From an uncultured Oscillospiraceae bacterium (GTDB lineage: Bacteria > Bacillota > Clostridia > Oscillospirales > Oscillospiraceae), in NCBI GenBank assembly GCA_944386975.1, contig CALXDC010000003.1, positions 1 through 64,000 of the forward strand: a stretch of 64,000 bases of DNA, in the 5' to 3' direction. The notes under the pieces were generated by a model that was not told the DNA's origin, ran no database searches, and saw only the letters and a program-made list of their open reading frames with translations. This document shows positions 1 through 64,000 of the stretch, in pieces. A program made the position numbers and the translations under genes. Positions within the stretch are counted from its first letter, which is position 1. Every line of letters begins with the position of its first letter.

Positions 1-70
<70 letters not shown>

Positions 71-78
71 CACGAAGT

Positions 79-111
79 GCTCAGCCACATGGCTGAGCGC
101 TTTTCTTTTTT
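79..111 (+). terminator. Rho-independent terminator of the rRNA operon
   Basis: Perfect 8-bp stem GCTCAGCC/GGCTGAGC (79-86 with 91-98), loop ACAT, followed by a T-rich run to about 112. It sits directly after the 5S rRNA. Confidence 0.9.
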
Positions 112-194
112 TATTGCTGCAGCACTTCGCTGCGGTTTTTTCAGATTTTGCGGGCTTTCGCATATAAACAAAATATGAAAAATAAAATGAAAGG

Positions 195-223
195 TTGACT
201 TTAATAAAATTAAAGTTTATACT
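195..223 (+). promoter_or_regulatory. Promoter with a perfect dyad operator in the spacer
   Basis: TTGACT (195-200) and TATACT (218-223) are separated by exactly 17 bases. Between and overlapping them is a perfect inverted repeat, ACTTTAAT-AAA-ATTAAAGT (198-216). Such a dyad between -35 and -10 is a typical repressor site. The first gene downstream is a DUF2089 helix-turn-helix protein, so autoregulation is the simplest reading (inference). Confidence 0.8.
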
Positions 224-247
224 GAAAGCAAGAAAGGGGGGAGGAGG

Positions 248-577
248 ATGGCCATTGAGATGGTGCCGGAGTGGATGGCAGAGCTGGAGGAGGAGGACGT
301 GGTCTTCCTCAAAAAGTTCGTGCTGGCCTCCGGGTCCTTGAAGGAAGTGGCCGCTCAGTACGGCGTTACCTACCCCACGGTGCGGCTGCGGCTGGACCGG
401 CTGATTCAGAAAATCCGGCTGGGGGAAGAGGTGGCCGCGGACCCCTATATTGCCACCATCAAACGGCTGGTGCTCAGCGAGAAGCTGGATTTTGACACCG
501 CCAAGGTGCTGATCGGCGCCTACAAGCAGACGAAAAATGCAGGGATACAACAGAGGAAAGAAGGAGAAACACGATGA
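248..577 (+). CDS. DUF2089-family helix-turn-helix regulator
   Basis: A 109-residue acidic protein. Residues about 20-60 form a helix-turn-helix: VFLKKFVLASGSLKEVAAQYGVTYPTVRLRLDRLI is the pattern of the DUF2089 family, where 'gYPTVRxRLD' is the recognition helix. Family members lie beside small membrane proteins and are thought to be DNA-binding regulators, but their ligands are unknown. The ATG follows a GGGGGGAGGAGG ribosome site. The stop overlaps the next gene's start (ATGA), indicating translational coupling. The promoter upstream carries a perfect dyad that this protein may bind. The family call is based on motif recognition. Confidence 0.75.
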   Translation: MAIEMVPEWMAELEEEDVVFLKKFVLASGSLKEVAAQYGVTYPTVRLRLDRLIQKIRLGEEVAADPYIATIKRLVLSEKLDFDTAKVLIGAYKQTKNAGIQQRKEGETR

Positions 578-996
578 TGATGAAAACGAGCGTGGTAGGC
601 ATTGGCCTCCTCTTTGGGGTGTTCGGGGCATTGCTGCCCTTTGCGCTGTTGGTGGTGCTGCAGGTATGGCTGTGCCGGAAAAGCGCCCGACTGGGACTGA
701 TCCTGCCGGTTTTGTCCCTTCTGCTGTCGATGGTGCTGGTGTTTTCCCTGGTCTTTTTCCAGAGGGCGACGGGGTATAGCAGCCTTACGGTGACTGATGA
801 GAACGGGCAGGTGGTCCAGCAGGAGGAGAATTTTTCCGGCGTCTCGCCTATGGGCGAAACCATCGCCATAGCGGTGGTCGCATTCCTGGTGACCAATGTC
901 CCCACAGTGGTCTTCGGCGGGATCTGGCTCCACTACAAGGGGCGAGAGGACACCCGGGAGGACCTCAAGCGGATGCAGATTCAGGATCTGGAGTAG
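574..996 (+). CDS. Small integral membrane protein, unknown function
   Basis: A 140-residue protein with about three hydrophobic segments (roughly 5-32, 40-62 and 92-114) and a charged C-terminus rich in Glu, Asp and Arg. It starts with three Met codons overlapping the stop of the DUF2089 regulator, with AAGGAG just upstream. No catalytic motif is visible. Its position between the regulator and an exporter-like membrane protein suggests a role in the envelope or in sensing for the regulator. This is inference only, and I do not recognise the family. Confidence 0.6.
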   Translation: MMMKTSVVGIGLLFGVFGALLPFALLVVLQVWLCRKSARLGLILPVLSLLLSMVLVFSLVFFQRATGYSSLTVTDENGQVVQQEENFSGVSPMGETIAIAVVAFLVTNVPTVVFGGIWLHYKGREDTREDLKRMQIQDLE

Positions 997-1038
997 AAGC
1001 GGCCTCCAGAAGGGAAGAGAAAGAAAGGAGGCGGCAGC

Positions 1039-1941
1039 ATGTCTCTGCACAAGCATTTGATCGGGATGCGGACGCTGAAAAGCGCCCTGGCGATTTTTGT
1101 AGCCCTGATGATCGTCAAGCAGTACGGCGCGTCCACCGCCAAGGTGATCTTTGCCCTGATCGGAGCGGCCTCCGCCATGGACGTCACCTTCAAGGCGTCG
1201 TTGAAAGCCTGTGTGGCTCAGATCTGCGGCGTGACCTTCGGAGCGGTCTTCGGTATTTTGATGCTCTACCTGCCGGTGGACCGGTATGTATCCGTGGCCA
1301 TTGGCTTTGTACTGGTGATGGGCCTCTACAACATTCTCCACCTGCGACTCTCTCCCGTGCTGCCCTGCATCATCATCGCCATGGTGCTGACGATGCCGGA
1401 GATCATTCCGGTCCCCTACGCTCTGGGGCGGTTGTGGGATACCGCCATTGGGTTGGTAGTGGGGCTTTTGATCAACGTGGTGTTCTTCCCTTACGACACC
1501 CGGCAGCAGATGCGGGAAACCGTGGACGAGCTGGACCGGGATCTGCTGCAATTCCTGGAGGAATATTTTGACGGGGACGGACAGCTGCCGGGGCCGGAGC
1601 GGATGGCGGCGAAACTGGCGGGACTGGAGCGGCAGCTGAACCTGATGCGGGAACAGAAGTGGGTGATCCACCGCAAGGAGAAGAAGCTGGACCTGTGCTC
1701 CCTGCAGAAGTGCGACACAGCCGCCAAGCATCTGGTGACGGAGCTGGAGGCGTTGGCCCGGATTGAGGCACCAGGGCGGCTGTCGGAGGAGAACCGGCAG
1801 CGGCTGGAGGCCTGCGGCATCACAGTCCGGGACCGTCGGACGGCGGAGGAGGGGAATCGGATGGATGTGGTGACCAACTACCATGTGGAACAGGTACTGA
1901 TTCTTCGCCGTGCCATCCGAGACGAGTTGGGGAAGCCATAA
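1039..1941 (+). CDS. Aromatic acid exporter (ArAE/FUSC) family membrane protein
   Basis: A 300-residue protein. The N-terminal half (about 10-155) is very hydrophobic, with some five to six membrane segments. It opens with the 'GMRTLKSALAIFVALMI' pattern of the ArAE_1 (FUSC-like) family, which includes Bacillus YgaX/YqjA-like proteins. The C-terminal half (about 160-300) is soluble, helical and charged, as is usual in this family. The start has an AAAGGAGGCGGCAGC ribosome site. It is third in the DUF2089 operon and ends at a strong shared terminator. Substrate is not predictable; the family is linked to export of aromatic acids in Gram-negative bacteria. Confidence 0.75.
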   Translation: MSLHKHLIGMRTLKSALAIFVALMIVKQYGASTAKVIFALIGAASAMDVTFKASLKACVAQICGVTFGAVFGILMLYLPVDRYVSVAIGFVLVMGLYNILHLRLSPVLPCIIIAMVLTMPEIIPVPYALGRLWDTAIGLVVGLLINVVFFPYDTRQQMRETVDELDRDLLQFLEEYFDGDGQLPGPERMAAKLAGLERQLNLMREQKWVIHRKEKKLDLCSLQKCDTAAKHLVTELEALARIEAPGRLSEENRQRLEACGITVRDRRTAEEGNRMDVVTNYHVEQVLILRRAIRDELGKP

Positions 1942-1973
1942 CCTGGTAAAATACAGAATACAGAGACAAGCAA

Positions 1974-2015
1974 GCGCCGCCGCAGAATTACCCATTCTGC
2001 GGCGGCGCGGCTGTT
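1974..2015. terminator. Terminator between convergent genes
   Basis: A perfect 15-bp stem (1974-1988 with 1994-2008, loop TACCC) followed on the plus strand by GGCTGTTTTTTA. It separates the convergent exporter-like gene and the ZIP transporter, and may also stop minus-strand transcripts, though the T-run there is poor. Confidence 0.85.
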
Positions 2016-2017
2016 TT

Positions 2018-2809
2018 TTATCCCAAAGCAACGTCCAAAATCATCATCACCAGGAATCCGGCTAACGTACTCATGGTGCCCGCGTGGGAGTGCTCCCCCA
2101 GATGAGCCTCGGGAATCAGCTCCTCCACTACCACGTACAACATGCTGCCGGCGGCAAAGGACAGCATCCAGGGCATCACCGGCCAGATGCTCCCAGCCAC
2201 CAGCACCACCAGCACGCCAAATACCAGCTCCACCACTCCGGAGAAAGCTCCCATACAGAAAGCGCGGATGGGCTTCACCCCTTCCTTGCGAAGAGGCAGG
2301 GACACCGCTGCCCCCTCAGGAAAGTTCTGGATTCCCATGCCGAGAGCCAGGGCCATGGCTCCGGACAAGGCCGCCGGACTCTCTCCATGCTGGGCTGCCA
2401 GGGCGAAGGTGAGGCCAACCGCCATCCCCTCGGGAATATTGTGCAGCGTCATGGCCAGCACCAGCAGAGTGGTCCGCTTCAAAGAGGACGACATGCCCTC
2501 CGGACGCTCCGCCCCCAGGTGAAGGTGGGGCATCAGTTTGTCCATAGCCAGGAGGAACAGCACCCCCAGGACAAAGCCGCCTGCGGCGGGCAGAAGACCG
2601 CTGCCCCCTGCTGCCTCCGCCTCTTCGATGGCCGGGATCAACAGGCTCCACACCGACGCCGCCACCATCACCCCGGCGGCAAAGCCCAGAAAGGTCCTCT
2701 GTGTGTTAGGGTTGGGCTCCCCCCGGAAGAAAAAGACCAGGGAGGCACCAAATGCCGTCATCAGAAAGGTGAAGCCCGTTCCCGCGGCGGCCCATGCAAT
2801 GGGACTCAT
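2018..2809 (-). CDS. ZIP-family metal (zinc/iron) transporter
   Basis: A 263-residue membrane protein with eight hydrophobic segments. It carries the two ZIP signatures in helices 4 and 5: HNIPEG near residue 120 and QNFPEG near 160, which form the metal path. A short His-containing loop (MPHLHLG) lies before helix 4. ZIP proteins normally import Zn2+, Fe2+ or Mn2+. The ATG at 2809 is chosen because GGAG stands 7 bases upstream; an in-frame TTG two codons earlier lacks this spacing. It is a single gene with its own promoter, and no metal-responsive operator is obvious. Confidence 0.88.
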   Translation of the reverse strand: MSPIAWAAAGTGFTFLMTAFGASLVFFFRGEPNPNTQRTFLGFAAGVMVAASVWSLLIPAIEEAEAAGGSGLLPAAGGFVLGVLFLLAMDKLMPHLHLGAERPEGMSSSLKRTTLLVLAMTLHNIPEGMAVGLTFALAAQHGESPAALSGAMALALGMGIQNFPEGAAVSLPLRKEGVKPIRAFCMGAFSGVVELVFGVLVVLVAGSIWPVMPWMLSFAAGSMLYVVVEELIPEAHLGEHSHAGTMSTLAGFLVMMILDVALG

Positions 2810-2838
2810 AACCAAACTCCTTTTTATACGTTTTCCCC

Positions 2839-2867
2839 ATTATACCGGAAAGACGTTCCCAGCTCAA
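2839..2867 (-). promoter_or_regulatory. Promoter of the ZIP transporter
   Basis: Reading the minus strand, TTGAGC (2867-2862) and a perfect TATAAT (2844-2839) are 17 bases apart, about 30 bases before the ATG at 2809. Confidence 0.75.
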
Positions 2868-2966
2868 GCCCTATCTCGTTTCCAGATACTGGCCCACTTT
2901 TTTATACATAACCTCCCAGCTCCGGCAAAGACTACCCCTACACACTATTTATGGGAGGTACTACTC

Positions 2967-3929
2967 GTGCACAACTGGAAACGCTTTTCCGCCCTTTTGC
3001 TGGTCCTGGCCCTCTTCCTCCTCTCCCGGCCCGCCGCCGCCCTGCTGGGCTCCCCGGAGGAGGGGGAGGAGATCTCCGGGGCCCCCATTGCTCAGGACCT
3101 GGAGATCCAGGTCTACTGCGGCGTGGCCTACGCCGGCACGTTCTCCGCCATCGATAATGAGGGGGAGGCCATCACCTTTGCCATTGATCAGGCCCCCAAG
3201 AAAGGGACTGTAGCCGTCCAGGACGACGGCGTCACCTTCCTCTACACCCCCAGCGACCGGAAGACCGGGTCGGATTCCTTCACCTACACCGCCACCGACG
3301 CCTCCGGCAACGTCTCCGCCCCCGCCACTGTCCACATCACCATCAGCAAGCAGAAGACCGGCGTCCGCTATAGCGACATGTCCGGCCACAGCGCCCAAAC
3401 CGCTGCCATTTGCCTGGCGGAGGAGGGGATCTGTGTGGGCCGCCAGGTGGGAAATACCTGGTTCTTTGACCCGGAGGAGACTGTCAGCCGCTCGGAGTTT
3501 CTGGCCATGGCCATGACCGCCGCCGGTCTGGAGGCGGAGGATACGGCCGCTGTCACTACCTTCAGCGATGATGCTGCCATCTCTGCCTGGGCCAGGGGGT
3601 ACGCCGCCGCTGCGTCTCAGGCCGGCATCCTCAGCGGCGTGTCCACCGATCAGGGGGCCGCCTTCCGGGGAAAGGACCCCATTTCCTTCAACGAGGCCGC
3701 CACTGTGCTGGACCGGCTGATGAACGTCACCGACGTGCAGATTCCTGAGGGCCAGACCACCTGGGCTGCTCAGGCTATGGCCAATATGGAGTCGGTACAG
3801 GTGGTCAGTGCCGGAAGCTTCGGCGCCGGCAGTCTCACCGTCACCCGGGCCGACGCCGCCCAGATGCTCTCTGCGGCCCTGCCCTTCCTCCAGGAGGAGG
3901 ACGAGGGCTGGTTCTCCTCCCTATTCTGA
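2967..3929 (+). CDS. Secreted cell-surface protein with Ig/cadherin-like and SLH domains
   Basis: A 320-residue exported protein. The GTG at 2967 is taken as start because GGGAGG lies 8 bases upstream and it begins a clear signal peptide (HNWKRFSALLLVLALFLLSRPAAA). The frame is open further upstream but there encodes nothing plausible. Residues about 45-135 resemble a bacterial Ig/cadherin-like repeat (SDRKTGSDSFTYTATD, then a DASGNVSAP turn). Residues about 140-300 resemble S-layer homology (SLH) repeats: 'YSDM...', 'VSRSEFLAMAMTAAG' and 'FSDD..ISAWARGYAAAASQAGILSG'. SLH repeats anchor proteins to secondary cell-wall polymers. It is monocistronic and ends at a strong terminator. Confidence 0.8.
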   Translation: MHNWKRFSALLLVLALFLLSRPAAALLGSPEEGEEISGAPIAQDLEIQVYCGVAYAGTFSAIDNEGEAITFAIDQAPKKGTVAVQDDGVTFLYTPSDRKTGSDSFTYTATDASGNVSAPATVHITISKQKTGVRYSDMSGHSAQTAAICLAEEGICVGRQVGNTWFFDPEETVSRSEFLAMAMTAAGLEAEDTAAVTTFSDDAAISAWARGYAAAASQAGILSGVSTDQGAAFRGKDPISFNEAATVLDRLMNVTDVQIPEGQTTWAAQAMANMESVQVVSAGSFGAGSLTVTRADAAQMLSAALPFLQEEDEGWFSSLF

Positions 3930-3935
3930 CCCTTG

Positions 3936-3965
3936 GGCCCCCGCCGGGACGGCGGGGGCCTTTTC
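3936..3965 (+). terminator. Terminator after the SLH protein
   Basis: A 10-bp GC-only stem GGCCCCCGCC/GGCGGGGGCC (3936-3945 with 3951-3960), loop GGGAC, then TTTT. Confidence 0.9.
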
Positions 3966-4091
3966 GTCAAAATTTCGATTCTGTTGGTTCGCGGCTGCCA
4001 TCCTTTGCCTGCCCGCCCCCGGTTTTACGCCCTGGAGACCGTTTTGTGGGAAAATAACCCCTATGATTCCAAAAATTTTTTTGAAATTTCT

Positions 4092-4109
4092 TTGTTAAAC
4101 TATTGACAA
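4092..4109 (+). promoter_or_regulatory. Probable Rex (NADH/NAD+ redox repressor) operator
   Basis: TTGTTAA-ACTA-TTGACAA (4092-4109) matches the clostridial Rex consensus TTGTTAA-N4-TTAACAA at all but one base. Its right half overlaps the -35 box of the alcohol dehydrogenase promoter, so a bound repressor would block RNA polymerase. Rex is known to control fermentation dehydrogenases in Clostridia. That this site works with Rex here is inference; no rex gene is in the window. Confidence 0.75.
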
Positions 4110-4131
4110 ACAGAAAAGGAAAGCGTATACT
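4103..4131 (+). promoter_or_regulatory. Consensus promoter of the alcohol dehydrogenase
   Basis: A perfect TTGACA (4103-4108), a 17-base spacer and TATACT (4126-4131). An A/T-rich leader follows with a further dyad, GTTAAAAA-N12-TTTTTAAC (4147-4174), ending just before the GGAGG ribosome site. Confidence 0.88.
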
Positions 4132-4146
4132 GACTACAGTAAGATC

Positions 4147-4174
4147 GTTAAAAAATAAACGATAAATTTTTAAC
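4147..4174 (+). repeat. Inverted repeat in the alcohol dehydrogenase leader
   Basis: GTTAAAAA and TTTTTAAC are perfectly complementary 8-mers separated by 12 bases. A second shorter dyad, ATCGTT...AACGAT (4144-4163), overlaps it. They lie between the transcription start and the ribosome site. They could be a second operator or a weak RNA hairpin. Confidence 0.5.
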
Positions 4175-4188
4175 AGGAGGATGTACTT

Positions 4189-5364
4189 ATGGCACGGTTC
4201 ACTTTACCGAGAGATCTCTACCACGGCAAGGATGCCTTGGAGGCTTTGAAGACTTTGGAGGGCAAGCGGGCTATCGTGGTCGTGGGCGGCGGCAGCATGA
4301 AGCGCTTTCGTTTCCTGGAGAAGATTGAGGGCTATCTGAAGGAAGCGGGCATGGAGGTCCAGCTGTTTGAGGGCGTGGAGCCCGATCCCTCTGTGGAGAC
4401 GGTGATGAAGGGCGCCGAGGCCATGCGTCAGTTCCAGCCCGACTGGATCGTGGCGGTGGGCGGCGGTTCTCCCATCGACGCTGCCAAGGCCATGTGGGCC
4501 TTCTACGAGTATCCCGACACCACCTTCGAGGCCCTGTGCATTCCCTTCAACTTCCCCAAGCTCCGCACCAAGGCCCACTTCTGCGCCATTCCCTCCACCT
4601 CCGGTACGGCCACTGAGGTCACCGCCTTCTCCGTCATTACCGACTACCAGAAGGGTGTGAAGTATCCTCTGGCGGACTTCAACATCACCCCGGATGTGGC
4701 CATCGTGGACCCGGCTCTGGCGGAGACCATGCCCAAGAAGCTGACCGCCCACACCGGCATGGACGCCATGACCCACGCCATTGAGGCCTATGTGTCCACC
4801 CTCCACTGCGACTATACCGATCCCTTGGCCCTCCACGCCATCAAGATGATTTCCGCCGACCTGGTGGACAGCTACAACGGCGACATGGCCGCCCGGGACC
4901 GGATGCACAACGCCCAGTGTCTGGCCGGGATGGCCTTCTCCAACGCCCTTTTGGGGATTGTCCACTCTATGGCCCACAAGACCGGCGCCGCCTACACCGG
5001 CGGACACATTGTTCACGGCTGCGCCAACGCCATGTATCTGCCCAAGGTTATCGCCTACAATGCCAAGAACCCCGAGGCAGAGAAGCGGTATGGTGAGATC
5101 GCCGCGTTCCTGGGCCTGGAGCCCACCAGCAAGGCCCTTATTGCCCATCTGCTGAAGATGAACAAGGCCCTGGATATCCCCGCCTGCATCAAGGACTATG
5201 AGGGCGGCATCATCGACGAGAAGGAATTTTTGGAGAAGCTGCCCCAGGTGGCCGAACTGGCAGTGGGCGACGCCTGCACCGGCTCCAACCCCCGGCCCAT
5301 CACCCCCGCCGAGATGGAGAAGCTCCTCAAGTGCTGCTTCTACGACGAGGAAGTGGATTTCTAA
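4189..5364 (+). CDS. Iron-containing alcohol dehydrogenase
   Basis: A 391-residue type III (iron-dependent) NAD(P)H dehydrogenase. It shows the GGGSPIDAAKA dinucleotide-binding motif near residue 90 and PSTSGTATEVT near 140. The metal-binding half has GMDAMTHAIEAY near 190 and HSMAHKTGAAYTGGHIVHG near 260, which supply the Asp/His ligands of the iron. The length is normal. In fermenting clostridia such enzymes reduce aldehydes (for example acetaldehyde or butyraldehyde) to alcohols and so reoxidise NADH. The probable Rex operator over its promoter supports that role. The start follows ACAGGAGGATGTACTT. It is monocistronic with a strong terminator; the exact substrate is not predictable. Confidence 0.9.
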   Translation: MARFTLPRDLYHGKDALEALKTLEGKRAIVVVGGGSMKRFRFLEKIEGYLKEAGMEVQLFEGVEPDPSVETVMKGAEAMRQFQPDWIVAVGGGSPIDAAKAMWAFYEYPDTTFEALCIPFNFPKLRTKAHFCAIPSTSGTATEVTAFSVITDYQKGVKYPLADFNITPDVAIVDPALAETMPKKLTAHTGMDAMTHAIEAYVSTLHCDYTDPLALHAIKMISADLVDSYNGDMAARDRMHNAQCLAGMAFSNALLGIVHSMAHKTGAAYTGGHIVHGCANAMYLPKVIAYNAKNPEAEKRYGEIAAFLGLEPTSKALIAHLLKMNKALDIPACIKDYEGGIIDEKEFLEKLPQVAELAVGDACTGSNPRPITPAEMEKLLKCCFYDEEVDF

Positions 5365-5387
5365 TCCTTCTGCTTCTGTACTACCAT

Positions 5388-5431
5388 AAAAAATACGTCT
5401 CCGCAGATGCGTCTGCGGAGGCGTATTTTTT
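5388..5431 (+). terminator. Terminator after the alcohol dehydrogenase
   Basis: A long stem of about 20 bp (5388-5407 with 5412-5431, loop TGCG) that begins with six A and ends with six T, so it can work in both directions. Confidence 0.9.
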
Positions 5432-5493
5432 GCACGATCGTCAGGAAATATCGGGCAGAAAAAGCCTCCGCCGGAGGCGTTGCCCGCTGACGG

Positions 5494-5522
5494 TTGTCAT
5501 TTCTCCCCAAATGCGGTATAAT
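5494..5522 (+). promoter_or_regulatory. Promoter of the polA operon
   Basis: TTGTCA (5494-5499), a 17-base spacer and a perfect TATAAT (5517-5522), 40 bases before the polA start. A 7-bp hairpin GCCTCCG-C-CGGAGGC (5464-5478) lies just upstream. Confidence 0.85.
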
Positions 5523-5561
5523 ACATATTTAGAATGTTTACATCCACCGGAGGTCCCGCCT

Positions 5562-8207
5562 ATGAAACTGATGGTCCTTGACGGCAACAGCATCGTCAAC
5601 CGCGCCTACTACGGTATCCGCCCCCTCACCACCCGGGAGGGGCTCTATACCCACGCCGTCTACGGCTTTGTCACCACCCTCCAGCGGCTTCTGGACGAAG
5701 AGCAGCCGGAGGCTCTCTGCGTCACCTTCGACCGCCGGGAGCCCACCTTCCGCCACCTGTCCTACGAGGGCTACAAGGCCCAGCGCAAGGGCATGCCCGA
5801 GGAGCTGGCTCAGCAGATGCCGGTTTTGAAGGAGGTGCTGGACGCCATGGCCATCCCCCGCTATGAGCTGGCGGGTTACGAGGCCGACGACCTCATTGGC
5901 ACCATCTCCCGCCGCTGCGAGGCGGCGGGCTGGGAGTGCGTGGTGGTCACCGGGGACAAGGACAGTCTTCAGCTGGTGGATGAGGGCACCAAGGTGAAGC
6001 TGGTGAGCACCCGCATGGGGCAGACCACCACCAAGGACATGACCACGGAGACCTTCCGGGAGGCCTACGGCTTCGACCCCATCCACATGATCGACCTCAA
6101 AGCCCTCATGGGGGACGCCAGCGACAACATCCCCGGCGTTCCCGGCATCGGGGAGAAGACCGCCATGGCCCTGGTGCAGAAGTACGGCGACATCGCCGAG
6201 ATCTACCGCCTCCTGCCGGACATCGAGGCAAAGCCCGCCGCCATCAAAAAGCTGGAGGCAGGCCGGGAGATGGCGGAGATGAGCTATCGTCTGGCCACCA
6301 TTGTCACCGATGCCCCCCTTGCCTTCGATCCGGCGGAGAACCTCCGGCAGCCGGTGAAGCCGGAGCTATACCCCCTCTTTCTGAAGCTGGAGTTCACCAA
6401 GCTCATCGAGAAAATGGGTCTCACCGGCGACGTCGCCCCGGCGGAGGAGGAGGAAGCGGAGAGCGCCGGCGCCTGTGAGAGCGAGATCGTCACCGATTTT
6501 GTCCGGGCGGAGGAGCTGCTCTCCCTCTGGCGGCAGCAGCCTTGGGTGGCCTGCCTGGCTCTCCCCGGCCTGGAAGGGGTCTGCGTGGAGTGGGGGAATC
6601 AGACCTGCGGGCGGGCCGCCCTCTTCCTCTCCGGGCGGCTGGAGGGGTACAACGATTTCCTCCGCGCCTTCTTCGCCGGGGATATCCAAAAGGCGTCCCA
6701 CAACGTGAAGGATCTCATGCGGGCGCTGCTCAGCGAGAATCTCCCCGCCGATGGCTTCGTCTTCGACGCGGCCATCGCCGGATACCTCCTGGACGCCACC
6801 GCCGGCCACTACGACTTGAACCGCCTCAGCGTCTCCTGGCTGGGGACAGAGGCGGCCAAGCCCCTCTATCTGGAGGAGGGGGTATTTACCGCCATGGGGG
6901 AGGACCCGGAGGCCCTGGGGGCCTGGATGGGCCATACCGCTCTCATCGCCGCCCTGCGGGAGAAGATGGTTCCCAAGCTCCGGGAGCTGGGGATGACGGA
7001 GCTCTTTGCGGAGATGGAGATGCCCCTGTGCCGGGTGCTGGCGGAGATGGAGCTGGCGGGCTTCCTGGTGGACGCCAAGGCCCTCCAGGAGATGGGGGAG
7101 GCGTTGTCCGCCGCCATCGCCGACTTGGAGCAGCGGATCTACGCCCACGCCGGGCCCTTCAATATCAATTCCCCCAAGCAGCTGGGGGAGGTCCTCTTCG
7201 AGCGGCTGGGCCTGCCCGCCTACAAGAAGACCAAAACCGGCTACTCCACCAACGCGGAGGTACTGGAGAAGCTGCGCTTCCAGCACCCCATCGTGGCGGA
7301 GGTGCTTCAGTACCGGCAGTACGCCAAGCTGAAATCCACCTATGTGGACGGCCTTTTGAAGGTTATCGACCCTGACGGACGCATCCGCACCAGCTTCCAG
7401 ATGACCGTCACCGCCACCGGCCGCCTCAGCTCCACGGAGCCCAATCTCCAGAACATCCCCACCAGGACGGAGCTTGGCAGCGAGCTGCGGCGCATGTTTG
7501 TGGCCGGGGAGGGGAACGTGCTGGTGGACGCGGACTACAGTCAGATCGAGCTTCGGCTCCTGGCCCATATCTCCGGAGACGAGACCATGCAGGAGGCCTT
7601 CCGCACCGGGGAGGACATCCATGCCATCACCGCCTCCCAGGTCTTCGGCGTATCCCCGGAGCAGGTGACGCCCCTTATGCGCCGCAGCGCCAAGGCGGTG
7701 AACTTCGGCATCGTCTACGGCATCTCCCCCTTCTCTCTCAGCCAGGACATCGGCGTCACCGTGGCGGAGGCCAAGGACTATATGGACAGCTACTTTGCCA
7801 AGTACCCCGGGGTGAAGCGGTATATGGAGGAGATCGTGGAGCGGGCCAGGGCGGAGGGCTATGTGGAGACCGTCTACCACCGCCGCCGCAGTCTGCCGGA
7901 GATCAAGTCCTCCAATTTCAACATGCGCTCCTTTGGGGAGCGGGTGGCCCTCAACATGCCCATCCAGGGCACCGCCGCCGACATCATGAAGCTGGCCATG
8001 ATCCATGTAAGCCGCCGGCTGAAGGCGGAGGGCCTCAGTGCCCGGCTTCTCATGCAGGTCCACGACGAGCTGATTGTGGAGTGTCCGGAGGCGGAGGAGG
8101 AGCAGGTGAAGCGGCTTCTCACCGAGGAGATGGAGCGGGTGTGCAGCCTCTCCGTGCCCCTCACCGCCGAGGCCCACAGCGGCAGAAACTGGCTGGAGGC
8201 CAAGTAA
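5562..8207 (+). CDS. polA: DNA polymerase I
   Basis: An 881-residue protein, normal for family A polymerase I. The N-terminal 290 residues form the 5'-3' exonuclease (LMVLDGNSIVNRAYYG; YEADDLIGT; ASDNIPGVPGIGEKTA). The middle 3'-5' exonuclease-like part (about 310-490) lacks the DxE acidic pair, so proofreading is probably lost, as in Bacillus and many Firmicutes. The polymerase domain has motif A (DADYSQIELRLLAH, near residue 656), motif B (RRSAKAVNFGIVYG) and motif C (MQVHDELIVE). The ATG at 5562 has CCGGAGG 8 bases upstream; the longer upstream open frame is not coding. It fills gaps in repair and lagging-strand synthesis. It heads a transcript with rimI, a second GNAT gene and tsaD. Confidence 0.97.
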   Translation: MKLMVLDGNSIVNRAYYGIRPLTTREGLYTHAVYGFVTTLQRLLDEEQPEALCVTFDRREPTFRHLSYEGYKAQRKGMPEELAQQMPVLKEVLDAMAIPRYELAGYEADDLIGTISRRCEAAGWECVVVTGDKDSLQLVDEGTKVKLVSTRMGQTTTKDMTTETFREAYGFDPIHMIDLKALMGDASDNIPGVPGIGEKTAMALVQKYGDIAEIYRLLPDIEAKPAAIKKLEAGREMAEMSYRLATIVTDAPLAFDPAENLRQPVKPELYPLFLKLEFTKLIEKMGLTGDVAPAEEEEAESAGACESEIVTDFVRAEELLSLWRQQPWVACLALPGLEGVCVEWGNQTCGRAALFLSGRLEGYNDFLRAFFAGDIQKASHNVKDLMRALLSENLPADGFVFDAAIAGYLLDATAGHYDLNRLSVSWLGTEAAKPLYLEEGVFTAMGEDPEALGAWMGHTALIAALREKMVPKLRELGMTELFAEMEMPLCRVLAEMELAGFLVDAKALQEMGEALSAAIADLEQRIYAHAGPFNINSPKQLGEVLFERLGLPAYKKTKTGYSTNAEVLEKLRFQHPIVAEVLQYRQYAKLKSTYVDGLLKVIDPDGRIRTSFQMTVTATGRLSSTEPNLQNIPTRTELGSELRRMFVAGEGNVLVDADYSQIELRLLAHISGDETMQEAFRTGEDIHAITASQVFGVSPEQVTPLMRRSAKAVNFGIVYGISPFSLSQDIGVTVAEAKDYMDSYFAKYPGVKRYMEEIVERARAEGYVETVYHRRRSLPEIKSSNFNMRSFGERVALNMPIQGTAADIMKLAMIHVSRRLKAEGLSARLLMQVHDELIVECPEAEEEQVKRLLTEEMERVCSLSVPLTAEAHSGRNWLEAK

Positions 8208-8219
8208 AAGGAGAACGCC

Positions 8220-8690
8220 ATGACCTATACCATTGTTCCCATGACCTACGACCACGTGCCCCAGGTGGCGGAGATCGAGCGGATGTGCTTCTCCGATCCC
8301 TGGTCGGAGCGGATGCTCCGGGAGCATCTGGACAACCAGTGCGCCGCCGCCCTGGTGGCCCAGGGGGAGGACGGCACCGTGCTGGGCTACGCAGGGCTCC
8401 TGGTGGTGCTGGACGAGGGCTACATCACCAATGTGGCCGTCCGTCCCCTCTACCGGCGCCAGGGCATCGCCGCGGACCTTCTGACGGTCTTTGACCGCTT
8501 TGCCCAGGGAAACCACCTGGCTTTCCTCACCCTGGAGGTCCGCTCCTCCAACGCCCCCGCCCTGGCCCTCTATGAGAAGCTGGGCTACCGGCGGATGGGC
8601 CTTCGGAAGCACTACTATGAGCATCCCCGGGAGGATGCCGTTATCATGACAAGGGGGTATACCAATGCAGCTGAGACCACTGAATCCTGA
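8220..8690 (+). CDS. rimI: Ribosomal protein S18-alanine N-acetyltransferase
   Basis: A 156-residue GNAT-fold enzyme. The acetyl-CoA pocket is 'VRPLYRRQGIAADLL' (about 79-93), and 'LEVRSSNAPALALYEKLGY' (about 107-125) is the RimI signature. RimI acetylates the N-terminal alanine of ribosomal protein S18 and in most bacteria sits beside the tsa genes, as here two genes before tsaD. AAGGAG stands 8 bases before the ATG, 12 bases after polA. Its last 26 bases overlap the next acetyltransferase gene. Confidence 0.9.
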   Translation: MTYTIVPMTYDHVPQVAEIERMCFSDPWSERMLREHLDNQCAAALVAQGEDGTVLGYAGLLVVLDEGYITNVAVRPLYRRQGIAADLLTVFDRFAQGNHLAFLTLEVRSSNAPALALYEKLGYRRMGLRKHYYEHPREDAVIMTRGYTNAAETTES

Positions 8691-9276
8691 CCAACTGGCC
8701 ATTGCCTACGAAACCGATCTGAAGGAGGCCTTCCCCCCGGCGGAGCTGAAGCCCCTGGCCGCCATGACGGAGATGATGTCCCGGGGGGTCTACGAGGCCC
8801 TGGCCCTCTATGAGGGGGAGGAGGGGCCCCTGGGCTATGTGCTTCTCTGGAAGCACGTGGACGGGAGATTCCTCCTCATCGACTACCTCTGCGTCCCCGC
8901 CCGGCGGCGTAACGGAGGCCTGGGGGCAAAGCTCCTCCGTACCCTCTTTGACAGCTATCCCCCGGAGACGGTGTTCATCGGGGAGTCGGAGGCCCCCACC
9001 GGCGACGGAGCGGCGGACGGGCTGATCCTCCGCCGTCTGGATTTCTACCGGCGGAACGGGGCGGCCTCCATCGGCTACGACACCGCCCTTTTCGGCGTCC
9101 ACTACAAGACCATCGCCTGGTGTAAGGACGGGATTCCTCCGGAGGAGGAGATCCTCCAAAAGCACCGGGAGATCTATCTGGAGCGCTTTGCCGGCAGCAA
9201 GCATGCGAACATGATCCAGGTCCCTCTCCGCCCCGGGGAGCAGCCGGTGCGGCGGCAGGATTGGGTGGAGGATTGA
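8665..9276 (+). CDS. GNAT-family N-acetyltransferase, substrate unknown
   Basis: A 203-residue protein with a diverged GNAT core. 'LLIDYLCVPARRRNGGLGAKLLRTL' (about 72-96) is the CoA-binding strand-loop-helix (R-x-x-G/A-like), and 'FYRRNGAASIGYDTALFGVHY' corresponds to the C-terminal part of the fold. It overlaps the end of rimI by 26 bases, and its ribosome site AAGGGGG lies inside rimI, so translation is probably coupled. It is a long relative of RimI rather than a duplicate. The acceptor cannot be inferred. Confidence 0.75.
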   Translation: MQLRPLNPDQLAIAYETDLKEAFPPAELKPLAAMTEMMSRGVYEALALYEGEEGPLGYVLLWKHVDGRFLLIDYLCVPARRRNGGLGAKLLRTLFDSYPPETVFIGESEAPTGDGAADGLILRRLDFYRRNGAASIGYDTALFGVHYKTIAWCKDGIPPEEEILQKHREIYLERFAGSKHANMIQVPLRPGEQPVRRQDWVED

Positions 9277-9322
9277 CCGCTTTATTCTATCAAAACTACG
9301 CTCCGAGGAGGGAGAATCATCT

Positions 9323-10324
9323 ATGCTGATCTTAGCCTTTGAATCCTCCTGCGACGAGACCGCCGCCGCGGTGGTCCGGGACGGCCGGGAGGTCCTCAGC
9401 GACGCTATCTTGTCCCAGGCGGATATGCACGCCCTCTACGGCGGCGTGGTGCCGGAGATTGCCTCCCGCAAGCATGTGGAGGCCATTGCCGCCCTCAGCG
9501 ACCAGGCCCTCCGGGAGGCGGGCGTCACCAGGGACGACATCGATGCCATCGCCGTTACCTACGGTCCCGGCCTCATCGGGGCCCTGCTGGTGGGGGTGAA
9601 CTTTGCCAAGAGCGTGGCTTTCGCCTGGGGCAAGCCTCTGATCCCCGTCCACCACCTCCGGGGCCACATCGCCGCCAACTACCTGGCCTTTCCGGAGCTG
9701 GAGCCCCCCTTCCTGGCGCTGTGCATCTCCGGAGGAAACTCCATGCTGGTGGATGTGCGGGGGTACACCGACATGTCCATCGTAGGGGCCACCCGGGACG
9801 ACGCCGCCGGAGAGTGCTTCGACAAGATTGCCCGTGTGCTGGGCCTGCCCTACCCCGGAGGAAAGCCTATGGAGGAGCTGGCCAAGGGGGGCAGCGACAC
9901 TGCCTATGTGTTGCCCCGGTCCAAGGTGGCGGACTGCGATCTCGACATGTCCTTCTCCGGTCTCAAAACGGCGGTGGTGAATCTGGTCCACAACGCGGAG
10001 CAGAAGGGGGAGCCCATCGACCGCCCGGGCCTTGCCGCCTCAGTGGCGGCGGCCATCAGTGAGGAGCTGGTGCCCCGGGCCATGGAGGCCGCCCGGCGGT
10101 ATGGCCACCACACGGTGGTGGCGGCGGGGGGCGTGGCCGCCAACAGCCGCATCCGCGGGGACCTGCAGCGCGCCTGCGAGGAGAACGGCCTGAAGCTGTA
10201 TCTGCCGCCGCTGAAGCTCTGCGGCGACAACGGCGCCATGATCGGCAGTCAGGCCTACTATGAGAGCCTCTGTCGTCACTACGCGGACATGAGCCTCAAC
10301 GCCTACGCCAACCTGGAAATCTGA
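9323..10324 (+). CDS. tsaD: tRNA threonylcarbamoyladenosine biosynthesis protein TsaD
   Basis: A 333-residue ASKHA-fold protein with the N-terminal MLILAFESSCDETAAAVV signature and the metal-binding HHLRGH motif (about 111-116). Later motifs are LALCISGGNS, DDAAGECFDKIARVLGLPYPGG and the C-terminal KLCGDNGAMI. With TsaB and TsaE it transfers the threonylcarbamoyl group to A37 of ANN-decoding tRNAs. tsaB and tsaE, usually adjacent, are not in this window. The ATG follows GAGGAGGGAG. It is last in the polA operon and followed by a strong terminator. Confidence 0.96.
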   Translation: MLILAFESSCDETAAAVVRDGREVLSDAILSQADMHALYGGVVPEIASRKHVEAIAALSDQALREAGVTRDDIDAIAVTYGPGLIGALLVGVNFAKSVAFAWGKPLIPVHHLRGHIAANYLAFPELEPPFLALCISGGNSMLVDVRGYTDMSIVGATRDDAAGECFDKIARVLGLPYPGGKPMEELAKGGSDTAYVLPRSKVADCDLDMSFSGLKTAVVNLVHNAEQKGEPIDRPGLAASVAAAISEELVPRAMEAARRYGHHTVVAAGGVAANSRIRGDLQRACEENGLKLYLPPLKLCGDNGAMIGSQAYYESLCRHYADMSLNAYANLEI

Positions 10325-10337
10325 ACAGAGAAATTTT

Positions 10338-10370
10338 GGCCTCTCCGCCCGGCGGAGAGGCCGCTTTTTT
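10338..10370 (+). terminator. Terminator of the polA-tsaD operon
   Basis: An 11- to 12-bp stem GGCCTCTCCGC/GCGGAGAGGCC (10338-10362), then CGCTTTTTT. Confidence 0.92.
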
Positions 10371-10940
10371 CTCCCTTTTGCCGAAAGTTTTTTCTCCCCG
10401 CTGTCTGAATGCGTTGTATGTGCCCCGGGAAAACAGGAGAAGTGATGAATATATGCACCATTTGTCGTTATGTCAACAAAATCCGGAGATGGCCGACAGG
10501 CCCTCATCTGGGATACAGGGCGGAGGAAAATTTTGTAAAATTTACGTAAATCCGTTGCGGCACAATGGATTTAGCAGTGTGGAAAACTCTGTGGAAAATG
10601 TGTATAACTCCATGTAGTGATGTGTTATTGAGTTTTTTATGTTAATCTGTCAGAGAACGGAGGGGATGAGGGAGAAAGGAGGATTTTTGAAAAAAAGCTG
10701 GGAGAGGGAGGGAAAAAGCTCGGAAATACAGGGGAATTTTTTGTGGAATCCGGCGGGGAAGCGCTGCGGCTTGAGGAGCGCAATATACAGAATAGTGGTG
10801 TAAGAGACCACGGAAGTCCATGAGAAATACCAACTGTAATCGCTCACTGAATTGTACGCAAATGAAGGACAAATGAGGGGCGGCCTGGGATGAGCGCCCG
10901 GCGCGGGACGGGGAAAGTGGGGGAAAACCTCGGATTTTTA
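10371..10940 (+). other. Gene-free region with DnaA-box-like words
   Basis: I see no convincing gene in these 570 bases: small open frames lack ribosome sites and family resemblance. Composition is more A/T-rich than the surroundings. It holds a perfect 12-bp palindrome ATTTACGTAAAT (10540-10551). It also holds three 9-mers close to the DnaA box TGTGGATAA: TGTGGAAAA (10578-10586), TGTGGAAAA (10590-10598) and TGTGTATAA (10599-10607), each one base off. No replication genes are nearby. Confidence 0.5.
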
Positions 10941-10969
10941 TTGTAAAAAGAGGAAAAGGATGGTATACT
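10941..10969 (+). promoter_or_regulatory. Promoter of the lepB operon
   Basis: TTGTAA (10941-10946), a 17-base spacer and TATACT (10964-10969), about 40 bases before the lepB start. It probably drives the compact run of genes up to 16635. Confidence 0.75.
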
Positions 10970-11011
10970 ACTATGCTGAAATGTTAGCGTTACGACACAG
11001 GAGGACAGGGC

Positions 11012-11680
11012 ATGTTGGACGAGGAGAGAAGATCTCAGACGGAGGAGGTGCCGGAGCTCCAGGAAGCTCAGGAGGCAGCGGACCGGCCGGAGGCGGAGAA
11101 GGAGAAGAGCAATTCTGCCTTCGAGTGGCTGCGCTGTCTGGTGGGTGTGGTGCTGGTGCTGGTGCTGCTGTTCACCTTTGTGGCCCAGACCTTCACAGTC
11201 CAGGGGCCCTCCATGCAGAACACCCTTTACGGCGGCGACAAGCTGCTGGTGGTAAAGGCGGAGCTGTGCGACATTGAGGCGGGGGACGTGGTGGTGGCCT
11301 GCCAGTACAACGCCCAGCTCAGCGACCCCATTGTCAAGCGGGTGGTGGCCGTGGAGGGCCAGACCGTGGACATCGACTTTGACACAGGTGCCGTCTACGT
11401 GGACGGCAGACCCATAGAGGAGGCGTACATTGCCGAGCGGACCTACACCAGCGAGGGCACCGTATTTCCGGTGACGCTGGGAGAGGGGGAGCTGTTTCTC
11501 ATGGGGGACAACCGCAACCACAGCACCGACAGCCGCAGCAGCATGCTGGGCGTGGTGGATGAGCGGTATGTGGTGGGCAAGGCAGTGTTTCTGCTGTTTC
11601 CCGGGCGGACGGCCTCCTATCTGGGGGAGTACGCCGGCACCGGCGGCCGGGATTTCAGCCGCATCGGAATGATTGAGTGA
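11012..11680 (+). CDS. lepB: Signal peptidase I
   Basis: A 222-residue type I signal peptidase (S26). An acidic cytosolic tail of about 36 residues precedes one membrane anchor (about 37-62). Then come the catalytic serine in GPSMQNTL (Ser67) and the catalytic lysine in PIVKRVVA (Lys109). The conserved LMGDNRNHSTDSRS box lies near residues 160-173. It removes signal peptides from exported proteins outside the membrane. AGGAGG lies 7 bases before the ATG. It is the first gene of a seven-gene plus-strand run; rbgA follows after 12 bases. Confidence 0.95.
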   Translation: MLDEERRSQTEEVPELQEAQEAADRPEAEKEKSNSAFEWLRCLVGVVLVLVLLFTFVAQTFTVQGPSMQNTLYGGDKLLVVKAELCDIEAGDVVVACQYNAQLSDPIVKRVVAVEGQTVDIDFDTGAVYVDGRPIEEAYIAERTYTSEGTVFPVTLGEGELFLMGDNRNHSTDSRSSMLGVVDERYVVGKAVFLLFPGRTASYLGEYAGTGGRDFSRIGMIE

Positions 11681-11692
11681 CAGGAGAACCGT

Positions 11693-12601
11693 ATGAACAT
11701 TCAGTGGTATCCCGGACACATGACCAAGACCCGGCGGATGATTGCCGAGCAGATGAAGCACATGGACGCGGTGTGCGAGATTCTGGACGCCAGGATTCCC
11801 CTCTCCAGCCGGAATCCCGACGTGGAGGAGCTGACGGCGGGAAAGCCGAGGCTGATGGTCCTCAACCGCATTGATCTGGCGGACCCGGCGGCCACCAGGC
11901 GCTGGCGGGCCTACTTCGAGGGAAAGGGCTACGCCGTGCTGGAGGCCAACGCCAAGGAGGGGAAGGGCCCGGAGAAGTTCGCTGCCGCCGTCCGGACTCT
12001 CCTGGCGGACAAAATTGCCGCCTACGAGGCCAAGGGCCAGGGGGGGCGGATGCTGCGGGTGATGATTCTTGGCATCCCCAACGTGGGCAAGTCCACCTTC
12101 ATCAACAAGGTGGCCCGGAGAAAGACCGCCAAGGCCGAGGACCGGCCCGGCGTCACCCGCTCGAAGCAGTGGGTGCCCATTGACCCCAGCCTGGAGCTGC
12201 TGGACACCCCGGGCATCCTCTGGCCCAAGTTTGAGGACCAGAGCGTGGGGCTGAATCTGGCCTACACCGGGGCGGTGAAGGACGACATTATGGACATCGA
12301 GACTCTCGCCTGCCACCTGATGGCCTATCTGGGGGCGCGGTATCCCCAGGCGCTGCAGAGCGTCTACAAGCTGCCGGAGCTCCCGGCGCGGCAGGCGGAG
12401 GACAACGACGTGGCCTGGGGGTACGAGCTTCTCCAGGCGGCGGGGCGGAAGCGGGGCTTCCTCATCTCCGGCGGAGAGGTGGACACCGAGCGGATGGCCC
12501 GGATTCTGCTGGACGAGTTCCGGGGCGGCAAGCTGGGCCGGTTCACGCTGGAGCTGCCGGAGCGTGAGGAGACAGGAGATGAGAACGATGTGGGCGTTTG
12601 A
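11693..12601 (+). CDS. rbgA: Ribosome biogenesis GTPase RbgA (YlqF)
   Basis: A 302-residue circularly permuted GTPase. The G4 motif (LNRIDL, about 57-62) comes before G1 (GIPNVGKST, about 126-134) and G3 (DTPG, about 168-171). The N-terminal 'IQWYPGHMTKTRR' and 'DARIPLSSRNP' are RbgA signatures, and the C-terminal helical domain follows. RbgA acts late in 50S subunit assembly in Firmicutes. The gene order lepB-rbgA-rnhB matches Bacillus and supports the call. Its 3' end overlaps the start of rnhB. Confidence 0.95.
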   Translation: MNIQWYPGHMTKTRRMIAEQMKHMDAVCEILDARIPLSSRNPDVEELTAGKPRLMVLNRIDLADPAATRRWRAYFEGKGYAVLEANAKEGKGPEKFAAAVRTLLADKIAAYEAKGQGGRMLRVMILGIPNVGKSTFINKVARRKTAKAEDRPGVTRSKQWVPIDPSLELLDTPGILWPKFEDQSVGLNLAYTGAVKDDIMDIETLACHLMAYLGARYPQALQSVYKLPELPARQAEDNDVAWGYELLQAAGRKRGFLISGGEVDTERMARILLDEFRGGKLGRFTLELPEREETGDENDVGV

Positions 12602-13205
12602 GCGGGCCGCGGCGGCGCGGGGCTACGCCGCCGTCTGCGGCGTGGACGAGGCGGGGGCGGGCCCCCTGGCGGGTCCGGTGTATGCCGCGGCGGTGATCCT
12701 GTCCGATGGATTGGACCTCCCCTATCTCAACGACTCCAAGCAGGTGACCCCCAAGCGGCGGGACCTTCTTTTCGACGAGATCCGGGAGCGGGCACTGGCC
12801 TTCTCCATTGCCTCCGTTTCCGCGGAGGAGATCGACGAGCTGGACATCCTCAACGCCCGGATGCTGGCCATGGAGCGGGCCATCTCCGGCCTCCAACCGG
12901 CGGCGGACTACGCCCTCATCGACGGCAACCGGGACCACGGCAGCCGTGTGGCCGTCACCCTTCCCCACGAGACCATTGTCAAGGGGGACGGGCTGAGCGC
13001 CAGCATCGCCGCCGCCTCCATCCTGGCCAAGGTGAGCCGGGACCGGTACATGACGGAGGTGCTGGACCGGCAGTACCCGGAGTACCGGTTTGCAAAGCAT
13101 AAGGGCTACGGCACCAAGCTTCACTATGCGCTGCTGGATACATACGGCCCCAGCCCCGTCCACCGCAAAACCTTCCTCAAAAAGTGGGAGGAGCGCCGTG
13201 GGTAG
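12579..13205 (+). CDS. rnhB: Ribonuclease HII
   Basis: A 208-residue enzyme that cuts RNA in RNA/DNA hybrids and removes single ribonucleotides. The catalytic acidic residues are in CGVDEAGAGPLAGPVYAAAVIL (the DEAG motif near residue 25) and 'YALIDGN'; 'VKGDGLSASIAAASILAKVSRD' is the second signature. Possible starts are 12564 (GTG), 12579 (ATG) and 12588 (ATG). I prefer 12579, which has AGGAG 7 bases upstream. It overlaps rbgA at the front and yraN by 8 bases at the back. Confidence 0.93.
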   Translation: MRTMWAFERAAAARGYAAVCGVDEAGAGPLAGPVYAAAVILSDGLDLPYLNDSKQVTPKRRDLLFDEIRERALAFSIASVSAEEIDELDILNARMLAMERAISGLQPAADYALIDGNRDHGSRVAVTLPHETIVKGDGLSASIAAASILAKVSRDRYMTEVLDRQYPEYRFAKHKGYGTKLHYALLDTYGPSPVHRKTFLKKWEERRG

Positions 13206-13548
13206 GCGGGAGACGGGAAACTACGGCGAGGCCCTGGTGGCGGAGTACCTCCGAAAGAGGCGGTACACCCTCATCGCCAGCCAGTACCGCTGCCGCATGG
13301 GGGAGATCGACCTCATCGCCCGGAAGGGGAAGGTGCTGTGCTTCGTCGAGGTGAAGACCCGGAGCAATCTGTCTGTGGGCCTTCCCCGGGAGTACGTCAC
13401 CCACGCCAAGCGGGAGCGCATCCGCACGGCGGCGGCGCTATATCTCGGCGAGAAGGGGCTGGACTGCCCCGTCCGCTTCGACGTGGCGGAGGTATATCTG
13501 GAGGAGGGGAAAGCCCCCCGCATAGAATACCTGGAGAACGCTTTTTGA
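13198..13548 (+). CDS. YraN family (UPF0102) nuclease-fold protein
   Basis: A 116-residue protein of the UPF0102 family with the pattern 'GNYGEALVAEYLRKRRYTLIASQYRCRMGEIDLIARKGKVLCFVEVKTR'. The E...D...ExK arrangement (GEIDLI, FVEVKTR) is a restriction-endonuclease-like active site. Cellular function is unsettled. The GTG at 13198 is chosen because GGGAGGAG stands just before it and the N-terminus then matches the family. It overlaps rnhB by 8 bases, the usual Firmicutes neighbour. Confidence 0.9.
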   Translation: MGRRETGNYGEALVAEYLRKRRYTLIASQYRCRMGEIDLIARKGKVLCFVEVKTRSNLSVGLPREYVTHAKRERIRTAAALYLGEKGLDCPVRFDVAEVYLEEGKAPRIEYLENAF

Positions 13549-13557
13549 GGTGACGCC

Positions 13558-14415
13558 ATGTACCCCTACTTTGACGCCCACTGCGACACCCTCAGCCGCT
13601 GCGCTCAGGAGGGCTGGAGCCTGTGGGAGAACCCGGGCCATCTGGATCTCAAGCGCCTGACGGCCTACCGCCCGGCCTGCCAGGTGTTTGCCCTCTATGC
13701 AGACAGCGGGAAGGTGCCCCCGGAGGCCCGCTTTGCCGCCCTGGAGGCCCAGGCGGCCGTGCTCCGCCGGGAGCAGGCGGCGGGGCGCTGGGGGGAGTGC
13801 CTCCTCTCCGTGGAGGGGGCGGAGCTTTTGGGCTGCGACGAGGCCCTTTTGCCGGTGGTGCGGGACTGGGGCGTCCGATGGGTGAACCTCACCTGGAACT
13901 ACCCCAACGCCCTCAGCGGGTCCTGCCGCACCGGGGAGGGGCTGACGGAAAAGGGGCGGTCCTTCGCCCGGCGGTGCTGGGCCCTGGGGCTGGGGACCGA
14001 CGTGTCCCACCTCAGCGACCGGGGCTTCTGGGATTTGTTGGAAATCCAGGAGGGGCCCGTTCTGGCCAGTCACTCCAACTGCCGCGCCCTCTGTGACCAC
14101 CCCCGAAACCTCACCGACGAGATGGCGAAGGCCCTCATGGAGGCGGGAGGCTTCATCGGCCTCAACTTCTGCGTCTACTTTTTAGGGGAGCGGCCCACGG
14201 TGGACACGGTGATTGCCCATCTGGAGCACTTCTTGGAACTGGGGGGCGAGGACCACGTGGGCCTGGGGGGCGACTTCGACGGCGCCGACGTGCCGGAGGA
14301 CCTCTCCGGCGTGGAGGACCTGTCCCGTCTGTGGGAGGCCCTGTACCGGCGGAACTATTCCGAGGATCTCATTCAGAAAATTGCCTATCAAAATCTTGCA
14401 CGATTTCTCAGATAA
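13558..14415 (+). CDS. Membrane dipeptidase-like peptidase (M19 family)
   Basis: A 285-residue amidohydrolase-fold enzyme of the renal dipeptidase family. Metal ligands are visible as FDAHCDT (HxD, residues about 6-11), a Glu in SVEGAE (near 100) and His in DVSHLSDRGFWDLLE and ASHSNCRALCDHPRNLTDE. 'GLGGDFDGAD' supplies the late Asp. It hydrolyses dipeptides, possibly D-amino-acid containing ones; the physiological substrate is unknown. No signal peptide is present. It starts 9 bases after yraN. Confidence 0.9.
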   Translation: MYPYFDAHCDTLSRCAQEGWSLWENPGHLDLKRLTAYRPACQVFALYADSGKVPPEARFAALEAQAAVLRREQAAGRWGECLLSVEGAELLGCDEALLPVVRDWGVRWVNLTWNYPNALSGSCRTGEGLTEKGRSFARRCWALGLGTDVSHLSDRGFWDLLEIQEGPVLASHSNCRALCDHPRNLTDEMAKALMEAGGFIGLNFCVYFLGERPTVDTVIAHLEHFLELGGEDHVGLGGDFDGADVPEDLSGVEDLSRLWEALYRRNYSEDLIQKIAYQNLARFLR

Positions 14416-14442
14416 ATACCATCCACACGGAGGAAATAGACC

Positions 14443-15927
14443 ATGAAATACCTCAGCACGAGAGACAAAACCCTGTGCTTCACCGCCGCCGAGGCCATCA
14501 AGATGGGCCTGAGCCGGGACGGGGGCCTTTTCACCCCCGAGACCTTCCCCACCCTTACCGAGGAGGAGATGAAGTCCCTCTGTTCCATGACTTATCATCA
14601 GCGCTCGGCCTATGTGATGGGCAAGTACCTGGACGACTTCACCGCGGAGGAGCTGGCGGACTTTGCCGAGAAGGCCTACGGCCCCGAGAAGTTCGACACC
14701 CCCGCCGTGGCCCCCATCCGTCAGGTGGGCGGCCGGACCTGGTGTTTGGAGCTGTGGCACGGCCCCACCAGCGCCTTCAAGGACATGGCCCTCCAGATGC
14801 TGCCCCAGCTGCTCACCGCCAGCCTCCGGAAGACCGGCGAGGAGAAAACCGCCTGCATTCTGGTGGCCACTTCCGGCGACACCGGCAAGGCCGCCATGGA
14901 GGGCTTTGCCGACGTGCCTCAGACCAAGATCATGGTCTTCTACCCCAAGGACGGCGTCAGCGAAATCCAGAAGCTGCAGATGGTTACCCAGGAGGGGGAG
15001 AACGTGGGGGTCTGCTCCGTGGTGGGCAACTTCGACGACGCCCAGAACGGCGTGAAGCGGATTTTCTCCGACGTGGAGATCCGGGAGGAGCTTCAGAAGC
15101 GGGGCTACTTCCTGTCCTCCGCCAACTCCATCAACTGGGGCCGGATCCTTCCCCAGGTGGTCTACTACGTCTCCGCCTACTGTGATCTCATGAACCAGGG
15201 GGCGGTCACCTACGGCGACAAGGTGAACTACTGCGTGCCCACCGGCAACTTCGGCAACATCCTGGCCTGCTACTACGCCAAGAAGATGGGGGTCCCCGTT
15301 GGGAAGCTCATCTGCGCCAGCAACTGCAACGACGTGCTCACCGACTTCATCCGCACCGGCGTCTACGACCGAAACCGTCCCTTCCACACCACCATGTCCC
15401 CCTCCATGGACATCCTCATCTCCTCCAACCTGGAGCGGATGCTCTTCGAGCTCTCCGGCGAGGACGACGGGGCGGTCCGGGGCTATATGGACCAGCTGAA
15501 GGAAGATGGCCGGTACGAGATCTCCGGGTCGATGAAGGAGAAGCTCCAGAGCCTCTTCTACGGCGGCTTTGCCACCGAGGAGGACACCATGGCCACCATC
15601 ACCGCCCTCTACGCCGACGGCTACCTCATCGACACCCACACCGCCGTGGCCGCCAAGGTGCTGGCGGACTACCGTGCCGAGACCGGGGACGACACCGTGG
15701 CGGTCTTCGCCTCCACCGCCTCCCCCTACAAGTTCTGCGACAACGTACTGAAGGCCATCGGGGAGGAGCCGGTCAGCGACAGCGTGGCGCGCATCGCCCA
15801 GCTGGAGGCGGCCTCCGGCGTGAAGGCCCCCGTCCGGCTCAGCGCCCTGAAGGGCAAGGCGGTCCGGTTTGACGCTGTCACGGAGAAGGACCAGATGGAG
15901 TGCGTGGTGCTCGGCTTCCTGAAATAA
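14443..15927 (+). CDS. thrC: Threonine synthase
   Basis: A 494-residue PLP enzyme of the longer threonine-synthase class. The PLP lysine is in HGPTSAFKDMAL (Lys113). Phosphate-binding glycines are in ATSGDTGKAA (about 145-154), and further signatures are SANSINWGRILPQVVYY and CVPTGNFGNI. It converts O-phosphohomoserine to threonine, the last step of the pathway. The preceding AGGAGG-like ACGGAGGAAAT site defines the start. No T-box or leader is seen in the 27-base gap, so expression probably follows the upstream operon. Confidence 0.95.
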   Translation: MKYLSTRDKTLCFTAAEAIKMGLSRDGGLFTPETFPTLTEEEMKSLCSMTYHQRSAYVMGKYLDDFTAEELADFAEKAYGPEKFDTPAVAPIRQVGGRTWCLELWHGPTSAFKDMALQMLPQLLTASLRKTGEEKTACILVATSGDTGKAAMEGFADVPQTKIMVFYPKDGVSEIQKLQMVTQEGENVGVCSVVGNFDDAQNGVKRIFSDVEIREELQKRGYFLSSANSINWGRILPQVVYYVSAYCDLMNQGAVTYGDKVNYCVPTGNFGNILACYYAKKMGVPVGKLICASNCNDVLTDFIRTGVYDRNRPFHTTMSPSMDILISSNLERMLFELSGEDDGAVRGYMDQLKEDGRYEISGSMKEKLQSLFYGGFATEEDTMATITALYADGYLIDTHTAVAAKVLADYRAETGDDTVAVFASTASPYKFCDNVLKAIGEEPVSDSVARIAQLEAASGVKAPVRLSALKGKAVRFDAVTEKDQMECVVLGFLK

Positions 15928-15948
15928 GACCACAGAGAGGAGGAGTCT

Positions 15949-16635
15949 ATGGCCCTGTACGCCATCGGCGACCTGCACTTAGGGCTCAGCGTGAACAAGC
16001 CCATGGACGTGTTCGGCCCCGGCTGGGACCGCCATGTGGAGCGGCTGCGGGACGCCTTTATGAAACTCCATGACGACGACCTCACCGTCCTCTGCGGGGA
16101 CACCTCCTGGGGCATCGACTTTGTGGAGAGCCTTCAGGACTTCCGCCTCATCGACAGCTTCCCCGGCCGCAAGCTCCTGGTGAAGGGCAACCACGACTAC
16201 TGGTGGAACACCGCCGCCAAGATGCAGCGGTTCTTTGCGGAAAACGGCATCACCACCATCGACATCCTCCACAACAACTGCCATACCTACGGGGACTACG
16301 CCCTCTGCGGCACCCGGGGCTGGTTCTACGAGGAGGACCAGAAGCCCCACAACGAGAAGGTCCTCAAGCGGGAGGTGGGGCGGCTGGAGGCGTCGCTGCA
16401 GCTGGCGGGGGGGAGGCCCATCCTGGCCTTCCTCCACTACCCGCCCCTCTACGAGGGCTACCGGTGCGGGGAGATTCTGGAGAAGCTGGAGGCGTATCAC
16501 GTGGCCCAGTGCTGTTACGGCCATCTCCACGGCTACACCCACCGCCGGGCCATCCAGGGCCGGTACGGCACGGTGGACTATAGCCTGGTTTCCGCGGACT
16601 ATCTCCGCTTTGTTCCAAAAAAAATCTGTGATTGA
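15949..16635 (+). CDS. Calcineurin-like metallophosphoesterase
   Basis: A 228-residue protein with the full set of metallophosphoesterase motifs: GDLHL (residues 7-11), CGDTSWG (near 46), KGNHDYWW (near 80), LHYPPLY (near 165) and GHLHG (near 190). These bind two metal ions in the active site. Substrate is unknown; relatives include phosphodiesterases and protein phosphatases. It starts 21 bases after thrC behind GAGAGGAGGAG and closes the lepB run. Confidence 0.88.
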   Translation: MALYAIGDLHLGLSVNKPMDVFGPGWDRHVERLRDAFMKLHDDDLTVLCGDTSWGIDFVESLQDFRLIDSFPGRKLLVKGNHDYWWNTAAKMQRFFAENGITTIDILHNNCHTYGDYALCGTRGWFYEEDQKPHNEKVLKREVGRLEASLQLAGGRPILAFLHYPPLYEGYRCGEILEKLEAYHVAQCCYGHLHGYTHRRAIQGRYGTVDYSLVSADYLRFVPKKICD

Positions 16636-16751
16636 GCGAAATACCAGTAGATTTTTTTCGTATTCTATGATAAAATGCTAATTTGCCTGACTGGGGTATG
16701 TCTGAAGGACGGCGAAGGGCCGGCACCGGACGGTTTGGCCGGGTTTCAGAG

Positions 16752-16779
16752 ATGCCCCTCCCCCCGATTTGAGGGGCAT
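16752..16779 (+). other. Stem-loop in the tig leader
   Basis: A perfect 9-bp stem ATGCCCCTC/GAGGGGCAT with a 10-base loop, ending 29 bases before the tig start. There is no T-run, so it is not a normal terminator. It could be a regulatory or stabilising leader structure. Confidence 0.5.
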
Positions 16780-16808
16780 GATGGGCAAGTAAACGGAGGA
16801 AAAGAAAA

Positions 16809-18200
16809 ATGAGTGTGAAAAGCTGCGAAAAAGTTGAGACCAACAAGGTGGCGCTGACCGTCGAGGTGGATGCCGCCGCCTTTGAGGCCGCCATCGAGAA
16901 GGCCTACCGCAAGGTGCGCAACCAGATCAACGTCCCCGGCTTCCGCAAGGGCAAGGCCCCCCGGAAGATGATCGAGAACCTGTACGGCGTGGGCGTGTTC
17001 TACGATGAGGCCATCAATATTGCCATGCCCGACGCCTACGTGGCCGCCGTGGAGGCCGAGAAGCTGGAAGTGGTGGGCTACCCCGAGGTGGAGCTGCTGG
17101 ACGTGGGCAAGGACGGCTTCTCCTTCAAGGCCACCGTCTATGTGTATCCTGAGGTGAAGCTGGGCCAGTACAAGGGCCTCACCGCCCCCAAGGCCGAGGT
17201 GAAGGTGGGCGCCGCCGACGTGAACCGCCGCCTGGAGGAGATGGCCCAGCGCAACAGCCGTCTCGTCAGCGTGGAGCGGGCCGTGGAGAAGGGCGACACC
17301 GCCAACATCGACTACGAGGGCTTCGACAACGGCGTGCCCTTCGACGGCGGCAAGGCCGAGGGCTTCGATCTGGAGATCGGCTCCGGCAGCTTCGTCCCCG
17401 GCTTTGAGGATCAGCTCATCGGCATGAGCGCCGGCGAGGAGAAGGACATCGACATCACCTTCCCCGAGGACTATCACAAGGATCTGGCCGGCAAGGCCGT
17501 GGTGTTCCACGTGAAGGTCAACTCCGTCCAGGTCAAGGAGGTCCCCGCCATTGACGACGAGTTTGCCAAGGACGTCAGCGAGTTTGACACCCTGGCCGAT
17601 CTGAAGAAGGACATCAAGGCCAAGATCACCGCCGACCGGGAGGAGGCCGCCAGCCGCGCCTTTGAGGACGAGCTGATGCAGAAGGTGGCCGACGCTGTGG
17701 AGTGCGACGTGCCCCAGCCCATGGTGGACGAGCAGGCCCAGCGCTTTGTGCAGAATCTGAAGATGCAGATTCAGCAGCAGGGTATCCCCTATGACCAGTA
17801 CCTGAAGCTGACCAACATGACCGAGGAGGACCTGCTGGGCCAGGCCCAGGAGCCCTCCCTGCGCCAGGTGAAGCTGGAGCTGGCCATGGCCGCCATCGCC
17901 AAGGAGGAGAAGGTGGAGGTCTCCGAGGAGGAGATCGAGGCCGAGTACGCCAAGAACGCCGAGCAGTACGGCATGAAGGCCGAGGACCTGAAGAAGTACA
18001 TCTCCGCCGACGCCATCCGGGAGCAGCTGACCAACCAGAAGGTGGTCAAGATCGTGGTGGACAGCGCCGTGGCCACCAAGGTGGAGGAGCCCAAGAAGAA
18101 GGCCCCCGCCAAGAAGAAGGCCGCCAAGGAGGAGGGCGAGGAGGCCCCCGCCCAGGAGGCCGCTGAGGAGACTTCCGAGACTGCTGAGAGCGCCGAGTAA
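16809..18200 (+). CDS. tig: Trigger factor (ribosome-associated chaperone, peptidyl-prolyl isomerase)
   Basis: A 463-residue protein. The ribosome-binding domain (1-145) contains the signature loop 'NVPGFRKGKAPRKMIE' (about 40-55). The FKBP-type isomerase domain (about 155-245) includes EKGDTANIDYEG and GSGSFVPGFEDQLIGM. The helical C-terminal chaperone body runs to about 425. The last 40 residues are low-complexity Lys/Ala then Glu/Ala, a tail absent from E. coli and B. subtilis trigger factors. It binds nascent chains at the ribosome exit. AACGGAGGAAAAG precedes the ATG. It heads the tig-clpP-clpX-lon-engB cluster. Confidence 0.95.
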   Translation: MSVKSCEKVETNKVALTVEVDAAAFEAAIEKAYRKVRNQINVPGFRKGKAPRKMIENLYGVGVFYDEAINIAMPDAYVAAVEAEKLEVVGYPEVELLDVGKDGFSFKATVYVYPEVKLGQYKGLTAPKAEVKVGAADVNRRLEEMAQRNSRLVSVERAVEKGDTANIDYEGFDNGVPFDGGKAEGFDLEIGSGSFVPGFEDQLIGMSAGEEKDIDITFPEDYHKDLAGKAVVFHVKVNSVQVKEVPAIDDEFAKDVSEFDTLADLKKDIKAKITADREEAASRAFEDELMQKVADAVECDVPQPMVDEQAQRFVQNLKMQIQQQGIPYDQYLKLTNMTEEDLLGQAQEPSLRQVKLELAMAAIAKEEKVEVSEEEIEAEYAKNAEQYGMKAEDLKKYISADAIREQLTNQKVVKIVVDSAVATKVEEPKKKAPAKKKAAKEEGEEAPAQEAAEETSETAESAE

Positions 18201-18215
18201 GGCTTTTTTGACCGG

Positions 18216-18260
18216 GACGGGGGAAAAATCGCGCCTGCGGGTACTAATTTTTCCCCCGTC
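18216..18260 (+). terminator. Strong hairpin between tig and clpP
   Basis: A perfect 14-bp stem (18216-18229 with 18247-18260) with a 17-base loop. The T-tract lies inside the right arm rather than after it, so termination may be partial and let some transcription reach clpP. Confidence 0.55.
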
Positions 18261-18362
18261 CGGTTATCATACAGGGGGTCCCCGCCCCGCGGGGAGCGCC
18301 TGTGTCAGCGCCGTTGCGTGTGGGCGCAGGAGGTATTCAGGATTCAGGAGGTTGATTCCAAC

Positions 18363-18944
18363 ATGAGCTTAGTTCCCTATGTAGTAGAGCAGACCAACCG
18401 GGGCGAGCGGTCCTACGACATCTTCTCCCGCCTGCTCAACGACCGCATCATTTTCCTGGGCGAAGAGGTCAACGACACCACCGCCTCTCTGGTAGTGGCC
18501 CAGCTGTTGTATCTGGAGAGCCAGGACCCGGACAAGGAGATCCAGTTGTATATCAACAGCCCCGGTGGTTCCGTCACCGCCGGCATGGCCATCTACGATA
18601 CCATGCAGTACATCAAGTGCGACGTGTCCACCATCTGCATCGGCATGGCCGCCAGCATGGGCGCCTTTCTCCTCAGCTCCGGGGCCAAGGGCAAGCGGAT
18701 TGCCCTGCCCAACGCGGAGATCATGATTCACCAGCCCTCCGCCGGCACCCAGGGTCAGATCACCGACATGGCCATCCACCTCAAGCGGTTGGAGACCATC
18801 AAGAAGCGGATGAACAAGATCCTGGCGGACAACACCGGCAAGAGCATCGAGGAGGTCACCGCCGCCTGCGAGCGGGACAACTTCATGTCCGCCGAAGAGG
18901 CCCAGGCCTTCGGCCTCATTGATAAGGTTATTTACACGAGGTAA
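18363..18944 (+). CDS. clpP: ATP-dependent Clp protease, proteolytic subunit
   Basis: A 193-residue serine peptidase. The catalytic triad is at canonical positions: Ser98 in [11 protein letters not shown], His123 in IMIHQPSAG and Asp172. The N-terminal '[23 protein letters not shown]' is also typical. Fourteen subunits form a barrel that degrades proteins fed by ClpX. The ATG at 18363 is preferred (AGGAGG 11 bases upstream); an in-frame earlier start would add residues unlike the family. clpX follows after 7 bases. Confidence 0.96.
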
Positions 18945-18951
18945 TTGTCCC

Positions 18952-20256
18952 ATGAGCGACGAAAAGAAATCCCTGCGCTGTTCCTTCTGCGGCCGCCACG
19001 AGGAGCAGGTGGAGCGGATGATCCAGGGGCCCGGGGTCCGGATCTGCGACAACTGCATCCGTCTTTGCATGAGCATTCTGGAGGAGGACTACGAGGAGCA
19101 CCCCTCCGCCCCGGAGGTGCCGGACACCCTGCCCACCCCCCGGGAGATCCGGGCGGTGCTGGACCAGTATATCATCGGGCAGGACAGCGCCAAGGTGGCT
19201 CTGGCCGTGTCTGTGTACAACCACTATAAGCGGATCTATTTCGGCGGCGGCGACGAGGTGGAACTGCAGAAGAGCAATATCCTCATGATCGGGCCTACCG
19301 GCAGCGGCAAGACCCTCTTTGCCCAGACCTTGGCCCGCATCCTGAAGGTGCCCTTCGCCATTGCCGACGCCACCACCCTCACTGAGGCGGGCTATGTGGG
19401 CGACGACGTGGAGAACATCCTCCTCCGTCTTCTCCAGGCCGCCGACTATGACGTGGAGCTGGCGGAGCACGGCATCATCTATGTGGATGAGATCGACAAG
19501 ATCGCCCGGAAGAGCGAGAACACCTCCATCACCCGGGACGTGTCCGGCGAGGGCGTCCAGCAGGCCCTTCTGAAGATTCTGGAGGGCACTGTGGCCAACG
19601 TGCCGCCTCAGGGCGGCCGGAAGCACCCCCACCAGGAGTTCATCCAGATCGACACCCACAACATCCTCTTCATCTGCGGCGGCGCCTTTGACGGCATCGA
19701 CAAGATCATCGAGCGGCGTCTTGACAAGAAGGGCATCGGCTTCGGCGCCGAGATCCCCAGCAAGAAGGACCGGGACGTGGGGGCGCTTTTGAAGGAGGTC
19801 CAGCCCCACGACCTTTTGAAGTTCGGCATCATTCCGGAGCTGGTGGGCCGTCTGCCGGTGATCGCCCCCCTCCAATCCCTCCAGCGCGCCGACCTGGTGC
19901 GGATTCTCACCGAGCCCAAGAATGCTTTGGTGAAGCAGTACCAGAAGCTCTTCGAGTACGACGATGTGGAGCTGGTGTTTGCCGACGGGGCCCTGGAGGC
20001 GGTGGCCGACAAGGCCATTCAGCGCAACATCGGCGCCCGGGGCCTCCGGGCGGTGATGGAGGGCATCCTCACCGGCATCATGTACGACATTCCCTCCGAT
20101 CCCACCATCACCAGGGTGACGGTGACCCCCGCCTGCGTGGCCGGGGAGGAGAAGCCCCTTTTGGAGCGGGATCCGGACAAGACCAGCCGTCCCGCCCGGC
20201 TGAAGGGCGGTAAGAGCGAGGAGAGGAGCCGGTCCAATCCGGCCTCCGCCTCCTGA
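18952..20256 (+). CDS. clpX: ATP-dependent Clp protease, ATP-binding subunit ClpX
   Basis: A 434-residue AAA+ unfoldase. The N-terminal zinc finger is intact (Cys10, Cys13, Cys32, Cys35). Walker A is GPTGSGKT and Walker B '[12 protein letters not shown]'. The pore loop GYVGDDVE and the arginine-finger region follow, and the IGFG loop that docks on ClpP is present as 'KKGIGFGAE'. The C-terminal tail is short and Arg/Ser-rich. It partners with the ClpP encoded 7 bases upstream. The ribosome site GAGG lies inside the end of clpP, suggesting coupled translation. Confidence 0.96.
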
Positions 20257-20292
20257 AAAAACAAGAAGAATTGTCCCTTGCAGGACAAATGT

Positions 20293-20330
20293 GGGTGAAA
20301 AGAGGTGTCCTGCGACACCTCTTTTCGCCC
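20293..20330 (+). terminator. Long hairpin between clpX and lon
   Basis: A 17-bp stem with one G-T pair (20293-20309 with 20314-20330, loop CTGC). The right arm holds TTTT and is followed by CCCATTTCC. It probably ends or attenuates clpPX transcripts. Confidence 0.6.
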
Positions 20331-20415
20331 ATTTCCGGGGAAATTTCCAGCATCTGGAAGTCCCTGACCCATAAGACGCGGAGGGTTCCATATCCGCGCC
20401 GGAAAGGAGAGACCT

Positions 20416-22818
20416 ATGGAACAGCAGATGACCATGAATATTCCCGCCCTCGCCCTGCGGGGGCTGACCATATTTCCCAATATGCTCACCACCATTGATG
20501 TGGAGCGGGAGGCGTCCATCCGGGCGCTGGAGCGGTGCATGGAGCACGACGAGAAGATTTTTCTGGTGACCCAGAGAGAGATCAGCACGGAGAACCCGGA
20601 GGAAAAGGACCTGTACACGGTGGGCACCGTCTCCGTGATCCGACAGATTCTGCGGATCTCCGAGCGGACCATCCGGGTGCTGATGGAGGGCAAGAGCCGG
20701 GCCAAGCTCCGCCGTCTGTGGCAGCTGACCCCCTATCTCCAGGCCAATGTGGAGCTGATCGAGGAAAAGCCGGTCCGCTCCTCCGGGGACCGGCTGGAGG
20801 CCCTTCTCCGCCAGACCTTCGCCAATATCCATGATTACAACGAGATGGCCCCCCGGTCCAACGATGAGCTTCTCACCGTGACGGCGGACTGCCGGGACCC
20901 GGGGTATCTGGCGGACTACATCGCCCAGAATATTGCCCTGCGCCATCAGGATAAGCAGGTGATTCTGGAGGAGCTGCGGCCCATGGTCCGGCTCCAGCGG
21001 GTCAACGAGCTTCTCAAGCGCGAGATGGACGTGATGGACCTGGAGCAGGAGCTGGAGAGCAAGATCCGCCAGCACGTGGGCGAGGTCCAGCGGGAGAACA
21101 TCCTTCGGGAACAGCTGCGGGTGATCCGCCGGGAGCTGGGCGAGGGGGAGGAAGGCGACGGCGAGATCGAGGAATACCGCCAGAAGATCCTGTCCCTGCA
21201 CCTGGAGGAAGAGGTGGAGGCCAAGCTCCTCAAGGAGCTGGGGCGGCTGCAGAAGCAGCCCTTCGGCAGTGCCGAGGGCTCCGTTCTCCGCAACTATCTG
21301 GATGTGTGCCTGGAGATGCCCTGGAACCACCGCACCAAGGAGCGGGCCAACGTGGAGGCGGCCCGGAAGATTCTGGACCACGACCACTTCGGCCTGGAGA
21401 AGGTGAAGGAGCGGATTTTGGAGTTCATCGCCGTCAAGCAGCTGAACCCCGACGCCAAGGGCCAGATCCTCTGCCTGGTGGGCCCTCCGGGGGTGGGCAA
21501 GACCTCCATCGCCATCTCTGTGGCCAAGGCCCTCAACCGCAAGCTCAGCCGCCTCAGTCTCGGCGGCGTCCACGACGAGGCGGAGATCCGAGGCCATCGA
21601 AAGACCTACATAGGCGCCATGCCCGGCCGCATCATCGACGCCATCAGCCGCAGCGGCTCCATGAATCCCCTGCTGGTGCTGGATGAGATTGACAAGCTGG
21701 GCACAGACCACCGGGGCGACCCCGCCTCGGCGTTGCTGGAGGTGCTGGACAGCGAGCAGAACTACGCCTTCCGGGACCACTATCTGGAGATCCCCGTGGA
21801 TCTCCGCCAGGTGATGTTCATTACTACCGCCAACACCACCGAGACCATTCCCCGGCCCCTGCTGGACCGGATGGAGGTCATCGAGCTCAGCTCCTATACC
21901 GACGAGGAGAAGGTGCAGATTGCACGGCGATATCTTTTGCCGAAGGAAATGAAGGAGCACGGCCTGAAGGCCCGGCAGCTCTCCGTCAGCGATGGGGCTC
22001 TTCGGGCGATGATCGAAGGCTATACCCGGGAGTCCGGCGTCCGCCAGCTGGAGCGGACCTGCGGCAAGCTCTGCCGCCGCGCCGCCATGGTGCTGGTCAG
22101 CGGCGAGAGCAAGCAGGTCAAGGTGACGGAGGAGAACCTCCAGACCTATCTGGATGTACCCAGGTTTACCCGGCCCAATCTCTCCGGCAAGGAGGAGGTG
22201 GGGCTGGTGAACGGACTGGCCTGGACGGAAGTGGGCGGCGAGCTTCTGGAGGTGGAGGTCAACGTGATGGAGGGCAGCGGTAAGCTGGAGCTCACCGGCA
22301 ACCTGGGCGACGTGATGAAGGAGAGCGCCCACGCCGCCCTCAGCTGCCTGAGAAGCCGGATTTCCCAGCTGGGACTGGAGCCGGACTTCTATAAAACCAA
22401 GGACATCCACATCCACTTCCCCGAGGGAGCGGTGCCCAAGGATGGGCCCAGCGCCGGCATTGCCATCACCACCGCCCTGCTGTCCGCTCTCACGGAGCGG
22501 AAGGTCCGGGGGGATGTGGCCATGACCGGTGAGATCACCCTGCGGGGACGGGTGCTGGCCATCGGCGGGCTGAAGGAGAAGACCATGGCCGCCTATCGGG
22601 CTGGGATCAAGACGGTGATCATTCCCAAGGAAAATGAGAAGGACCTCCGGGACATTGATCCCACCGTCCGGGAGGGACTGCGGTTTGTGCCGGCGGAGAC
22701 CATTGACACGGTGCTGGCAGAGGCTCTGGTGTATCCGGAGAATCACAGCCTGGAGGAGCTGGCGGTGGCCTTCACGCCCCCGGCGGAGCCCCAGAAGGAC
22801 CTGGCATTGCGCCAGTGA
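20416..22818 (+). CDS. lon: ATP-dependent Lon protease
   Basis: An 800-residue LonA-type protease. It has an N-terminal substrate-binding domain (about 8-200) and a coiled-coil. The AAA+ module carries Walker A GPPGVGKTS (356-364) and Walker B LLVLDEIDK. The peptidase domain carries the Ser679/Lys722 dyad (PKDGPSAG; GGLKEK) at E. coli numbering. It degrades misfolded and regulatory proteins as a hexamer. GAAAGGAGAGACCT precedes the ATG. Its place between clpX and engB is conserved in Bacillus. Confidence 0.97.
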   Translation: MEQQMTMNIPALALRGLTIFPNMLTTIDVEREASIRALERCMEHDEKIFLVTQREISTENPEEKDLYTVGTVSVIRQILRISERTIRVLMEGKSRAKLRRLWQLTPYLQANVELIEEKPVRSSGDRLEALLRQTFANIHDYNEMAPRSNDELLTVTADCRDPGYLADYIAQNIALRHQDKQVILEELRPMVRLQRVNELLKREMDVMDLEQELESKIRQHVGEVQRENILREQLRVIRRELGEGEEGDGEIEEYRQKILSLHLEEEVEAKLLKELGRLQKQPFGSAEGSVLRNYLDVCLEMPWNHRTKERANVEAARKILDHDHFGLEKVKERILEFIAVKQLNPDAKGQILCLVGPPGVGKTSIAISVAKALNRKLSRLSLGGVHDEAEIRGHRKTYIGAMPGRIIDAISRSGSMNPLLVLDEIDKLGTDHRGDPASALLEVLDSEQNYAFRDHYLEIPVDLRQVMFITTANTTETIPRPLLDRMEVIELSSYTDEEKVQIARRYLLPKEMKEHGLKARQLSVSDGALRAMIEGYTRESGVRQLERTCGKLCRRAAMVLVSGESKQVKVTEENLQTYLDVPRFTRPNLSGKEEVGLVNGLAWTEVGGELLEVEVNVMEGSGKLELTGNLGDVMKESAHAALSCLRSRISQLGLEPDFYKTKDIHIHFPEGAVPKDGPSAGIAITTALLSALTERKVRGDVAMTGEITLRGRVLAIGGLKEKTMAAYRAGIKTVIIPKENEKDLRDIDPTVREGLRFVPAETIDTVLAEALVYPENHSLEELAVAFTPPAEPQKDLALRQ

Positions 22819-22831
22819 GAGAGGAGGTCCC

Positions 22832-23431
22832 ATGGCGGTCAACTTCAACAAGGCGGAGTTTGTGCTGTCGGCGGTACGGCCGGAGGGCTTTATCCGGGAC
22901 GGACTCCACCAGCTGGCCTTCGCCGGTCGCTCCAACGTGGGAAAGAGCTCGGTGATCAACCGGGTGGTAGGGCGAAAGAACTTCGCCCGGGTGGGAGCCT
23001 CTCCGGGGAAGACCACCCAGATCAACTATTTCCGCATCGATGGTCAGCTCTACCTGGTGGATCTGCCGGGCTACGGTTACGCCAAGGTGTCCAAGGCGGA
23101 GCGGGACCGGTGGGGCAGGCTCATGGAGGCCTACTTCGCCTCCGGCCTTATCACCTGGGGCGTGATGATCGTGGACGCCCGCCACAAGCCCACGGCAGAC
23201 GATGTGACCATGGCCCAGTGGTTCCGGGATACGGGTTGTCCTCTCATCGTGGTGGCCAACAAGCTGGATAAGTTAAAAAAATCGGAGATCGAGCCAAACC
23301 TCCTCCAGGTCCGGGAGACCCTCTCCCTGGGGGAAGAGGTGCCTGTCGTCCCCTTTTCTGCGGAGAAGGGGGATGGTCGGGAGGAGCTTCACCGTCTGCT
23401 GGAGCAGGCGGTGGGCGCCATCGAAGTATAG
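22832..23431 (+). CDS. engB: Ribosome biogenesis GTP-binding protein EngB (YsxC)
   Basis: A 199-residue TrmE-Era-like GTPase. G1 is AGRSNVGKSS, G2 lies in 'SPGKTTQINYF', G3 is DLPGYGYAKV, G4 is NKLDK and G5 is FSAEKGDG. It is needed for 50S subunit assembly. The ATG at 22832 has GAGAGGAGGTCCC upstream, 13 bases after lon. The upstream in-frame extension would overlap lon and is rejected. It is last in the cluster and followed by a terminator. Confidence 0.96.
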   Translation: MAVNFNKAEFVLSAVRPEGFIRDGLHQLAFAGRSNVGKSSVINRVVGRKNFARVGASPGKTTQINYFRIDGQLYLVDLPGYGYAKVSKAERDRWGRLMEAYFASGLITWGVMIVDARHKPTADDVTMAQWFRDTGCPLIVVANKLDKLKKSEIEPNLLQVRETLSLGEEVPVVPFSAEKGDGREELHRLLEQAVGAIEV

Positions 23432-23440
23432 CGGCGAAGA

Positions 23441-23478
23441 GAGCGGAGGATCCTGCGGGGTCCTCCGCTCTGCTTTTT
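23441..23478 (+). terminator. Terminator of the lon-engB transcript
   Basis: A 10-bp stem GAGCGGAGGA/TCCTCCGCTC (23441-23450 with 23461-23470), then TGCTTTTT. Confidence 0.85.
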
Positions 23479-23572
23479 ATAAAAAAAGAAAAAACAAAAT
23501 AGGGAACTTTTTCCGAAGTCGGTTCGTCTAAGAAGTAAGAACGCGGCGCCGCCGCGAAAAAAAGGAGAATGC

Positions 23573-24589
23573 ATGATGAGGAAAGAACGAATTGCCGCGC
23601 TGACCCTCAGCGCCGCCCTGGCTTTTGGCATCAGCGTGCCTGCACTGGCTGTGGAACGTGGTCCTGAGAACGTGGTTCCCACGCTGATTTCCCAGCAGGA
23701 GGCAGAGCCCCTGCCTGACAGCATGTTATATTACGGCACCATTTCCGGAGTTTTCCGGGATGAGGCGGACGTTGTCACCAAAGTACAGATGACCTCCGAG
23801 TCCAAGGGGGAGATGGTCTTCCATATCAGTGAGAACACTCTGTACGTAGACGCCGGGAAGCACTGCGCCGCAGACGCCTCCTTGCTGGAGGAGGGCGCGG
23901 GCCTCTATGTGTTCCACAGCCCGGTGATGACCATGTCTCTGCCGCCCCAGACTGCCGCCATGGTGTTTGTGGGCAACATGCCCATGGATATGGGCTGCCC
24001 CATGTACCATGAGATTGAGGCGGTGGAGAAGCGGGACGATGCCACTGTAGTGACTACGGACAATGGTGGCTTGGAGTTGTATATGACCGATGAGACCGAC
24101 GTGTCCGCCTACGCCAAAGATGGTTCCACGGAGCTGAAAGAGGGCGGCCATGTGATGGCGTGGTACTCTGTGGTGACTGACAGCCTGCCCGGTCAGACCC
24201 ACCCCACCTATGTGATGGTTCTGCCTGAGGCGAAGACGCAGGAGGAGACTCCCGAGGCCATTTTGATCAACGGCGAGAAGCAGGAAATCACCAACCGTCA
24301 GGAGAACGGCGTGTGCATGGTGCCGGTTCGGGCCGTGGCCGAGGCCTTGGACCTGGAAGTGGGCTATGAGAAGGTGGACGGTGTGCAGACGATCACCGTC
24401 GCCGGGGAGGATTCCTCCGTTGTGGTGACTGCCCACAGCGCCGAGGCCAAGTCCGGCGACCAGATCAAGGTGCTGGATGCCGAGGTCTATGTAGAGGAGC
24501 CCGGTACCACCTGGGCGCCTGCCGGCCTCTTCTCCCTGCTGGGGATCTCCGTGGAGGAGACCGCTGACGGACTGAGCTTCACCAAGTAA
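23573..24589 (+). CDS. Exported protein with copper amine oxidase-like N-terminal domain
   Basis: A 338-residue protein. A signal peptide (RKERIAALTLSAALAFGISVPALA) is cut near residue 27. The middle (about 50-220) is beta-rich, Met-rich in one stretch (GNMPMDMGCPMYHE) and not recognised. The C-terminal part (about 230-335) shows the copper-amine-oxidase-N (PF07833) pattern: 'ILINGEKQE..CMVPVRAVAEALDLEVGYEKVDG' and a second 'AEVYVEEPGTTWAPAGLFSLLG'. This domain is common in clostridial cell-surface proteins and does not imply amine oxidase activity. Two adjacent ATGs (23573, 23576) follow AAAGGAG. It is monocistronic. Confidence 0.7.
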   Translation: MMRKERIAALTLSAALAFGISVPALAVERGPENVVPTLISQQEAEPLPDSMLYYGTISGVFRDEADVVTKVQMTSESKGEMVFHISENTLYVDAGKHCAADASLLEEGAGLYVFHSPVMTMSLPPQTAAMVFVGNMPMDMGCPMYHEIEAVEKRDDATVVTTDNGGLELYMTDETDVSAYAKDGSTELKEGGHVMAWYSVVTDSLPGQTHPTYVMVLPEAKTQEETPEAILINGEKQEITNRQENGVCMVPVRAVAEALDLEVGYEKVDGVQTITVAGEDSSVVVTAHSAEAKSGDQIKVLDAEVYVEEPGTTWAPAGLFSLLGISVEETADGLSFTK

Positions 24590-24605
24590 GACGATACAGA
24601 AAATC

Positions 24606-24642
24606 CCCCGCCGTGGACATTACTCCGCGGCGGGGTGTTTTT
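24606..24642 (+). terminator. Terminator after the exported protein
   Basis: A 12-bp stem with one G-T pair (24606-24617 with 24624-24635), then TGTTTTT. Confidence 0.88.
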
Positions 24643-24670
24643 GTCCGCTCACCGCCGTGGGCGGCCCTTA

Positions 24671-24711
24671 GAAAAATTCCCTCTGCAGAAAACACATCTG
24701 CAGAGGGAATT
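24671..24711 (-). terminator. Terminator of the MoxR-VWA operon
   Basis: A perfect 14-bp stem (24675-24688 with 24698-24711). Read on the minus strand it ends in AATTTTTC, directly after the VWA gene. Confidence 0.88.
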
Positions 24712-24720
24712 CCCTTCTTC

Positions 24721-25992
24721 TTATTGCACCAGCCGTCGGCAGGCCTGGGTCAGCTCACTGAGAGTGCTGCAGGGCAGCATCTGGCACAGGGCTCCCATGG
24801 TACGGATGCTGCCCACATATTGCCACTTTCCCTCGGGAATGGGATTGAGCCACAGTACCTTCCCCGCCATCCGGCCCGCCTCCTGAAGAGCCCGGCCCGC
24901 CCGGGGCAGGTCGATGGTCTTGGTGTCGGAGAGAATCAGCAGGGTGGCGGAGGGGTCCAGCACCGCCGGGCGCATCTGGGACAGCACCGCCAGGGCGGTG
25001 CCGAGATCGGTGCCCCGTCCGTAGAGCCCCGAATCCTTCACATATTGCCGGAAGGCGTCCATATTCTGGAGAGAGAAGGCATCCACCTCCCGGACCGCCT
25101 CAGAGAAGAGAAAGGTGCGGGAGGATTCCGCCACGTCGGATAGGGATTTGATGAACCGGAGGGCGAACTCGGAGAACTGGAGCATGGAGCCGGACACGTC
25201 GCACAGCAGCACCAGCCGCCGCTTCTTCCGCCGCTTGCGCCGGAAGGACAGGCGGTAGAGGGAGCCGCCGGTCTCCAGTCCCCGGCGGATGGTCCGCCGG
25301 AAGTCCAACGCCCCCTTATGGGCGGCGTGCTGCCGCCGTACCGACAGCTCCGCGTTGAGCTGCTGGGTGATTCGGGCGATGAGGGCAGTGGCCCGGGGGA
25401 TCTCCTCATCTCGGAAGGTGCCGATATCCCGAACCATGAGGGCCATCTCCGGGTCCAGCGCCTCCTCCACCCCCACCGCCGCGTCCTCCATCAGCATCTG
25501 CTGCTCTAAGAGGAACCGCATGAACACGGAGCGGATGAAATTGGTGTAGAGCTGGGGGCTGCGGTCAATGTTGGGCTTGGTGCGCTCCATCAGCTGCCGC
25601 AGCTCCTCCCGCTTCTCCTCACTCATCTTCATATAGACTTCCCGCAGGTCGTCCCGGATGTCCAGGGGCTGGCCCCGGACCTGGAGGTCCCGCTCCGCCT
25701 CGGCCTGACGGCGGGCCATCTCCTCCGCCTCCGCCTTCCGCTTGGCCCGGATGGCCTCCTTCTGCTCCTGGCTGACGAAAAAGCCGTCGAAGGCCCGGTC
25801 AAAGACGGCCTGCTCTCCCTGGGATTTGGCAAACACCGACCGGAGGGCCCAGCGGACCCGCTCCCGGTCGTCAAAACCCATTGCCTCCAGAATGGCGCAG
25901 GCGTCCGCCGTTTCCGCCAGCCCCACCGCCAGCCCCTCCTGGCGTAGCAGGTGAGTGAACTCCGTCAGCTTCTCAAGGTAGATGCTTCTCAT
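24721..25992 (-). CDS. VWA domain protein (CoxE-like), partner of the MoxR ATPase
   Basis: A 423-residue protein with no signal peptide. Residues 1-240 are helical and charged, with a coiled-coil-like stretch rich in Glu/Arg/Ala (about 70-110). The C-terminal half is a von Willebrand A fold whose metal-binding MIDAS begins with DVSGS (Asp265-Ser269) and continues with a Thr in GRGTDLGTAL and 'LLILSDTKTID'. MoxR ATPases and VWA proteins encoded side by side act as metal-cofactor insertion or chaperone machines (for example CoxD/CoxE). The target is unknown, and no candidate metalloenzyme lies beside it. It overlaps the ATPase gene by 4 bases. Confidence 0.85.
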   Translation of the reverse strand: MRSIYLEKLTEFTHLLRQEGLAVGLAETADACAILEAMGFDDRERVRWALRSVFAKSQGEQAVFDRAFDGFFVSQEQKEAIRAKRKAEAEEMARRQAEAERDLQVRGQPLDIRDDLREVYMKMSEEKREELRQLMERTKPNIDRSPQLYTNFIRSVFMRFLLEQQMLMEDAAVGVEEALDPEMALMVRDIGTFRDEEIPRATALIARITQQLNAELSVRRQHAAHKGALDFRRTIRRGLETGGSLYRLSFRRKRRKKRRLVLLCDVSGSMLQFSEFALRFIKSLSDVAESSRTFLFSEAVREVDAFSLQNMDAFRQYVKDSGLYGRGTDLGTALAVLSQMRPAVLDPSATLLILSDTKTIDLPRAGRALQEAGRMAGKVLWLNPIPEGKWQYVGSIRTMGALCQMLPCSTLSELTQACRRLVQ

Positions 25993-26909
25993 GCCTGGTG
26001 GTGATGGCAGTGGCCGTGGTCGTGGTCATGCCCGCATCCGCAGCCGCAATCTGCCCCCTCGGCTTCCTCCGGAGGATGCTCGGCAGCGTCCAGATCCTCA
26101 CTGTTTTTCAGCACGAAGCCGCTGGTACGGCGAAAGGCCTCCGGGTCCAGATCCGTAATCCCCAGGGCCTCCAGAGCCGCTACCCAGTCCAGGGTCTCGG
26201 CGATGGAGGGCTTTTTCAAAATAGCGTCGTTCTCCCGCAGCCGGTGGATGGCCTCCGCCACCTGCACCGCCAGACGCTCATTGGCGTTGGGCAGCTTGGC
26301 GCGGATGATCTCCACCTCCCGCTCCACATCGGGGTACTGGAGATAGAGGTAGGCGCAGCGGCGGCGGAGGGCCTCGCTGAGGGGCCGGGTGCGGTTGGAG
26401 GTGAGGACCACGAAGGGGATGGTTTTGGCGTGGATGGTGCCCACCTCCGGAATGGTCACCTGCATCTCCGACAAAAGCTCCAGCAGAAAGGCCTCAAACT
26501 CCTCGTCTGCCTTGTCAATCTCGTCGATGAGGAGGACCGTGGGCTTCTCCGAGCGGATGGCCTTCAGGAGGGGCCGCTCCAGAAGATACTCGTCCCCGAA
26601 GAGGGAGCGGGTCAGCTGGTCCGGGTCCTGGCGGTTCATGTTCACCTGGATGCTCAAAAGCTGCTTCTGATAGTTCCACTCGTAGAGGGCCTTGCTCTCG
26701 TCCAGGCCCTCGTAGCACTGGAGCCGGACCAGGTCCCGGTCCAAAACGGCGGCCATCACCTTGGCCACCTCCGTCTTGCCCACACCGGCGGCGCCCTCGA
26801 TGAGCAGAGGCCTGCCCAGCTGCAGGGCCACCAGCACGGTGGTCACCAGCTGGTCGTCGCAGATGTAGTGCTGCTCCTGCAGCTTCTGCCGTAAAGTTTC
26901 AAAGTCCAT
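25989..26909 (-). CDS. MoxR-type AAA+ ATPase with Cys/His-rich C-terminal tail
   Basis: A 306-residue AAA+ ATPase. Walker A is GAAGVGKTE (about 39-47), Walker B VLLIDEIDKADEEF and sensor 1 'VVLTSNRTRPLSEALRRRC'. The last 20 residues contain CGCGCGHDHDHGHCHHH, a dense run of Cys and His resembling nickel or zinc storage tails, which is not part of the usual MoxR fold. It is co-transcribed with the VWA gene. Family role: ATP-driven activation of a partner protein, often by metal or cofactor insertion. The tail suggests metal binding (inference). Confidence 0.88.
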   Translation of the reverse strand: MDFETLRQKLQEQHYICDDQLVTTVLVALQLGRPLLIEGAAGVGKTEVAKVMAAVLDRDLVRLQCYEGLDESKALYEWNYQKQLLSIQVNMNRQDPDQLTRSLFGDEYLLERPLLKAIRSEKPTVLLIDEIDKADEEFEAFLLELLSEMQVTIPEVGTIHAKTIPFVVLTSNRTRPLSEALRRRCAYLYLQYPDVEREVEIIRAKLPNANERLAVQVAEAIHRLRENDAILKKPSIAETLDWVAALEALGITDLDPEAFRRTSGFVLKNSEDLDAAEHPPEEAEGADCGCGCGHDHDHGHCHHHQA

Positions 26910-27047
26910 GGATGCACTCTCCTGTAGGGCGGCCCGTTCCTGTGCGGCAGCGGGACCGCCTCGTATTTCCCTTCCAGAATACCATAAGTATAGAAAAAAG
27001 GAAACGAAATTTCTGTGATCTTGTCACCGAGGGGGCGAAGTTTGTTC

Positions 27048-28403
27048 TCACGCCCACCAGGTTTCCATGGTCTCCCGGATGGCGGCCGCCTGCTTCTCTG
27101 TCAGCTGGGGGAGGAGATCGGAGTAGATCAGCAGCAGGTCCCGCTCCCAGCAGACCAGCAGGGCCGGCGTGCCGTCGTACATCGTGCCGGCGTACACCGC
27201 CTCCGCCTGCCAGCGGCCGTCCTCCACCGTTTCCATCTCCGCCCAGGAGAGCTCTTCCCGGCAGATGTCGTAGAAGGGCGGGAAGGACACATGGACCATG
27301 GTGTACCCCAGCTCCGGCTGCACGCCCGGCAGCTCCTCCGCCGGGGGACAGGAGTGGTCGGCGCTGAGTTTGGAGAGGAGGGGGGAGCGGCTGAAGCTCC
27401 GGCGGGAGGTGGAGTAGGGGAGACCCTCCGTGCTGACGCCCAAATCCTCCAGCCGAATGGGGATGGGATCGTCGTAGATGCCGTACCGCCCGGCTTCCCC
27501 CTCATACCACCAGGCGGGCTCGATGGGAGTAAGGGCGGGCCGGACCACAACGGCAAAGACCCCCGCCACCGCGATCACTACCGCAATGAGGATGGTCATG
27601 TTCCGGATGCTGCCCTCGTCATAGCCCCGTTCCCGCATCCACCAGACGGGGACAAGGACGCAGGCCAGCACCGCCGCGGTAAGGCCTACGCCCCACCAGA
27701 GCGCGCCGCCCGCGCCGCTACGCTGGGCATACCACATGCCCTGGACCAGCAGGACGGTGAGAAGGACCAAAGCCCCGATCTCCAGCCCCCGGGAGAGGCG
27801 GAAAAAGCTGGGGGCGCAGGGCCCGCCCCGCTCCACCGACCGCTCCGACCGCCGCAGCCAGACGGCCCACAGAAGGCGGCTCTCCAGGGTGAGGAACAGG
27901 AGAAAGGGTCAGCACAGCAGCAGAGGCAGAGCCATGGGAGAGGCCAAGAGCTGGAAGGCATCCGTCTTCAGGCGGATGCCCAGCGTGGCGAGCTGGAGCA
28001 GGGCCACGGCGATCAGAAGAAGGCTGGTCACCCGGTTTTTCCGGAATACCGCCCGGACGGTCTCCAGCTTCTGCCTCTCGTCGGTCTCCAGAGGCACCGG
28101 GTCCGGCCGGTCCGTCGCATAGATCTGCATCCGCAGCCACTGGGCCACGAAGGTCCACCCGGCGGCGGCGCAGTACGCCGCCAGCTCCTCCTGGCCTGGG
28201 GTCAGGGCTCCGCCGTAGACCGAGGCGTCGGGAAAGTAGGTGACGGCGTAGGTGAGGGCGGCGGGCTCCTCCCGGCGAAAGCGCCAGAAGACCTGTCCCG
28301 TCTTGTCCAGCCGCCAGCCCTTCCGGGCCTTCCGGCTGAGATACCGCTCCACGGCGTCGCTGTCCATGGGGCGGAAAAAGCACATGCGGTAGGTGTATTT
28401 CAT
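27048..28403 (-). pseudogene. DUF2812 family membrane protein, split by an in-frame TGA
   Basis: Both halves read in the same frame. Residues 1-164 (28403-27909) hold the DUF2812 domain (KYTYRMCFFRPMDSDAVERYLSRKARKGWRL), followed by a membrane segment ending in LLLC. Then a single TGA at 27911-27909 interrupts, and the same frame continues without gap as PFLLFLTLESRLLWAVWL and onward to 27048, with more membrane segments and a C-terminal domain. Ignoring the stop, the protein would be about 451 residues. It follows PadR with an ATGA overlap; PadR-DUF2812 pairs are common in Firmicutes and the regulator may control it. It is either a nonsense mutation, a two-protein arrangement (a GTG at 27836 could restart) or a sequence error. 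Confidence 0.75.
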
Positions 28404-28729
28404 GGTGTTTCCTCCTCTTTCTGCCCCATCACGGCGTCAAAATCCCCGCAGAGCCGCCGCAGCCGCTCCGCCTCCTTCCGAAGCCTCGCCTCACCGCCGG
28501 CGGTGAGACAATACCGGCGTTTTCTCCCCTGGGTGGGGACCTCCCGGATCCACCCCTCCCGAAGAAAGTCCTCCAACAGGGTGTACAATGTGCCGGGACC
28601 GATGGCCACCAGCCCGCCGGTGAGCTTTGCTACCGCCTCCATCACATCCACGCCGCAGCGCTCCTCCCGGAGGCACAGGAGGATATAGAACATCTGCTCC
28701 GTCAAGGTCTGAAATTTCTCTCTCGCCAT
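28400..28729 (-). CDS. PadR family transcriptional regulator
   Basis: A 109-residue winged-helix protein: 'LTEQMFYILLCLREERCGVDVMEAVAKLTGGLVAIGPGTLYTLLEDFLREGWIRE' then 'GRKRRYCLTAGGEARLRKEAERL' is the PadR pattern. The ATG at 28729 follows a perfect AAGGAGG with 6-base spacing. PadR proteins repress their own operon and respond to small molecules. Its promoter carries two copies of a GATATTCGATATT element. It is co-transcribed with the DUF2812 gene, whose start overlaps its stop. Confidence 0.92.
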   Translation of the reverse strand: MAREKFQTLTEQMFYILLCLREERCGVDVMEAVAKLTGGLVAIGPGTLYTLLEDFLREGWIREVPTQGRKRRYCLTAGGEARLRKEAERLRRLCGDFDAVMGQKEEETP

Positions 28730-28750
28730 GGCCCGCCTCCTTTCAATATT

Positions 28751-28801
28751 GATATTCGATATTTGTACCTTCACTATAACATCGATATTCGATATTGTCA
28801 A
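28751..28801 (-). promoter_or_regulatory. padR promoter with two operator copies
   Basis: On the minus strand, TTGACA (28801-28796) and TATAGT (28778-28773) are 17 bases apart. The 13-mer GATATTCGATATT occurs at 28784-28796 (in the spacer) and again at 28751-28763 (just after the start site), 33 bases apart, about three helical turns. This is strong evidence for repression, probably by PadR itself (inference). Confidence 0.82.
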
Positions 28802-28845
28802 GGGGCATCTTGCCCCCGCCGGTACGCATCTTGGGGGAACAGTTC

Positions 28846-28874
28846 TTGCAGCGGAAGTGGAAATTCGGTATGCT
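28846..28874 (+). promoter_or_regulatory. Promoter of the LytTR-DUF3021 operon
   Basis: TTGCAG (28846-28851), a 17-base spacer and TATGCT (28869-28874), divergent from the padR promoter. Confidence 0.65.
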
Positions 28875-28922
28875 ATAAGTGTCAAAGGCCGATGACGGAG
28901 AAAACAGGAGGAGGTGAGGGAT

Positions 28923-29372
28923 GTGAAGATCACCGTGGACCAGACCGGCGGCGGGGAAGTAGAGGTAATCCTCCGGTGCCGGGAGGTGGACGAGGAGGTG
29001 CTGCGGCTGCTGGCCCTGCTGCGCTCGGGGTTGCAGAAGCTGTGCGTGTGGGACGAGGGACGGCAGACGGTGCTGCTGAACCCGGCGGAAGTGGTCTGGT
29101 GCGAGACGGTGGAGGATCGGACCTTCGTCTACACCGCCTGCGCTCTCTACCAGACCGGCCTGAGCCTTGGAGAGCTGGAGAGCCGCTGGGGCGATCTGGG
29201 CTTTTTTCGGGCGGGGAAGTCGGCGGTGGTGAACCTCCACCACATCCGCAGCCTCAAAAGCTGCGGCGGCGGGCGGATCGAGGCCAGCCTCCCCACCGGG
29301 GAGCGGCTGATGGTGGCCCGCCACTACGCGCCCCTGCTGCGCCAGCGGCTGGGGCAGGAAGGGAGTGTATGA
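28923..29372 (+). CDS. LytTR family DNA-binding regulator
   Basis: A 149-residue protein. The N-terminus (KITVDQTGGGEVEVILRCREVDEEVLRLL) is the typical lead of stand-alone LytTR regulators, and residues about 50-145 form the LytTR DNA-binding domain (VLLNPAEVVWCETVEDRTFVYT; FFRAGKSAVVNLHHIRSLK). The GTG at 28923 is preferred: GGAGG lies 8 bases upstream and the product then starts like its relatives. It is followed after 1 base by a DUF3021 gene. Such pairs usually control their own operon or a linked transporter. Confidence 0.88.
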   Translation: MKITVDQTGGGEVEVILRCREVDEEVLRLLALLRSGLQKLCVWDEGRQTVLLNPAEVVWCETVEDRTFVYTACALYQTGLSLGELESRWGDLGFFRAGKSAVVNLHHIRSLKSCGGGRIEASLPTGERLMVARHYAPLLRQRLGQEGSV

Positions 29373-29373
29373 C

Positions 29374-29811
29374 ATGAATGAATTTTTACGGTGGTACCGG
29401 TGGGGCCTCCAGATGAAGTACCATATGGGAATCTACACGGTGGGCCTGATCTTCTGTAAAGGCGTGGTAAACGCCCTGATGGGGGTGTACGAGGTGGAGT
29501 CCCTCACCATGCTGGAGATGCTGGTTGCCTCCCTGCTGTTGGCCTCGGCGGAGACGGTTCTCTTTCCCTGCGGGCTGGACCGTCCCCAGTCCCGGGGCCG
29601 GACGGCCATCTGGGTGGTGCTGGGGAATCTCCTCTATGTGGGCGGGTCCCTGGTGTTCGGCTGGTTCAAGGGTATTCCCCTGTGGGGGGCCCTGGTGCTG
29701 GTACTGATTTTGGAGGCGGGGTTCTTTGCCATGTGGTTTGGCATCAATGTAGCCATGCAGGCGGACACGGCGGACTTAAACCGCCGCCTGCGAAAATACC
29801 AGCAGGAGTGA
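29374..29811 (+). CDS. DUF3021 family membrane protein
   Basis: A 145-residue protein with four hydrophobic segments and a short charged tail (DLNRRLRKYQQE), matching the DUF3021 proteins encoded directly after LytTR regulators. It probably senses or gates the partner regulator at the membrane (inference). The ATG at 29374 follows GGGAG. A terminator lies 5 bases after the stop. Confidence 0.78.
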   Translation: MNEFLRWYRWGLQMKYHMGIYTVGLIFCKGVVNALMGVYEVESLTMLEMLVASLLLASAETVLFPCGLDRPQSRGRTAIWVVLGNLLYVGGSLVFGWFKGIPLWGALVLVLILEAGFFAMWFGINVAMQADTADLNRRLRKYQQE

Positions 29812-29815
29812 AGAG

Positions 29816-29844
29816 GCGTCCGGAGCCATGCTCCGGACGCTTTC
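29816..29844 (+). terminator. Terminator of the LytTR operon
   Basis: A perfect 10-bp stem GCGTCCGGAG/CTCCGGACGC (29816-29825 with 29831-29840), then TTT. Confidence 0.8.
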
Positions 29845-29856
29845 CTGCACTGCTGG

Positions 29857-29904
29857 TTGACAGATGTAGTCCAATGTGGTACAATTGGCTTACAGAAGTA
29901 GACC
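29857..29904 (+). promoter_or_regulatory. blaI promoter with two BlaI-type operators
   Basis: A perfect TTGACA (29857-29862), 17 bases and TACAAT (29880-29885). ACAGATGTAGTCC (29860-29872) and ACAGAAGTAGACC (29892-29904) are near-identical and 32 bases apart, flanking the -10 box. They resemble the ACA/TGTA half-sites bound by BlaI/MecI repressors. Autorepression is inferred. Confidence 0.8.
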
Positions 29905-29920
29905 AAAGGAGGCGGGGCAT

Positions 29921-30304
29921 ATGGAGAAGGAGCCGGTATTGCTGTCCCAGGGGGAGTGGCAGGTGATGGAGGCGCTCTGGGAGGGACCCAAGACCCTGAT
30001 GGAGCTGGTGCGGCTGCTGAAGGATCGGGTGGGCTGGGCCAAGAGCACCGTAACCACCATGGTGCGTCGGATGGAGGAGAAGGGGCTGGTGACCTACCAC
30101 CAGGAGGGGCGGACCAAGACCTTCCGGGCGGCGGTGAGCCGGGAGGAGGCGGCCGCAGCGGAGACGGAATCCCTGCTGCAGCGGGCCTACCACGGCAGTG
30201 TGGGGTTACTGGTCAATACCCTGGCCCAGCGGGAGGCCCTCACCCGGGAGGACATTGACGAGCTATACGCCATCTTGCGGAAAGCGGAGGAGGAGGTACC
30301 ATGA
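29921..30304 (+). CDS. BlaI/MecI/CopY family repressor
   Basis: A 127-residue winged-helix protein with 'LSQGEWQVMEALWEGPKTLMELVRLLKDRVGWAKSTVTTMVRRMEEKGLVTYHQEGRTKTFRAAVSREEA', the BlaI family signature. Its C-terminal dimerisation helices include the region (about 95-105) that the M56 peptidase partner cuts in known systems. The ATG follows AAAGGAGG at 8 bases. It overlaps the M56 gene by 4 bases. Likely a repressor released by its sensor-peptidase partner. Confidence 0.92.
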   Translation: MEKEPVLLSQGEWQVMEALWEGPKTLMELVRLLKDRVGWAKSTVTTMVRRMEEKGLVTYHQEGRTKTFRAAVSREEAAAAETESLLQRAYHGSVGLLVNTLAQREALTREDIDELYAILRKAEEEVP

Positions 30305-32496
30305 GAGAGATCTTGCTGACCTCCAGTGTGCTGATTTTGGTGCTGGCGGCCCTGCGGCGGCTGCTGCGGGGGCGGATCAGCCTGCGGCTCCAGTATGCCC
30401 TGTGGCTGCTGGCGGCGGTGCGGCTGCTGGTGCCGGTGCCCATCGGCCACAGTGCCCTCAGCCTGCTGAACTGGACAGAAGAAAAAGCAGTCTATGAGGC
30501 GGCTTTGCCTGTGGAGGACCAGGGGACGGTCCCGGCGGTCCCGACGGCGCCGGAGGTCCCGGAGGCTCCCCAGACGCAGCCGGTACCCGGCGGAACGGCG
30601 GTCGGCGGCGGAGCGGTTCCCTCTTCCGTCCGAGAGGAGGGGGGAGCGCTGCTCACCTGGGTGTGGCTCACAGGCTGCGCCGGTATGGCGGCGTGGTTTC
30701 TGGCGGTGAACCTCCGGTTCCGCCGCCGGGCGAGGGCAGGGGCAGAGCCTCTGGAGGAGGACTGCCCTCTGCCGGTGTGGGTGTCGCCCAATGTACCCTC
30801 CCCCTGTCTGGTGGGGCTTGTGCGGCCCAGAATCTACCTCACCCCCGCCTGTCTGGAACGTCCCGACAGCCTCCGCCATGTGCTGGCCCACGAGGAGGTA
30901 CACTGGCGGCATAGGGACCCCTGGTGGGCTCTGGTGCGGGGGCTGTGCCTGTGCCTCTACTGGTTCGACCCCCTGGTGTGGTGGGCGGCGGACCTGTCCC
31001 GGCGGGACGGGGAGCTTGCCTGTGACGAGGGGGCCATCCGCCGCCTTGGCGAGGGGGAACGGCTGGCCTACGGCAGGACCCTGGTGGCGCTGGCGGCGGT
31101 GTCCGTCTCCCCAGGGCGGCTTCTGCAGACCGCTACCACCATGGCCGACCGGCGGGGCGGTCTCAAGGAGCGGGTAATGCTCATCGCCCAAAAGCCCCGG
31201 ATGCTGGCGGTCACCATTTTGTGTCTTCTCCTGGCAGTGGGGATCGTTGTGGGCTGCACCTTCACCGGGGCGGAGAGGGAGAGGACCCTCCAGGAGAAGC
31301 TGATGGATCTGCCGGAGGAGCTGGCGGAGGTGGTGGAGGTTCGGGAGGGAGAGGAGTTTCCCGCCTACTACCTGGCTGCCGATGATACGGAACAGGGGAT
31401 GGGGTGGCTGCTGGGGCTTGATTATCTCTCCCCGGGCGCGTTTGAGTACACCTTCTATGCTGTCGATCACAGCGGCCTTGCCCCCATCGGGCGGGACGGG
31501 GAGGGCTACTATGTGTCCGCTGTTCCCACCGATGTGCAGTATTCCAGTCCTCTGCTCCAGGAGGACTATGGAGCGGCCCAGGCCGCCCTGCTGGACTGGA
31601 CGGCGGCGGTGATCCTGGCGGAGGCGGGGGTGACGTCCTTCACCATGGAGGACGTCCGGGCGGTGGCCACCGCCCGATACACCTACCCCGGCGCCCACCG
31701 CTGGCCGGAGTACCATCCCTATCTCGCCATCAGCGGCTCCTACGAGGGGGCCATGACCTTGACCCTCTCCCAGCCGGTGAAGCAGGGGGAGGGGGGCATC
31801 TGGTGCGTGGAGCGGTGGAGCGAGGGGGACAACACCTATCTCTGGTATCCGCCGGACACCGATCTCTCCGCGGCGGAATATTACGCCCAGCTCCAGGCCC
31901 AGGCGGACGCCGGAGAGGCGGACTGGGCCCTGGACCCCCGTGAAGCTGCTCTCCGGGCTCTGGCCGCCCCCCGGATGCTGGGCAGCGCTGAGGCGGTGGC
32001 GGAGGACAGCCTCTTCGACGATCATACGGTGGAATACATGGAGGAGTGTGAGCTGTGGGCCAATCCCTCCTGGGAGACGGACTACCGGGAGGACGGCTCG
32101 GTCAGCGAGAGCGGCATGTTCGAGATCATGGGCCAGAAGATCAGCGCATTTCCCGAGGAAAAGGAGGCCTACTCCGCCTACCCGGAGAATGAGGCGGTGA
32201 TGGCCACGGGGGTGAAGTACTTCATCCTGGCCGCCTACGGGGAGGCGGACCGCTGCGACGCCATGGAGGCCCAGGCAGTGGACGAGAGCGCCCTGGTCAA
32301 CCAGCCCCTCTATAGCCGAAAGCCCCACTACATCCACGCCCCGGAGCGGCTGGAGGATGGCGCATATCGCCTCTGTCTGGACTATCTGCTGGCGGACCAG
32401 AGCGGCAGTACCCCGCCGGAGGAACGGCAGCGGGCGGAGCTGGAGATCGTGGAGCAAAACGGTCAATATCTGGTGCGGAGCTTCACCCTGTCATAA
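30301..32496 (+). CDS. M56 family (BlaR1-type) membrane metallopeptidase
   Basis: A 731-residue protein. Membrane helices lie near 5-22, 30-48 and 115-135, and the zinc peptidase motif HEEVH is in 'VLAHEEVHWRHRDPWW' (about 198-213). A further helix near 300-318 ends in a lipobox-like VGCTF. The large extracytoplasmic part (about 320-731) is not a penicillin-binding domain: no SxxK/KTG set is visible. So this is not a classical beta-lactam sensor. Its own membrane helix, outer domain and BlaI partner suggest stress sensing by proteolysis of the repressor. A Ser/Pro/Ala-rich insert (about 75-110) links two helices. Confidence 0.85.
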   Translation: MREILLTSSVLILVLAALRRLLRGRISLRLQYALWLLAAVRLLVPVPIGHSALSLLNWTEEKAVYEAALPVEDQGTVPAVPTAPEVPEAPQTQPVPGGTAVGGGAVPSSVREEGGALLTWVWLTGCAGMAAWFLAVNLRFRRRARAGAEPLEEDCPLPVWVSPNVPSPCLVGLVRPRIYLTPACLERPDSLRHVLAHEEVHWRHRDPWWALVRGLCLCLYWFDPLVWWAADLSRRDGELACDEGAIRRLGEGERLAYGRTLVALAAVSVSPGRLLQTATTMADRRGGLKERVMLIAQKPRMLAVTILCLLLAVGIVVGCTFTGAERERTLQEKLMDLPEELAEVVEVREGEEFPAYYLAADDTEQGMGWLLGLDYLSPGAFEYTFYAVDHSGLAPIGRDGEGYYVSAVPTDVQYSSPLLQEDYGAAQAALLDWTAAVILAEAGVTSFTMEDVRAVATARYTYPGAHRWPEYHPYLAISGSYEGAMTLTLSQPVKQGEGGIWCVERWSEGDNTYLWYPPDTDLSAAEYYAQLQAQADAGEADWALDPREAALRALAAPRMLGSAEAVAEDSLFDDHTVEYMEECELWANPSWETDYREDGSVSESGMFEIMGQKISAFPEEKEAYSAYPENEAVMATGVKYFILAAYGEADRCDAMEAQAVDESALVNQPLYSRKPHYIHAPERLEDGAYRLCLDYLLADQSGSTPPEERQRAELEIVEQNGQYLVRSFTLS

Positions 32497-32510
32497 GGCA
32501 TAAGAAAGAA

Positions 32511-32546
32511 GGACCGGCGGCGGAAACTTCCGCTGCCGGTCCCTTT
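32511..32546. terminator. Terminator between convergent BlaI-M56 and copA
   Basis: An about 15-bp stem (32511-32525 with 32528-32542, one G-T pair), followed by TTTT on the plus strand and by TTCTTTCTT on the minus strand, so it can serve both. Confidence 0.8.
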
Positions 32547-32560
32547 TGCCTGATGGGAGG

Positions 32561-32761
32561 TTACTGGATCTCCACCACTTCGTAGCCCGCGTCGGTGACG
32601 GCCTTGGTGAGGGCCTCGTCGCTGACGTCGCCCTGGACTGTGGCGGTGCCCGCCTCCAGATTTACCGTGGCGGTGACGCCGGGAATGCCGTTCAGGGCCT
32701 TCTCCACATGGGCCTGGCAGTGGGCGCACATCATGCCCTTGATGACCATAGTCTTTGTCAT
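32561..32761 (-). CDS. copZ: Possible free CopZ copper chaperone made by internal start within copA
   Basis: Inside copA, in the same frame, an ATG at 32761 is preceded by a perfect AAGGAGG (32776-32770) with 8-base spacing, the best kind of ribosome site. It would give a 66-residue protein, MTKTMVIKGMMCAHCQ..., with one complete heavy-metal-associated fold, the size of stand-alone CopZ. The linker just before is hydrophilic (SSQDDENKEETT) and partly encoded by the Shine-Dalgarno itself. This looks like a former separate copZ fused to copA by loss of a stop, perhaps still translated on its own. Production of the short form is inference. Confidence 0.5.
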   Translation of the reverse strand: MTKTMVIKGMMCAHCQAHVEKALNGIPGVTATVNLEAGTATVQGDVSDEALTKAVTDAGYEVVEIQ

Positions 32762-35065
32762 AGTTGTTTCCTCCTTATTTTCGTCGTCCTGAGAGGACGG
32801 GGTTTCTGTTGTCTCCTTCCAGGCGGGCTTCCAGCCCCGCAGGCGCAGGGCGTTGGACACCACGCATACGCTGCTGAGGCTCATGGCCGCGGCGGCGAAC
32901 ATGGGGTTGAGCTTGAAGGCAAAGGGCAGATAGAACACCCCGGCGGCGATGGGGATACCGATGGTGTTGTAGAAAAATGCCCAGAAGAGGTTCTCCTTGA
33001 TGTTCCGAATCACCGAGCGGCTGAGCTGGATGGCGCTGACCGCGTCCCGCAGGTCGCTCTTCATCAGCACCACGTCGCTGGACTCGATGGCCACATCGGT
33101 GCCCGCCCCGATGGCAATGCCCACGTCCGCCCGGGCCAGGGCGGGGGCGTCGTTGATGCCGTCGCCCACCATAGCCACCTTTTTCCCCTCGCTCTGGAGC
33201 TTGGCCACGCACTGCTCCTTGTCCTGGGGCAGGACCTCGGCGATGACGTGCCGGAGGCCCAGCTGGCCGCCGATGGCATCGGCAGTGCGGCGGTTGTCGC
33301 CGGTGAGGAGCACCACGTCGATGCCCATGTCCTTCAGCGCCCCGATGGCTCCGGCGCTGGTGGGCTTCACCGTGTCCGCTACTGCCAGCATGCCGAGAAG
33401 AGCGCCGTCCGCCACAAAGTAGAGGGGCGTTTTCCCCTGGGCGGCCAGGGACTGGGCCTCTCCGTCCAGAGAGGAGACATCCACCCCACGGCTCTCCATC
33501 ATCCGCCGGTTCCCCGCCAGGAGGGTCCTGCCCTCCACCACGGCCTCCACGCCGCCGCCGGGGGTGGCGGAGAAGTTTTCGGCGGCGGAGAGGGCGATCC
33601 CCTCCCCGGCGGCGTACTCTACCACGGCTTTCGCCAGAGGATGCTCACTGAGGGCCTCAGCGGAGGCGGCAAGATGGAGAAAATCGGTCTCCGACACGCC
33701 GGCGGCGGGCCGCAGGTCCGTCACCCGGGGCTTGCCCTCGGTGACGGTGCCGGTCTTGTCCAGCACCACGGTGTCGATGTGGTGGAGGATTTCCAGGGCC
33801 TCGGCGGACTTGATGAGGATGCCGTGCTGGGCGGCCTTGCCGGTGCCCACCATGATGGCCACCGGGGTGGCCAGCCCTAAGGCGCAGGGGCAGGAGATCA
33901 CCAGCACCGCGATGGCAATGGAGAGGGAGAAGCTGACGCTCTGATGCCCAAGGAAGTACCACAGCAGGCCCGCCGCCAGGGCGATGGTGATGACCGTGGG
34001 GACGAAGATGCCGCTGACCTTGTCCGCCAGCTTGGCGATGGGGGCTTTGGAGGAGGCGGCCTCGTCCATGAGGGTGATGATCTGGGAGAGGGTGGTGTCC
34101 TTGCCCACCCGGGTGGCTTCAATCTCCAGATAGCCCGCCTTGTTGATGGTAGCGGCAATGACGCTGTCCCCCTCCTCCTTCTCCACCGGCAGGCTCTCGC
34201 CGGTGATGGCGCTCTCGTCCACGGCACCGTGGCCGGAGCGGACGGTGCCGTCCACGGGGATACGGCCTCCCTGGCGGACGATGACGAGGTCCCCGGCCAG
34301 TACCTCCCCGATGGGGAGAGTCATTTCCTTGCCGTCCCGGAGGACCACGGCGGACTCCGGGGCCAGCGCGATCAGAGCGGCGATGGCCTCGCCGGTTTTG
34401 CCCTTGCTGCGGGCCTCCAGATACTTGCCCACAGTGACCAGGGAGAGGATCATCCCGGCGGACTCGAAGTAGAGCTCCGGCATGTGGGAGACATGGCCCT
34501 GGACCACGGTGATGGCGCTATAGACAATCCCGGCGGCAGCCCCCAGGGCCACCAGGGAGTCCATGTTGGGGGCCCCCTGGAAAAGACGCTTGAAGCCCAC
34601 GGAGAAGTAGGCCCAGTTGACCGCCAGAATGGGGATCAGCAACACCACCTGGGCGGCCACGAAGCGGTAGAACCCGGCGGCGCTGTCGGGGTAGAGAAAG
34701 CTGGGCAGGGGCCAGCCCATCATGTGGCCCATGGCGATATAGAAGAGAGGGATGAGGAAGACCACGGAGGTGATGAGCCGCTTTTTCATCCAGGCGATGT
34801 GCTTGGCCATGGCGTCCCGCTGGCCGTCCTTTTTGGATTGGGAGGCCAGCTCCGCGCCGTAGCCGCCTTCCACCACGGCGGCCACGATCTTGTCGGGGGA
34901 GGCGGTGTCGTCGTAGTCCACCACCATGCTGCCGTTTAAGAGGTTCACGCTGACGGCGCAGACGCCGTCCACGTGGCGGACGGATTTCTCCACATGGGCA
35001 GAGCAGGCGGAACAGGTCATCCCTGTGACGATGAATTTTTCATGGTGCAAGTTTTTTTCACTCAT
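32561..35065 (-). CDS. copA: Copper-exporting P-type ATPase with C-terminal CopZ-like domain
   Basis: An 834-residue P1B ATPase. It has an N-terminal heavy-metal domain with GMTCSAC (Cys18/Cys21), eight membrane helices with the Cu(I) signature CPC (392-394) and the TGES actuator motif (288-291). The phosphorylated Asp is in DKTGT (436-440), with HP near 517 and GDGINDAP later. Uniquely, residues 769-834 are a second heavy-metal domain (GMMCAHC, Cys780/Cys783) joined by a hydrophilic linker, so the copper chaperone is fused to the pump's end. The ATG at 35065 follows AGAAGGTG. It exports Cu(I) from the cytosol and is probably controlled by the csoR gene upstream. Confidence 0.95.
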   Translation of the reverse strand: MSEKNLHHEKFIVTGMTCSACSAHVEKSVRHVDGVCAVSVNLLNGSMVVDYDDTASPDKIVAAVVEGGYGAELASQSKKDGQRDAMAKHIAWMKKRLITSVVFLIPLFYIAMGHMMGWPLPSFLYPDSAAGFYRFVAAQVVLLIPILAVNWAYFSVGFKRLFQGAPNMDSLVALGAAAGIVYSAITVVQGHVSHMPELYFESAGMILSLVTVGKYLEARSKGKTGEAIAALIALAPESAVVLRDGKEMTLPIGEVLAGDLVIVRQGGRIPVDGTVRSGHGAVDESAITGESLPVEKEEGDSVIAATINKAGYLEIEATRVGKDTTLSQIITLMDEAASSKAPIAKLADKVSGIFVPTVITIALAAGLLWYFLGHQSVSFSLSIAIAVLVISCPCALGLATPVAIMVGTGKAAQHGILIKSAEALEILHHIDTVVLDKTGTVTEGKPRVTDLRPAAGVSETDFLHLAASAEALSEHPLAKAVVEYAAGEGIALSAAENFSATPGGGVEAVVEGRTLLAGNRRMMESRGVDVSSLDGEAQSLAAQGKTPLYFVADGALLGMLAVADTVKPTSAGAIGALKDMGIDVVLLTGDNRRTADAIGGQLGLRHVIAEVLPQDKEQCVAKLQSEGKKVAMVGDGINDAPALARADVGIAIGAGTDVAIESSDVVLMKSDLRDAVSAIQLSRSVIRNIKENLFWAFFYNTIGIPIAAGVFYLPFAFKLNPMFAAAAMSLSSVCVVSNALRLRGWKPAWKETTETPSSQDDENKEETTMTKTMVIKGMMCAHCQAHVEKALNGIPGVTATVNLEAGTATVQGDVSDEALTKAVTDAGYEVVEIQ

Positions 35066-35102
35066 AGAAACACCTTCTTTTTGCTCCCTGACGGGGCTGT
35101 CT

Positions 35103-35789
35103 TTTTTGCCGGTAGCCGACGCACGTCGGCAGGTGCTATGCCTCCGGCGGCCTACTTTTCTCGTCAAAGAAAAGTAGGCAAAAGTTGACTTAGAACCAAG
35201 GTTCTAAGGACTCCTTTTCTCCTATTATGGGAAATCTGTCCCGTTTTTTCGGCGCTTGGTTCGGCTGACCCTGCAAGGGGGCCGGAGTTCTTCTCTTTCC
35301 GCGCGACCGCGCGCTCCTCTGGTGGTTGTAGGGGCTTCTGCCTCGTTAGCCTTCCCCTGGGGGAAGGTGGCGCGAAGCGCTGGATGAGGGGAACGTCATC
35401 GAATTGCGTTAAGCCAACTCGGAGGAAAATCCAAGGATTCCGCTTGGTGTAAAATAGCTTCCGAATCAATTGGGTGCACTTCGATACCCTTTCCCTCATC
35501 CGCCCCCTTCGGGGGCACCTTCCCCCAGGGGAAGGCTTAATTAAGTCCATCGTCGCCCCAGCGCATCAGCGCGGAGCGCGGCGCTTAAAGCAGAAGACGA
35601 CCCAAATCGGCGTCACCCGGACAAAGCCTCCGATCAAAAGCCTCTCTGACAATCCGGTCTTGGTAATAAACGAAGGGAGTTCTTAGAACCGCAGGTTCTA
35701 AGTCAACTTTTGCCTACTTTTCTTTGACGAGAAAAGTAGGCCGCCGGAGGCTAAACACCAGACAGTACCCCGTCGGGTACCGGCAAAAA
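35103..35789. mobile_element. MITE-like element with long terminal inverted repeats between csoR and copA
   Basis: 35141-35210 and 35680-35750 are inverted copies, identical over about 52 bases (35141-35192 against 35750-35699) and near-identical to the ends. A weaker match continues outward to about 35103 and 35789 (TTTTTGCCGGTA...CCGAC). They flank about 465 bases without any gene. Each arm also holds a local hairpin: TAGAACC...GGTTCTA and CCTACTTTTCTC/GAAAAGTAGG. No transposase is encoded, so it resembles a non-autonomous miniature element or a large foldback. It lies in the csoR-copA interval on the same transcript path. Confidence 0.7.
35348..35537. repeat. Inner inverted repeat nested in the csoR-copA element
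   Basis: AGCCTTCCCCTGGGGGAAGGTG (35348-35369) continues to GGATGAGGG. Its inverted copy, CCCTCATCC...CACCTTCCCCCAGGGGAAGGCT, is at 35493-35537. Only a few internal bases differ. Between them are about 100 bases of A/T-richer sequence. Both arms are GC-rich and also self-complementary, and TTA/TAA flank the ends. From memory, similar 'CCTTCCCC...GGATGAGGG' repeats are scattered in gut Clostridia genomes; I cannot check copy number here. Confidence 0.65.
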
Positions 35790-35859
35790 CACCTTGCCCT
35801 CGTCAGAGGGTAAACATAAATAAGCGCCGGTCCCGGCAATCGAGGGACAAAAAGCCCCC

Positions 35860-36162
35860 TCACTTCATCAGCTTCTGCAAAAGCCCCACCAGCTCGTCGA
35901 TGACCGCATCGTCGCCGCCGCGGATGCCGTCCGCCACACAGGTTTTGATGTGGCTGGCCAGCAGCTCCTTGCTGAAGCTGTTCAGCGCCGCGTTGACGGC
36001 GGACACCTGAATCAGAATATCCGTGCAGTAGACGTCATGGTTCAGCATCTCCTTGATGCCCCGAATCTGACCCTCGATACGGCTGAGCCGGTTGTTCAGC
36101 CGCCGCAGCTCCTCCTCTTCCCGGTGCTTGTGCTTGCCGGAAGCGCAGCAGCACTCCTCCAT
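35860..36162 (-). CDS. csoR: Copper-sensing repressor CsoR
   Basis: A 100-residue all-helical repressor. Residues about 15-95 carry the family core: 'RRLNNRLSRIEGQIRGIKEMLNHDVYCTDILIQVSAVNAALNSFSKELLASHIKTC'. The copper ligands are Cys in DVYCTD, then His and Cys in SHIKTC: the C-H-C set of true CsoR. A short Cys/His-rich N-terminus (EECCCASGKHKHRE) is an unusual addition. The ATG at 36162 follows AAGGAGG. Copper binding releases DNA. It has its own operator-containing promoter and is followed by copA on the same strand. Confidence 0.94.
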   Translation of the reverse strand: MEECCCASGKHKHREEEELRRLNNRLSRIEGQIRGIKEMLNHDVYCTDILIQVSAVNAALNSFSKELLASHIKTCVADGIRGGDDAVIDELVGLLQKLMK

Positions 36163-36195
36163 ATCTCCGTCCTCCTTCCTGGTTTGTCCGGACTT

Positions 36196-36225
36196 ACTAT
36201 ATACCCCGTGGGGGTATGTTGTCAA
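36196..36225 (-). promoter_or_regulatory. csoR promoter with CsoR operator in the spacer
   Basis: On the minus strand, TTGACA (36225-36220) and TATAGT (36201-36196) are 18 bases apart. The spacer is filled by the classic CsoR site ATACCCC-GTG-GGGGTAT (36201-36217). Repression by CsoR and release by Cu(I) follow from the known family. Confidence 0.9.
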
Positions 36226-36227
36226 GC

Positions 36228-36264
36228 AAAAAATTGCCGCTGGGAAAAAGTCCGGCGGCAATTT
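36228..36264 (-). terminator. Terminator of the BMP transporter operon
   Basis: A 10-bp stem AAATTGCCGC/GCGGCAATTT (36231-36240 with 36255-36264) that on the minus strand is followed by TTTTTTG. It ends only a few bases before the csoR -35 box. Confidence 0.85.
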
Positions 36265-36280
36265 GCACGATGGGTACGAG

Positions 36281-37195
36281 TCAATTTTCTTTGCTATAAG
36301 GAATGCCCAGCTTGGCGGGGACGTTGAAGTTGCTCCGGGCCACGGTCAGCACGATGGTCAGGATGTAGGGCAGGGCGATGACCAGCTCGTTGGGGAAGAT
36401 GTTGATGCTGCTCATGGACTGGATGTAGATGGCCACAGCTTCCGCCAGACCGAACACGAAGGTGCCTACCACGGCGCCCTTGGGGTTCCAGTTGCCCAGG
36501 AAGCAGATGGCGAAGGCAATCCAGCCCCGGCCGCCGATGATGCCGGTGGTGAACATCCCGAGATACCCCAGGGTGTAGAAGGACCCGGCCAGGCCGCCCA
36601 TGGCTCCGGCCACCAGCACCGTCAAAAACCGGATGCGATTCACGTTCAGACCGGCCACGTCCACCGCCTCCGGATTCTCGCCAGTGGAGCGGATGGTGAG
36701 GCCCAGAGAGGTCTTGAACAGGACGAAATAGGATACCGGAATTACCAGATAGGCGAAGTAGGTCAGCAGGTTCTGCTGGAAGAACATGGGCCCGATCACC
36801 GGGATGGCGGAGAGCAGGGGGATGGAGATGGGCTCCAGCACGTCGATCTGGAGGGGAGTGGTGGGGATGCCGAAGAGCACCCGCTGGAAGAAGGAGCAGA
36901 AGCCTCCCGCCAGAATGTTGATGGCGGTACCGGTGACGATCTGCTGCTGCTTCATGTGGATGGTGATGAAGCCGTAGAGCGCGGCCATGAGGGTGCCGCA
37001 CAGAATGGCCACCAGAATACCGATTGCCAGACTGCCGCTGATGTAGGTTCCCACAAAGCCGCCCCAGGCGCCCAGGAGAAAGATGCCCTCGATGGCGGTG
37101 ACCATCATGCCGGTGCGCTCGGCGTAGACCTCCGCGATGGACCCCAGCAGAAGGGGGGTGCTCATCATGATGGCACGGGTCAGGATGTTGGTCAT
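36281..37195 (-). CDS. BMP-type ABC transporter permease 2 (nucleoside/purine uptake)
   Basis: A 304-residue membrane protein with about eight to ten helices, of the YufQ/NupQ class. It has the typical N-terminal 'PLLLGSIAEVYAERTGMMVTAIEGIFLLGAW' (the alternative-permease signature) and 'GLNVNRIRFLTVLVAGAMGGLAGSFYTLGYLGMFT'. Together with the larger permease it forms the membrane channel of a BMP-dependent importer of nucleosides or related compounds. It overlaps the upstream permease by 4 bases and ends at a terminator. Confidence 0.9.
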   Translation of the reverse strand: MTNILTRAIMMSTPLLLGSIAEVYAERTGMMVTAIEGIFLLGAWGGFVGTYISGSLAIGILVAILCGTLMAALYGFITIHMKQQQIVTGTAINILAGGFCSFFQRVLFGIPTTPLQIDVLEPISIPLLSAIPVIGPMFFQQNLLTYFAYLVIPVSYFVLFKTSLGLTIRSTGENPEAVDVAGLNVNRIRFLTVLVAGAMGGLAGSFYTLGYLGMFTTGIIGGRGWIAFAICFLGNWNPKGAVVGTFVFGLAEAVAIYIQSMSSINIFPNELVIALPYILTIVLTVARSNFNVPAKLGIPYSKEN

Positions 37196-38274
37196 TTCTG
37201 TGCACCTGCCTTTCTCAGCCGCTGCTTTTCACGGCGGTTGTGGACATAGCCGCGGAGGAAATAGGAGATGATCACGCAGATCATCACAATTCCCTCAATG
37301 AGATCGATGATGCTGGAGGGAATGTTGAGCCCCGGCATCCGGCCCATGGTGGTGCCCATGATGTTCATAAAGCCGAAGAGAAGGGAGGCGAAGAGGATGC
37401 CCAGGGGGTGGCCGTTGGCCAGGATGGCGATGCCGATGCCGAAGGAGCCGATGGAGCTGTTGAAATTCTGCAGCAGCATGTGCTGCACGCCGTTGATCTC
37501 CGTAAGGCCCGCCATGCCGGCCAGACCGCCGCTGATGAGGAAGGCGACGACGTAAATCCGCTTGGAGCGGATGCCCGCCAGCTCCGCCGCGGTGGCGTTG
37601 CTGCCCACTGCCCGGATACGGAAGCCTAAAGGCGTCTTGTATAGCAGCACCCACACCAGAATGGCGGTGAGGATGGCCAGCACCGTGCCCAGGTGCACCC
37701 GGGTGCCCGGCAGGACACTGGGCAGATAGGCGTTGGCGTCGATGGGGTCGGTCTGGAGGTACTCCCCCTTGGTCTCCCGCAGCACCGTGCGCAGCAGGTA
37801 GTCCATGACGGCGGAGACCACATAGGTGGACATCATGCTCACCAAAAACTCGTTGGCGTTGAAGCGGGCCTTGGCAAAGCCGATGAGGGCGCCTACCAAG
37901 CCGCCGGCCAGGAAGGAGCCCAGCAGCACCAGCAGAATGAGCAGGGGGGTGGGCAGCACGGTTCCCAGCTGCAGGGACAGGGTGACGGCCACGATGGACC
38001 CGGCATAGAACTGGCCCTGGGCGCCGATGTTGAAGAGGTTGGCCTTATAGGTGAAGGCAAAGGCCAGGGCGGTGAAGACCAGGGGCGTGGATTTCACCAG
38101 CACCTCGCCCATGGTGTACTTGTCGGTGACGATTTTCAGGAAGGCGGTGCTATACACCTCCACGGGGTTGAGCTTCATGAACAGCAGCATGCAGGCGCTG
38201 AGGATGAGGCCCACCACCACGGCGCCGATGTTGAAGAGGAGTACCTCGCCGTAACGGTCCTTCAAGCGCTTCAT
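37192..38274 (-). CDS. BMP-type ABC transporter permease 1
   Basis: A 360-residue membrane protein of the YufP/NupP class, with an N-terminal helix (VLLFNIGAVVVGLILSACMLLFMKLNPVEVYSTAF) and about eight to ten helices overall. The inner-membrane permease signature is 'NLFNIGAQGQFYAGSIVAVTLSL' and 'GIRSKRIYVVAFLISGGLAGMAGLTEING'. It pairs with the smaller permease encoded next, with a start-stop overlap. Coding starts one base after the ATPase gene. Confidence 0.9.
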   Translation of the reverse strand: MKRLKDRYGEVLLFNIGAVVVGLILSACMLLFMKLNPVEVYSTAFLKIVTDKYTMGEVLVKSTPLVFTALAFAFTYKANLFNIGAQGQFYAGSIVAVTLSLQLGTVLPTPLLILLVLLGSFLAGGLVGALIGFAKARFNANEFLVSMMSTYVVSAVMDYLLRTVLRETKGEYLQTDPIDANAYLPSVLPGTRVHLGTVLAILTAILVWVLLYKTPLGFRIRAVGSNATAAELAGIRSKRIYVVAFLISGGLAGMAGLTEINGVQHMLLQNFNSSIGSFGIGIAILANGHPLGILFASLLFGFMNIMGTTMGRMPGLNIPSSIIDLIEGIVMICVIISYFLRGYVHNRREKQRLRKAGAQK

Positions 38275-38275
38275 C

Positions 38276-39796
38276 TCACTGTCCCTCCTTCCCGGCGGTG
38301 ACGCCCGCCATCATCAGGCCGATCTCCTGGGTGTCCAGCTCGCCGTTACGGTAGATGCCCATGATGCGGCCCTTGTACATGATGGCGATGCGGTCGCACA
38401 TCTCAAAGATCTCGCTGAGCTCCGTGGACACCAGCAGCACCGCCTTGCCCTTCTCCTTCTCCTGGAGGATGGAGTGGTGAATGCGGTCCACCGCGCCCAT
38501 GTCCAGGCCCCGGGTGGGCTGGTTGAAGATCAGCAGATGCTGTCCCACGTCAATCTCCCGGGCCAGCACCACCTTCTGCTGGTTGCCGCCGGAGAGGCTC
38601 CGGGCCAGATCGCTGGGACCGGTGGCCTTCACCTGGTGGTCCTTGATGATCTGGGCGGTGTAGTCGTTCAGCCGCTTCTGGGCGATGAAGCCCTTGCTGG
38701 TCCAGCGGCCGCCGTAGCTGTTTTTCAGCAGGATGTTCTCCGCCAGAGTCATGTCCATGATCATGCCGTCCCGATAGCGGTCCACCGGCACATAGCCGAT
38801 GCCGCCGTCGATGCGCTGGCGGATGGTCTGCTGGGTGATGTCCTGGCCCCGGAAGAGAACCGCTCCCTCGGTGACGGGCCGGGACCCGCAAATCACTTCG
38901 CACACCTCATCCTGGCCGTTGCCGCTGACGCCGGCGATGCCGAAGATCTCCCCGGGCAGAACGGAGAAGGACACCTGCTGCAAAACCGGCGTTTTCTCCG
39001 GCCCCAGAGCGGACACGCCCTTCAGCTCCAGCACCGCCTCCCCGGTCTGCTGGGGGGCCTCGGTGCGGACGGGGGGCGTCAGCTCCTGGCCGATCATCAG
39101 CCGGGCCAGCTCCGCCTCGTCGGTGTCCTCCTTGCGCACGTCGCCGGCCACCACGCCGCTGCGCATGATGACGATGCGGTCCGCCGCCTCCATGACCTCC
39201 TTCATCTTGTGGGTGATGAAGATCACGCAGTTGCCCTTGGCGGCAAACTCCCGGATGAAGACCATCAGATTCTCCGACTCCTGGGGAGTCAGAACGGCGG
39301 TGGGCTCGTCCATGATGAGGATGTTGGCGTTGAGGTAGAGAGCCTTCAGAATCTCCACCTTCTGCTGCACGCCCACGGCCAGATCTCCCACCTTGGCGTC
39401 CACGGGCACATCAAAGCCGTAGCTCTCGGCGATGGCCTTGACCTTCTCCTCATACTCCTTGATGGCAATACGGCCGTGGACGTTGCCCAGGATGATGTTT
39501 TCCGTCACCGTGTGGGTGGGGACCAGGGAGAAGTGCTGCTGGATCATGGCCACGCCCCGGGACATGGCGTCCTTGGGGGATTTGATGTGGACGGCCTCGC
39601 CCCGGATGCGGATCTCTCCCTCGTCGGCTCCGTAGAGGCCGTAGAGGATTTTCATGATGGTGCTCTTTCCGGCGCCGTTCTCTCCCAGCAGGGCCACCAC
39701 CTCGCCCTGATGGACGGTAAAGGACACGTCCTTGTTGGCGATGACCTTGGCGAAGTATTTGGATACGTGCCGGATTTCTACAACTGGTTGTGCCAT
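38276..39796 (-). CDS. BMP-type ABC transporter, ATP-binding protein (two ABC domains)
   Basis: A 506-residue protein with tandem ABC domains (about 1-240 and 260-500). The first has a full Walker A, GENGAGKST, near residue 35, and Walker B LIMDEPTAV. The second has a diverged Walker A region (GVSGNGQDE) but a standard signature LSGGNQQKV and 'FNQPTRGLD'. This half-degenerate pattern is usual for the BMP and sugar uptake classes. It energises import. ATG at 39796 with AAGGAGGAGTCT upstream. Confidence 0.92.
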   Translation of the reverse strand: MAQPVVEIRHVSKYFAKVIANKDVSFTVHQGEVVALLGENGAGKSTIMKILYGLYGADEGEIRIRGEAVHIKSPKDAMSRGVAMIQQHFSLVPTHTVTENIILGNVHGRIAIKEYEEKVKAIAESYGFDVPVDAKVGDLAVGVQQKVEILKALYLNANILIMDEPTAVLTPQESENLMVFIREFAAKGNCVIFITHKMKEVMEAADRIVIMRSGVVAGDVRKEDTDEAELARLMIGQELTPPVRTEAPQQTGEAVLELKGVSALGPEKTPVLQQVSFSVLPGEIFGIAGVSGNGQDEVCEVICGSRPVTEGAVLFRGQDITQQTIRQRIDGGIGYVPVDRYRDGMIMDMTLAENILLKNSYGGRWTSKGFIAQKRLNDYTAQIIKDHQVKATGPSDLARSLSGGNQQKVVLAREIDVGQHLLIFNQPTRGLDMGAVDRIHHSILQEKEKGKAVLLVSTELSEIFEMCDRIAIMYKGRIMGIYRNGELDTQEIGLMMAGVTAGKEGQ

Positions 39797-39827
39797 AGAC
39801 TCCTCCTTCCGCTGCGGCGCCCGGGGC

Positions 39828-39870
39828 GGCGGTCTCTCTGGCAGAAGGCGCCTGCCGGGAGAGAGCCGCC
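39828..39870 (-). other. RNA hairpin between BMP lipoprotein and ATPase genes
   Basis: On the minus strand, GGCGGCTCTCTC...GAGAGACCGCC with a nested GGCAG/CTGCC (39828-39870). Such intercistronic stems often leave more mRNA for the binding protein than for the ATPase and permeases. No T-run follows. Confidence 0.5.
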
Positions 39871-39928
39871 TTCGGCCCGTCTCGGCAGACGCCTTGCCGG
39901 ATGTACCAAGCCCCGGGGGGCAGGTGAT

Positions 39929-40990
39929 TTATTCGTCGAACAGTGCCGTCAGATCCACGCCGCCGGCCTTGTACTCCTCAATGGCGGCGTCCACACGGTC
40001 CTTCACCTCCTGGGTGATGTTCTCGGTGTAGATGGGGACGAAGATGTCCTCGGCGATGCCCACCTCGTGGAGGGTGCCGCCGGCCAGCTCGCCCTTCATG
40101 TAGCTCTCAATGGCCCACTTGTACATGGTGGAGAAGTCAAAGTCCACAGAGGCCACCACCACGTTGGGGTCGATGACGGTCTGGTCGGAGGAGTAGCCCA
40201 CCACATACACGCCCTTGGAGATGGCGGCGTCGATGGCGCCGAGACCCAGCTCATTGGCGTAGGCGAAGACCACGTCGGCGCCCTCGTCGATCATGCTCTC
40301 ACCCATCTGCTTGCCCAGAGCGATGTCGCTCCAGCTGTTGGCGTAGGCCAGGTTGTAGGAGGCATCGCTGATGCCCCGCTCCTGGGCGATCGCCACAGCG
40401 GTCTTGCCGTAGACGGCCATCAGGTTCTCCATGGCCTGGTTGGACTCGCCGCCGATCATGGCGAACTTGCCGGTCTCGGTGATGCTGCCGGCCACGATGG
40501 CCGCCAGATAGCTGGCCTCATACTCCTTGGGGAACAGGGGAGAGAGGTTCTCCAGCTCCGCGTTGGCGCCGTTGACGATCATGAAGCGGGTGTTGGGATA
40601 GGAGGCGGCCACGGTGACGGCGGCCTCATCAAACTGGGAGCCGGCGGCCATAATGATGTCGTAGCCCCGCTCGCAGTACTCCCGGAAGGTGGACTCGAAG
40701 TCGGCGGACTGGACGTTCTCCACATACTCCATGTTGGTGCCCAGCTCCTCGTTGCAGGTGAGCAGACCGGCGTAGTTGGAGGCGTTCCAGCCCTGGTCGT
40801 TGACCTCGCCGGGCAGGATCAGCACGATCTTGTAGTCCGCGGCGCTCTTCTCACCGCCGGCGTCGCCACCGCCCGCATTGCCGGAGCCGCCGCCGTTGTT
40901 GCCGGCGTTGTTGCCGCCGCAGGCGCTGAGCAGCACCGCCGTCATGGCCAGGACCAGTGCAAGAGATAACAGTTTCCGAATTCTTTTCAT
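39929..40990 (-). CDS. BMP family substrate-binding lipoprotein
   Basis: A 353-residue lipoprotein. The signal (KRIRKLLSLALVLAMTAVLLSAC) ends in the lipobox LLSAC with the lipid-bearing Cys at residue 24. A Gly/Asn-rich linker and then the BMP (PnrA-like) fold follow, with 'KIVLILPGEVNDQGWNASNYAGL' and 'DIIMAAGSQFDEAAVTVAASYPNTRFMIVNG'. It captures nucleosides or purines outside the cell and delivers them to the permeases encoded downstream. The operon has its own promoter, 60 to 90 bases upstream. Confidence 0.93.
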   Translation of the reverse strand: MKRIRKLLSLALVLAMTAVLLSACGGNNAGNNGGGSGNAGGGDAGGEKSAADYKIVLILPGEVNDQGWNASNYAGLLTCNEELGTNMEYVENVQSADFESTFREYCERGYDIIMAAGSQFDEAAVTVAASYPNTRFMIVNGANAELENLSPLFPKEYEASYLAAIVAGSITETGKFAMIGGESNQAMENLMAVYGKTAVAIAQERGISDASYNLAYANSWSDIALGKQMGESMIDEGADVVFAYANELGLGAIDAAISKGVYVVGYSSDQTVIDPNVVVASVDFDFSTMYKWAIESYMKGELAGGTLHEVGIAEDIFVPIYTENITQEVKDRVDAAIEEYKAGGVDLTALFDE

Positions 40991-41049
40991 CGCATATCCT
41001 CCTTTGTTTCAGTCGGGTGGATGGAATGGGCCCCATGGCCTTATTTCTT

Positions 41050-41077
41050 ATTATAGAGAAGACGCACAAGAAAACAA
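41050..41077 (-). promoter_or_regulatory. Probable promoter of the BMP operon
   Basis: On the minus strand, a perfect TATAAT (41055-41050) with TTGTTT (41077-41072) 16 bases upstream. It lies between the two-component genes and the BMP lipoprotein. The spacing is slightly short. Confidence 0.55.
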
Positions 41078-41107
41078 GGACAGACAGATACGATTTTGTG
41101 GAAGATT

Positions 41108-41863
41108 TTACGGTTCTTCCTCCCGCACCGCCAGGGAGTTGCGGTAGTCCAGGGGGCGCATGCCGTAGAGCTTTTTGAAGGAGCTGCTGAAGTAGCGGGA
41201 GTCGGTGAAGCCCACAAGCCGGGCGATGTCGGAGACCTTGTAGCGCACATCTCCCAGGTACCGGCGGGCCTTCTCCATCCGCAGGCGCTGCAGGTAATCC
41301 GAGAGGGTTTGGCCGGTGTGGCGGCGGAAGAGCTCCGAGAGGTAGTTGGGGGAGATGTACAGGGCGGCGGCCACCTCCCTGAGGCTGATCTTCTCCTGGT
41401 AGTGGGCCTCCAGATAGTCGATGGCCCGGGCTACTAGGAGGTTCGCCACCTCGCCGCCCTCCTGACGGGGCGCCTCCGAAACAGTCCGGCCGGTCTCCAG
41501 CCGTCCCTCCAGCTGGGAGAGGAAGGCCAGCAGCTCCCGGGGGTTGGTAGGCTTGGTCATATATTTGGCTACCCCCAGCTCGATGGCCCGCTGGGCGTAG
41601 TGGAAGTCGGCGTAGCCGCTGAGAATGATGATGGGCACCTCTCCGCCGCTGCCGTCCCGCAGGCGCTGGATCAGATCCAGTCCGCTCATGCCGGGCATGC
41701 GGATGTCGGTGATGATCACGTCCACGGTATTCTCCGCCAGATAGGCCAGAGCGGCGCCGGCGTCGGGGCAGAGGGCGCTGACGGTCCAGCGGGGCTGGGA
41801 GGAGATGAGGCGGCTGAGCCCCTGGCGGATGCGCTCTTCGTCGTCAATGATCAGAATTCTCAC
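41108..41863 (-). CDS. YesN-type response regulator (receiver plus AraC DNA-binding domain)
   Basis: A 251-residue protein. The receiver (1-120) has Asp7-Asp8, the phosphorylated Asp53 in VDVIITDIRMPGMSG and Lys in 'MTKPTNPREL'. The C-terminal AraC-type domain (about 148-248) has two helix-turn-helix units (ISLREVAAALYISPNYLSELFRRHTGQTLSDYLQRLRMEKA; VSDIARLVGFTDSRYFSSSFKKLYG). It overlaps the kinase gene by 20 bases. The adjacent BMP operon in the same direction is a likely target (inference). Confidence 0.92.
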   Translation of the reverse strand: MRILIIDDEERIRQGLSRLISSQPRWTVSALCPDAGAALAYLAENTVDVIITDIRMPGMSGLDLIQRLRDGSGGEVPIIILSGYADFHYAQRAIELGVAKYMTKPTNPRELLAFLSQLEGRLETGRTVSEAPRQEGGEVANLLVARAIDYLEAHYQEKISLREVAAALYISPNYLSELFRRHTGQTLSDYLQRLRMEKARRYLGDVRYKVSDIARLVGFTDSRYFSSSFKKLYGMRPLDYRNSLAVREEEP

Positions 41864-43541
41864 GGTGGTCTTCCTCCTCTCTCTCTGTGCTTGCCGCGAT
41901 GGAGATGAGAATTTCGGTGCCCTGATCCGGGGCGCTTCGAATCTCGAAACGGCAGCGGCTGCCGAAGTACAGCTTCAGCCGCCGTTCCACGTTGCGCACG
42001 CCGATGCCGGTGGAGCCGGAGGGGGCGCCGTCCGGGTCCAGAAGCTGCCGCCGCTGGGATTCGGATATGCCGGGACCGTTGTCCCGCACCCGCAGCTGCG
42101 CCCAGTCCCCCTCCCGGCGGGAGCAGATCTCCACCCGGCCGCCGTCGGACCGGGATTCCACCCCGTGCCGGATGGCGTTTTCCACCAGGGGCTGGAGAAT
42201 GAGCTTGGGCACCTCCAGCTCCCGCAGAGATTCGTCCAGCAGCAGGCTGTACTCCAGCCTGTGGGTCAGGCGGCACTTCTGAATCCGCAGGTAGTCCTCA
42301 ATATAGGCGTACTCCAGGTGGAGGGGCACCGTGGCGGTGCGGGTGTTCATGGTGTACTGCATGAGATTTCCCAGAGCCACTACGATGTCACTGATGTCCC
42401 AGGCGTCCCGCTCAATGAGCATCCAGTTGATGGCGTCCAGGGTGTTGTAGAGAAAGTGGGGGTTGATCTGGGCCTGGAGAGCCTCCATCTCCGCCGTCTT
42501 CTGGGCCAGCTCCCGCTGGTAGACCTCGTTGACCAGCAGGTCGATGCGATCCACCATCTCATTGAAGGTGTGGGAGAGGTAGCCGATCTCGTCCTCCTGA
42601 CCGGGGGGAAGGCGGACGGCGAAATTGCCGCCCTGAGCGGTCTTCATGGCGTCGGCCAGCTGCTTGAGGGGGCGGGTGATGGAGCGGTAGAGGATGAGGA
42701 TGAACAGCACCATCAGCGTCATGGCTACCGCCACCACCAGGGAGATGTAGCTGCGCAGCGTCTCGGACCCGGGAAAGAGGTCGTCCACGGCGATGGCGGA
42801 GAAGGTCCGCCAGCCGGTCAGGCCGTTGTACCGGCCGCAGGCGTAATACTCCCGGCCGTTCCAGGAGAAAAAGAACTTCTGCCGTCCGGAGCGGAAGGCG
42901 GCGGTGATCTCCGCCTTCATCCCCTCCTCCACGTATTTGCCGCTGCAGATGAGGGCGTCCTCCCGGTCCAGAAGGAAGGTATACTGGTAGGGGAGAATGT
43001 TCTGGTTGGCCAGGATGAAATTGTTGAAGATGGCGGGCTGGAACTCCACCGCCAGGATGGCCGCCAGGGTTCCCTCCTCCGACAGAAGGCCCCGGTAGAC
43101 CTGGAGGGTATCCCCCTCCCGGGCCAGGCCCACCCGGAGGTCGGCCCAGAAGATCTTCTCCGGGGCGCTCCGGACGTCCTCCAGCATCTCCGAGGGGGGC
43201 GCGCCGTCGACGGAGAGGATGTATACCGAGGAGGGCAGCCCCACCTCCTCCAGCATCCCCTGTACCTCCAGACGCAGGGCCATGGCGGCGGCGCCGCTCC
43301 ATCCTCCGGCGGGCAGGCGGACCGGCTGGGCGGCGTCCTGAATGGTCTGGTTGATATACCGGACCCGGGTGTTCAGGTTGATATCAATACGGTTGATGGT
43401 GTCGGCGATGACTCCCCGCTGGGACTCGGAGACAATGGTTCTGGCCCGGGTATAGGCCAGAGCGCCGATGACGGAGCCCAGAATCAGCACCAGAATCAGG
43501 GCGAAAAGCAGCAGCGTCTGGCGGATGGACAGTCGATTCAT
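41844..43541 (-). CDS. YesM-type sensor histidine kinase
   Basis: A 565-residue kinase. Membrane segment 1 (about 9-31), an extracellular sensor of about 230 residues (Cache-like), membrane segment 2 (about 264-286) and HAMP (about 287-340) come in order. The His_kinase domain has the phosphorylated His362 in QINPHFLYNTLDA, and the HATPase domain carries N (VENAIRHGV) and G (RDNGPGIS, GTGIGVRNVERRL) boxes. It is the partner of the overlapping response regulator. YesMN pairs usually sense sugars, oligosaccharides or nucleosides. ATG with AAGGAGGTTCCGCCGCT upstream. Confidence 0.93.
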   Translation of the reverse strand: MNRLSIRQTLLLFALILVLILGSVIGALAYTRARTIVSESQRGVIADTINRIDINLNTRVRYINQTIQDAAQPVRLPAGGWSGAAAMALRLEVQGMLEEVGLPSSVYILSVDGAPPSEMLEDVRSAPEKIFWADLRVGLAREGDTLQVYRGLLSEEGTLAAILAVEFQPAIFNNFILANQNILPYQYTFLLDREDALICSGKYVEEGMKAEITAAFRSGRQKFFFSWNGREYYACGRYNGLTGWRTFSAIAVDDLFPGSETLRSYISLVVAVAMTLMVLFILILYRSITRPLKQLADAMKTAQGGNFAVRLPPGQEDEIGYLSHTFNEMVDRIDLLVNEVYQRELAQKTAEMEALQAQINPHFLYNTLDAINWMLIERDAWDISDIVVALGNLMQYTMNTRTATVPLHLEYAYIEDYLRIQKCRLTHRLEYSLLLDESLRELEVPKLILQPLVENAIRHGVESRSDGGRVEICSRREGDWAQLRVRDNGPGISESQRRQLLDPDGAPSGSTGIGVRNVERRLKLYFGSRCRFEIRSAPDQGTEILISIAASTEREEEDHRENSDH

Positions 43542-43639
43542 AGCGGCGGAACCTCCTTGTACGGGGGAGTGGGTAGGACCATTTTACCAAAAGGCCGCCG
43601 GGTTTTCAATTTGATCTTCCCTGCGGCGGGGCATGGAGG

Positions 43640-43682
43640 CAAAAAGAGAGGGCCCGCCGGGGACATTGTCCCCGGCGGGCCC
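43640..43682 (-). terminator. Terminator of the spoVA operon
   Basis: A GC-rich stem of about 14 bp (43650-43663 with 43669-43682), followed on the minus strand by CTCTCTTTTTGCC. It stands between spoVAE and the kinase gene. Confidence 0.88.
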
Positions 43683-43687
43683 GCGCC

Positions 43688-44044
43688 CTATCGTTTTTCT
43701 CCCGGCTTGCAGAGAAGGGAGGCCAGAAAGCTGAACAGCACCGCGGCGCCCACCCCGGCGGCGGAGGCGGCGAGGCCGCCGGTGAAGATCCCCAGCCACC
43801 CCTGCTGTCCCACCGCCTGCTGGACCCCCTTAGCCAAGTTCGCCCCAAATCCCGTCAGGGGCACCGTAGCGCCCGCACCTCCCCAGTCCGCAATGGGTCC
43901 GTATACACCGACAGCCTGTAAGATCACGCCGGCCACCACATAGCCTACCAGAATCCTTGCGGGAGTCAGCTGGGTCTTGTCGATGAGAATCTGGCCGATG
44001 GCACAGAAAATGCCGCCGCAGAGGAAGGCCCTGAGAAATTCCAT
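43688..44044 (-). CDS. spoVAE: Stage V sporulation protein AE
   Basis: A 118-residue membrane protein with three to four helices: 'FLRAFLCGGIFCAIGQILIDKTQLTPARILVGYVVAGVILQAVGVYGPIADWGGAGATVPLTGFG' is the SpoVAE (SpoVAC/E) signature. With SpoVAC and SpoVAD it forms the channel that moves dipicolinic acid with calcium into the forespore and out at germination. It lies 24 bases after spoVAD. The Bacillus SpoVAE has a similar size. Confidence 0.93.
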   Translation of the reverse strand: MEFLRAFLCGGIFCAIGQILIDKTQLTPARILVGYVVAGVILQAVGVYGPIADWGGAGATVPLTGFGANLAKGVQQAVGQQGWLGIFTGGLAASAAGVGAAVLFSFLASLLCKPGEKR

Positions 44045-44068
44045 TCACGTGTTCCATCCTTTCCACAT

Positions 44069-45076
44069 TCAAGCCTCCACGCACACCGCGTGGCAGATGC
44101 CGGGGATACTCTCCCCCTGGAAGGAGGAGGTGGGGGAGAGCAGGGCTCCGGTAGGGGCGAACAGCAGCCGCTTGAGGCGGCCCGCCGCCATCTCCCCCAG
44201 GAGGTAGCCGTTGAACACCGCCGCGCTGCACCCGCAGCCGCTGGCCCCGCAGTGCATGTCCTGACCATCCAGGTCAAAGAGCAGCAGGCCGCAGTCGGTG
44301 TAATTCTCCCCAAGAGGGACCCCCTCCTTTGCCATCAGATCCCGGAGGAGCTGGCTGCCCAGCTTCCCCAGGTCCCCGGTGGCGATGAGATCGAAGTCCG
44401 ACGGCGAGGCCCCTGTGTCCCGGAAAAAGGCGCTGAGGGTGTCCGCTGCCGCCGGGGCCATGGCGGCTCCCATGTTGTTTACATCCCGGATTCCGAGATC
44501 CACCACCTTGCCGCAGGTGACGTGGGTGATCCGGGGGCCCTCTCCCTGGACGGAGAGAATGGAGCACCCGGAAGCGGTGGCGGTCCACTGGGCCGTGGGG
44601 GGACGCTGGGAGCCGTAGGGCACCGGCATGCGGTACTGCCGCTCGGCGGTGCAGAAGTGGGAGGAGGTCATGGCCGCCACCACGGAGGCAAAGCCGCCGT
44701 CAATGAGCATGGCCCCCAGGGACAGGCTCTCTCCCATGGTGGAGCAGGCGCCGTAGAGTCCATAGAAAGGCACCGGGAAGTCCCGGAGGCTGAAGGCGGA
44801 GCCGATGCACTGGTTGAGAAGGTCACCCGCCAGAATATAGTCCAGGTCCTCCGGTCCCATCCCTGCCCGCTCCAGGCAGCGGCGGAGCACCCGCTTCTGC
44901 ATGGTGCTCTCCGCCTTCTCCCAGGTCTTCTCCCCGAAAAAGCTGTCGGCGCTGAGCTCGTCAAAGGTATGGGCCAGGGGGCCTTTTCCCTCCTGCCGTC
45001 CGCCGATGTTGGCGTGGGAAATGATGATGGGGGGACGGTCCATGCGGACTGTCCGCCGTCCCAATCGCTTGTTCAA
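44069..45076 (-). CDS. spoVAD: Stage V sporulation protein AD
   Basis: A 335-residue thiolase-fold protein: 'GPLAHTFDELSADSFFGEKTWEKAESTMQKRVLRRCLERAGMGPEDLDYILAGDLLNQCIGSAFSLRDFPVPFYGLYGACSTMGESL' and 'GASGCGCSAAV' match SpoVAD closely. It binds dipicolinic acid and is part of the spore DPA channel. The TTG at 45076 is chosen since the product then starts at the same place as Bacillus SpoVAD; a later ATG at 45043 would remove conserved residues. Upstream there is a sigma-G-like promoter. spoVAC, normally first in the operon, is missing here. Confidence 0.93.
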   Translation of the reverse strand: MNKRLGRRTVRMDRPPIIISHANIGGRQEGKGPLAHTFDELSADSFFGEKTWEKAESTMQKRVLRRCLERAGMGPEDLDYILAGDLLNQCIGSAFSLRDFPVPFYGLYGACSTMGESLSLGAMLIDGGFASVVAAMTSSHFCTAERQYRMPVPYGSQRPPTAQWTATASGCSILSVQGEGPRITHVTCGKVVDLGIRDVNNMGAAMAPAAADTLSAFFRDTGASPSDFDLIATGDLGKLGSQLLRDLMAKEGVPLGENYTDCGLLLFDLDGQDMHCGASGCGCSAAVFNGYLLGEMAAGRLKRLLFAPTGALLSPTSSFQGESIPGICHAVCVEA

Positions 45077-45105
45077 TGCGATCCCTTCTCTCCTGACTTT
45101 GGCGG

Positions 45106-45134
45106 TAGTGTGTCCGGTGGGCCGGGATTTATGC
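45106..45134 (-). promoter_or_regulatory. Sigma-G-like (forespore) promoter of spoVAD
   Basis: On the minus strand, GCATA (45134-45130), 17 bases, then CACACTA (45112-45106). The consensus is G-H-ATR and CATNHTA; one base differs. spoVA is a known sigma-G target in Bacillus. Confidence 0.6.
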
Positions 45135-45153
45135 GGCCCTCGGCAAAAAATGG

Positions 45154-45182
45154 TGGAAAAACCGGCAGGGGTATCGTATAAT
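45154..45182 (+). promoter_or_regulatory. Promoter of the zinc-ribbon gene
   Basis: TGGAAA (45154-45159), 17 bases and a perfect TATAAT (45177-45182), divergent from spoVAD. Confidence 0.6.
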
Positions 45183-45289
45183 GGGGGCGGACGGGAAAAG
45201 ACCGTTCCAAAAGAACAAAAGCGGGCGGCGCTGCCGCCGGGCTCCGGGCCCGGCAAAGGGCCGCCCGAGATCATAGGAGGCCATGCAAT

Positions 45290-45898
45290 ATGGAAGAGAA
45301 GCGAACCATCGGATACCTCTGCCCCAAGTGCGGGGCGGCGGTGATTGCCGAGCGCAGCGTCTTCGCTCTGTCGGCAGGAACGGCGGCGGTGATCTGCGAC
45401 TGCGGAAAATCGAAGCTGGTGCTGGACTACGAGGGGGACGCTTTCCACGTCACCGTCCCCTGCGGCATCTGCGGCGGGGAGCACACCGCCCGGGTGGACG
45501 CCAAGGCGGTGCTCACCGGCCGGGGGGTGGCCCTCACCTGTCCGGAGACCCGGCAGTACTGCTGCCTCATGGGGGAGGACGGCCGGGTCAGCGCCGGTAT
45601 GCGGGAGCTGGCCATCACGGCGGACAAGATCAAGGCCCAGCAGGAGAACCCCCAGGCCTTTGTGGACAATGTGATCATGTACGAGATTCTCTCGGAGCTG
45701 AAGGACATCGCCGGGCGTGGAGGCATCTCCTGTGCCTGTGGCTGCAAGGAGTACACGGTGGAGGTGCGGCCCGGGGCGGTGGACCTGATCTGCGCCTCCT
45801 GCGGGGCGAAGCTGCGGCTGGACGCCGCCACCGACGACGACCTGGACCGGCTGTGCTGCCGGGACCGGCTGGAGATCCCGGGAAAGAGCCGGCAGTGA
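45290..45898 (+). CDS. Zinc-ribbon protein of unknown function
   Basis: A 202-residue soluble protein with several Cys pairs: CPKC (11-14), CDC, CGIC, CACGC and CASC. The first three form an N-terminal double ribbon, and the last two a C-terminal ribbon after a helical middle (about 105-145). No catalytic motif is visible and I do not recognise a named family. It is probably specific to this bacterial group. It lies between spoVAD (divergent) and a CDF exporter (16 bases downstream), so it may be part of metal handling or a sporulation-linked unit. Neither is shown by the sequence. Confidence 0.6.
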   Translation: MEEKRTIGYLCPKCGAAVIAERSVFALSAGTAAVICDCGKSKLVLDYEGDAFHVTVPCGICGGEHTARVDAKAVLTGRGVALTCPETRQYCCLMGEDGRVSAGMRELAITADKIKAQQENPQAFVDNVIMYEILSELKDIAGRGGISCACGCKEYTVEVRPGAVDLICASCGAKLRLDAATDDDLDRLCCRDRLEIPGKSRQ

Positions 45899-45914
45899 AC
45901 CGAGGGAGGGCAGT

Positions 45915-47078
45915 ATGATCCAATTTCTGGCAAAGCGCTTCATCAAGGATTACCAGCAGGTGGGACGGCCGGAGGTGCGGCAGCGGTACGGCATCCTCTG
46001 CGGCACGGTGGGGGTCTGCCTCAACATCCTACTGTTCGCCGGGAAGGCTCTGGCCGGGGTTCTCAGCGGCTCCGTGGCCGTTACCGCCGACGCCTTCAAC
46101 AACCTGTCCGACGCGGGCTCCTCGGTGGTATCCATGCTGGGGTTCAAGCTGGCGGGGCAGAAACCGGACAGCGATCACCCCTTCGGCCACGGGCGGCTGG
46201 AGTACGTCTCCGGCCTGGTGGTGGCCATGCTCATCATCCTCATGGGGGTGGAGCTTCTCAAGAGCAGCGTGGAGAAGATCCGCAGTCCGGAGGAGGTTAC
46301 CCTCAGCCTTCTGACAGTGGGGATTCTGGCGGCCTCCATTGCGGTGAAGCTGTACATGAGCGCCTATAACCGTGCGGTGGGGAAGAAGATCGACTCCGCC
46401 GCCATGGCGGCCACCGCCACCGACAGCCTCAGCGACGTCTGCGCCACCACGGTGGTGCTGGCGGCCACCCTCGTCGGCCACTTTACCGGTCTCGCCATCG
46501 ACGGCTGGTGCGGCCTTCTGGTGGCCCTCTTCATCCTCTACGCCGGGTACCGGGCGGCCTGGGACACCATCAGTCCCCTCTTGGGCCAGCCTCCCGCCCC
46601 GGAGTTTGTGGCGGAGGTGGAGCGGCGGGTGCTGGCCCACCCGGAGATTGTGGGGATCCACGACCTGATCGTCCACGACTACGGCCCCGGCCGCCTGATG
46701 ATCACCCTCCATGCGGAGGTGCCCGCCGACGGGGATCTCCTGGCGCTCCACGACGCGGTGGACACGGTGGAGAACGAGCTGGAAGAGACCATGCACTGCA
46801 TGGCCACCATCCACATGGACCCCATCGTCTGTGACGAGGCCACCCAGGAAATGCGCCGGCAGGTGGCGGAGATGGTGCGGCAGATCGACCCGCGCATCAC
46901 CATCCACGACTTCCGCATGGTCCGGGGCACCACCCATACCAACCTGATCTTCGACGCCCTGGTGCCCTTTGGGCTGGAGCGGACGGATAAGGAGCTGGCC
47001 CGGCAGATCAAGGCAATGGTCCGGGGGATGAAGGGGAACTATTACGCTGTGGTCCGGGTGGAAAAGAGCTACGTATAA
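45915..47078 (+). CDS. Cation diffusion facilitator family metal exporter
   Basis: A 387-residue protein with six membrane helices. The metal site is seen as 'TADAFNNLSDAGSS' (helix 2) and 'TATDSLSDVCATTVV' (helix 5), where Asp residues replace the His of zinc-type members: the D-x-x-x-D/D-x-x-x-D pattern is typical of manganese exporters. 'SDHPFGHGRLEYVSGL' is also conserved. The cytosolic C-terminal domain (about 215-387) is longer than usual and contains a duplicated ferredoxin-like fold (GIHDLIVHDYGPGRLMITLHAE; FRMVRGTTHTNLIFDALVP). Mn2+ export is inferred, not proven. Confidence 0.88.
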   Translation: MIQFLAKRFIKDYQQVGRPEVRQRYGILCGTVGVCLNILLFAGKALAGVLSGSVAVTADAFNNLSDAGSSVVSMLGFKLAGQKPDSDHPFGHGRLEYVSGLVVAMLIILMGVELLKSSVEKIRSPEEVTLSLLTVGILAASIAVKLYMSAYNRAVGKKIDSAAMAATATDSLSDVCATTVVLAATLVGHFTGLAIDGWCGLLVALFILYAGYRAAWDTISPLLGQPPAPEFVAEVERRVLAHPEIVGIHDLIVHDYGPGRLMITLHAEVPADGDLLALHDAVDTVENELEETMHCMATIHMDPIVCDEATQEMRRQVAEMVRQIDPRITIHDFRMVRGTTHTNLIFDALVPFGLERTDKELARQIKAMVRGMKGNYYAVVRVEKSYV

Positions 47079-47080
47079 AA

Positions 47081-47105
47081 GAAAAGCCGCCCTTTGCAGG
47101 GCGGC
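47081..47105 (-). terminator. Terminator of the ArsC-like gene
   Basis: A perfect 8-bp stem GCCGCCCT/AGGGCGGC (47086-47093 with 47098-47105). On the minus strand it is followed by TTTTCTTTT. Confidence 0.8.
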
Positions 47106-47116
47106 AGGCGGCGGGA

Positions 47117-47452
47117 TTATTCCCAGCGCTCCCAGATCTCGGGATGGTAGCCTACGGTGGCCTCCTTCCCGTTGCGGACAATAGGGGTGTGGAAGAGCTG
47201 GGGGTTCTCGAAGAGCTTCTCCTCGGCGGCGTCGGGGGTGATGTAGGCCATATACAGGTCCTGATAGGCCCGGCACTTGGTGTTCACTAGGTCCTCGAAG
47301 GAGAGCTTGTTCCGGATGGAGCGGTACTCCCCGGGGGAGAAGCCCTTCTTGAAGAGGTCGATGTACTGGTATTTGATGCGCCGCTCCTTGAACCAGCGTT
47401 CCGCCTTTTTGGTGTCGAAGCACTTGGAGGAGCCGAAAATCTGAATATTCAT
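47117..47452 (-). CDS. ArsC/Spx family thioredoxin-fold protein
   Basis: A 111-residue protein starting 'NIQIFGSSKCFDTKKAERWFKERRIKYQYIDLFKKGFSPGE', the ArsC/Spx family pattern. It has one active-site Cys (residue 11) rather than the CxxC of Spx, and the arsenate-reductase Arg triad is not obvious, so arsenate reduction is not assured. The later 'TPIVRNGKEATVGYHPEIWERW' is the conserved C-terminal region. It may be a redox or regulatory relative. It is divergent from the sirtuin gene, sharing a 30-base gap; ATG at 47452. Confidence 0.8.
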   Translation of the reverse strand: MNIQIFGSSKCFDTKKAERWFKERRIKYQYIDLFKKGFSPGEYRSIRNKLSFEDLVNTKCRAYQDLYMAYITPDAAEEKLFENPQLFHTPIVRNGKEATVGYHPEIWERWE

Positions 47453-47482
47453 GGGTGAAAATTCTCCTTTGGAGGTGGAAGT

Positions 47483-48193
47483 ATGAAGGAATTGGAGCAA
47501 TTGAAGCAGTGGGTGGAGGAGAGCCATCGGATCGTCTTTTTCGGCGGGGCCGGGGTCAGCACGGAGAGCGGCATCCCGGACTTCCGCAGCACCGACGGGC
47601 TCTACCACCAGCAGTATGCTTATCCGCCCGAGACCATTTTAAGCCATACCTTCTACAAAAGCAACAGGGAAGAGTTCTGGCGGTTCTACCGGGACAAGAT
47701 GTTGTACCTGGACGCCCAGCCCAACGCCGCCCACAGGAAGCTTGCGGAATGGGAGGCGGCGGGGAAGCTCACCGCAGTGGTGACCCAGAACATCGACGGC
47801 CTCCACCAGAAGGCGGGGAGCAGGAAGGTGCTGGAGCTCCACGGCAGCGTCCTCAGGAACTACTGTGAGAAGTGCGGAAAGTTCCACGGCGTGGAGGAGA
47901 TTGCCCAGGGAACCGGGGTGCCCAGGTGCAGCTGCGGGGGGTATATCAAGCCGGACGTGGTGCTCTACGAGGAGGGGCTCGACCAGGGGATTCTGGAGGA
48001 GTCGGTGCGGCAGATCGCCCAGGCGGACATGCTGATCATCGGGGGGACCTCTCTGGTGGTGTACCCGGCGGCGGGGCTGGTCCGCTACTACCGGGGAAAG
48101 CGGCTGGTGGTCATCAACAAGACGGCCCTTCCCGGCGCCGGAGCGGATCTGACCATCCAGGGGGCCATCGGCCAGGTGCTGGGGGCCCTGTAA
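47483..48193 (+). CDS. cobB: NAD-dependent protein deacylase (Sir2/CobB family)
   Basis: A 236-residue sirtuin. The NAD-binding GAGVSTESGIPDFRS (about 22-36), the catalytic-site TQNIDGLH (about 98-105) and the catalytic His in LELHGS are present. A zinc site (CEKC...CSC) with cysteines near 128-131 and 148-150 and GTSLVVYPAAGL complete the family pattern. It removes acetyl or other acyl groups from lysines using NAD+. GGAGGTGGAAGT precedes the ATG. It is monocistronic. Confidence 0.95.
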   Translation: MKELEQLKQWVEESHRIVFFGGAGVSTESGIPDFRSTDGLYHQQYAYPPETILSHTFYKSNREEFWRFYRDKMLYLDAQPNAAHRKLAEWEAAGKLTAVVTQNIDGLHQKAGSRKVLELHGSVLRNYCEKCGKFHGVEEIAQGTGVPRCSCGGYIKPDVVLYEEGLDQGILEESVRQIAQADMLIIGGTSLVVYPAAGLVRYYRGKRLVVINKTALPGAGADLTIQGAIGQVLGAL

Positions 48194-48221
48194 AAAATTG
48201 GCGGGAAGAGAAAAAAGGTGG

Positions 48222-48250
48222 TTGACAAAAGCGGGAATAGCCGCTATAAT
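48222..48250 (+). promoter_or_regulatory. Perfect-consensus promoter of the tRNA-Leu pair
   Basis: TTGACA (48222-48227), 17 bases and TATAAT (48245-48250): no mismatch. The tRNA starts 33 bases after the -10 box. Confidence 0.95.
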
Positions 48251-48282
48251 AACCCTGCTGTCCATTTGAGGGGAGCAGAGAT

Positions 48283-48367
48283 GCGAGTGTGCTGGAACTG
48301 GTAGACAGGCACGTTTGAGGGGCGTGTGACAACCGTCGTACGGGTTCAAGTCCCGTCACTCGCACCA
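48283..48367 (+). tRNA. tRNA-Leu (anticodon GAG)
   Basis: The acceptor stem GCGAGTG pairs with CACTCGC (48357-48363), followed by A and encoded CCA. The anticodon stem CACGT/GCGTG encloses TTGAGGG, giving anticodon GAG for CUC/CUU. A long class II variable arm is present, and GGTTCAAGTCC is the T-loop. Confidence 0.95.
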
Positions 48368-48398
48368 CCTTTTCTCTCTGAAAGTGAGCAGTCCATAC

Positions 48399-48486
48399 GC
48401 GCGAGTGGTGGAATTGGCAGACTCGCTAGATTCAGGTTCTAGTGTTCATTACGGACGTGCGGGTTCAAGTCCCGCCTCGCGCACCA
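48399..48486 (+). tRNA. tRNA-Leu (anticodon CAG)
   Basis: The acceptor stem GCGCGAG pairs with CTCGCGC (48476-48482), followed by A and encoded CCA. The anticodon stem CTAGA/TCTAG encloses TTCAGGT, giving anticodon CAG for CUG, the main Leu codon of this GC-rich DNA. A class II variable arm is present. It lies 31 bases after the first tRNA-Leu. Confidence 0.95.
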
Positions 48487-48525
48487 AAAACAAAAGGACA
48501 TCCGGAAGGATGTCCTTTTGTTTTT
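48486..48525 (+). terminator. Terminator of the tRNA transcript
   Basis: An 18-bp stem starting with five A and ending with five T (48486-48503 with 48508-48525, loop GGAA). Confidence 0.92.
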
Positions 48526-48534
48526 GGGTTCCGC

Positions 48535-48661
48535 CGCCCAAAGGGCGTCTCCACCCGACCGTGATGGAAATGCTCGGGCGAAATGAATTCGCCCTCCACC
48601 GAGGTTTTGCCTGCGGCAAAACGCTCGTACGGCGCAAAAGCGCCGCCGGCCAGAAGGCCGG
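48535..48661. repeat. Array of five small perfect hairpins after the tRNA genes
   Basis: Perfect short stem-loops follow one another: 48535-48547 (CGCCC/GGGCG), 48576-48594 (GGGCGAA/TTCGCCC), 48604-48622 (GTTTTGCC/GGCAAAAC), 48631-48644 (GGCGC/GCGCC) and 48646-48661 (CCGGCC/GGCCGG). No gene or T-run lies between them. It could be a degenerate repeat element or a structured RNA. Confidence 0.5.
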
Positions 48662-48723
48662 TTGTTCAGGATGTATGCAGTCGTTCCGGAATTTCAAAAT
48701 ATCGATTTTAACCGTCCTTTCCC

Positions 48724-48767
48724 AAAAAAGAAAGACATCTGCTGCAAGCAGATGCCTTTCTTTTTTT
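48724..48767 (-). terminator. Terminator of the DUF4914 gene
   Basis: A long stem around CATCTGCT/AGCAGATG with A-run and T-run arms (48724-48767). On the minus strand it ends in CTTTCTTTTTT. Confidence 0.88.
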
Positions 48768-48783
48768 GCCCTGCGGAGCCGCC

Positions 48784-50676
48784 TTACCGCAGCTTCATGG
48801 GGGTGAGGGCCAGGTAGTCCTCCAGGGTGCCGTCGTTGAGGCAGCACTCGATGATCTTCCGGCCCAGGGGGTGCAGGTCGTCGGTGAGGAACTGCTGAAT
48901 CTCCTCCTTGAAAAAGTCGGTGAGAATTTTGGCTCCTGCGTCATAGCCCTCGATGCCCAGCTTGGACTGGGTCTCCGGCCGGAGGAAGGTCTGGCGGATG
49001 TACTGGTTATCCAGCTTCATATCCAGAAGGGCGTAGCCGAACAGGGGGCACCGGGCGGGGGTCAGGTGCTTGGCCTTGATGTTGCCGTCATGACGGGCCA
49101 GATATTCCCGGCACAGCCACTCGGACATGAAGCCGATGTTGTAGGCCCCGATATGCTGGTTGGGGATCAGCACGTTGAGGGTCTTGGGGCAGGAGAGGAT
49201 CTGCTGGAGCAGCAGGTTGGCCTGGGTTACCTTCTTGCCGGTGGCGAAGGGCCAATAGCTGCCCACCCCCTCGCTCTTCATCTTGCTGCCGCCGTCCACC
49301 ACACTGGGGTTCTTGAAGCCCCGGGGGGCCACCAGCCGCCACAGCCAGGCCAGGGAGGGCGGGATGATGTGCAGCATCCCCATGACCCCGTAATTGGGCT
49401 CTGCGGCGGTGGAGGGGGGCATCCGGACGCCGAAGCTCCGCACGCTCACCTCCTGGGGCTCCGGGGGTACGATGTGCTCGATCATGTCCCGGGGAATGAT
49501 GACCCGGGGGTTGGAGCAGGGCTTGCCGGTGGAGTCCATCACATGCTCCCAGATGAGACAGGTGGAGCCGGGGACGCTGTCCATGTTGAAAAACAGCAGG
49601 GGCCGGGGCGGGTGGATGGATACCTTCTCATAGATGGGGTTGTTGCCGTAGGCATGCATGCTGTCCATCCGGAGGAACCACCCCGCCTCCGCGTCCACGA
49701 TCATCAGCTTGCCCCCCTCCGGATCCTGGTAGGCGGCGTGGCAGAGGGCCATGTCGTCGGCAATGGGGTAGATGGTGCAGCTCTCCTTCAGGTTGAGGTA
49801 GTATTGCTCGCCGGTGATGATGTGGGTACCCAGCAGAAGCCGGTCGTCGTCCTCCCGGTGGAAGTCCTCCAGCATCTCGCTCTTGCCGCCGCCGCTGGCT
49901 CCCTCGTGCATGAACACCGTCTCATTCTCATAAGGGGTTTCCACCATGGCCGCGCTGGCGTGGCAGCAGACCCACCCCTCCTGCTCACCGATGTCCAGCA
50001 GCACGGAGTAGACCCCTTTCTTGGCGGAGGGGCCGGGGTAGAGGTTGTAGGCGAAGACCTCATGAAGGGTTTCGCTGCGGTTGTGGACCACCACCTGCTT
50101 GCCGTCGAAGTGGGTGTGGCGGAAGGGTGGGGCCACGTAGATGATGGCCCGGGGGGTGTAGCCCTGGGGGATGTCGTTGATGCTGACAAAGCCCTGGATG
50201 TTGGCGATGGCCAGGGCAAAAAAGGCGGCGTTCACCGGACAGATGACCAGGCTGTCGTAGCCGTAGGGGTCCGGCCCCGCCTGGAAGGGAAGCAGCAGCA
50301 GGCGCTGGCGGGAGAACCAGTCCAGGGTCTCCTGACGGAGCTTTGAGAAGGGGTAGCCGAAGCGGTCGGGAAAGCGGGGCTTGTCGCTGGGCAGCTCGTC
50401 GCCGATGACCATGGAGTTGGGGTCCCGGCGGCGCATGTAGTCCTCCATGAAGTTGACCACCGCGCCGTTTTTGCAGCGGATCACCTCCGCCTCCTTCAAC
50501 GCGCCCCGCCCCTCGATGTTGTACACCACGTCGTAACGGGAGGTGTGGGCCGGGCCGAAGACCAGCTCGTCCAGCTCCTCCGGAGTCTCCATGTAGGCGA
50601 TGGACCGGCATTTGCGCAGGGCCTCGTCCACCTCCGGCGGCAGGTTGAATAGGTTGTAATAGTTGTCGTAAAACAT
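48784..50676 (-). CDS. DUF4914 family P-loop protein
   Basis: A 630-residue soluble protein, the usual size of DUF4914. Residues 1-245 include 'VVVHNRSETLHEVFAYNLYPGPSAKKGVYSVLLDIGEQEGW'. A P-loop is at 258-267 (EGASGGGKSE), followed by 'IYPIADDMALCH' and 'LMIVDAEAGWFLRMDSMHAYGNN'. The arrangement of P-loop and following Asp-rich strands recalls phosphoenolpyruvate carboxykinase and HPr kinase folds, suggesting an ATP/GTP-using kinase-like enzyme; this is a weak inference. No function is known to me. It is monocistronic with its own promoter. The ATG follows GAGAGGGACAG. Confidence 0.85.
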   Translation of the reverse strand: MFYDNYYNLFNLPPEVDEALRKCRSIAYMETPEELDELVFGPAHTSRYDVVYNIEGRGALKEAEVIRCKNGAVVNFMEDYMRRRDPNSMVIGDELPSDKPRFPDRFGYPFSKLRQETLDWFSRQRLLLLPFQAGPDPYGYDSLVICPVNAAFFALAIANIQGFVSINDIPQGYTPRAIIYVAPPFRHTHFDGKQVVVHNRSETLHEVFAYNLYPGPSAKKGVYSVLLDIGEQEGWVCCHASAAMVETPYENETVFMHEGASGGGKSEMLEDFHREDDDRLLLGTHIITGEQYYLNLKESCTIYPIADDMALCHAAYQDPEGGKLMIVDAEAGWFLRMDSMHAYGNNPIYEKVSIHPPRPLLFFNMDSVPGSTCLIWEHVMDSTGKPCSNPRVIIPRDMIEHIVPPEPQEVSVRSFGVRMPPSTAAEPNYGVMGMLHIIPPSLAWLWRLVAPRGFKNPSVVDGGSKMKSEGVGSYWPFATGKKVTQANLLLQQILSCPKTLNVLIPNQHIGAYNIGFMSEWLCREYLARHDGNIKAKHLTPARCPLFGYALLDMKLDNQYIRQTFLRPETQSKLGIEGYDAGAKILTDFFKEEIQQFLTDDLHPLGRKIIECCLNDGTLEDYLALTPMKLR

Positions 50677-50810
50677 GTCTGTCCCTCTCTGTCCGGCGGC
50701 GGAATCTGCGGAATTCCGCCTGGGCCTGTTCCTGCGGCGCGGGGAAAGGGCGGACGCTCCGCCTCTGTAAAAAATAACGGATACAGTGGGAGTAAAACAT
50801 TTCTGATTGT

Positions 50811-50839
50811 ATTATATAGACAAAACAACTCCGGCACAA
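50811..50839 (-). promoter_or_regulatory. Promoter of the DUF4914 gene
   Basis: On the minus strand, TTGTGC (50839-50834), 17 bases and a perfect TATAAT (50816-50811). The untranslated leader would be about 130 bases. Confidence 0.75.
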
Positions 50840-51022
50840 CCTGGGAAAACGCCGATTTTTTTCCGGCTTTCGGCGCAGGCGGCAAAGCGCCCCCTCCTGT
50901 AGAACGGCGCAGCTTTCCTGAAATAAGGCGGAAGGAAGAGTTGAGTATTTTACGGCGATTTTACAGAGGAACGAGAAAATAATGAACCTTTTTTTCAAAA
51001 GTATTCCACAAAATCACCAAGG

Positions 51023-51058
51023 GCGGCGGAATCCTCCGGCGGGATTCCGCCGCTTTTT
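51023..51058 (+). terminator. Orphan terminator upstream of the sugar ABC operon
   Basis: A perfect 12-bp stem GCGGCGGAATCC/GGATTCCGCCGC (51023-51034 with 51042-51053), then TTTTT. No plus-strand gene precedes it for over 2 kb except the tRNAs, so it either insulates the region or ends a small unknown transcript. A second small stem, GCCGG/CCGGC with TTTTG, follows at 51061-51079. Confidence 0.7.
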
Positions 51059-51135
51059 CTGCCGGTTGCCCGGCTTTTGTTCAATTGACCGGAAAGTTAT
51101 TTTTCTCTAAGACCGACCGGATTTGGCCCAAAATG

Positions 51136-51242
51136 TCGAAATCATTTCGAAAATCGTAAAATATCAAACCAATTTTCAATTGATTTTAACTTTTTCAAAA
51201 AATTGGTTCTCTTTTGATGGTTTTGCCATAAATTTGTATTGT
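51136..51242 (+). promoter_or_regulatory. Promoter region of the sugar ABC operon with palindromes
   Basis: TCGAAAT-C-ATTTCGA (51136-51150) is a perfect 15-base palindrome. AACCAATTTT (51167-51176) and AAAATTGGTT (51199-51208) form another dyad. TTGATG (51214-51219) and TATTGT (51237-51242), 17 bases apart, are the best promoter candidate. The whole 51080-51300 stretch is A/T-rich against the local background. The dyads may bind a sugar-responsive regulator (inference). Confidence 0.5.
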
Positions 51243-51390
51243 GCGTCAGTACGAATTTGTGGTGTTTATACAATGTTGTATTGACTTTCGAGAAAAACGG
51301 GAGTTAAATTTGAAGCGGAAACTCCCAGGGGCGCAAACCGGAGAGGGGGAGGCCCCGGGAGAATTTGAAAAGAAAGCAGAGGATATGAGC

Positions 51391-52416
51391 ATGAAGAAGT
51401 TATTGACCCTGATCCTGGCTCTGGCCATGGTGCTGGCTCTGGTTGCCTGCGGCAACACCGCCAACAACGGCGGCACCGGCAACAACGGCGGCAGCGCCAA
51501 CAACGGCGGCAGCGCCGACGAGGGCGGCGAGGCCGATCTCATCACCGTGGGCATCATCAACAACGATCCCAACGAGTCCGGCTACCGCACCGCCAACGAC
51601 AAGGACATGAAGGAGACCTTCACCGAGGAGAACGGCTACAAGGCCACCTTCGCCTACAGCCTGAAGAACGACGAGCAGATTGCCGCCGCCCAGAAGTTCG
51701 TGCAGGATGAGGTGGACTACCTGCTGATCTCCGCCGCCGGCACCGCCGGCTGGGACTCCGTCCTGCAGGACGCTCAGGACGCCGGTATCCAGGTCATCCT
51801 CTTTGACCGTACCATCGACGCCGACCCCAGCCTGTATGTGGCCTCCATCGTCTCCGACATGGCCCAGGAGGGCAAGACCGCCGTTGATTGGCTGGCTTCC
51901 CAGGGCCTTGAGGAGTACAACATCATCCACATCCAGGGCGTGATGGGCTCCGCCGCCCAGATCGGCCGTACCGGCGCTCTGGACGACATGGTGGCCGCCA
52001 ATGAGAATTGGAACCTGGTGGACCAGCAGACCGCCGAGTGGAACGCTGAGACCGCCCAGCAGATCGTCCAGGCTGCCATCGACTCCGGCAAGGAGTTCAA
52101 CGTGATTTACGCCGAGAACGACGACATGGCCAAGGGTGCTGTGGCCGCTCTGGACAAGGCCAACATCTCCCACGGCGTGAACGGCGACGTGATCATCATG
52201 GGCTTTGACTGCAACAAGTGGGCTCTTGAGGAGCTGCTGGCCGGCAACTGGAACTACGACGGCCAGTGCAACCCCTTCCAGGCCTCCTACATCGACGAGA
52301 TCATCAAGGGCCTTGAGAACGGCCAGGCTCCCGCCGAGCAGGTGGTCATCCTGGAGGAGAAGGGCTTTGACGCCGCCACTATCACCCAGGAGGACGTGGA
52401 CACCTACGGCATCTGA
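51391..52416 (+). CDS. ytfQ: Sugar ABC transporter substrate-binding lipoprotein (YtfQ-like)
   Basis: A 341-residue lipoprotein. The signal KKLLTLILALAMVLALVAC has its lipobox Cys at residue 20. A Gly/Asn/Ser-rich linker of about 30 residues leads to a periplasmic-binding-protein-1 fold: 'LITVGIINNDPNESGYRTANDKDMKETFTEENGYKATFAYSLKNDEQIAAAQKFVQDEVDYLLISAAGTAGWDSVL'. This pattern is closest to galactofuranose-binding YtfQ. The ATG at 51391 has AGAGG 8 bases upstream; an ATG two codons earlier is too close. A two-permease operon of YtfQRT-YjfF type follows, which supports the call. Confidence 0.85.
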   Translation: MKKLLTLILALAMVLALVACGNTANNGGTGNNGGSANNGGSADEGGEADLITVGIINNDPNESGYRTANDKDMKETFTEENGYKATFAYSLKNDEQIAAAQKFVQDEVDYLLISAAGTAGWDSVLQDAQDAGIQVILFDRTIDADPSLYVASIVSDMAQEGKTAVDWLASQGLEEYNIIHIQGVMGSAAQIGRTGALDDMVAANENWNLVDQQTAEWNAETAQQIVQAAIDSGKEFNVIYAENDDMAKGAVAALDKANISHGVNGDVIIMGFDCNKWALEELLAGNWNYDGQCNPFQASYIDEIIKGLENGQAPAEQVVILEEKGFDAATITQEDVDTYGI

Positions 52417-52451
52417 TGCTGCGGTGATTCTGAGAATTTGAACTGAGCACC

Positions 52452-52509
52452 GGGACATGCGGTACGGAATATAGGGATGATATATTCTTATATCCGCATC
52501 GTATGTCCC
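52452..52509 (+). other. RNA hairpin between sugar-binding protein and ATPase genes
   Basis: GGGACAT (52452-52458) pairs with ATGTCCC (52503-52509), with an inner GCGG/CCGC and an A/T-rich loop. It lies in the 143-base gap and probably stabilises the binding-protein mRNA or limits read-through, as in many ABC operons. Confidence 0.5.
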
Positions 52510-52559
52510 CTTTTTCCCGCGAAAACGGGCCAATTGACTGAAATGGAGGCGAGAGACAC

Positions 52560-54080
52560 ATGCAAGAGGGCGCGGTATTGGAAATGCGCGGCATCTGCAA
52601 ATATTTTCCCGGTGTCCGAGCCCTTCAGGACGTGGATTTCACCCTTCGGGAGGGTGAGATCCACGCGCTGATGGGAGAGAACGGCGCGGGCAAATCCACG
52701 CTGATCAAGGTGCTGACCGGCGTGCACGTCAAGGACGGCGGTGAAATCTTCCTGAAGGGGACGGAGGGCCCCGTCCACATCAAGTCCCCCCAGGACGCCC
52801 AGAACGCCGGTATCAGCACGGTGTATCAGGAGATTACCCTCTGCCCCAACCTGACGGTGGCGGAGAATATGTTCATCGGCCGCACCAAGGGCGGCTTCAC
52901 CAACTGGCGGTACATCAACAAGCGGGCGGGGGAGATTCTCCGTTCCCTGGAGATTCCCGCCGCCCCCACCCAGCAGCTGGGCAGCTGCTCTATCGCGGTG
53001 CAGCAGATGGTGGCCATTGCCCGTGCGGTGGATATGGAGTGCAAGGTACTGATTCTGGATGAGCCCACCTCCTCCCTGGACGAGCAGGAGGTGGCCAAGC
53101 TCTTCAAGCTGATGCTGGATCTGAAGGCCAAGGGCGTGGGCATCATCTTCGTCACCCACTTCTTAGAGCAGGTCTATGAGGTCTGCGACCGGATCACCGT
53201 TCTCCGGGACGGGGGCCTTGTGGGCGAGTACGTCATTGAGGACCTGCCGCGGGTCCAGCTGGTGGCCAAGATGCTGGGCAAGGAGCTGGATGATCTGGCG
53301 GACATCAAGGGCGACCAGCCCGCCTACACGGAGGAGGACCGGGGAGAGCCGGTGCTGGAGGCCCACCAGCTGGCCAGCACCGCCGGCATCAAGCCCTTCG
53401 ACTTCGCCATCTACAAGGGCGAGGTCAACGGCTTCACCGGCCTTTTAGGCTCCGGCCGCAGCGAGTGTGTCCGGGCCATCTTCGGCGCGGACCGGACCAC
53501 CGGCGGCACCGTTCGGATGGACGGCAAGGAGGTCCGCATCCGCAAGCCGCTGGATGCCATGAAGCTGGGCATCGGCTATCTGCCGGAGGACCGCAAGCAG
53601 GACGGCATCGTGGGGGACCTCTCCGTCCGGGAGAACATCATTCTGGCCCTCCAGGTGATGAAGGGCTTCTTCCATCCCTTCTCCAGAGCCCAGGCGGAGG
53701 CCTTTGCCGACGAGTACATCAAGCTTCTGGAGATCAAGACCGCCTCCTCCGACACCCCCATCAAGTCCCTCTCCGGCGGCAACCAGCAGAAGGTGATCCT
53801 GGCCCGGTGGCTCCTCACCAACCCCAAGTACCTCATTCTGGACGAGCCCACCCGGGGCATCGACATCGGCACCAAGATCGAGATTCAAAAGCTGGTTTTG
53901 AAGCTGGCCGCCGAGGGCAAGAGCGTCACCTTCATCTCCTCGGAGATCGACGAGATGCTCCGCACCTGCTCCCGCCTCATTGTCATGCGGGACCGCAAGG
54001 TGGTGGGCGAGCTGGGCGGCAGCGACCTTGCCCAGGATAAAATCATGCAGACCATTGCCGGAGGTGAAAGCGCGTCATGA
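52560..54080 (+). CDS. ytfR: Sugar ABC transporter ATP-binding protein (YtfR-like)
   Basis: A 506-residue protein with two ABC domains (about 5-240 and 260-500). The first has Walker A GENGAGKST, and the pseudo-signature and Walker B 'LILDEPTSSLD'. The second has a diverged Walker A (GLLGSGRSE) but full LSGGNQQKV and LILDEPTRGIDIG. This matches the RbsA/MglA/YtfR class of sugar importers. It overlaps the next gene by 4 bases. GGAGGCGAGAGACAC precedes the ATG. Confidence 0.92.
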   Translation: MQEGAVLEMRGICKYFPGVRALQDVDFTLREGEIHALMGENGAGKSTLIKVLTGVHVKDGGEIFLKGTEGPVHIKSPQDAQNAGISTVYQEITLCPNLTVAENMFIGRTKGGFTNWRYINKRAGEILRSLEIPAAPTQQLGSCSIAVQQMVAIARAVDMECKVLILDEPTSSLDEQEVAKLFKLMLDLKAKGVGIIFVTHFLEQVYEVCDRITVLRDGGLVGEYVIEDLPRVQLVAKMLGKELDDLADIKGDQPAYTEEDRGEPVLEAHQLASTAGIKPFDFAIYKGEVNGFTGLLGSGRSECVRAIFGADRTTGGTVRMDGKEVRIRKPLDAMKLGIGYLPEDRKQDGIVGDLSVRENIILALQVMKGFFHPFSRAQAEAFADEYIKLLEIKTASSDTPIKSLSGGNQQKVILARWLLTNPKYLILDEPTRGIDIGTKIEIQKLVLKLAAEGKSVTFISSEIDEMLRTCSRLIVMRDRKVVGELGGSDLAQDKIMQTIAGGESAS

Positions 54081-55186
54081 GTTCCGTGAAAACTTCTCTG
54101 AAGGAAAAGAAGGGCCTGAAGGGGACCCTGCTGGGTCTGGTGCGCCAGCAGATTTTCATCCCCATCGCCGCCCTTTTGCTCCTGGTTCTCTTCAACCTTA
54201 TTGTAGACCCCAGCTTCTTTGCCATCAGCCTCTCGGAGAACAGCGCCGGGGACCCGGTGCTGTCCGGCTACCTCATCACCATCCTGGATAACGCCTCGGA
54301 GCTGGCCATCCTGGCCATCGGCATGACTCTGGTCACCGCCGCCTCCGGCGGACAGGACATCAGCGTGGGCGCCACCATCGCCATTGCCGGCAGCGTGGTG
54401 CTGCGGGTCCTCTGCGGCACCAACTCCCGGCCTGAGACTCTCCAGGCCCCCATCATCGTGGCCTTCCTGGTCTGCTGCGTGGTGGCCATGCTCTTCGGCG
54501 CCTTCAACGGCGTGCTGGTGGCCTACTTCAAGATTCAGCCCATGGTGGCCACCCTGATCCTCTACACCGCCGGCCGCTCCATCGCCGCCTGGATCAACAA
54601 CAACGAGCTGCCCATCATCAGCGAGCCCTCCTTCGGCTACTTCGGCAACTTCATCCCCGGCATCCCTGTGCCTACCCCGGTGTTCATCGCTATTGCGTGC
54701 ATGGTGGTCATCGCCCTGGCGCTGAAGTTCACCAATCTGGGTCTCTACTCCCAGAGCGTGGGCATCAACCCCCACTCCTCCCGCCTCAACGGTATCGACC
54801 CCGCCTTCATCAAGTTCATCACCTATGTGATCCTGGGCCTGTGCGTGGCAGTGGCCGGCTTCATCAAGGTCAGCCGCTTTTCCACCATCAACTACTCCGT
54901 GGTGGCCAAGGATATCGAGATGGACGCCATTCTGGCGGTGGCTCTGGGCGGCAACGCCCTCAGCGGCGGCAAGTTCAACATGGGCGCTTCCATTCTGGGC
55001 GCCTACGTGATCCAATTTTTGACCACCACCCTCTTCAAATTCAACGTGGACTCCAGCGCCCTGCCTGCCTACAAGGCGGTGGTGGTGATTCTGCTGGTGG
55101 TGCTCAGCGCTCCCGTGGCCCGGGAGAAGCTGTCCAACTTCTGGAAGAAGCTGGCGCCCGCCAAGGCTGCAAAGGAGGCGAACTGA
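54077..55186 (+). CDS. ytfT: Sugar ABC transporter permease 1 (YtfT-like)
   Basis: A 369-residue membrane protein with about nine helices: 'NASELAILAIGMTLVTAASGGQDISVGATIAIAGSVVLR' is the RbsC-like signature, and 'SQSVGINPHSSRLNGIDPAFIKFITYVILGLCVAVAGFIKVSRFSTINYSVVAKDIEMDAILAVALGGNAL' the conserved cytoplasmic loop. It has a long N-terminal cytosolic extension. With the second permease it forms a heterodimeric channel, as in the galactofuranose system. Confidence 0.9.
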   Translation: MSSVKTSLKEKKGLKGTLLGLVRQQIFIPIAALLLLVLFNLIVDPSFFAISLSENSAGDPVLSGYLITILDNASELAILAIGMTLVTAASGGQDISVGATIAIAGSVVLRVLCGTNSRPETLQAPIIVAFLVCCVVAMLFGAFNGVLVAYFKIQPMVATLILYTAGRSIAAWINNNELPIISEPSFGYFGNFIPGIPVPTPVFIAIACMVVIALALKFTNLGLYSQSVGINPHSSRLNGIDPAFIKFITYVILGLCVAVAGFIKVSRFSTINYSVVAKDIEMDAILAVALGGNALSGGKFNMGASILGAYVIQFLTTTLFKFNVDSSALPAYKAVVVILLVVLSAPVAREKLSNFWKKLAPAKAAKEAN

Positions 55187-55187
55187 G

Positions 55188-56240
55188 ATGGCATTTTCCA
55201 AGACAACCACAAAGGAAGGCCGTCTGGCCCCCCGGCACAGCATGTCGGACACCAACATTCTGCTGTGCATCACCATCCTGGTGTTCCTGGTGATGTACGC
55301 TGCCGCCATGATCTTCTTAGGCTCCGGCTTTTTGAAGCCCCAGACCTTCTTCAACATTCTCAATGAGAATGCCGCCCTCATCATCCTCTCCTGCGGTATG
55401 AGCATCGTGATGATCACCGGGGGCATCGACATTTCCGTGGGCACCATGACCGCCCTGATCAGTATGAGCTGTGCCGTTCACCTGGACTATCAGGGCGGCA
55501 GCGTAGCCAGCGCCGCCGGTCTGGCCCTCCTCATCGGCGTCCTCTTCGGACTGGTCCAGGGCTACATCATCGCCTACCTGGAGATCCAGCCCTTCATCGT
55601 CACCCTGGCGGGCATGTTCTTCGCCAAGGGCATGACCACCATCGTCAACTCCACCCAGTTCAACGTGGAGCACGAGGGCTTCCAGGCCCTGAAGGCCACC
55701 CGAATTTATGTGCCGGGCATGGGCTCCGTCAACAAGCTGGGCAAGTATGTCCCCGCCTATGTGGAGATCGGCGTCATCGTGGCGGTGCTGGTGGTCATCC
55801 TCCTCTTCGTCTTCCTCCGCTGGAGCAAGCTGGGCCGGGCCTTCTACGCCGTGGGCGGCAACCGGCAGAGCGCCAACATGCTGGGCATCAACGTGAGGCG
55901 CACCCGCTTTTTGGCCCACTTCCTCTGCAGCGTGCTGGCGGGCATCGGCGGCTTCGTCTACTTCCTCCATGTGGGCTCCGGCTCCCCCTCCCACGCAAGC
56001 GGCGCGGAGATGAACGCCATTGCCTCCTCCATCATCGGCGGCACCATGCTGACCGGCGGCGTAGGCAACATCGTGGGCACCTTCTTCGGCGTCCTCTCCC
56101 TGAGCACCATCAAGAACATCGTCTCCTCCCTGGGTCTGGACGAGGCATGGTGGACCAACATCACCGTGGCCGCCATGATCTGCCTCTTCCTCCTCATCCA
56201 GAGCGTGGTGCTGATCCGCAAGAACAAGAGCAGCAAGTAA
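55188..56240 (+). CDS. yjfF: Sugar ABC transporter permease 2 (YjfF-like)
   Basis: A 350-residue membrane protein. 'NENAALIILSCGMSIVMITGGIDISVGTMTALISM' and 'GGNRQSANMLGINVRRTRFLAHFLCSVLAGIGGFVYFLHVGSGSPSHASGAEMNAIASSIIGGTMLTGGVGN' match the YjfF class. One base separates it from permease 1. Two distinct permeases and a single binding protein are the hallmark of YtfQRT-YjfF. It ends the operon. Confidence 0.9.
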   Translation: MAFSKTTTKEGRLAPRHSMSDTNILLCITILVFLVMYAAAMIFLGSGFLKPQTFFNILNENAALIILSCGMSIVMITGGIDISVGTMTALISMSCAVHLDYQGGSVASAAGLALLIGVLFGLVQGYIIAYLEIQPFIVTLAGMFFAKGMTTIVNSTQFNVEHEGFQALKATRIYVPGMGSVNKLGKYVPAYVEIGVIVAVLVVILLFVFLRWSKLGRAFYAVGGNRQSANMLGINVRRTRFLAHFLCSVLAGIGGFVYFLHVGSGSPSHASGAEMNAIASSIIGGTMLTGGVGNIVGTFFGVLSLSTIKNIVSSLGLDEAWWTNITVAAMICLFLLIQSVVLIRKNKSSK

Positions 56241-56263
56241 AACCGGCGGACCAAACTGCAGAA

Positions 56264-56299
56264 GGGTCCTCTCTCCCCCGGGAGAGAGGACCCTTTTTT
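56264..56299 (+). terminator. Terminator of the sugar ABC operon
   Basis: A perfect 14-bp stem GGGTCCTCTCTCCC/GGGAGAGAGGACCC (56264-56277 with 56280-56293), then TTTTTT. Confidence 0.93.
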
Positions 56300-56303
56300 G
56301 CCG

Positions 56304-56332
56304 TTGGTCCCCGATGCCCTTTATGGTAGAAT
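56304..56332 (+). promoter_or_regulatory. Promoter of the sigma/anti-sigma operon
   Basis: TTGGTC (56304-56309), 17 bases and TAGAAT (56327-56332). Confidence 0.6.
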
Positions 56333-56413
56333 AAAAAACAGAAAGATTCCCGTCACGGCGGACCGTCCTTTCCGTCAAGAGGGGTGAAGGAAGAGAAGAA
56401 AGGAGGGAGGACC

Positions 56414-56971
56414 GTGGAGGATGGGCATATCGTGGCGCTATACTGGGCGCGAAGTCAGACGGCCATCGCCGCCTCGGAGGAGAAGTACGGTCCCCTGTGC
56501 CGGGGGATCTCCTACAACATCCTCCGCAGCCATGAGGACGCGGAGGAGTGCGTCAACGACACCTGGCACCGGGCCTGGGACACCATGCCGCCCCAGCGGC
56601 CTCAGTCCCTGGGGGCTTACCTCTGCCGGATCGTCCGCAATCTCTCTATCGACCGCTGGCGGGCCCGGAAGAGCCTGAAGCGGGGAGAGGGGCTGGAGTC
56701 TCTGGTGCTGGAGCTGGAGGAGTGTGTCCCCGCCGTCCCCAGCGCCGAGGAGCAGTGGGAGACGGAGGAGATTGCCGCTGCGGTGGAGCGGTGGCTGGAC
56801 ACCCTGGAGGACCGGGACCGGGGACTGTTCCTCCGGCGGTACTGGTACGGCGACAGCGTGAAGGAGCTGGCGGGGCGTCTCGGCTGGTCCCCCAACCGGC
56901 TGGCCCAGCGGCTGGGTCGGCTGCGGAAAGGGCTCCGCCGGGCCTTGGAGGAGGAAGGAGTGAGCTTATGA
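56414..56971 (+). CDS. ECF-type RNA polymerase sigma factor
   Basis: A 185-residue protein with region 2 (about 25-90): 'YNILRSHEDAEECVNDTWHRAWDTMPPQRPQSLGAYLCRIVRNLSIDRWRA' and region 4 (about 120-175): 'LDTLEDRDRGLFLRRYWYGDSVKELAGRLGWSPNRLAQRLGRLRKGLRRALEEEG'. The GTG at 56414 has AAGGAGG about 8 bases upstream; an earlier GTG at 56384 lacks one. It overlaps the next gene by ATGA. Typical job: transcribing a small stress or envelope regulon when its anti-sigma lets go. Confidence 0.9.
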   Translation: MEDGHIVALYWARSQTAIAASEEKYGPLCRGISYNILRSHEDAEECVNDTWHRAWDTMPPQRPQSLGAYLCRIVRNLSIDRWRARKSLKRGEGLESLVLELEECVPAVPSAEEQWETEEIAAAVERWLDTLEDRDRGLFLRRYWYGDSVKELAGRLGWSPNRLAQRLGRLRKGLRRALEEEGVSL

Positions 56972-58590
56972 GCAGGGAAAGTCAGCGGCTGTGGGAGGCA
57001 ATGAGCAGCCTCTCCGACGAGAAGATCGACCAGGGGGCCGCCTTCGCCACCCAAAAGCGGCTCCACCGCCGCCGGTGGATGGCCCTGGCCGCCTGCCTGG
57101 TGCTGGTGCTGGGGATCGGTGCGGCCTGGCGGTTTGTCCGCTTCGGAGCCAGTGCCGGGGGGACCGGCAGCGAGGACGGCGTGACCTTCCAGGTCTACGC
57201 CGGTCCCGTGTTCCCGCTGGCCCTGGGAGCGGCGGACGACGCCGTCACCGCCTTTCGGACCGTCACGTTGGACTTCGCCCCCTGGGAGCCGGTGTGGATC
57301 TCCAACGAGGCGGAGGCCGCCAGCCGCACCTACCTTACGGAGGCGGAGCGGCAGGAGGTGCTGGAGCAGTATGACCAGTGGTTCCCCGAGGGGGGCTACT
57401 ACCAGGAGTCCGACGATATCCGGGTCACCGACGAATATGTCCTCACCAACGCCTCATCAGAGGACCGGACGGTGACGGTGCGCTACCCCTTCGCCGCACC
57501 ACTCTACAACCTCCAAAAGCTGCAGCCGTCGCTGACGGCGGAGGGGGAGGCCCTGGAGACCGTCCTCCGGGTAGGAGCATATTCCGGCGGCTTTACCGGA
57601 GTCTGGGGGGCAAACGACCCCGAGGGCAGCGCCAACCTCAGCCAGCCCGCCGGCTGGGAGGACTACCGGGACCTCCTCTCCGACGGCAGCTATCTGGAAA
57701 ACGCTCTGGGTCCGGCTCCGTCGGTGGACAACATCCCCGTCATCGTCTACCGCTTCACGGATCCCTACGGCCCGGAGGCGGACGAGGCGGCAGGCGTGCC
57801 CAATCCAACCCTCCGGGTGTCCATGGACCTCGACTACGGGGAGACCACGGTGCTGTCCTACGGCTTCCACGCCGGGGCCTATGACGCCCAGGCGGGGACC
57901 ATGATGAAGGGCTTCTCCATCCCCGACCCGGAGGACGGCGGGACCTATTACCTCCTGGTGCTGGGGGAGGATGTGGCAAACATGGCGATCCAGGGCTATG
58001 TCACCGGCGGGACGGACTCCGATACCATGGAGCTGGATGGCTGCGGCGTGACGGTGGAGCGGTACGAGAGTGATCTGGATACCATGCTGCGGACCATCCT
58101 GGCTTCGGATGTGAGCTGGCAGGACTATCTGACGGAGACCGGCCTCGGCTTTGAGACCTGCTACCGGGCCTTTCTGGAGCTGTTTCTCCAATACGGGGTC
58201 CTCTCCGACAGCGGCGTGGAGCGGTACGCCTTCGGCAATCTGGAGGACTTCACCGGCGAGACCTTCCGCATCGACCGGGTGTGCTGGCTGGAGGGGACGG
58301 TGACCATCCCCGCTGGGGGCAGCCTCACAGTGACGGCGGAGATGACCAAGTCTCCCAGCTTCGACTACGCCTGCACCCGCACGGAGAACCGCGGGATCTA
58401 CGGCTACGATATGGTGACGGCCCTGGGGTCCCAGCTCACCTTCACTGGACAGGAGGCAGTGATCGAGGACCGGGGCCTGGTGGAGATCGCCTTCCAGAAC
58501 TTCGGCTTTGACCTGGAGACCGGGGTCCGCCGGGTGGCGCTGGATGTGGGTCAGGACCACTACTATCTGGGCGTGCAGCGCAGGACGTAA
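56968..58590 (+). CDS. Probable membrane anti-sigma factor with large outer domain
   Basis: A 540-residue protein. A short cytosolic head (1-36; RLWEAMSSLSDEKIDQGAAFATQKR), where anti-sigma factors bind sigma, precedes one membrane helix (about 37-54). About 485 residues outside the cell are beta-rich, acidic and unlike any domain I recognise. The ATG at 56968 follows AAGGAG at 7 bases and overlaps the sigma stop, the usual arrangement of a cotranscribed anti-sigma. The outer domain may be the sensor. An N-terminal extension within the frame (from 56548) overlaps the sigma gene in another frame and is not believed. Confidence 0.7.
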   Translation: MSRESQRLWEAMSSLSDEKIDQGAAFATQKRLHRRRWMALAACLVLVLGIGAAWRFVRFGASAGGTGSEDGVTFQVYAGPVFPLALGAADDAVTAFRTVTLDFAPWEPVWISNEAEAASRTYLTEAERQEVLEQYDQWFPEGGYYQESDDIRVTDEYVLTNASSEDRTVTVRYPFAAPLYNLQKLQPSLTAEGEALETVLRVGAYSGGFTGVWGANDPEGSANLSQPAGWEDYRDLLSDGSYLENALGPAPSVDNIPVIVYRFTDPYGPEADEAAGVPNPTLRVSMDLDYGETTVLSYGFHAGAYDAQAGTMMKGFSIPDPEDGGTYYLLVLGEDVANMAIQGYVTGGTDSDTMELDGCGVTVERYESDLDTMLRTILASDVSWQDYLTETGLGFETCYRAFLELFLQYGVLSDSGVERYAFGNLEDFTGETFRIDRVCWLEGTVTIPAGGSLTVTAEMTKSPSFDYACTRTENRGIYGYDMVTALGSQLTFTGQEAVIEDRGLVEIAFQNFGFDLETGVRRVALDVGQDHYYLGVQRRT

Positions 58591-58597
58591 ACAAAGA

Positions 58598-58632
58598 AAG
58601 GTCCTCTGCAGGGGAACCCTGCAGAGGACCTT
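58598..58632. terminator. Bidirectional terminator between convergent genes
   Basis: A perfect 16-bp stem AAGGTCCTCTGCAGGG/CCCTGCAGAGGACCTT (58598-58613 with 58617-58632). It serves the anti-sigma gene and the convergent MATE gene. Confidence 0.85.
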
Positions 58633-58643
58633 GCCTGTTTGGT

Positions 58644-60011
58644 TCATCCAATGACGTGGAATTCCTTCCATTTGCCCCGGCGGTAGCGGACCAGGAAGAG
58701 CACCGCCCGGACCACCCAGTCGCCGAACATGGCCAACCACACGCCCATCAGCCCCATGCCGAGGCCCCAGCTGCTGGCCAGCACGTAGCTCAGCGCCACC
58801 CGGCAGGCGAACATGGAGCACAGGGACACCACCATGGTGAACACCGCGTCTCCCGCTGCCCGGAGGGAGTTGGGCAGGGTGAAGGCCATGGGCCAGAAGA
58901 TCACATTGGCCACCGCGCACACCCGCAGCACCTGGGCCGCCAGTTCCATGGCCTGGGGGCTGAGATTGAAGAGCGTCACCAGATATCCGGCGGCAAAAAA
59001 CTGCACGGCGCTCATGGCCAGCATGCACAGGTAGCTGGCCGTCACCAGCTGCCGGGTATACCGCTGGGCCTGCCGGACCTCTCCCGCGCCCATGCACCGG
59101 CCGATCACGGTGATGATGGCGAGGCCCAAGGCCATCCCCGGCACGTTGACCACCCCCGCCACGCTGTTGGCGATGGCGTTGGCGGCCACGGCGGAGGTGC
59201 CAAAGGTGGTGATCAGGTTCAGCACCAGCAGCTTGCCCGCCTGAAACATCCCGTTTTCCATGCCGTTGGGGATGCCGATGAACAAAATCCGCTTGACCAT
59301 ATCCCAGCGGAACTGGAAGCGCAGGATGCCCTCCACCCGCACCGTGTTCCGGGGGTGGCCCAGCATGGCCATGATGATGATTGCCGCGGCGATCCGGGAG
59401 ACCAGGGTGCCGATGCCGGCGCCGGCGGCCCCCATCTGGAAGCCGTAGATCAAGATGGCGTTGACGGCGATGTTGATGATGTTGATGATCAGGGAGCAGA
59501 GCATGGACACCTTGCTGTTGCCCATGGCCCGGAAGAGGGCGGCTCCGGCGTTATACACTCCCATGAAGGGATAGGCTGCCGCCGTCAGCAGGAAGTAGAC
59601 GAGGGCGCTGGCCATCACATCCGGCTCCACCTTGCCGAAAATCAGGGCCAGGATATGCTGCCGGAATACCAGGGCCACCGCCATCAGAAAGAGGGACACG
59701 GCGGTCATGGCGTATAGGAGCTGGTTGGCCGCCGTCCGGGCGTTGTGCGGCTCCCGCCGCCCCAGATACTGGGAGACGACCACCGCGCCGCCGGTGCTGA
59801 GGGCGGAGAAGATCTGAATGATGAGCGTATTGATGTTGTCCACCAGGGAGACGCCGGACACAGCGGCTTCTCCGGCAGTGGTGACCATGACGGTGTCCGC
59901 CATGCCCACTGTCATCAGCAGCAGCTGTTCGATCACCAGGGGGACGATCAGCCGCAGCAGGTCGTCGCGGGTAAAGAGGGGGGTGGATGTCTGCAGGGTC
60001 TTCTCCGGCAC
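58644..60011 (-). CDS. MATE family efflux transporter
   Basis: A 455-residue protein with twelve membrane helices in two repeats: 'RLIVPLVIEQLLLMTVGMADTVMVTTAGEAAVSGVSLVDNINTLIIQIFSALSTGGAVVVSQYLGRRE' is the first and 'FIGIPNGMENGMFQAGKLLVLNLITTFGTSAVAANAIANSVAGVVNVPGMALGLAIITVIGRCMGAGE' the second. It exports drugs or metabolites by Na+ or H+ exchange; substrate unknown. The GTG at 60011 has AAGGAGG 7 bases upstream. Confidence 0.93.
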   Translation of the reverse strand: MPEKTLQTSTPLFTRDDLLRLIVPLVIEQLLLMTVGMADTVMVTTAGEAAVSGVSLVDNINTLIIQIFSALSTGGAVVVSQYLGRREPHNARTAANQLLYAMTAVSLFLMAVALVFRQHILALIFGKVEPDVMASALVYFLLTAAAYPFMGVYNAGAALFRAMGNSKVSMLCSLIINIINIAVNAILIYGFQMGAAGAGIGTLVSRIAAAIIIMAMLGHPRNTVRVEGILRFQFRWDMVKRILFIGIPNGMENGMFQAGKLLVLNLITTFGTSAVAANAIANSVAGVVNVPGMALGLAIITVIGRCMGAGEVRQAQRYTRQLVTASYLCMLAMSAVQFFAAGYLVTLFNLSPQAMELAAQVLRVCAVANVIFWPMAFTLPNSLRAAGDAVFTMVVSLCSMFACRVALSYVLASSWGLGMGLMGVWLAMFGDWVVRAVLFLVRYRRGKWKEFHVIG

Positions 60012-60181
60012 GGGTCTGCCTCCTTTTTGCTACACACAGGATGAAAGGAATTGCCTCCGATTGGCAGACCCCATTGTACTCCCGCCCCCAGGAAAAACAA
60101 TTGGCAAATGTTACAAATTGTGCCTGTTTTCTCCGCCCTTCTCTCCAACAGGGCACTGTGTGCGCCAAATTTTCCGAACGC

Positions 60182-60952
60182 CTATAGCCGCGCCAGCACC
60201 TCCTCCACCCGGCGGCAGCGGCGGGGGAACCGGGCCTTCAGCTCCTCCGCGGCGCTCTCCATGAGGTGCGCCTCCCCCACCGCCTCCAGCATGGGGACGT
60301 CGTTGTAGTTGTCCCCGATGGCCAGCACCTCTTCCGGCGAGACACCCAGCGTGCGGCAGAGGGCGGCGATGCCCGTGCCCTTGTCCGCTACGGTGAAATC
60401 CACCCACCGCTCCCCGGCTACCGCAACGGAAAACCGGTCCGACCAGCGGGGGATCATCTCCGCCGCCACCGGCTTTGCGCCGCCGGGGCAGTAGGCCGAC
60501 AGCTTCACCACCGGCTCCGGGATGTCCTCCCAGCGGTCCGCCCGGGCGCAGCGGTTGCCCAGCGCCTGAATCGGAGCAACCACCAGTCCGCCGTCGGCAG
60601 GGCAGGTATAGCTCACGTTTTCCCCCGAGACCATGATCTCACAGTCGGCCCTTTCCCGGATCTCACACCACAGCGCCCGGCCTGTCTCCGGCGCCACCGT
60701 CACCTTTTCCAGCAGGGGACCGGGGTTCCCGGGGCCGAAGAGCAGGGCGCCGTTTTCACAGAGGTACATGAGCTGATCGGCTACCGGGGCGAACAGGCGG
60801 CGGAGACTGGCGTACTGCCGACCGCTGGCGGGGCAGAAGAGGATGCCCCGCTCCCTGAGGCGGCGGATCTCCCGGAAGATCACCGGGTCGATCTCGCAGC
60901 CCCCCTCCTGGAGCAGCGTGCCGTCAATGTCACAGGCGATCACTTTGATCAT
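60182..60952 (-). CDS. Cof-type HAD-IIB family hydrolase
   Basis: A 256-residue haloacid-dehalogenase-fold phosphatase. The nucleophile Asp is in CDIDGTLL (motif 1), the Thr/Ser in 'CPASGRQYASL' (motif 2), Lys in DKGTGIAAL (motif 3) and Asp in GDNYNDVPMLE (motif 4). The C2-type cap lies between (about 85-185). Such enzymes dephosphorylate sugar phosphates or cofactor intermediates. It is last in a run after the ArsR-like gene, 66 bases apart, with a hairpin in the gap. Confidence 0.9.
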   Translation of the reverse strand: MIKVIACDIDGTLLQEGGCEIDPVIFREIRRLRERGILFCPASGRQYASLRRLFAPVADQLMYLCENGALLFGPGNPGPLLEKVTVAPETGRALWCEIRERADCEIMVSGENVSYTCPADGGLVVAPIQALGNRCARADRWEDIPEPVVKLSAYCPGGAKPVAAEMIPRWSDRFSVAVAGERWVDFTVADKGTGIAALCRTLGVSPEEVLAIGDNYNDVPMLEAVGEAHLMESAAEELKARFPRRCRRVEEVLARL

Positions 60953-60978
60953 ATCGCATCTCCTCTCTATATCGGGAA

Positions 60979-61006
60979 CAAGCCCGCAGACACGGCTGCG
61001 GGCTTG
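60979..61006 (-). terminator. Hairpin after the ArsR-like gene
   Basis: A perfect 11-bp stem CAAGCCCGCAG/CTGCGGGCTTG (60979-60989 with 60996-61006). Only a weak T-run (TTGTT) follows on either strand, so it may be a partial terminator. Confidence 0.55.
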
Positions 61007-61018
61007 TTTGGTACAGGG

Positions 61019-61486
61019 TTATTTGGCACGTTTGCGGGGGGTCTTGGCCGCCGGCTTCTTCCCGACGCTCTTGGGGGCGGCGGGAGCCGTCTCCGCCGGA
61101 GTTTCGGCCTCCGCAGGGGCGCTGGCGGCCGCAGGGACCTCCACCGTCACCGCCGCTTTGGCGGCGGTCTCGGCGTTTTCCGCCAGTACCTGGGCGGGAT
61201 TCCAGGGCCAATAGTCCTTGCTGCTGATGGTATCCAGCACCAGCATAAACTCGTCCCAGGTTCTGCGGTCGATACTGTAATAGGTCCGTTTCCCGGTCTT
61301 TTTCTCCTGGAGAAGCTTGCTGTCCGTCATAGCCTTCATGTGGTGGGACAGGGTGGGCTGGCTGATGGTAAACTCGCCCAGCAGCTCGCTGGCGCATTTT
61401 TCGCCGTCCACCAGCAGCTGCAGAATCCGGATGCGGTGGGGGTCGCCGAGGACCTTGCACAGCTCCGACACTTCATTGATGTTCAT
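61019..61486 (-). CDS. ArsR family regulator with Ala/Pro/Lys-rich C-terminal tail
   Basis: A 155-residue protein. Residues 1-100 form an ArsR winged helix: 'VSELCKVLGDPHRIRILQLLVDGEKCASELLGEFTISQPTLSHHMKAMTDSKLLQEKKTGKRTYYSI'. One Cys remains of the usual ELCVCDL metal site (EKCASELL), so metal sensing is not assured. The last 45 residues are a low-complexity Ala/Pro/Glu stretch ending in basic KKPAAKTPRKRAK, like histone H1-type tails, and may bind DNA non-specifically. The ATG at 61486 has GGGAGG upstream. The promoter carries GACAG/CTGTC dyads. Confidence 0.85.
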   Translation of the reverse strand: MNINEVSELCKVLGDPHRIRILQLLVDGEKCASELLGEFTISQPTLSHHMKAMTDSKLLQEKKTGKRTYYSIDRRTWDEFMLVLDTISSKDYWPWNPAQVLAENAETAAKAAVTVEVPAAASAPAEAETPAETAPAAPKSVGKKPAAKTPRKRAK

Positions 61487-61500
61487 ACGTACCTCCCATA

Positions 61501-61551
61501 GACAGGATTCTATCTGTCTCATAGCATACGGCAGGACAGACTGCCTGTCAA
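61501..61551 (-). promoter_or_regulatory. arsR-like promoter with two dyad operators
   Basis: On the minus strand, TTGACA (61551-61546), 17 bases and TATGCT (61528-61523). GACAG-N5-CTGTC (61535-61549) overlaps the -35 and spacer, and GACAG-N8-CTGTC (61501-61518) follows the -10. Autorepression by the encoded winged-helix protein is inferred. Confidence 0.75.
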
Positions 61552-61578
61552 GGAAAATTTTGCAAAAAAACTCCAGTT

Positions 61579-62040
61579 TTATGACCTACCGCGGCGCAGC
61601 TGTGCCAGAAGGGCGGAGCAGCCGGCCAGCACGTCCCGGTAGGTCTCGTCAAAGTTGCCGGTGTACCAGGGATCGGCAATGTCCCGTTGTTCGCCGGTGA
61701 AGGAGAGGAGGAGGTGAATTTTGTGCTGGCGGTCGTCGCCCAAGATCCGCTCCATGCCGCGGAGATTGTACCGGTCCATGCAGATAAGGTAGTCAAAGCG
61801 GGCGTAATCCCCCTTTTCCAGTCTGCGGGCGGTTTTGCCGGAGCAGTCGATGCCGTGCTCCCGGAGCTTCCGGCGGGCGGGGGGATAAACAGGGTTTCCC
61901 AGTTCCTCGCAGCTGGTGGCGGCGGAAGCAATTTCAAATTCTCCCGCCAGCCCTGCTTTTTGTACGAGATCCTTCATGATAAATTCCGCCATAGGGCTGC
62001 GGCAGATATTGCCGTGGCACACGAAAAGTATTTTTATCAT
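61579..62040 (-). CDS. Low molecular weight protein-tyrosine phosphatase
   Basis: A 153-residue enzyme. The P-loop CHGNICRSPMAE (Cys8, Arg14 of the CX5R motif) and the general-acid loop DPWYTGNF (Asp near 123) are complete. It removes phosphate from tyrosine residues. ArsC-type arsenate reductases share this fold but need extra Cys residues that are absent here. The ATG at 62040 follows TAGGAAAG. Confidence 0.93.
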   Translation of the reverse strand: MIKILFVCHGNICRSPMAEFIMKDLVQKAGLAGEFEIASAATSCEELGNPVYPPARRKLREHGIDCSGKTARRLEKGDYARFDYLICMDRYNLRGMERILGDDRQHKIHLLLSFTGEQRDIADPWYTGNFDETYRDVLAGCSALLAQLRRGRS

Positions 62041-62759
62041 CTTTCCTATATCCCTTCCTAAATCGTTTCTCCCTTGCCGCTACGGGCTTCCCTGGGGATT
62101 TCTCCTGGAAAATTTCTCTGTGTCTGTACATCACTGCGGTTTTTCATATAAATTTCCGGGCAAGGGGGGCGGCACAGTGCTTGAGACAGTAGGAATCAAG
62201 CAGCTGCAGCCGGTTTTCAACCCCCCAAATCGCCTCTGTGATGAAAAGAGCATTTGCAGGACAAAGAAAGTATAGCATAACAAGCCGCCCTTTTCACCAC
62301 CAAGTTCAGGTAGCGTACCGTGCTTTCGCAATTTGTTCTGCAGGCAGCGTTTGATTCGGCCTGTGGTCCCAATTCATCATGCCGATGGGGAGCCGGTCTC
62401 ATTCGGCAGTCTGCGCAGCGCAGGGATGACGGAAATGGAGCGGTCTTCCGCAGTCCGGCAGCCCGTTCACGGGGTGGAGCTGCCTGTAACCGCCTGCCGC
62501 ATCATCGTGCGCTCCATCAATTTATGGAGCTTGACGGTCCTGTTTTTCCCACGTGGGGACATATAGAAAAGAAGAAAGGGTCTTGCTGCAATTTTCAGAC
62601 GGCGATGACCGGTGGGACTCGGCGGGATCCATACAGGCGCAGGCAGTCCAACCGGCGAGCGTGCTGTAAAAGACGATCAAGAAGGGGGAACAGTGATGGA
62701 ATATTGAGGCCCTTTCCCTGCTGGGGCAGCCGCCGTCAAAAGAAGAAGGAGGTTCTATC
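62041..62759 (+). other. Gene-free region, possibly degraded sequence
   Basis: No credible gene is seen in 719 bases. Several short open frames run through it without ribosome sites or known motifs, and the coding bias of the neighbourhood is lost. A fragment reading VTACRIIVRSINLWSLTVLFFP (near 62480-62560) might be a remnant of an old gene. I see no repeat, tRNA or clear terminator. Confidence 0.4.
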
Positions 62760-63452
62760 ATGTACAAGCGATATGGATGCATACTGGCTTTGTTGGGCGT
62801 TATACTGACATTATCCGGTTGTAAGGACCCGGCAGACGGACAATCCGTACAACAGGACCAGACATCCGGCTTCTCCTATGCCCAGGTTCTTGAGAGCGTG
62901 GAGGAAAAAATTCTTTACACAGGGAGAGACGACGGAGATAGTCAGGCGCTGCTATACGATTTGAACGGCGATGGCGTGGAAGAGCTGCTGCTATGCTACC
63001 TGTATGGAGGCGGTTGGACTGCCTTTGAGGTCTGGACCACTGCCGATGAGATTCCGGTCCAGCTCTGCGCCGTTTCCGACATGGGCAATGTTGCAGGGAA
63101 TGGGTCCTACGGAATGAGTCTGGCTGCCGGCGATGGCGGCGAGCTCCTCTGCTTCTGGTATCAAAACAGCGAGTCGAGCCCTCCGGGCAGCACGAGCAGA
63201 TACTGTGCCTGCCTGTGGGAAATTGGAGATTCTGTTTTTCCTTATGGTCCGCAGCGCCTGGGGTGGACCATTTACCGGACCGAGAGCGATTCCGAACTCA
63301 AGGCTTCTTATGGAATGGGAAGCGGAAACTATGTGCTTGCGGACTATGAGAATATGATGGAAAAGTGGATGGACGCGCCGGAGGAGCAGCTGGCGGGAAC
63401 AAATGCTGCGGATGGCCTGACCGTTGGGGAGTTGCTGGGGCAGCTTCAATAG
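62760..63452 (+). CDS. Lipoprotein with EF-hand-like repeat, unknown function
   Basis: A 230-residue lipoprotein. The signal KRYGCILALLGVILTLSGC ends in a lipobox with Cys at residue 21. A Gln/Asp-rich linker precedes 'LLYDLNGDGVEELLLCYL' (about 61-78), a DxNxDG calcium-binding loop like those in VCBS/dockerin-type proteins. The rest (about 80-230) is beta-rich and not recognised. AAGAAGGAGGTTCTATC precedes the ATG. A secreted, lineage-specific surface protein is likely. Confidence 0.7.
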   Translation: MYKRYGCILALLGVILTLSGCKDPADGQSVQQDQTSGFSYAQVLESVEEKILYTGRDDGDSQALLYDLNGDGVEELLLCYLYGGGWTAFEVWTTADEIPVQLCAVSDMGNVAGNGSYGMSLAAGDGGELLCFWYQNSESSPPGSTSRYCACLWEIGDSVFPYGPQRLGWTIYRTESDSELKASYGMGSGNYVLADYENMMEKWMDAPEEQLAGTNAADGLTVGELLGQLQ

Positions 63453-63663
63453 GTACGCAGAAGAATGCTGCGGATGGACAAATGCTTCCGGCGCTGCGCT
63501 GCGTCCTCGTTTCCCTGTTACCGATAAGAAGACCGCCGCATGAGGAACATGCCGTTCTGTCCGTCATCTTCGCACGGACCGGCTGCTGCAGAGACGGGGC
63601 TATGCTTTACACCGGCCGCTAAGTGTCGGTATCCCGCTGGGTGTGAGGATTGCCCACAGAAAA

Positions 63664-63708
63664 ACCGCCGTCTCCAGGCCTGTGCGCCGGGACGGCGGTC
63701 TTTGTTTT
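63664..63708. terminator. Bidirectional terminator
   Basis: A perfect 9-bp stem ACCGCCGTC/GACGGCGGT (63664-63672 with 63691-63699). It is followed by CTTTGTTTT on the plus strand and TTTTTC on the minus strand. It lies between the lipoprotein and the convergent gene at the window end. Confidence 0.75.
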
Positions 63709-63779
63709 CGCTGAGATACGGAATTGCCCCATTCCTGGGGCGCATCCGCGAAAGGGCTGTTTTCTGCCGGGGCGGCGTG

Positions 63780-64000
63780 TCATGGAAACATGGAGTCCGC
63801 CATTTTCTTCAGATCATCCGGGCCTACGCATCCGGTAATCGAAAATACCGTATCCTCATACTGCCAGACGACCACATGGCGGGAATTGTTGGTGAAAAGA
63901 TAGTGGCGCACCCCATTGCTGTAGAACTCCTCAACGGGATTTTCGTCCTTTACAAACTGAGGCGTGGAGATCGTGTCTATATTTACTGTCACCATCAGGT
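63780..64000 (-). CDS. DUF4367-like protein, C-terminal part (cut by window edge)
   Basis: The frame is open to the right edge, so only about the last 73 residues are seen. 'HYLFTNNSRHVVVWQYEDTVFSITGCVGPDDLKKMADSMF' resembles the end of DUF4367 proteins, which often sit beyond a membrane helix in anti-sigma-like proteins. The start is outside the window, so function and length cannot be judged. The visible ATG at 63995 may be internal. Confidence 0.55.
   Translation of the reverse strand, partial: LMVTVNIDTISTPQFVKDENPVEEFYSNGVRHYLFTNNSRHVVVWQYEDTVFSITGCVGPDDLKKMADSMFP

Follow-up and report, generated by a model that had tools for sequence, protein, structure and literature searches.

Does the copA gene on the minus strand of this window (by which we mean the whole 64-kb stretch of DNA that was analysed) encode one protein or two? 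The 3' end of the gene specifies a CopZ-like domain, and the linker in front of this domain holds both a Shine-Dalgarno sequence and an in-frame ATG. We propose that copA very probably gives rise to two proteins, the copper pump and a free CopZ, the latter through internal in-frame initiation. Ribosomes that start at position 35065 would read through to yield the CopA pump with its CopZ domain tethered at the C-terminus, and other ribosomes would bind AAGGAGG in the linker, start at the ATG at 32761 and yield a free CopZ of 66 residues. The free protein would then carry Cu(I) in the cytosol and pass it to the pump, with the ratio of pump to free chaperone being set by the two start sites. Initiation in the cell, and with it the free protein of ~7 kDa, is what we infer from sequence.

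The chaperone of E. coli CopA(Z) is the N-terminal end of the pump, and the programmed frameshift of E. coli copA that gives CopA(Z) was reportedly described by Meydan and by Drees in 2017. Frameshifting in this gene had been named in the initial annotation as a precedent by another route, in agreement with published accounts in which the one copA gene yields both the pump and a copper chaperone in free form (PMC9548414, PMC7558416). The likeness to our locus lies in the origin of pump and chaperone from a single copA gene; the difference is that a frameshift gives an N-terminal chaperone there, whereas a second in-frame start would give a C-terminal CopZ domain here, the chaperone frame being the pump's own and ending at the pump's stop codon. 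In-frame internal initiation has been described for YscQ, where the C-terminal part is made as a second protein, and the flagellar relative of SctQ/YscQ uses two proteins, FliM and FliN (PMC4295842). Our locus shares with SctQ/YscQ the in-frame internal start and the (predicted) C-terminal second protein, but the proteins and their functions are unrelated, and the second protein is shown by experiment in the one case and predicted from sequence in the other. Stand-alone CopZ often shares an operon with copA (PMC7558416), and matches the nested product in domain, length, MxCxxC motif and presumed partner, although its gene is separate rather than nested within that of the pump. Pump and chaperone from one gene are therefore already known from E. 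coli copA, and an internal in-frame start would be a new route to them; CopZ made from an internal start in copA is the subject of no title or opening abstract among the matches listed, which are mostly non-subscription literature.

The copA locus and its nested frame

The features of the locus are collected in Table 1. The copA product contains E1-E2_ATPase and Hydrolase domains together with two HMA stretches, and the longer open frame that includes it (32561-35167) scores 593.8 bits against TIGR01511 (cut-off 397), identifying it as a copper P1B-type ATPase. Read on the minus strand, the junction between pump and C-terminal domain is AAAATAAGGAGGAAACAACTATGACAAAG. AAGGAGG, a spacer of 8 bases, an in-frame ATG and a 66-residue frame with GMMCAHC (6.85 kDa calculated) stand there exactly as the initial annotation had described them. 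Upstream of the internal ATG are 814 open codons in the frame of copA, and by duplex energy the internal site (-11.1) is stronger than the best candidate for copA's own start (-9.2). A simple consensus promoter scan of the minus strand between 32450 and 35400 found no site upstream of the nested frame; the single promoter-like site lies downstream of it, at 32494-32465.

On the plus strand (29921-32496), and convergent with copA, are the genes of a BlaI-type repressor (Penicillinase_R) and, after it, of an M56 peptidase protein resembling BlaR1. Between the M56 gene and copA is a strong inverted repeat (32511-32542), listed as a plus-strand terminator, which might serve both.

Table 1. Features of the copA locus and its nested copZ frame in the window
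Feature	Coordinates	Strand	Basis
copA, P1B-type copper ATPase; HMA at the N-terminus, fused CopZ-like HMA at the C-terminus	32561..35065	-	834 codons, ATG 35065
Internal Shine-Dalgarno AAGGAGG, codons AAG GAG G.. of the linker	32770..32776	-	Sequence; duplex energy -11.1
Internal in-frame ATG of nested copZ	32759..32761	-	Sequence; start and ribosome site in 247/252 junctions of relatives
Nested copZ frame, 66 residues and stop, complete MxCxxC HMA	32561..32761	-	PF00403 62.6 bits (cut-off 24.8)
MMCAHC copper-binding motif of nested copZ	32717..32734	-	Sequence, coordinates counted from the ATG
N-terminal HMA of copA, an HMA type unlike the C-terminal HMA	34859..35035	-	Tree of 95 domains
CsoR-type metal-sensing repressor, upstream of copA	35860..36162	-	PF02583 97.3 bits (frame from 36261); ATG 36162

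Within the window the motif of AAGGAGG, spacer and ATG marks starts well: AAGGAGG-N4..9-ATG was found 11 times against 1.17 expected, a number reached in none of 100 shuffles, and the remaining 10 sites begin nine open frames of 100 codons or more, plus one frame of 18 codons. The open stretch upstream of these 10 sites is 6 to 133 codons long, versus 814 at the copA site. Such a motif can nonetheless arise by accident in a linker rich in lysine and glutamate and is weak on its own, and for this reason the weight of our argument is taken from its conservation in relatives.

A CopZ-like domain at the end of the pump

The nested product is a complete HMA of the length (~66-70 residues) and with the MxCxxC motif expected of CopZ, and matches the solved CopZ chains 6ff2, 1k0v (over residues 3-65) and 2qif. 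Against NF047957, the NCBI CopZ equivalog, the 66-residue product scores 79.0, below the cut-off of 85, and is therefore called CopZ-like here rather than being assigned to NF047957. To place the domain among its relatives we used a tree of 95 HMA domains drawn from 58 hand-picked loci and 3 free domains, in which 34 N-terminal domains were split without error from 61 C-terminal, neighbouring or free ones (support 0.984). The C-terminal domain groups with separate copZ genes and apart from the N-terminal domains of the pumps, a split which indicates that it is a captured CopZ and no copy of the pump's N-terminal HMA. Two loci (L110 in G074 and L293 in G892) encode a copA with two C-terminal HMAs, where the internal ribosome site is found before the last HMA only.

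Conservation of the predicted internal start

Relatives were searched with the C-terminal 166 residues of the copA product, a query that includes the linker. Matching genomes numbered 10 of 11 in the genus, 351 of 400 in the family, 364 of 395 in the order, 255 of 293 in the class and 224 of 299 in the phylum, although a match to the query is not the same as a fusion, many of the weaker rows spanning the pump end only; from named genome contigs, the best 80 of 572 were kept. We analysed 279 loci, mostly from the tops of these lists (110 from the family, 39 from the order, 80 named, 49 from the class, and L172), with pump ends located by profile HMMs; in the class set, 10 of the 20 fetched regions had been chosen for stops inside the match. 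Left aside were G006 (a weak partial match), G001 (no match), the other weak HMA rows of the genus, and the unfetched family, order, class and phylum rows. At 10 of the 279 loci copA and copZ are separate neighbours and at 269 they are fused, giving 252 distinct junctions after the removal of 17 duplicates.

A start codon behind a Shine-Dalgarno sequence (energy of -5 or better), 9-14 codons before the first cysteine, was found at 247 of the 252 distinct fused junctions, a figure that overstates the true share since the rows are mostly best matches to a linker-containing query; the share of fused junctions without the site is probably above 2%. The start codons of the 247 are 242 ATG, 4 GTG (L062, L118, L158, L272) and 1 TTG (L144), and at 204 of the 249 junctions with any start codon the start stands exactly 11 codons before the first cysteine. 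Energies of -8 or below were reached at 96% of these 249 junctions, and at 7% of the 4598 remaining in-frame ATGs of these genes. The comparison favours the junctions somewhat, in that their value is that of whichever start codon close to the domain scored best and the controls are single ATGs; all duplex energies were computed with an anti-Shine-Dalgarno oligo. Eight of the 247 fall between -5 and -8, including L247 (from a MAG labelled Elusimicrobium) at -5.2. In strength the internal site is close to the best candidate start of copA itself (medians of -10.5 and -11.1, respectively, over 184 loci).

A scan of the phylum added 26 further loci, 4 of them separate and 22 fused, with the site in 22 of the 22; these may overlap with the 252 distinct junctions, and the two counts are kept apart. 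As in the SctQ type, a conserved internal ribosome site and start thus precede the C-terminal domain (247/252 and 22/22), which backs the internal start proposed in the initial annotation, and the predicted layout occurs in many related gut bacteria. Individual calls were corrected in three cases. For L354 the scripted start (an ATG at -7, energy -5.2) was dropped, there being by eye a GTG further upstream, behind AAAGGAG; for G059 and G101 a stop inside the match was rejected, because it lies at the frame end and not between pump and domain.

Codon-level bias towards the ribosome site

The ribosome site is found in each of the three codon phases (147, 94 and 6 of the 247) and is accordingly encoded as differing peptides (for example KKE, KGE, KGT, QGG and RRN), in linkers that range in length from 12 to 58 codons (L110 and L293, with their extra HMA, being left out). 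Codon choice at the junctions is biased in favour of the site: when the peptide was held fixed and new codons were drawn according to the usage of each gene, the simulated mean was -7.83 (sd 0.16, best of 300 draws -8.26) versus an observed mean of -10.56, while the control ATGs gave -3.22 observed versus -3.10. The fold energy of 40 bases is -1.5 at the internal start (247 loci) versus -8.6 at 986 control ATGs. Away from the internal start it settles at about -8 to -11 once the distance reaches 40 bases on the downstream side or 50 bases on the upstream side, with the caveat that A-rich linkers are weakly structured anyway.

History of fusion and loss

The past of the junction was followed on a pump-body tree, from which linker and HMA were excluded and which holds 282 of 306 loci (24 that were too short or identical were left out). 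Of these, 262 are fused with the site, 5 fused without it and 15 separate, a distribution that needs six changes: one switch between separate and fused, and five independent losses of the site. All 15 separate copA-copZ rows form one clade (support 0.998), and it follows from this single change that the fusion is old. On this midpoint-rooted tree the change between separate and fused may have gone in either direction, and transfer between lineages may have taken part. As the fusion spread to different families and orders and beyond a single class, the predicted site was kept. A search for separate copA and copZ genes with the same junction, suggested in the initial annotation, turned up such neighbours, their ribosome site standing in the corresponding position; the finding that was named there as speaking against an internal start, an old fusion without a ribosome site, was not seen, the fusion being old and its ribosome site conserved.

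Separate copZ genes where the site is lost

A separate CopZ-like frame is present in 4 of the 5 genomes without the site versus 2 of 51 with it (Fisher, 2e-4; binomial probability of at least 4 of 5 at a rate of 2/51, 1e-5), as counted with a cut-off of 40 bits on our own CopZ profile that was set after the scores were known, with frames below ~44 Pfam bits mostly unscored, and with many of the compared genomes being draft assemblies. The 51 site-bearing genomes come from two scans (24 and 27), G107, G013, G017 and G018 being omitted since a fused copA was not established in them. By our own profile, the frames in the genomes without the site are one at ~370 bases upstream of the copA frame on the same strand (G361, 73.6 bits), one at ~80 bases upstream and likewise on the same strand (G843, 45.8 bits), one elsewhere in the genome (G989, 47.3 bits) and a free copZ after csoR (G002, 111.9 bits). 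The fifth such genome, G915, showed no CopZ-like frame, solely an HMA frame of another type at 29.6 bits.

Among genomes that keep the site, CopZ-like frames of at least 40 bits were found in G168 (two) and G201 (one, membrane-anchored in appearance). The stand-alone HMA frames of the keepers came from 16 regions in 15 genomes, plus two from the window's assembly, and those scored cover the frames of at least 44 Pfam bits, save a third one in G168 (44.3 bits). By Pfam score alone (at least 45 bits) the difference shrinks to 5 of 5 site-less genomes versus 9 of 51 keepers. We decided against treating every HMA frame as a rival chaperone, because many stand-alone HMAs are of another type (DLDCANCA, 15-30 bits), and a stretch of 41.4 bits from G745 (L342) was discounted as part of a longer frame, that of another ATPase. 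In the window's own assembly (90% complete) no other CopZ-like frame was found, and two HMA frames there are weak (15.2 and 28.9 bits).

Small HMA-like proteins with a motif like DLDCANCAAKME, which are unlike CopZ (15-30 bits), were seen at L003, L332, L334-L337, L340, L343 and L345-L350. At L341 (G201:C12:7400-8400) a 126-codon frame places its HMA after hydrophobic N-terminal and cysteine-rich stretches.

The free copZ of G002, a genome of the same genus as the window, lies on contig C162 (L013, 736-1321), where csoR is followed by copZ with the same ribosome site and no copA between. Of the 8 loci searched in the genus, among them that of the window, 7 have csoR upstream of copA, and the remaining one (L018) begins near a contig end. 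Compared with nine relatives, the G002 copZ is similar over the 21-base span of ribosome site and start codon (15-18 bases shared) and in the domain (72-85%), but shares only 6-13 of 42 bases further upstream. The simplest reading would be that the pump was lost here and the internal site kept in use, although the locus, from a draft that is 76% complete, may be a misassembly.

Weighing the explanations

Taken across the relatives, we consider it fairly probable that a copper gene with two products goes back to one old fusion and has been kept by selection in Bacillota of different families and orders and of at least two classes, with a separate copZ replacing a lost start and the two starts setting the ratio of the products. 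The site could instead be a relic, in which neighbouring copA and copZ genes lost the intervening stop codon and the old copZ ribosome site survives unused, as the 15 separate neighbours on the tree, whose ribosome site stands in the same position, might suggest; yet the fusion is old, resting on one change, and the site is still found in 247 of 252 junctions although linkers have turned over, phases have changed and synonymous codons have drifted, so that we regard a relic as very unlikely. Internal Shine-Dalgarno-like stretches can pause ribosomes, and the position of this one at a domain boundary would fit a pause that lets the pump fold before the C-terminal domain is made, without any initiation. 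Such a pause, however, requires no start codon in a constant position, no replacement by GTG or TTG and no dip in structure at the start; nor does it require a separate copZ upon loss of the site or a free copZ preceded by the same site, and it is even less likely than a relic.

Less probable again is selection for a charged, flexible linker rich in lysine and glutamate, whose codons would create the ribosome site as a by-product. Both residues are common in the linker, and resampled versions of the same peptides are still fairly strong (mean -7.83), but the observed mean beats all 300 resampled sets, and QGG, KGT and RRN yield the same RNA motif in other phases. Least probable of all is that free CopZ arises by other means, either from a protease cut of the fusion or from a short internal transcript. 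Long exposed linkers can in principle be cut, but a conserved start codon and ribosome site are needless for that; as for a short transcript, the simple scan of 32450-35400 that found no promoter-like site upstream of the nested frame speaks against it, and it would use the same internal ribosome site anyway. Each of these explanations leaves at least one result unaccounted for, be it the fixed start with its GTG and TTG variants, the motif that is independent of phase, or the separate copZ upon loss of the site.

Implications

Should internal initiation in copA hold true, the supply of pump and chaperone from one gene would have arisen through at least two unrelated decoding devices, a frameshift in E. 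coli and an internal start here, and the nested copZ would be among the most widely conserved bacterial in-frame genes within genes. Because its frame and stop are common to copA, the nested copZ would be hidden from annotation, which suggests that other conserved in-frame nested proteins can escape annotation as well. The comparisons used here (change of phase, synonymous bias, and a separate gene where the site has been lost) offer a recipe for similar cases. For those gut Clostridia that show no separate copZ, the internal start would offer a route to a free copper chaperone.
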